Below are positions 1 through 15,122 of a DNA stretch of 15,122 nucleotides, one piece after another. Position numbers and translations under genes: made by a program. The notes under the pieces are model-generated. The model searched no databases, was not told where the DNA came from, and saw only the letters and a list, made by a program, of their open reading frames with translations. This DNA comes from an uncultured Collinsella sp. Lineage in GTDB: Bacteria > Actinomycetota > Coriobacteriia > Coriobacteriales > Coriobacteriaceae. Location: the NCBI GenBank assembly GCA_900551205.1, contig URUW01000017.1:1-15122 (forward strand), given 5' to 3'. Position 1 is the first letter of the stretch. Each line of letters begins with the position of its first letter.

Positions 1-767
1 TACTTTACGTGTGCCATGTCGTTGGCCGAAGCGTCTTCGGCAAGCTCTGGATCGTAGATCGAAGCCATGCGTGCGTTCGCTCCGAATCCGATGGATGCGC
101 TGGAGAACGGCTGGCTGGAGCCCTCTCGGTACAGATCGATCGTGCCGGCGGTCAGCAAAGTGTTGCCGTCGTTTCGCACCGTGACCATGAAGGACTCGCC
201 TGCTGCTCCGGGCACCACCGCGCCCGAGGTAGCGACCGCGCCCGTCGGAGTGGCACACGCCACCAAGGGCACTTCGATGCCGTGCAGCTCTGCCTCGCTC
301 TTCTCCGCGCTCACAATGTGCGTGGCGAGCGCGGAGAGCATGCCTCCCGACGTCAAAAATGTCGTTATCTGATCGACGGGATGGTCCAGCTCGCACATCA
401 CGAACGGTTCCGTGAAAAGATCGCCTGCCAAGGTGCTGGCGAAGATGCGGAAGTGCTTGCCCATCACTGCTACCGGGTTGCCTTCTTCGTCGTAGGTTTG
501 TCCCACCTTGCCGTCGGTGTTCTCTACATAGAGCACGCATCTGCCGTTGTTGCTTATGCTAAACGATGCCGGGCCACAGCCTGCGGCACCCACGGGCTGC
601 GTTGCAAATGCCGATGCGCCTCGCGTCCAAGTAATATGCTGCAGCTGCTCGTTGACGGTGGCCAAAAAGCCCGAATGTTGTGGCCACGGCACCGCATGGG
701 GCACCGTGGCGTCTGGTGGCATAACGCCCCAGCCCGCAATGGACTGGCCGATCACGGCGTACGATGC

Positions 768-770
768 TCA
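768..770 (-). other. In-frame TGA stop inside the Tat-exported protein gene
   Basis: The segment ending AYETADGCG meets TGA here. The same frame then continues ASYAVIGQSIAGWGVMPPD with no further stop to the window edge, 255 codons. A single substitution from CGA, GGA or TGG would produce it. The response regulator gene in this window ends with TGA, so TGA is an ordinary stop in this genome. Confidence 0.75.
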
Positions 771-1055
771 GCCGCAACCGTCTGCGGTCTCGTACGCAAC
801 GGGCACCACCATTTTGCCGTTGATATTCTCGGGCCCGCTCAGCTCGATACTCGACGGTGCCTGCGGAAAGCGAAGAACTTGGCGGAACGTCAGGCTGTCG
901 CCCAAATCATCTGACCACAGGGTAAAGCATTCCAGCGCAACCTCAGCCTCGCTGCCGAGCGCCTTCTCTGCGGTGGTTCCGCGGCGGTGGAGGTAGGCAC
1001 CCGACAGGCGTCCGTCGACCAGCGTCTTGCCTACCGTGATGCAGGCAATGGTAGC

Positions 1056-1106
1056 CATCCTCCTGCAGGCGGCCGCGCGAGATGCTGCGCCACGACGTGT
1101 GCGATA
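1056..1106 (-). other. Frameshift site in the Tat-exported protein gene
   Basis: Reading along the minus strand, sensible protein in one frame (ending RVISHTSWRSISRG) gives way to sensible protein in the +1 frame (MATIACITVGKTLVDG). The second frame has a stop at 1107-1109, so the shift must lie between there and about 1056. One extra base in the CC at 1059-1060 (GG on the coding strand, inside AGGAGGATGG) explains it: removing it gives ...RLQEMATIAC.... No long homopolymer or classical slippery heptamer is present. Confidence 0.7.
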
Positions 1107-3849
1107 TCACTCGAACTCCGTCGTTGCTTATGCGCAGGCGCACAACGGACAGTATGCCGGATGTGCTCGCCGTATCGAAAAGGGTGTTGTCGCCGGCGGG
1201 GCGCTCGCCCGAGACCAGCAGCACGTAGGCGTCCTGGTTTCCCCTCTCGTCCGTATATTCCACCACGTCGAAGTCGTAATCGTATATGCCGTCGCGCTCC
1301 ACGTCGCCCTCGCCAAACCCAAGGGGAAAGTCCACGGGCGTGGGGGCGGACCACGTGCCGTTTGCCCTTGTGTGCACCACCAGGCGCGAGCGGCCATTGT
1401 CGCCGTAGCACACCGAGGCGATACGGAACAGGCATTCTACGCCGGCAATCATTGCCAGCTTCATGTGGGCTTCGCTGAGCACGCCGGAAAACAGCACGTT
1501 GTCGCTCGAGGGTTTTATGCCGCCACGCTCGTCCTCCGACACGCCGGCAGAATTGGCGTTGGGGTCCGCAACGGCGTTCGTTGCCTGACCGATGTAGGTG
1601 TACTCATACATCGGCGCGGCGTTTTCGTCGTTTTCTATCAGTGCATGGACGAAATGCTCGATCTGTCCCGTGTCGTCGCTTTCTGCATCCGCCTCGAGCT
1701 CAATGCGCGTGACCGCTTGATCCCAATCGCGCACGACAGACGCGACGTTTACGGCAGTGGCCTTAACCTCGGCGCGTGCGAGCAGCTCGGCGTTGGTGAC
1801 GATGGTGGCCGATGCGACAAGCTGCGGCACGCCCCCTGCCTCGGCGTTGCCGGCCGAGCCGAAGCAGGCATCCAGCGTATAAGGCGTATCCCCACCCAAT
1901 GCAAGCTCAGAGCACTGGAGTACATACTGGTCGCCGTTGTTCACCGACATATTCCACGAATCGAGGAGTGTGGGCCACGATCCCGACCAAGCTTTGGTGG
2001 TCCACTTGAACATTACGAACTGGAGTATCACATCGACATCGACGTCTGCACCTACGCGTAGTCGCGGAAGCTGGTGTCCATCCGCCTTCTCGTATCCAAT
2101 GAACAGCGTGAGGGATGCGGCGCCACGCACGGCGGACGAAGCGACGCCTGCAACGCCGGCTCCAAAGGTGACGGCAAGTCCGATCTGGATGGTGAACGAG
2201 CCCGACGTGTTGGAATAGTCGAGCGAAATGTTCTTGAAAAACGCCGCGCCGCTGCCGTGCGTGTGGGCGCCCACGGCGAGCGCCAGTTTTGCCAGCACCC
2301 AGGGGTTGACGTTTAGGAAAAACGGCACCGGTCCTAGGGTAAACTGCTCGGTCCAATTGAGGTCGGTTCTTACCTGGAAGAGGGCCTTAATGTTGCCGTA
2401 TGCGGGGTCGTTGTTGTCACCCCAGGTTTTGCCCACCCAATCGTAGGCGAGCGAGCCGTACAGCTGTGTGGCGATATCCATCGTGAACAGCGGCGTGCAA
2501 TGGTGGCGAAGGAGCTTGGTGTTTCTTGGATCGGTGCCCGAACCGGCACTCATACTTTTGTACTGATTCCACTTCCCCTCCATTTCGTTGAGGTAGCGGT
2601 TTGCCTGCTTGGCGCCCGACTCGCGCGGTGACTTCTTCCAGTACTCCGGATCCGGATTGCCCGAATCGTTCATATAGCTGGCTGGTTTGTATCCTCCGCC
2701 AAACAGCACGTATCCAGCAAACGAGAAATCGAAGAGGATCGGAAATGTGGGCATCCAGCACGTGAACTTATTACCACCGATGCCGGGAAACGATGCGGGG
2801 AAATCAAACGGAGTGATCTCTTGGTCCATAGTGGTGGGGACGATAGTGGTCGATCCGGATTCCGCCTTTGCCGCCGGCGCGGTAACAACGGCCATGGGGG
2901 AGGAGAGCGTGTAGGTTTTGCCCTGGTAGTCGAGGACAAAGCGCAGCTTGCATCCTTCTTCCAGAAGGCTCGACGTTGCATCGAGGAACTTGTCTTCGAG
3001 TGTGAACGTCGCCAGACTATCCGCGCCCGATGCGCTGGCCTTGATCTGACCAATCTGCGTGACGGTTTCGGTTGAGCTGCCCGCAGCGGGCATCACTTTA
3101 TTGATATGCAATGTTGCCTGCCCGCCCTGCGGCAGATGAGCCTGCACGGTAAAAGCGTGCGTGTCGGGCTGGTCGTTTGCTGCTTCGTCCGCTGGCATTG
3201 CCATAAACGTGGCGTCGGCGTACTGGATGTCCCATTCGTCGAACGTGAGCTGGCGGAAGTACGGCTCGCCGTCGGAAAGCGGACGTGTGGGTGCGGTTAT
3301 GGCGGTGCCGCCCTGGATACGCGCAAGGGGAATCTCGACATCACGGTAGCCCGCCATGCTAATGGAGATGCCGCCGTTAAAGTCGTACGCGTCAAGGAGC
3401 GTTGCCTCGTCCACGTAGCCTTCCGAAAGAGGGGCGACCTCAAAGATGGCCGTGCCTTCGTCATCGGTCGTGGCGGTTAGCTGCTTGCCTACGGCATAGC
3501 GCGATGTGAGCGTGACCTGGGCACCTGCGATGGGCGTATTCTTGTTGGCGACGTCGACCACGACCACACCAAACATGGTGCGCGAGAGAACGAGCACCTT
3601 GAAGGGGTCTTCTTCGTCGGCATAGGCCGCGGTGGGCGCGAACGGCAGCAGGAAGGCATTTTCGCTTCCCGGCACGCGAGGCAACATAATGCTCGCCAGC
3701 GAGGACGCTCCGGTAACAAGTAACGAACGGCGATCAAGCATCTTGGGCTCCCATCCCGCAAATATCGGTGGAAATAATCCAATTTTGCGAGAAGACGCTT
3801 CGTGGCGGTAGTGCCGTTCAAGGGTCAAAATGTCCAAATTGATCGAGCG

Positions 3850-3883
3850 AAGCGCCGGGTTCCGGAACGCGTTCGATGCGCTT
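3850..3883 (-). other. Inverted-repeat region between the LuxR gene and the Tat-protein gene
   Basis: Within the 155 bp gap are two overlapping perfect 10-bp palindromes, GTTCCGGAAC (3859-3868) and GAACGCGTTC (3865-3874). They are flanked by outer arms AAGCGC (3850-3855) and GCGCTT (3878-3883). This could be a stem-loop after the regulator gene, though no T-run follows on the minus strand, or an operator for the LuxR-type protein upstream of its neighbour. No convincing -35/-10 pair was found in the gap. Confidence 0.3.
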
Positions 3884-3896
3884 GGCAGCCCGGTCG

Positions 3897-4901
3897 CTAA
3901 CGCAACATGTGCGCGACCAGCTCGGCGCGTGTGCCGATGCCAAGCTTTGCGTATACGCCGGATAGGCGGTTTTTGACGGTGCCCGGCGATACTCCCATAT
4001 GGCGTGCGATTTCGGCGTTGGTCCATCCGCGGCAGGCGAGCATGGCCATGGTGAACTCTGTGGTTGTTAAATCGTCGGCAACGTCCTCGCCCGAATCGGG
4101 GTTGTGGATGCGCCGCCAGCCGTAGCTGAAGTGGTACGTGATCTCGATGATGCGTGCGAAGTCGTCAGGGTATTGCGTTTTTAGGCATGCCTCGATGAGC
4201 CCCTGCAAAAGGCCATGGTGTTCGCCGATGAGTTCGATAAGGCCGTCGGGACGCGCAATGTTCCAAGCAGCTCCGAAATGCGTCCTTGCAGCGTCGACGT
4301 CTTTGAGACTCATGCAGGCCATGGAAGCTGCCAGGTGCAGGAACAGTTCCGAGATGGGATAGCTTCCCTGTTTCATGATCAGGGCGTTTTCCGCCATGCC
4401 CAGACTGCGGCCATATTCGCCGCGCAGGTACAGGGCATGCGCCATCACGTAGCTGGCGAACAGTCGCAGGCCTTCGGGCAGATGCGCCGCAAGCGGATAA
4501 AACTCTTCGGCAGAATACGGGGAAGGCAAGTGCAGCAGGACGCTCGCGGCCGAGGCGAACAGGATATGCGTGGCGTGGACGGCGGGTGATTCCTCGTCGG
4601 CCGGCGTATCGAGGATGCCCGCAAGGCAACGGCGGGCATCGGCGATACGGTTGAGCGACAGACTGGCATATCCGCAGATAAAGCATGCGGAATAGCGCAG
4701 TGCGGGATCGGTGGCGTCAAGATAGGGGCGCGCCGTCTTGGCAGCAAGGGTGGCCTGTCCGCGAAAGTACAGCGCTTCTGCCGTGGCAATGGCGCGCGAA
4801 TCGGGGTCGGAAATGCCTGCAACCGCAGCGTCCATCTGCCCCGGCACAAAGGCAGTGCACATCAACGGCATGGGAACGCATGGGTAGCCATCGCAGTCCA
4901 T
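3897..4901 (-). CDS. LuxR-family transcriptional regulator with helical N-terminal region
   Basis: A 334-residue predicted DNA-binding protein. The C-terminal ~58 residues are a LuxR-type helix-turn-helix: LTTTEFTMAMLACRGWTNAE, then IARHMGVSPGTVKNRLSGVY and AKLGIGTRAELV. Residues ~30-270 are Ala/Leu-rich and helical, possibly TPR-like, with no receiver or PAS signature visible and no membrane segment, so it is probably not a classical two-component partner. I chose the ATG at 4901 because GGGAG sits 7 nt upstream; an earlier in-frame ATG at 4937 would add 12 residues, including a hydrophobic LLLL stretch, and has poorer support. It points toward the Tat-exported protein gene 155 bp downstream on the same strand, which is its likeliest target; this is inference. 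The gene itself appears intact even though its neighbour is broken. Confidence 0.85.
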   Translation of the reverse strand: MDCDGYPCVPMPLMCTAFVPGQMDAAVAGISDPDSRAIATAEALYFRGQATLAAKTARPYLDATDPALRYSACFICGYASLSLNRIADARRCLAGILDTPADEESPAVHATHILFASAASVLLHLPSPYSAEEFYPLAAHLPEGLRLFASYVMAHALYLRGEYGRSLGMAENALIMKQGSYPISELFLHLAASMACMSLKDVDAARTHFGAAWNIARPDGLIELIGEHHGLLQGLIEACLKTQYPDDFARIIEITYHFSYGWRRIHNPDSGEDVADDLTTTEFTMAMLACRGWTNAEIARHMGVSPGTVKNRLSGVYAKLGIGTRAELVAHMLR

Positions 4902-4936
4902 CTTCCATCTCCCAACAGCTGGCAACAATAGCAGCA

Positions 4937-4965
4937 ATTGTACTCCTGTTGCTCGGGACTTGAAT
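4937..4965 (-). promoter_or_regulatory. Possible promoter of the LuxR-family gene
   Basis: On the minus strand a TACAAT -10-like hexamer (4942-4937) lies about 36 nt upstream of the chosen ATG. A poor -35 (ATTCAA, 4965-4960) sits 17 bp further upstream. An inverted repeat GCAACA (4922-4927) / TGTTGC (4947-4952) straddles the -10 and could be an operator. The assignment is weak because the -35 match is low. Confidence 0.3.
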
Positions 4966-5103
4966 TTGTGGGTATCGCCTACGATTGTGCCGAACGTATA
5001 AAGGAAGAGTCTATTGGCGATGCTCCCAAGGTGGCTACCGAAGCCTAGCTGACCTCGACATTAGGAAAAAATACCACCCCTGTAAAAAGCTCTGTCGCAG
5101 CGA

Positions 5104-5132
5104 TGGGAAACGCATCTCGTTCTGCATATAAT
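5104..5132 (+). promoter_or_regulatory. Probable sigma-70-type promoter of guaA
   Basis: A perfect TATAAT (5127-5132) lies 66 bp before the guaA start, in an otherwise non-coding gap. The hexamer 17 bp upstream (TGGGAA, 5104-5109) is a poor -35. Transcription would begin near 5139 and give a leader of about 60 nt. Confidence 0.55.
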
Positions 5133-5198
5133 GAGGTCATGTGACGGTGCGTTTGCATACGTGTAACGCATTCCCATCGAACCGAAAAGGAGCTCTGC

Positions 5199-6179
5199 AT
5201 GGATCCCAACAAGCGTCCCGACGACATGGTGCGTATCACCACTCCCGAACTTGCCCAGGCGTTCATCGAAGAGCAGGTCGCTGCAATCCGCGAGCAGATC
5301 GGCGACAAGAAGGTCCTGCTGGCCCTTTCGGGCGGCGTTGACAGCTCGGTTGTCGCGGCCTTGCTCATCAAGGCCATCGGCAAGCAACTCATCTGCGTGC
5401 ACGTGAACCACGGCCTGATGCGCAAGGGCGAGAGCGAGCAGGTCGTCGACGTCTTCAAGAACCAGATGGACGCCAACCTGGTCTATGTTGACGCGACTGA
5501 TCGCTTCCTGGATAAGCTCGTGGACGTCGAGGAGCCCGAGGCCAAGCGTAAGATTATCGGCGCCGAGTTCATTCGCGTGTTCGAGGAGGAGGCCCGCAAG
5601 GTTGGCGACGAGGTTAGCTTCCTCGCCCAGGGCACCATCTATCCCGACATCCTGGAGTCCCAGGATGGCGTGAAGGCTCACCACAACGTGGGCGGCCTGC
5701 CCGATGACCTGCAGTTTGAGCTCTGCGAGCCCGTCAAGCTGCTGTACAAGGACGAGGTGCGCGTCGTGGGCCGCGAGCTCGGCCTGCCCGAGAACATGGT
5801 TGAGCGTCAGCCGTTCCCCGGTCCTGGCCTGGGCGTCCGCTGCCTTGGCGCCATCACCCGCGACCGTCTTGAGGCGCTGCGCGAAGCCGACGCCATCGTG
5901 CGCGAGGAGATCGACAAGGCAGGTCTGACCATCTGGCAGTATTTTGCCGTCGTGCCCGACTTCCGCGCCACCGGCGTGCGCGAGGGTAAGCGCGCCTACG
6001 ACTGGCCCTGCATCATCCGCTGCATCAACACCGTTGACGTCATGACCGCCGAGGTGCCCGAGCTCGACTGGGCGCTGCTCAAGCGTATTACCGCTCGCGT
6101 CACCGCCGAGGTTCCCGGCATCTGCCGAGTGTGCTACGACCTCACGCCGAAGCCCGTCGGCACGGTCGAGTGGGAGTAA
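5199..6179 (+). CDS. guaA: GMP synthetase, ATP-pyrophosphatase (C-terminal) subunit only
   Basis: Catalyses the adenylation and amination of XMP to GMP in purine synthesis. The 326-residue protein has the PP-loop SGGVDS (44-49), then [12 protein letters not shown], the substrate region [20 protein letters not shown] and the GuaA C-terminal dimerisation domain ([20 protein letters not shown]). It ends TVEWE, matching the family C-terminus. The usual one-chain enzyme is about 510-525 residues with an N-terminal glutamine amidotransferase of ~200 residues; that domain is absent here. This is not a wrong start: an in-frame TGA at 5142-5144 closes the frame, and AAGGAG sits 6 nt before the ATG. 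The architecture matches the two-subunit synthetases known best from archaea, so a separate amidotransferase should exist elsewhere, or the enzyme uses ammonia. Codon use is strongly biased to C/G-ending codons, suggesting high expression. Apparently monocistronic. Confidence 0.93.
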
Positions 6180-6212
6180 GCTAACTCAGCTGGTAGGCGA
6201 CGAGAACTAGCA

Positions 6213-6303
6213 GATGTGACAAAGGGACAGTCCCTTTGTCACATCCTCGATATTATGTGCGGGATGGTACGCCACGCGGCGTGCCATCCCGTTCGTTATT
6301 TTA
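6213..6303 (+). repeat. Two-hairpin intergenic repeat, copy 1
   Basis: This unit lies 33 bp after guaA. It begins with a perfect 15-bp inverted repeat (GATGTGACAAAGGGA 6213-6227; complement 6231-6245; 3-nt gap CAG), then a 15-nt spacer, then a 13-bp GC-rich hairpin and a T-rich tail. The same arrangement recurs after the CoA-disulfide reductase gene (12179-12268). Over 82 aligned positions with no gaps I count about 13 differences. Confidence 0.85.
6261..6303 (+). terminator. Rho-independent terminator after guaA
   Basis: Stem GGGATGGTACGCC (6261-6273) pairs with GGCGTGCCATCCC (6278-6290) across loop ACGC, with one G-U pair, followed by GTTCGTTATTTT. The T-rich tail overlaps the last codons of the convergent histidine kinase gene (stop 6296-6298). 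On the minus strand no T-run follows, so it probably acts only for guaA. Confidence 0.75.
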
Positions 6304-7444
6304 ATGAGCCGAGTGCGCGAGTGGGAAGAGTCACGAGCATGGTCGTTCCGCGCTCCGAGCTCTTTTCGACCTCGATGGAGCCGCCGTGAAGTGCGGCGAT
6401 CTCCCAGACCAGCGCAAGCCCCAGCCCCACGCCGCCGTATGCCCTGCTGCGCGATTTGTCGACGCGATAGAAGGGCTGAAAGATGCTCGTCTGGTATTGC
6501 TCGGGAATGCCCGGCCCCTGGTCGCGCACGCGTAGCAGCACGCGGTCGCCTTCGGCGCAGGCGTTGATTTGCACGGTCGAGTTGGGCGCGCTATAGCGTA
6601 TGGCGTTTTCGGTCAAGTTGAACAGCAACCGATAGATCAGCGTGTCGCTGCCGATCGTTTGCGCGTCGCCCTCACTTGTAAGCGTGATGTCTTTTTGCTC
6701 GGCAAGGGGTGCCAGGTCCGTGAGCACTTCTTCGATCATCGGCGCTAGGTCAATCACATCGTTGCAAGGGACACTGCGCAGCTCGCTCATCTCGAGCAGG
6801 GTCTTTGTCATGTGCGTCATTCGCTCGGTCTGCTCCTGCAGCAGCCCGAGCAGGCTCGCTGTATCGGCGTCGACGTCGGGGTGCTCGGCGCAAAACAGCT
6901 CGACCTGGGCCTGCATGAGCGCAAGTGGCGTGCGCAGCTCGTGCGCCGCATTGCCCGTAAACTGTCTTTGTGCGGAAAATCCCTCGTCAAGGCGGGCAAT
7001 CATGTCGTTAAACGACGCGCTGCAGCGCCTGAGTTCAGAGGGCACGTCCTCGCTGATTTTTGTGTCGGCGAGGTTGTCGGGCCGCACGCTCTCGACTTGC
7101 GTCGCAAAGAAGCGCAACGGCCGCAGCGCATGTCCGCTTACAAAGTAGGCCAGCACGCCGCCGAGCAGCGTCACCGCCGCAGTTATATACCAGCTCGTCG
7201 CGCCAAACGATTCTTGGGCGTCGTTCACGACGATGGTCAGCGCGTCGTCGAGCTCTTTGTTTGTCGGGTCAAATGAGCTGGGCGAGGCCGCCTCCACCTT
7301 GCTGTGCGCCGACGCTTCTGCACCAATCGAGTCCATGTAGCGCATGCCGGAGTAGCCAACCAGGCAATTCATAAGTACGCAGGTCGAACATATCAGCAGT
7401 GCCGTCATCAACGTGATGCGCCACTGCAGCGACAACCGCTTCAT
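6296..7444 (-). CDS. Membrane sensor histidine kinase
   Basis: A 382-residue two-component sensor. Membrane segments are at ~10-32 and ~87-104, enclosing a short outside loop of about 55 residues with no recognised ligand fold. A HAMP-like linker follows (~105-158). The HisKA motif NAAHELRTPLALMQAQ carries the phosphoacceptor His168. The ATPase domain has the N box LLFNLTENAIRYS (Asn280), G1 DQGPGIP (308-314), F box FQPFYRVDKSRSR and G2 GGVGLGLAL (337-345), so all catalytic parts are present. The start overlaps the stop of the response regulator by 4 nt (ATGA), indicating translational coupling. The small sensor loop suggests detection at or in the membrane. The divergent redox operon is the obvious candidate target, though the sequence alone does not prove it. 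Confidence 0.93.
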   Translation of the reverse strand: MKRLSLQWRITLMTALLICSTCVLMNCLVGYSGMRYMDSIGAEASAHSKVEAASPSSFDPTNKELDDALTIVVNDAQESFGATSWYITAAVTLLGGVLAYFVSGHALRPLRFFATQVESVRPDNLADTKISEDVPSELRRCSASFNDMIARLDEGFSAQRQFTGNAAHELRTPLALMQAQVELFCAEHPDVDADTASLLGLLQEQTERMTHMTKTLLEMSELRSVPCNDVIDLAPMIEEVLTDLAPLAEQKDITLTSEGDAQTIGSDTLIYRLLFNLTENAIRYSAPNSTVQINACAEGDRVLLRVRDQGPGIPEQYQTSIFQPFYRVDKSRSRAYGGVGLGLALVWEIAALHGGSIEVEKSSERGTTMLVTLPTRALGSLK

Positions 7445-8115
7445 TTGCCATCCTCCATAACGTAGCCTTCGCCGATTCGGTTGCGGATGGGGTCGTGCCC
7501 CAACGCGCCGCGCAGCTTTTTGCGCAGCGACGAGATGTGCACGCGGGTCGCGTTGCTAAAGCTGTTGACGCTGCTGTCCCATACGTGGTCGATGAGCTCC
7601 TCCTGGCTCACCGGCCGCCCCTGGTTAAGCATCAGGTATTCCAAGATGCCGGTCTCCTTGCGCGTGAGGGACAGGATCTCGTCGCCCACTGTGGCGAGGC
7701 GCGCCTTGGTGTCAAAGCTCAGCGATCCACAGGTTAGAACAACGTCGCTTTGTGTAAAGCGTCTGAGGGTAAGGCTGCGAATCCTTGCCGCAAGCTCGTC
7801 AAGATGAAACGGCTTGGTGAGGTAGTCGTTGGCGCCCGCATCGAGCCCCGCTACCTTGTCGGAGACCTCGCCACGTGCCGAGAGCACAAGCACCTTGGTC
7901 TCACAATCAGCTGTCCTGAGTTGCCTGAGCACGGTCATGCCGTCGACATGGGGGAGATTGAGGTCGAGCACGACAAGATCAAAGGTCTCGACATCGAGCA
8001 GATCGAGGGCCTGCTGCCCGTCGTAGCAGCAGTCGACGCTATAGGCCAAGTTGCGCAGGCTGCGTGCGATCGCATCGCACAGCGCCCGCTCGTCCTCGAT
8101 GACCAAGATGCGCAT
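7441..8115 (-). CDS. OmpR/PhoB-family response regulator
   Basis: A 224-residue DNA-binding partner of the overlapping histidine kinase. The receiver domain (1-~112) has the acidic pair Glu8-Asp9, phosphoacceptor Asp51 in LVVLDLNLP, Ser79 in LVLSARGE and Lys101 in DYLTKPF. The C-terminal winged helix (~128-222) shows LSLTRKETGILEYLMLNQGR, the recognition region NATRVHISSLRKKL and the terminal IGEGYVM hairpin. Start chosen at 8115 with AAGGAG 6 nt upstream. It is first in its operon and is transcribed away from the small CXXC peptide gene, the two starts being 89 bp apart, so the shared gap probably contains its binding sites. Confidence 0.94.
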   Translation of the reverse strand: MRILVIEDERALCDAIARSLRNLAYSVDCCYDGQQALDLLDVETFDLVVLDLNLPHVDGMTVLRQLRTADCETKVLVLSARGEVSDKVAGLDAGANDYLTKPFHLDELAARIRSLTLRRFTQSDVVLTCGSLSFDTKARLATVGDEILSLTRKETGILEYLMLNQGRPVSQEELIDHVWDSSVNSFSNATRVHISSLRKKLRGALGHDPIRNRIGEGYVMEDGK

Positions 8116-8204
8116 AACGTTCTCCTTGCATAATCATTCACGCTTAACACGGATTTTATAGTCGGTATGGTCCAATGGGTCGCGAAACGAAAGGAGTGGT
8201 CAGA
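8116..8204. promoter_or_regulatory. Shared divergent control region between the two-component system and the redox operon
   Basis: This 89-bp gap must hold promoters for both directions. On the plus strand TATAGT (8157-8162) is the best -10 candidate, with no good -35 at 16-18 bp. The ribosome sites are AAGGAG at 8190-8195 (plus) and the complement of CTCCTT at 8122-8127 (minus). No clear direct repeat typical of an OmpR-type operator was seen by eye. Confidence 0.35.
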
Positions 8205-8351
8205 TTGTTCAAAGCGATTAAGCCTGTGGCGCAGGTGGCTTTGCTGATCGTTGGGGTAGCCATGGTTGGCTTTGGAATTATGCGCGGCGAGGCAGATGCC
8301 GTGCTGGCCAAGGCAATCAGGCTGTGCTTGGAGTGTATCGGAATTGGATAA
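8205..8351 (+). CDS. Small CXXC membrane peptide, CD1871A-like
   Basis: A 48-residue peptide starting with TTG at 8205, 8-9 nt after an AAGGAG ribosome site; no in-frame ATG exists upstream. Residues ~7-25 form one hydrophobic membrane segment (VAQVALLIVGVAMVGFGIM). It is followed by RGEADAVLAKAIRL and the C-terminal CLECIGIG with a CXXC pair (Cys41, Cys44). The RGEA...VL.KAI..CLECIGIG pattern matches, from memory, the family named after Clostridioides difficile CD1871A, tiny proteins found beside membrane 4Fe-4S and TlpA-type proteins. Its role is not established to my knowledge; a thiol relay between membrane electron donor and lipoprotein is inferred. The end overlaps the next gene by 8 nt. 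A gene finder with a 50-residue cutoff or ATG-only starts would miss it. Confidence 0.8.
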   Translation: MFKAIKPVAQVALLIVGVAMVGFGIMRGEADAVLAKAIRLCLECIGIG

Positions 8352-9252
8352 AAGAAAAAACACTGCATCGCATCTTTTAGCGCGATTTCGTGGATTGATT
8401 CAGGCGGCGGCGACGCTTGCGACCAATATTCACCTGCCTAACTTTGCCAAGGGCGGCATCTACCAGGGAGCGGGCAAAGCCGTCTGCGTGCCGGGCCTCA
8501 ACTGCTACTCGTGTCCAGCGGCCTCGGGTGCGTGCCCCATCGGGTCGTTTCAGTCGGTGGGCTCGTCTAAGTTTAGCTTCTCGTATTACGTCACCGGAAC
8601 GCTCATTCTGATCGGCGTGCTGCTGGGACGTTTTGTATGCGGCTTTTTGTGCCCGTTTGGATGGCTACAAGAGCTTTTGCATAAGATTCCCAGCAAAAAG
8701 CTCTCCACGAAAAAGCTCAAGCCGCTCACGTACATCAAGTATGCCGTGCTGCTGTTTGCCGTGGTGCTGCTGCCCGTCTTGGTGGTTAACGATGTGGGTA
8801 TGGGCGACCCGTTCTTTTGCAAGTACATCTGCCCGCAAGGTGTGCTCGAGGGCGCGATTCCGCTGTCCATCATGAACGTGGGAATCCGCTCCGCGCTGGG
8901 AAAGCTCTTTTCCTGGAAGCTCGCGATCCTCATTGTGGTTGCGGTGCTGAGCGTGCTGTTCTATCGCCCCTTCTGCAAATGGATTTGCCCCCTCGGCGCA
9001 TTTTATGCGCTCATGAACAAGGTGTCTTTGCTGGGGATCCAGGTTGACCAGTGCAAATGCGTCTCGTGCGGCAAGTGCGCCAAGGTGTGTCAAATGGACG
9101 TGGACGTTACGCGTACGCCCGACCATGCCGAGTGCATTCGTTGCGGCAAATGCGTGGGCGCGTGCCCCGTCGATGCTATTAGCTTTCGCTATGGGCTGGG
9201 TGTGACGGGCGACAAACCCGCGCAGTCCACGCAAGCCTGCGAAAACAAATAG
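8344..9252 (+). CDS. NapH-like membrane 4Fe-4S protein
   Basis: A 302-residue polytopic protein of the NapH/YccM-like iron-sulfur family. A Cys-rich segment near the N-terminus (CVPGLNCYSCPAASGACPIG, from Cys48) precedes membrane helices at ~83-103, ~130-150 and ~190-210. Paired CxxxCP motifs follow the helices: FVCGFLCPFG (99-103), FCKYICPQG (159-163) and FCKWICPLG (211-215). The C-terminus is a two-cluster ferredoxin: CVSCGKCAKVC (239-249) and CIRCGKCVGACP (264-275). I chose the TTG at 8344, which overlaps the peptide gene by 8 nt, with GGAG about 10 nt upstream, because homologous proteins begin shortly before the FRGLIQ-like region. The ATG at 8266 would put 26 residues in a different frame across the small peptide gene and looks wrong. 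Likely takes cytosolic electrons into the membrane; acceptor unproven. Confidence 0.88.
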   Translation: MDKRKNTASHLLARFRGLIQAAATLATNIHLPNFAKGGIYQGAGKAVCVPGLNCYSCPAASGACPIGSFQSVGSSKFSFSYYVTGTLILIGVLLGRFVCGFLCPFGWLQELLHKIPSKKLSTKKLKPLTYIKYAVLLFAVVLLPVLVVNDVGMGDPFFCKYICPQGVLEGAIPLSIMNVGIRSALGKLFSWKLAILIVVAVLSVLFYRPFCKWICPLGAFYALMNKVSLLGIQVDQCKCVSCGKCAKVCQMDVDVTRTPDHAECIRCGKCVGACPVDAISFRYGLGVTGDKPAQSTQACENK

Positions 9253-9287
9253 GTACCTATATAAGTTTCGATATAAACGGAGGAACC

Positions 9288-10250
9288 ATGAAACTGTCAA
9301 AAATTGCAGCTCTGTTGATGCTGCCCGTGCTGGCGCTGACTCTCGCGGCGTGCTCTGCCCCCAAGGGCGACGCGAAGGGTGCTACGAGCGGCGATGCGCA
9401 GATTGCCGAGCTCATAGCGCAAAAGCCGTCGAGTGCCGAGGAGGCGGCCGAGCTGTACCAGCAGCTGCTGCAAAAGGAAAACGAGATCTTTGCGAGCGAT
9501 AACGCCCTATGGGAAAAGGTGTTCCTTGCGGCCAACAAAGACACCCCCATGATTGAGGACGGCAAGAACTACGGTGACTTCTTGCTCGATACCATCGAGG
9601 GCGCCAAGGATCAGTTTGCGGCTGACGAGCTTAAGACGCTTAAGGCCGGCGCGCAGCAGGTCAAGGAGATCGAGGACAAGCTCATGGCGCTGGAGAAGGA
9701 GTTCCCCGGATGTGGCAGCACGCCCGGCGAGGGGGAGAGCGTTGATGCCTCGACCGCGGGTATGACCAACGGCGAGAGCGGGGAGACGAAGTTCCCCAGC
9801 TTTAAGGGCAAGGACTTGGACGGCAACGATGTAAACAGCGACGAGCTGTTCTCCAAGAACAAGGTCACCGTCATGAACTTCTGGTTTACCACCTGCAAGC
9901 CGTGCGTGGGAGAGCTGGGCGATCTGGAGAAGCTCAACAAGGAGCTTGCCGAGAAGGGCGGCCAGGTCGTGGGCGTTAATTCCTTTACGCTCGATGGCAA
10001 CAAAGACGCGGTGGCCGATGCCAGGGACGTGCTTTCCAAGAAGGGCGTGACGTATAAAAACATCTGGTTTAAGTCGGACAGCGAGGCCGGAAAGTTCACC
10101 TCCAACCTGTACTCGTTCCCGACCACCTACGTGATCGACCAGAACGGTAACATTGTGGGAGAGCCGATCATGGGCGGCATCAACTCCGCTGAGCAGCGCG
10201 AGGCGCTCAACAAACTGATCGATCAGGCACTCGCGAAGAGCGAACAGTAA
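9288..10250 (+). CDS. TlpA-like thiol-disulfide oxidoreductase lipoprotein
   Basis: A 320-residue exported protein. The signal peptide ends in the lipobox LAAC with lipidated Cys22, so it is anchored on the outer face of the membrane. Residues ~35-140 are helical and charged (SSAEEAAELYQQLLQKEN) and contain one extra Cys142. A Gly/Ser/Glu-rich linker (~143-165) leads to a C-terminal thioredoxin fold of AhpC/TlpA type (~168-316), with active site FWFTTCKPCVGEL (Cys203, Cys206) and cis-proline loop YSFPTTYVID (Pro278). Ribosome site GGAGG lies 5 nt before the ATG. It is 35 bp after the 4Fe-4S protein gene with no terminator between, so the three genes should share an operon. It probably reduces extracytoplasmic disulfides using electrons from its neighbours; substrate unknown. 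Confidence 0.92.
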   Translation: MKLSKIAALLMLPVLALTLAACSAPKGDAKGATSGDAQIAELIAQKPSSAEEAAELYQQLLQKENEIFASDNALWEKVFLAANKDTPMIEDGKNYGDFLLDTIEGAKDQFAADELKTLKAGAQQVKEIEDKLMALEKEFPGCGSTPGEGESVDASTAGMTNGESGETKFPSFKGKDLDGNDVNSDELFSKNKVTVMNFWFTTCKPCVGELGDLEKLNKELAEKGGQVVGVNSFTLDGNKDAVADARDVLSKKGVTYKNIWFKSDSEAGKFTSNLYSFPTTYVIDQNGNIVGEPIMGGINSAEQREALNKLIDQALAKSEQ

Positions 10251-10275
10251 GTCCGTGGGACAGACAACTGAAGGG

Positions 10276-10303
10276 GAGTCGCTGGAAACAGCGACTCTTT
10301 TTT
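10276..10303 (+). terminator. Rho-independent terminator of the redox operon
   Basis: A perfect 9-bp stem GAGTCGCTG / CAGCGACTC (10276-10284 and 10289-10297) with loop GAAA is followed at once by six T. It lies 25 bp after the TlpA-like gene stop and is the clearest intrinsic terminator in the window. Confidence 0.93.
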
Positions 10304-10321
10304 CTGCTTCGGGGTAGCATC

Positions 10322-10474
10322 ATGGGTATACGTCGAAAGGGCACGCAGCTTTTCGTGCATTGCCTGAGCGGTGCGCGAAGCAACCAAGCTGTGAGTTTTC
10401 TTAAGCGTTCTGGGTATGGCAGTGTCAAGAATATCGGCGGCATAAGCGGCTACACGGGAAAGGTGGTGCGTTAG
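10322..10474 (+). pseudogene. 5'-truncated rhodanese domain fragment
   Basis: A 50-codon open frame encodes the C-terminal half of a rhodanese: LFVHCLSGARSNQAVSFLKR, then GYGSVKNIGGISGYTGKV. The active-site loop is intact (Cys14 to Arg19, CLSGAR). The N-terminal half of the domain, with the usual DVR and GHIPGA motifs, is absent: upstream are only an unrelated stretch and the terminator at 10276-10303. It ends 2 nt before the start of the CoA-disulfide reductase. It is probably the remnant of a separate rhodanese gene. If still translated, from the ATG at 10322 with a weak GGGG upstream, it could couple ribosomes into the next gene, whose own ribosome site is poor. A short functional sulfurtransferase is unlikely. 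Confidence 0.6.
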
Positions 10475-10476
10475 CT

Positions 10477-12168
10477 ATGAAGGTGGTTATCGTTGGAGGC
10501 GTCGCGGGCGGCGCATCGGCGGCGGCACGTTTGCGCAGACTCGACGAGCAGGCCCAAATTGTCATCTTTGAGCGCACGGGTTTTGTATCGTATGCCAACT
10601 GTGGGCTTCCGTACTACATTGGCGGCGTGATAGAAGAAGAGAGCGCATTGACGCTGCAGTCTCCCAAGGGCTTTTGGGATCGCTTTCGCATTGCGGTCAA
10701 GACGAGTCACGAGGTGTTTGCCATCCATCCCGATTCGCATACGGTCGAGGTTCGCAATATGCTGACGGGCGAGGAATTTGTCGAGACGTATGACAAGCTC
10801 ATCCTGTCGCCGGGTGCAAAGCCGATTCGCCCTGCGTTGCCGGGCATCGACTCGGATAAAATCTTTAGCCTACGCACCGTTGAGGACACGCTGCGTATTC
10901 ACAGCTATGTTCGAGAGCGGCGACCGAGCAGTGCCGTCGTGATCGGCGGCGGCTTCATTGGCGTCGAGACGGCGGAGAATCTGTGTGAGCTGGGGCTCCA
11001 GGTGACCCTTCTGCAGCGTCCCGTCCAGCTTATGAACAACCTGGATTACGACATGGCGACCCTTTTGCATACCGAGGTGCGTGAGCACGGTATCGATCTG
11101 CGCCTCAAGGCCGATGTGACAGGTTTTGAGGAAGTTGATGGCCGCGTTGTCACCCATGTTGCGGGCGATGACCCTATCGGAGCCGATATGGTGCTGCTTG
11201 CCATTGGCGTGGCACCTGAGAGCCATCTGGCGCAAGAGGCGGGGCTCGAACTGGGCATCAAGGGGGCTATTGTGGTCAACGACCGCATGGAGACCTCTGC
11301 TGCCGACGTGTATGCCGTGGGCGATGCCGTGCAGGTCACGCATCAGGTGACCGGCGAGGACGCGGTCATTTCGCTCGCCGGCCCCGCCAACAAGCAGGGG
11401 CGTGTCGTCGCCGATGTCATAGCCGGCATGGACAGCTGCTACCGCGGATCGTTGGGCTCATCGGTTATCAAGGTATTCGACTTGACGGCGGCAAGCACGG
11501 GACTATCCGAAAAGGCAGCACACGCGGCGGGAATTGACTGCGACAGCGTGGTCCTGTCGCCCGGTTCGCATGCGGGTTATTATCCGGGTGCAACGCCCAT
11601 GACCATGAAGGTTGTCTTCGAGAAGCAGGGATTGCGCCTGCTGGGTGCGCAAATCGTGGGCATCGATGGTGTGGACAAGCGTATCGACGTTCTGGCGACT
11701 GCCATCCAGGCAGGCATGTGCGGCGATAGGCTTAAGGATTTGGACCTAGCATACGCGCCGCCGTATTCATCGGCGAAGGATCCCGTCAATATGGCGGGCT
11801 TTATGATCGAGAACCTCAATCGCGGCATACTGGCGCAGTGGCATTGGGAGGATGAGCCCAACTTGCCACGCGATGGCAGCGTGCAGCTGCTCGATGTTCG
11901 TACGGAAGGGGAGTACGAGCGCGGGCATATCGATGGTTTCGTAAACATTCCCGTCGATGATCTGCGCAATCGCCTGGGCGAGCTCGACCGGGCCAAGCCG
12001 GTCTACGTGATTTGCCAGAGCGGCATTCGCAGCTACATTGCTTGCCGCATTTTGGCGCAGTATGGCTTTGAGTGTTTTAACTTCTCGGGCGGCTATCGCT
12101 TCTTTGCAGCCGTGACTGTGGCTCGCCGCGGCAGCGCTAACGTTATGCCGTGCGGGCTCGAAAAGTAG
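10477..12168 (+). CDS. CoA-disulfide / persulfide reductase with C-terminal rhodanese domain
   Basis: A 563-residue flavoprotein of the CoADR-rhodanese fusion type. The N-terminal FAD fold begins VVIVGGVAGGASAAARLRR; the single redox cysteine is Cys42 in SYANCGLPYYIGG. A second nucleotide-binding motif, VVIGGGFIGVETAENL (154-169), is for NAD(P)H, and AADVYAVGDAV (275-285) contacts FAD. The dimerisation domain contains AYAPPYSSAKDPVNMAG. The rhodanese domain (~467-555) has LLDVRTEGEYERGHI and active-site Cys513 in VICQSGIRSY. Known members reduce CoA disulfides, CoA persulfides or polysulfides with NAD(P)H and act in the cytosol. The ribosome site is weak (GGTGG 10 nt upstream), and the gene starts 2 nt after a rhodanese remnant. 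It lies beyond the redox-operon terminator, and I see no convincing promoter of its own. Length is normal for the family. Confidence 0.93.
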   Translation: MKVVIVGGVAGGASAAARLRRLDEQAQIVIFERTGFVSYANCGLPYYIGGVIEEESALTLQSPKGFWDRFRIAVKTSHEVFAIHPDSHTVEVRNMLTGEEFVETYDKLILSPGAKPIRPALPGIDSDKIFSLRTVEDTLRIHSYVRERRPSSAVVIGGGFIGVETAENLCELGLQVTLLQRPVQLMNNLDYDMATLLHTEVREHGIDLRLKADVTGFEEVDGRVVTHVAGDDPIGADMVLLAIGVAPESHLAQEAGLELGIKGAIVVNDRMETSAADVYAVGDAVQVTHQVTGEDAVISLAGPANKQGRVVADVIAGMDSCYRGSLGSSVIKVFDLTAASTGLSEKAAHAAGIDCDSVVLSPGSHAGYYPGATPMTMKVVFEKQGLRLLGAQIVGIDGVDKRIDVLATAIQAGMCGDRLKDLDLAYAPPYSSAKDPVNMAGFMIENLNRGILAQWHWEDEPNLPRDGSVQLLDVRTEGEYERGHIDGFVNIPVDDLRNRLGELDRAKPVYVICQSGIRSYIACRILAQYGFECFNFSGGYRFFAAVTVARRGSANVMPCGLEK

Positions 12169-12178
12169 CGCGCATTGG

Positions 12179-12268
12179 AATGTGACAAAGTGACAGCCTC
12201 TTTGTCGCATCGGGGATGTTATATGCGGGATGGTGCGCCATGCGGCGTGCTGTCCCGTTCGTTTTTTG
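12179..12268 (+). repeat. Two-hairpin intergenic repeat, copy 2
   Basis: Begins 11 bp after the CoA-disulfide reductase stop. It has the same plan as copy 1 at 6213-6303: an outer hairpin (ATGTGACAAAG 12180-12190 with CTTTGTCGCAT 12200-12210, one G-U pair), a 16-nt spacer, then a 13-bp hairpin and a T-tract. About 84% identity to copy 1 without gaps. Three substitutions within the second stem all turn a normal pair into G-U on the plus strand. Confidence 0.85.
12227..12267 (+). terminator. Rho-independent terminator after the CoA-disulfide reductase gene
   Basis: Stem GGGATGGTGCGCC (12227-12239) pairs fully with GGCGTGCTGTCCC (12244-12256) when G-U pairs are allowed (four of them), with loop ATGC, then GTTCG and six T (12262-12267). 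It separates the reductase from the ABC transporter gene. Confidence 0.78.
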
Positions 12269-12389
12269 GCGCGGTTCGTTACACTTCTCACTGGTATCGG
12301 CCAAAAATGAGGATAGAGTAGGACAAACGCGCCGAACGTGAACGGCGGGGGAGCGGGCGAGCGCGCCCGCGCGAGAGAGGTTGCCGTCC
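12268..12389 (+). promoter_or_regulatory. Leader region of the ABC-FtsX gene, with a GC-rich hairpin
   Basis: This 122-bp gap must hold the transporter promoter, but no good -35/-10 pair is evident (TAGAGT at 12314-12319 is the nearest -10 candidate). A GC-only stem GCGGGC / GCCCGC (12353-12358, 12365-12370) sits just before the GAGAGG ribosome site (12374-12379) and could restrict translation; this is inference. Confidence 0.3.
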
Positions 12390-15122
12390 ATGCTGGATCT
12401 CAGAGTTATTTGCAAAAGGTACGTTACGCAGTCGTTTACGCAGGTAGCGCTCGACAGCGTAAGCCTGTCTTTTCGCGATAACGAGTTCGTAGCCATTCTG
12501 GGTCCCTCGGGTTCGGGTAAAACTACGATGCTCAACGTCATCGGTGGACTCGATCATTTCGATTCGGGCGATCTGCTGATCGACGGCATCTCGACCAAGG
12601 ACTTCAACGACCGCGATTGGGATGCCTATCGCAATAATCGCATCGGCTTTGTGTTCCAGAGCTATAACCTCATTCCGCATCAGAGCATTTTGGAAAACGT
12701 GGAGTTGGCGCTTACGCTCACGGGCGTGGGGCATGCCGAGCGCCGCCAACGTGCGCGCAAGGCGTTGGAGAAAGTCGGCCTGGACGAGCACATTAACAAG
12801 CGTCCGAGCCAGCTTTCGGGCGGACAGATGCAGCGCGTGGCCATTGCCCGCGCCCTGATTAACGATCCCGAGATTGTGCTGGCTGACGAGCCGACCGGCG
12901 CCTTGGACTCAACGACATCCGTACAGGTTATGGATTTGCTCAAGGACGTTGCGCGCGACCGTCTGGTCATCATGGTCACGCACAATCCCGAGCTGGCGTA
13001 CAAGTACGCCACGCGCATCGTCAATCTGGCGGACGGCAAGATCACCGACGATTCCGACCCCTTCGATGCTGCTAATGCTGCGCGTCGCGAGGCTAAGCCT
13101 ACGCGCAAAACCTCGATGGGCTTTGTGACGGCGCTGGGGCTTTCTGCCCGAAACCTTATGACCAAGAAGAGACGTACGGCCATGACGGCCTTTGCGGGCT
13201 CGATTGGCATTATCGGTATCGCGGCGATTCTGGCGCTGTCCAACGGCGTAAACGGCTACATCAAAAAGGTCGAGGAGGATACGCTCTCGAGCTACCCGCT
13301 CACGATTTCCAAACAGGATTACGACCTGTCGGCCATGATGGGCGGACAGGGGGCCACGGATGACAATACGTCCAACGGCGAGGATTCGTCCGACGACGGC
13401 ACCGACGGCAAGGCTCAGGGAACCGATAAAATCCCCGTGGTCACGGCCGTAAAGGATATGTTTGCGAGCGTTAAGTCCAACATGACGAGCTTTAAGGCAT
13501 GGCTCGATGCCGGTGGCGACGGCATCGATAAAGAGGTCAACGCCATTCAGTACGGCTATGGCGTGACGCCGGTTGTCTATCGAGCGGGCAAGGGGGACGA
13601 GAAACCCGTGCGTCTGGTGCCCAACGCCATGACCGAGGCCATGAGCGGAGGCGCGAGCTCGGCAGCAACGGTGAGCATGGAGTCCATGGGAACCTCGGTC
13701 TTTAACGAGATGATTGACGACCAGAGCTTGCTCGACAGCCAGTACGATGTCGTGGCGGGGCATTGGCCTACGTCTGCTAACGAAGCCGTGATGGTGCTTT
13801 CGAGCCGTGGCACGGTGGGCGATTACACGCTCTACAGCATCGGTGCGCTGGAAATCGATGAGCTCAACGGCCTGGTTAACAGCGCCATGACGGCCGACGG
13901 CAAGGTCGAGACGCCCAAGACCGGCAGCGACTTTACCTACGACGACGCGCTGTCCACGGCGTTTAAAGTGTTGTCGCCGGCCGATGCCTATCGCAAAAAC
14001 GAAGAGACCGGCATGTGGACCGACATGTCTGGCGATGCCGACTTTATGGCCGCCAAGGTTACTGACGGTATTGACGTGCGCATTGTGGGCGTGGTGCGAC
14101 CGAACGAGACGGCCAATGCGAGCGCGTTGTCTCCGGGCATTGCCTATACGCATGCGCTGACTCGCCAGCTTATGGAGCGCGCCGCCAATTCGCAGATCGT
14201 AAAAGAGCAGCTTACGCATTCCGAGACGGATGTCTTTACGGGCAAGTCTTTCGATGAACTGCAGGGCGAGGCCAAGCAGGGCGTGGATCTGGGCAGCATG
14301 TTCAGTGTGGACGAGGCGGCGTTGAAGAGCGCGTTCTCGTTCGATGCATCTGCACTCTCGGGTGCTGCCGGTGGCATGGATCTTTCGGGCATCGATTTGT
14401 CGGGCCTGGATATTGACCTTTCGGGCGTTGGCAAGGACATCGACTTCAGCAGCATCATGGCAAAAGCACCGGCCCCAGATTTCTCGGGCATCTTTGACGG
14501 TCTGGAGCTCACGCCCGAGCAAATGCAGCAGGTGGGAACGCTTGTCAACCAACTGTTTGAGGGCTTTTTGCAGTCTGATCAGTTTAAGGCGCTGTCGCCC
14601 GAAGATCTTAAGGACGCGTCGAAGCTCGCCGCCGCGTTCTCGTCGTATCTTGAGAATGATGTCGCAGCCCAGCAATACCTGGCTCAGCTCAGGGCGCTCG
14701 GCGGCGATGCCCTGGCCGAGCGTCTGCAGCAGGTGATGGGCGACTATGTGCAAAAGCAGCTGGCTCCGTATTTGCAGCAGTCTATGGATCAGGTGATGAA
14801 GGCGGTCAGCGAGCAGATTGCCACGACGGTATCAGCTCAGCTCAAGGCGGGCGCGGCAGGGCTTATGGACCAGATGGCGACGCAGATGTCTTCGAGTTTT
14901 GCCAACCTGGCGAGCGCCATGCGCGTGGATGCGAACGCCTTTGCTCGTGCCATCCACTTCAACATGGACGCCGAGGACCTGAGCTCGCTCATGATGAGCT
15001 ATGCCAAGGCGTCGAAGCTCACCTACGACAACAATCTGACCACGTTGGGCTATGCGGACGAGGCGGACCCCATTTCGGTCAAGATTTTCCCGCGCGACTT
15101 TGAGGCCAAGGAGCGCGTGCTC
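12390..15122 (+). CDS. ABC transporter ATPase-FtsX permease fusion protein, 3' end beyond window
   Basis: The first 911 residues are visible and the frame is open to the right edge. The N-terminal ATPase (1-~225) is of the MacB/LolD type with Walker [10 protein letters not shown] (38-46), Q-loop Gln90, signature LSGGQ (142-146), Walker B IVLADEP (162-168) and His198. A linker leads to a basic stretch (TKKRRTAM) and one membrane helix (~266-286, [20 protein letters not shown]), as in FtsX-type permeases. From ~287 to at least 911 I see no other membrane helix: over 620 residues of extracytoplasmic region with an acidic low-complexity patch (~328-350), a short LSGxD repeat near 650-675 and long Ala/Gln-rich helices (~705-850). 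Remaining helices must lie outside the window. Such systems are usually mechanotransmitters or peptide/lipid exporters rather than importers. Start ATG at 12390 with GAGAGG 10 nt upstream. Substrate unknown. Confidence 0.9.

What the first reader, a model, noticed from the sequence alone, without database searches (positions are those of the whole stretch)
7441..10303. Candidate transmembrane thiol-reduction module with its own two-component system
A 48-residue CXXC membrane peptide, a NapH-like membrane protein with many Cys motifs and a two-cluster ferredoxin domain, and a TlpA-like lipoprotein with CKPC active site form one tight operon ending in a strong terminator. No CcdA/DsbD-type thiol transporter is present, so the iron-sulfur protein with the CXXC peptide may do that job. 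A complete histidine kinase and response regulator diverge from the same 89-bp gap, suggesting dedicated control. I know of no settled function for this three-gene set.
Basis: inference. Interest (0 to 1): 0.7.

Follow-up and report, generated by a model that had tools for sequence, protein, structure and literature searches.

The report
Iron-sulfur-driven surface thiol reduction module
A gut bacterium carries a tiny membrane peptide, an iron-sulfur membrane protein and a thioredoxin-like surface protein in one operon with its own stress switch; together they probably send electrons out of the cell to keep surface proteins reduced, a job known so far from a different protein family.

Summary
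In detail: at 6296-10303 of a Collinsella-like window a divergent histidine kinase/response regulator faces a three-gene operon, CD1871A-family CXXC peptide, NapH-like Fe-S membrane protein and TlpA-like lipoprotein, ending in a strong terminator. Linkage is far beyond chance: the Fe-S gene adjoins the peptide in 53 of 54 Coriobacteriia loci, and the peptide accompanies it in 79 of 80 loci fetched with the Fe-S protein, mostly Bacillota. In some Clostridia the Fe-S protein and the TlpA domain are one polypeptide. Six invariant cysteines absent from E. coli NapH fall on the predicted outer face. Some relatives carry secreted MsrAB in the operon. UbiA was found in only 18 of 80 carriers, so quinol is an unlikely donor. 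Best reading: a quinone-independent, Fe-S-based transmembrane thiol-reducing pathway feeding a surface thioredoxin, functionally parallel to CcdA-Etrx-MsrAB. CcdA is usually but not always absent; electron transfer is untested; the substrate in the window's lineage is unknown, its nearest genome having neither MsrA nor MsrB.

The parts
6296..7444 (-). Sensor histidine kinase, two hydrophobic segments with a short outer loop, HisKA + HATPase_c; best NCBIfam hit TIGR01386 below its cut-off
7441..8115 (-). OmpR-type response regulator, overlaps the kinase start by 4 nt; orthologue (>=45% identity) beside the peptide in 68 of 134 loci
8116..8204 (.). Divergent intergenic region with a core CTTAACACGGATTTTATAG...ATATGGTCCAAT largely kept in relatives
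8144..8171 (+). Promoter-like TTAACA-16-TATGGT inside the conserved core (consensus match only; 3 such sites found in the scanned 4.5 kb against 1.3 expected)
8205..8351 (+). CD1871A-family membrane peptide, 48 aa, one hydrophobic segment, C-terminal CLECIGIG; Cys41 and Cys44 at 8325-8327 and 8334-8336
8344..9252 (+). NapH-like iron-sulfur membrane protein, 302 aa, 18 cysteines invariant in 70 homologues (N-terminal four-Cys motif, three CX3C motifs, two-cluster ferredoxin domain)
9288..10250 (+). TlpA/ResA-like thioredoxin-fold lipoprotein, 320 aa, lipobox LAAC, active site CKPC (Cys203/Cys206; 9894-9905), extra N-terminal region of about 140 aa
10270..10303 (+). Intrinsic terminator: hairpin with GAAA loop and T-run

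Best explanation
The operon encodes a transmembrane thiol-reducing relay. Inferred path: a cytoplasmic low-potential donor (most likely ferredoxin or flavodoxin) reduces the two [4Fe-4S] clusters of the C-terminal ferredoxin domain; electrons pass the inner-face CX3C pairs of the NapH-like membrane module to a six-cysteine outer site (Cys48, 54, 57, 64, 159, 163); this reduces the CXXC of the small peptide, which sits at the outer membrane surface, and the peptide reduces the CKPC disulfide of the TlpA-like lipoprotein. The lipoprotein in turn reduces oxidised extracytoplasmic partners: secreted MsrAB in some relatives, unknown substrates in the window's lineage. The divergent two-component system switches the operon, plausibly in response to envelope oxidant stress. 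Shown by sequence: the parts, their linkage, the fusions, the invariant cysteines, the MsrAB linkage, co-transfer with the regulator. Supported by topology prediction only: the side of each cysteine. Inferred: every electron step, the clusters themselves, the donor, the order peptide-before-TlpA, the signal.
For: Linkage 53/54 and 79/80; a TlpA-like gene in 49/54, and in 69/80 anywhere in the locus, 66/80 within 3 kb on the same strand. Natural NapH-like-hydrophobic stretch-Redoxin fusions in L169 and L170; 119 of the 120 listed best homologues of the L169 fusion carry both Fer4_5 and Redoxin/AhpC-TSA domains. 18 cysteines invariant in 70 sequences; E. coli NapH lacks six of them, and these six lie in the loops predicted outside. 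CXXC in all 54 peptides and all 79 (rechecked). Secreted MsrAB in line with the trio: uninterrupted in L042, L095, L097 and L163, truncated in its MsrB part in L045, eroded in L044; the conserved promoter core stands before it in L042 and L044. UbiA found in only 18 of 80 carriers, absent in G001. One carrier (L171, SelB-positive) has TGA at the first CXXC cysteine, compatible with selenocysteine. Precedent: CcdA-Etrx-MsrAB2 in pneumococcus (PMC3914529, passages) and S. gordonii (PMC7034828, abstract and outline).
Against: I found no biochemistry for any step. CcdA co-occurs in 5 of 52, 13 of 40 and 13 of 50 carriers; 70 of 163 genomes of the order have neither system. G001 and 33 of 35 genomes of its genus have no MsrA and G001 has no MsrB, so the proposed client is missing where the window lies. 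MsrAB linkage is seen in only 6 of 134 loci. The TGA case is single, with no Rfam SECIS hit and a weak hairpin (z -1.27). Topology rests on hydropathy and positive charges only; the first N-terminal helix is weakly hydrophobic. CX3CP function is unsettled in print (PMC5928378 passages). The promoter core is not seen in the 60 bases printed of the gaps of L045 and L059.
Confidence: 0.68

Rival explanations
1. Quinol-driven NapH-type electron transfer: the membrane part oxidises menaquinol and passes electrons to the outer thiol proteins, as proposed for NapH and some flavinylated NapH-like systems.
For: Shared membrane module with CX3CP motifs; NapH is thought to use quinol and NapH-like proteins probably do in some cases (PMC8238504 and PMC5928378 passages); 18 of 80 carriers have a UbiA-type prenyltransferase.
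Against: UbiA was not found in 62 of 80 carriers including G001 and 20 of 21 carriers of the window's genus; uptake of foreign quinones is not excluded. The window protein scores far below the NapH cut-offs.
Confidence: 0.12
2. Metal-handling module: the Fe-S protein acts like CcoG in reducing copper or another metal ion, the TlpA-like lipoprotein prepares a metal site like Sco1, and the two-component system is a metal sensor.
For: HK best NCBIfam hit is the heavy-metal sensor subfamily TIGR01386 (204.2 bits, cut-off 292.55) and the regulator has a hit to cztR/silR/copR (156.1 bits, cut-off 279.2); weak SCO1/SenC hit (21.9 bits, cut-off 22.8) and CcoG hit (15.8 bits, cut-off 316.7).
Against: All of these hits are below their cut-offs; secreted MsrAB in the operon of some relatives points to oxidant repair. 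E. coli msrPQ is itself induced by both an HOCl and a copper sensor (PMC9302797 passages), so a metal-like sensor does not exclude repair.
Confidence: 0.1
3. The Fe-S protein and TlpA form the electron path, and the CXXC peptide is only an assembly or stabilising subunit whose cysteines bind metal or are structural.
For: The peptide is tiny and its partner already has six outer cysteines; no structure of a complex was obtained.
Against: The CXXC is invariant in the two samples, the spacing is that of thiol-disulfide sites, and one case of Cys to TGA in a SelB-positive genome hints at redox chemistry.
Confidence: 0.18
4. Chance neighbours: the three genes have no common function.
For: None found.
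Against: Linkage 53/54 and 79/80, fusions, co-transfer of the block.
Confidence: 0.01

Closest known systems
CcdA-Etrx-MsrAB2 pathway of Streptococcus (PMC3914529, PMC7034828)
   Same: Membrane electron carrier plus thioredoxin-fold lipoprotein on the surface; secreted MsrAB encoded with the operon in some relatives of the window.
   Different: CcdA (PF02683) carries electrons from cytoplasmic thioredoxin by thiol exchange; here no CcdA in the operon, instead an Fe-S membrane protein and a CXXC peptide.
NapH / NosR / RdhC membrane module
   Same: Membrane part with CX3CP motifs, C-terminal two-cluster ferredoxin domain as in NapH; 23% identity to E. coli NapH.
   Different: Six extra invariant cysteines on the predicted outer side, among them a third CX3C motif; thiol partners rather than a terminal oxidoreductase; UbiA not found in 62 of 80 carriers.
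CD1871A family (NCBIfam NF040920)
   Same: The window peptide is a member (65.8 bits, cut-off 32).
   Different: The family is named after a motif; no paper of the library searched holds the name CD1871A.
E. coli HprSR / MsrPQ
   Same: Divergent two-component system facing an operon for extracytoplasmic electron transfer to a methionine sulfoxide reductase (PMC9302797 passages); in L042 the same layout holds here.
   Different: MsrPQ uses a molybdoprotein and a haem membrane protein (recalled, not from a call); the window HK and RR score below every curated cut-off among the 25 families shown for each.
ResA/TlpA/DsbE thioredoxin-fold lipoproteins
   Same: Fold, CXXC and membrane anchoring.
   Different: Below equivalog or subfamily cut-offs (ResA 47.2 against 170); an extra N-terminal region of about 140 residues.

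Membership tests
CD1871A family (NF040920) | Score above curated cut-off; hydrophobic segment plus C-terminal CXXC | tested here: met
   65.8 bits against 32; motif and segment in sequence
NapH (TIGR02163 / NF007013) | Score above curated cut-off | tested here: not met
   71.2 against 213.05 and 58.8 against 234
NapH (TIGR02163 / NF007013) | Membrane module with two CX3CP motifs and two-cluster ferredoxin domain | tested here: met
   alignment with E. coli NapH: shared C99/C103, C211/C215 and eight ferredoxin cysteines
NapH (TIGR02163 / NF007013) | Quinol oxidation | not testable with these tools
   UbiA not found in 62 of 80 carriers makes it unlikely
CcdA/DsbD (PF02683) | Homologous membrane domain with thiol pair | tested here: not met
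   no PF02683 hit among the 9 window proteins scanned
TlpA/ResA thioredoxin-fold lipoproteins | AhpC-TSA/Redoxin fold with CXXC | tested here: met
   PF00578 57.0 against 26; CKPC
TlpA/ResA thioredoxin-fold lipoproteins | Curated ResA, DsbE or TlpA cut-off | tested here: not met
   47.2/170, 41.2/123.15, 40.2/230
CcdA-Etrx-MsrAB type extracytoplasmic repair pathway | Secreted MsrAB client encoded with the system | tested here: inconclusive
   present in some relatives; none in G001
HprSR two-component system | HprR above cut-off | tested here: not met
   133.2 against 353
Selenoprotein form of the peptide (L171 only) | In-frame TGA at catalytic Cys, SECIS and SelB | tested here: inconclusive
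   TGA and SelB present; no Rfam SECIS, weak hairpin

The most novel reading that the evidence does not exclude
This is a further chemical class of membrane thiol reductant pathway beside CcdA/DsbD: a transmembrane ferredoxin:thiol reductase that converts one-electron transfer through Fe-S centres into dithiol reduction at an outer six-cysteine site and a separate CXXC peptide, needs neither quinone nor cytoplasmic thioredoxin, and travels between anaerobes as a five-gene block with its own oxidant-responsive regulator.
Probability: 0.45. Interest if true: 0.85.

Novelty: new variant of a known kind. Interest (0 to 1): 0.66.

Why it matters
Strict anaerobes of the gut must also protect surface proteins from oxidants, yet many carriers of this module lack the known thiol transporter CcdA, and in most carriers tested no UbiA-type enzyme for quinone synthesis was found. 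If the module works as inferred it gives a function to a widespread, uncharacterised peptide family and to a branch of NapH-like proteins (the reactions of the majority of flavinylated NapH-like systems are described as unknown; PMC8238504 passages), and it offers a second chemical solution to moving reducing power across a membrane. The natural fusions and the MsrAB linkage make it directly testable.
Full report
Where it lies. The window's own assembly is not held, so whole-genome statements are about G001 and other relatives.

What is there. On the minus strand lie a sensor kinase (6296-7444) and an OmpR-type regulator (7441-8115), overlapping by 4 nt. After an 89-bp gap the plus strand carries a 48-residue CD1871A-family peptide (8205-8351), a 302-residue NapH-like protein whose TTG start overlaps the peptide gene by 8 nt (8344-9252), and a 320-residue TlpA-like lipoprotein with CKPC (9288-10250), then a terminator (10270-10303).

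Linkage. In 246 Coriobacteriia genomes NF040920 matches 52 genomes at 54 places (51 genomes over the curated cut-off). I fetched all 54 neighbourhoods. The NapH-like gene is next to the peptide in 53 of 54; the miss, L056, ends with its contig just after the peptide. A TlpA-like gene is found by tblastn in 49 of 54. In a second sample chosen by the Fe-S protein and not by the peptide (80 named loci, the best 80 of at least 592), the peptide is in 79 of 80 and a TlpA-like gene in 69 of 80 loci, 66 of them within 3 kb on the same strand. Gene order varies, TlpA before or after the other two, which makes the persistent association more telling. Carriers of the second sample include Bacillota of several families, Coriobacteriia and three MAGs labelled Spirochaetales (titles as).

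Fusions. In L169 and L170 (genomes in the class of Clostridium sp. OS1-26) the NapH-like protein and the thioredoxin domain are one polypeptide with a hydrophobic stretch between them. A protein search with the L169 fusion lists 120 best hits; 119 carry Fer4_5 and Redoxin/AhpC-TSA together, the exception being an entry named as partial. Because the ferredoxin domain is expected inside, the intervening stretch places the thioredoxin domain outside. This is the strongest evidence that the Fe-S protein works with TlpA.

Anatomy of the Fe-S protein. 18 cysteines are invariant in 70 homologues. Alignment with E. coli NapH (fetched) shows 12 shared positions: two CX3C pairs and eight ferredoxin cysteines. 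The six others (Cys48, 54, 57, 64, 159, 163) are missing in NapH. Hydropathy and charge over the 70 sequences put loop 99-131 (mean 6.0 K+R) and the C-terminal domain (12.5 K+R) inside, hence loop 37-80 and loop 151-188, which hold these six cysteines, outside. The first N-terminal segment is only weakly hydrophobic, so the side of the very N-terminus is open; the side of the six cysteines does not depend on it. A model reached pLDDT 86.

Anatomy of the peptide. A K/R-rich N-terminus, one hydrophobic segment of about 19 residues, then R-G-E, a conserved Lys five residues before the first Cys, and C-x-E-C-I/V-G-I/L-G at the C-terminus (the 107 sequences of that profile were selected for C..C[IV]G, so for the cysteines I rely, where all 54 and all 79 peptides found by profile have CXXC). 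Positive-inside reasoning puts the CXXC outside. In L171 the codon of the first Cys is TGA; its genome encodes SelB (385 bits over cut-off 242); no Rfam SECIS was found and the hairpin after it is unremarkable (z -1.27). It is one case and may be a broken gene.

The lipoprotein. Of 117 TlpA-like proteins gathered from the two samples, 102 have a lipobox-like motif in the first 60 residues and 115 a CXXC beyond residue 60; the other two have it at residue 60.

Electron donor. UbiA-type prenyltransferases, needed to make quinones (established knowledge, recalled), were found in 18 of the 80 carriers tested (16 over the cut-off) and not in G001 nor in 20 of 21 carriers of its genus (80 of the 92 handles I had offered). 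So quinol, the donor proposed for NapH, is unlikely there, unless quinones are taken up. With a ferredoxin domain on the inside, ferredoxin or flavodoxin is the obvious alternative (inference).

Client. A secreted MsrAB of about 372 residues stands in line with the trio: between regulator and peptide in L042 (a genome of the window's genus), downstream in L045, L095, L097 and L163; L044 keeps an eroded copy at the L042 position. The frame is uninterrupted with both domains in L042, L095, L097 and L163; in L045 the MsrB part is cut short. In the same class other genomes pair MsrA with CcdA instead: in G014 the DsbD_TM and MsrA matches lie in an open frame of 741 codons each time, and in G240 they lie about 0.7 kb apart. 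This looks like the same repair enzyme served by two different electron suppliers. The closest studied case is pneumococcal CcdA-Etrx-MsrAB2 (passages) and its S. gordonii counterpart (abstract). Against a general rule: only 6 of 134 loci show this; 33 of 35 genomes of the window's genus have no MsrA, and of 30 carriers tested MsrB occurs only in G096, G175 and, as a fragment, G222, each time at this operon. The module therefore persists without Msr, and its client in the window is unknown.

CcdA. DsbD_TM is in 5 of 52 carriers against 123 of 194 non-carriers in the class, p 1e-12, but this is confounded by ancestry. Within the order it is 5 of 52 against 41 of 111, p 3e-4; by genus, scoring any member, 6 of 18 against 19 of 44, p 0.57; scoring the majority, 1 of 13 against 19 of 49, p 0.045 (genus labels). 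In the window's genus it is 1 of 21 against 3 of 14, p 0.28. In the class of Clostridium sp. OS1-26 13 of 40 against 112 of 205, p 0.015 (one of the 40, G467, is not a true member, leaving 12 of 39). Among 50 named carriers 13 have it (50 of 73 loci offered). So the module usually stands without CcdA but the two can coexist.

Control. An orthologous regulator (at least 45% identity) is beside the peptide in 68 of 134 loci, divergent in 56 (63 and 51 of 129 without the five duplicates). In 24 aligned gaps (23 distinct) the core CTTAACACGGATTTTATAG...ATATGGTCCAAT is largely kept and contains a promoter-like TTAACA-16-TATGGT; it also precedes MsrAB in L042 and the eroded copy in L044, but is not seen in the printed part of the gaps of L045 and L059. 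The window and Tractidigestivibacter (L091) are 91.3% identical over 6304-10235 only, that is kinase through lipoprotein, with no flanking match. L041 (G088, another family) and L074 (G124, the window's genus) are 99.5% identical over 7.0 kb. The five genes thus travel together. The layout parallels E. coli hprRS facing hiuH-msrPQ (passages), but the proteins are not HprSR by score.

Verdict. The module is real, conserved and mobile. A quinone-independent Fe-S-based transmembrane thiol-reducing relay feeding a surface thioredoxin is the best reading (0.68 overall). The steps of electron transfer, the role of the peptide and the client in Collinsella are inferred. The separate parts belong to known families; the combination was not found described in my searches (open-licence PMC papers only, several seen as listings), so I rate it a new variant of a known kind.

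Noticed in passing
window 10322-10471 (+): A 50-aa rhodanese C-terminal half (PF00581 19.5 bits, below cut-off 22.2, profile positions 59-100) between the terminator and a CoA-disulfide-reductase-like gene (10477-12165) that itself ends in a rhodanese domain; probably a remnant.
   Followed up: partly
window 5199-6176 (+): GMP synthase without the glutaminase part: the 326-aa protein matches only positions 196-512 of the 512-position model.
   Followed up: no
L171 4968-5110 (+): In-frame TGA exactly at the first cysteine of the peptide CXXC in a SelB-positive genome; possible selenoprotein or a point nonsense.
   Followed up: partly
L169 5001-5897 (-), L170 5001-5828 (-): The peptide is fused to the C-terminus of a membrane protein of about 230 residues without a Pfam match, next to the NapH-like-Redoxin fusion gene.
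   Followed up: partly
L041 3872-10827 and L074 1-6954: 99.5% identity over 7.0 kb between genomes of two bacterial families: recent transfer of the five-gene block with some flank.
   Followed up: partly
L044 7195-7668 (-): Internally shortened MsrAB remnant between regulator and peptide, an apparent record of loss of the client gene.
   Followed up: partly
G014 C1:525471-527141: DsbD_TM and MsrA matches in what appears to be one open frame of 741 codons: an apparent CcdA-MsrA fusion in the same order.
   Followed up: no
L177 5001-5156 (-): Peptide-like match below the cut-off with both cysteines missing and no Fe-S gene nearby.
   Followed up: no
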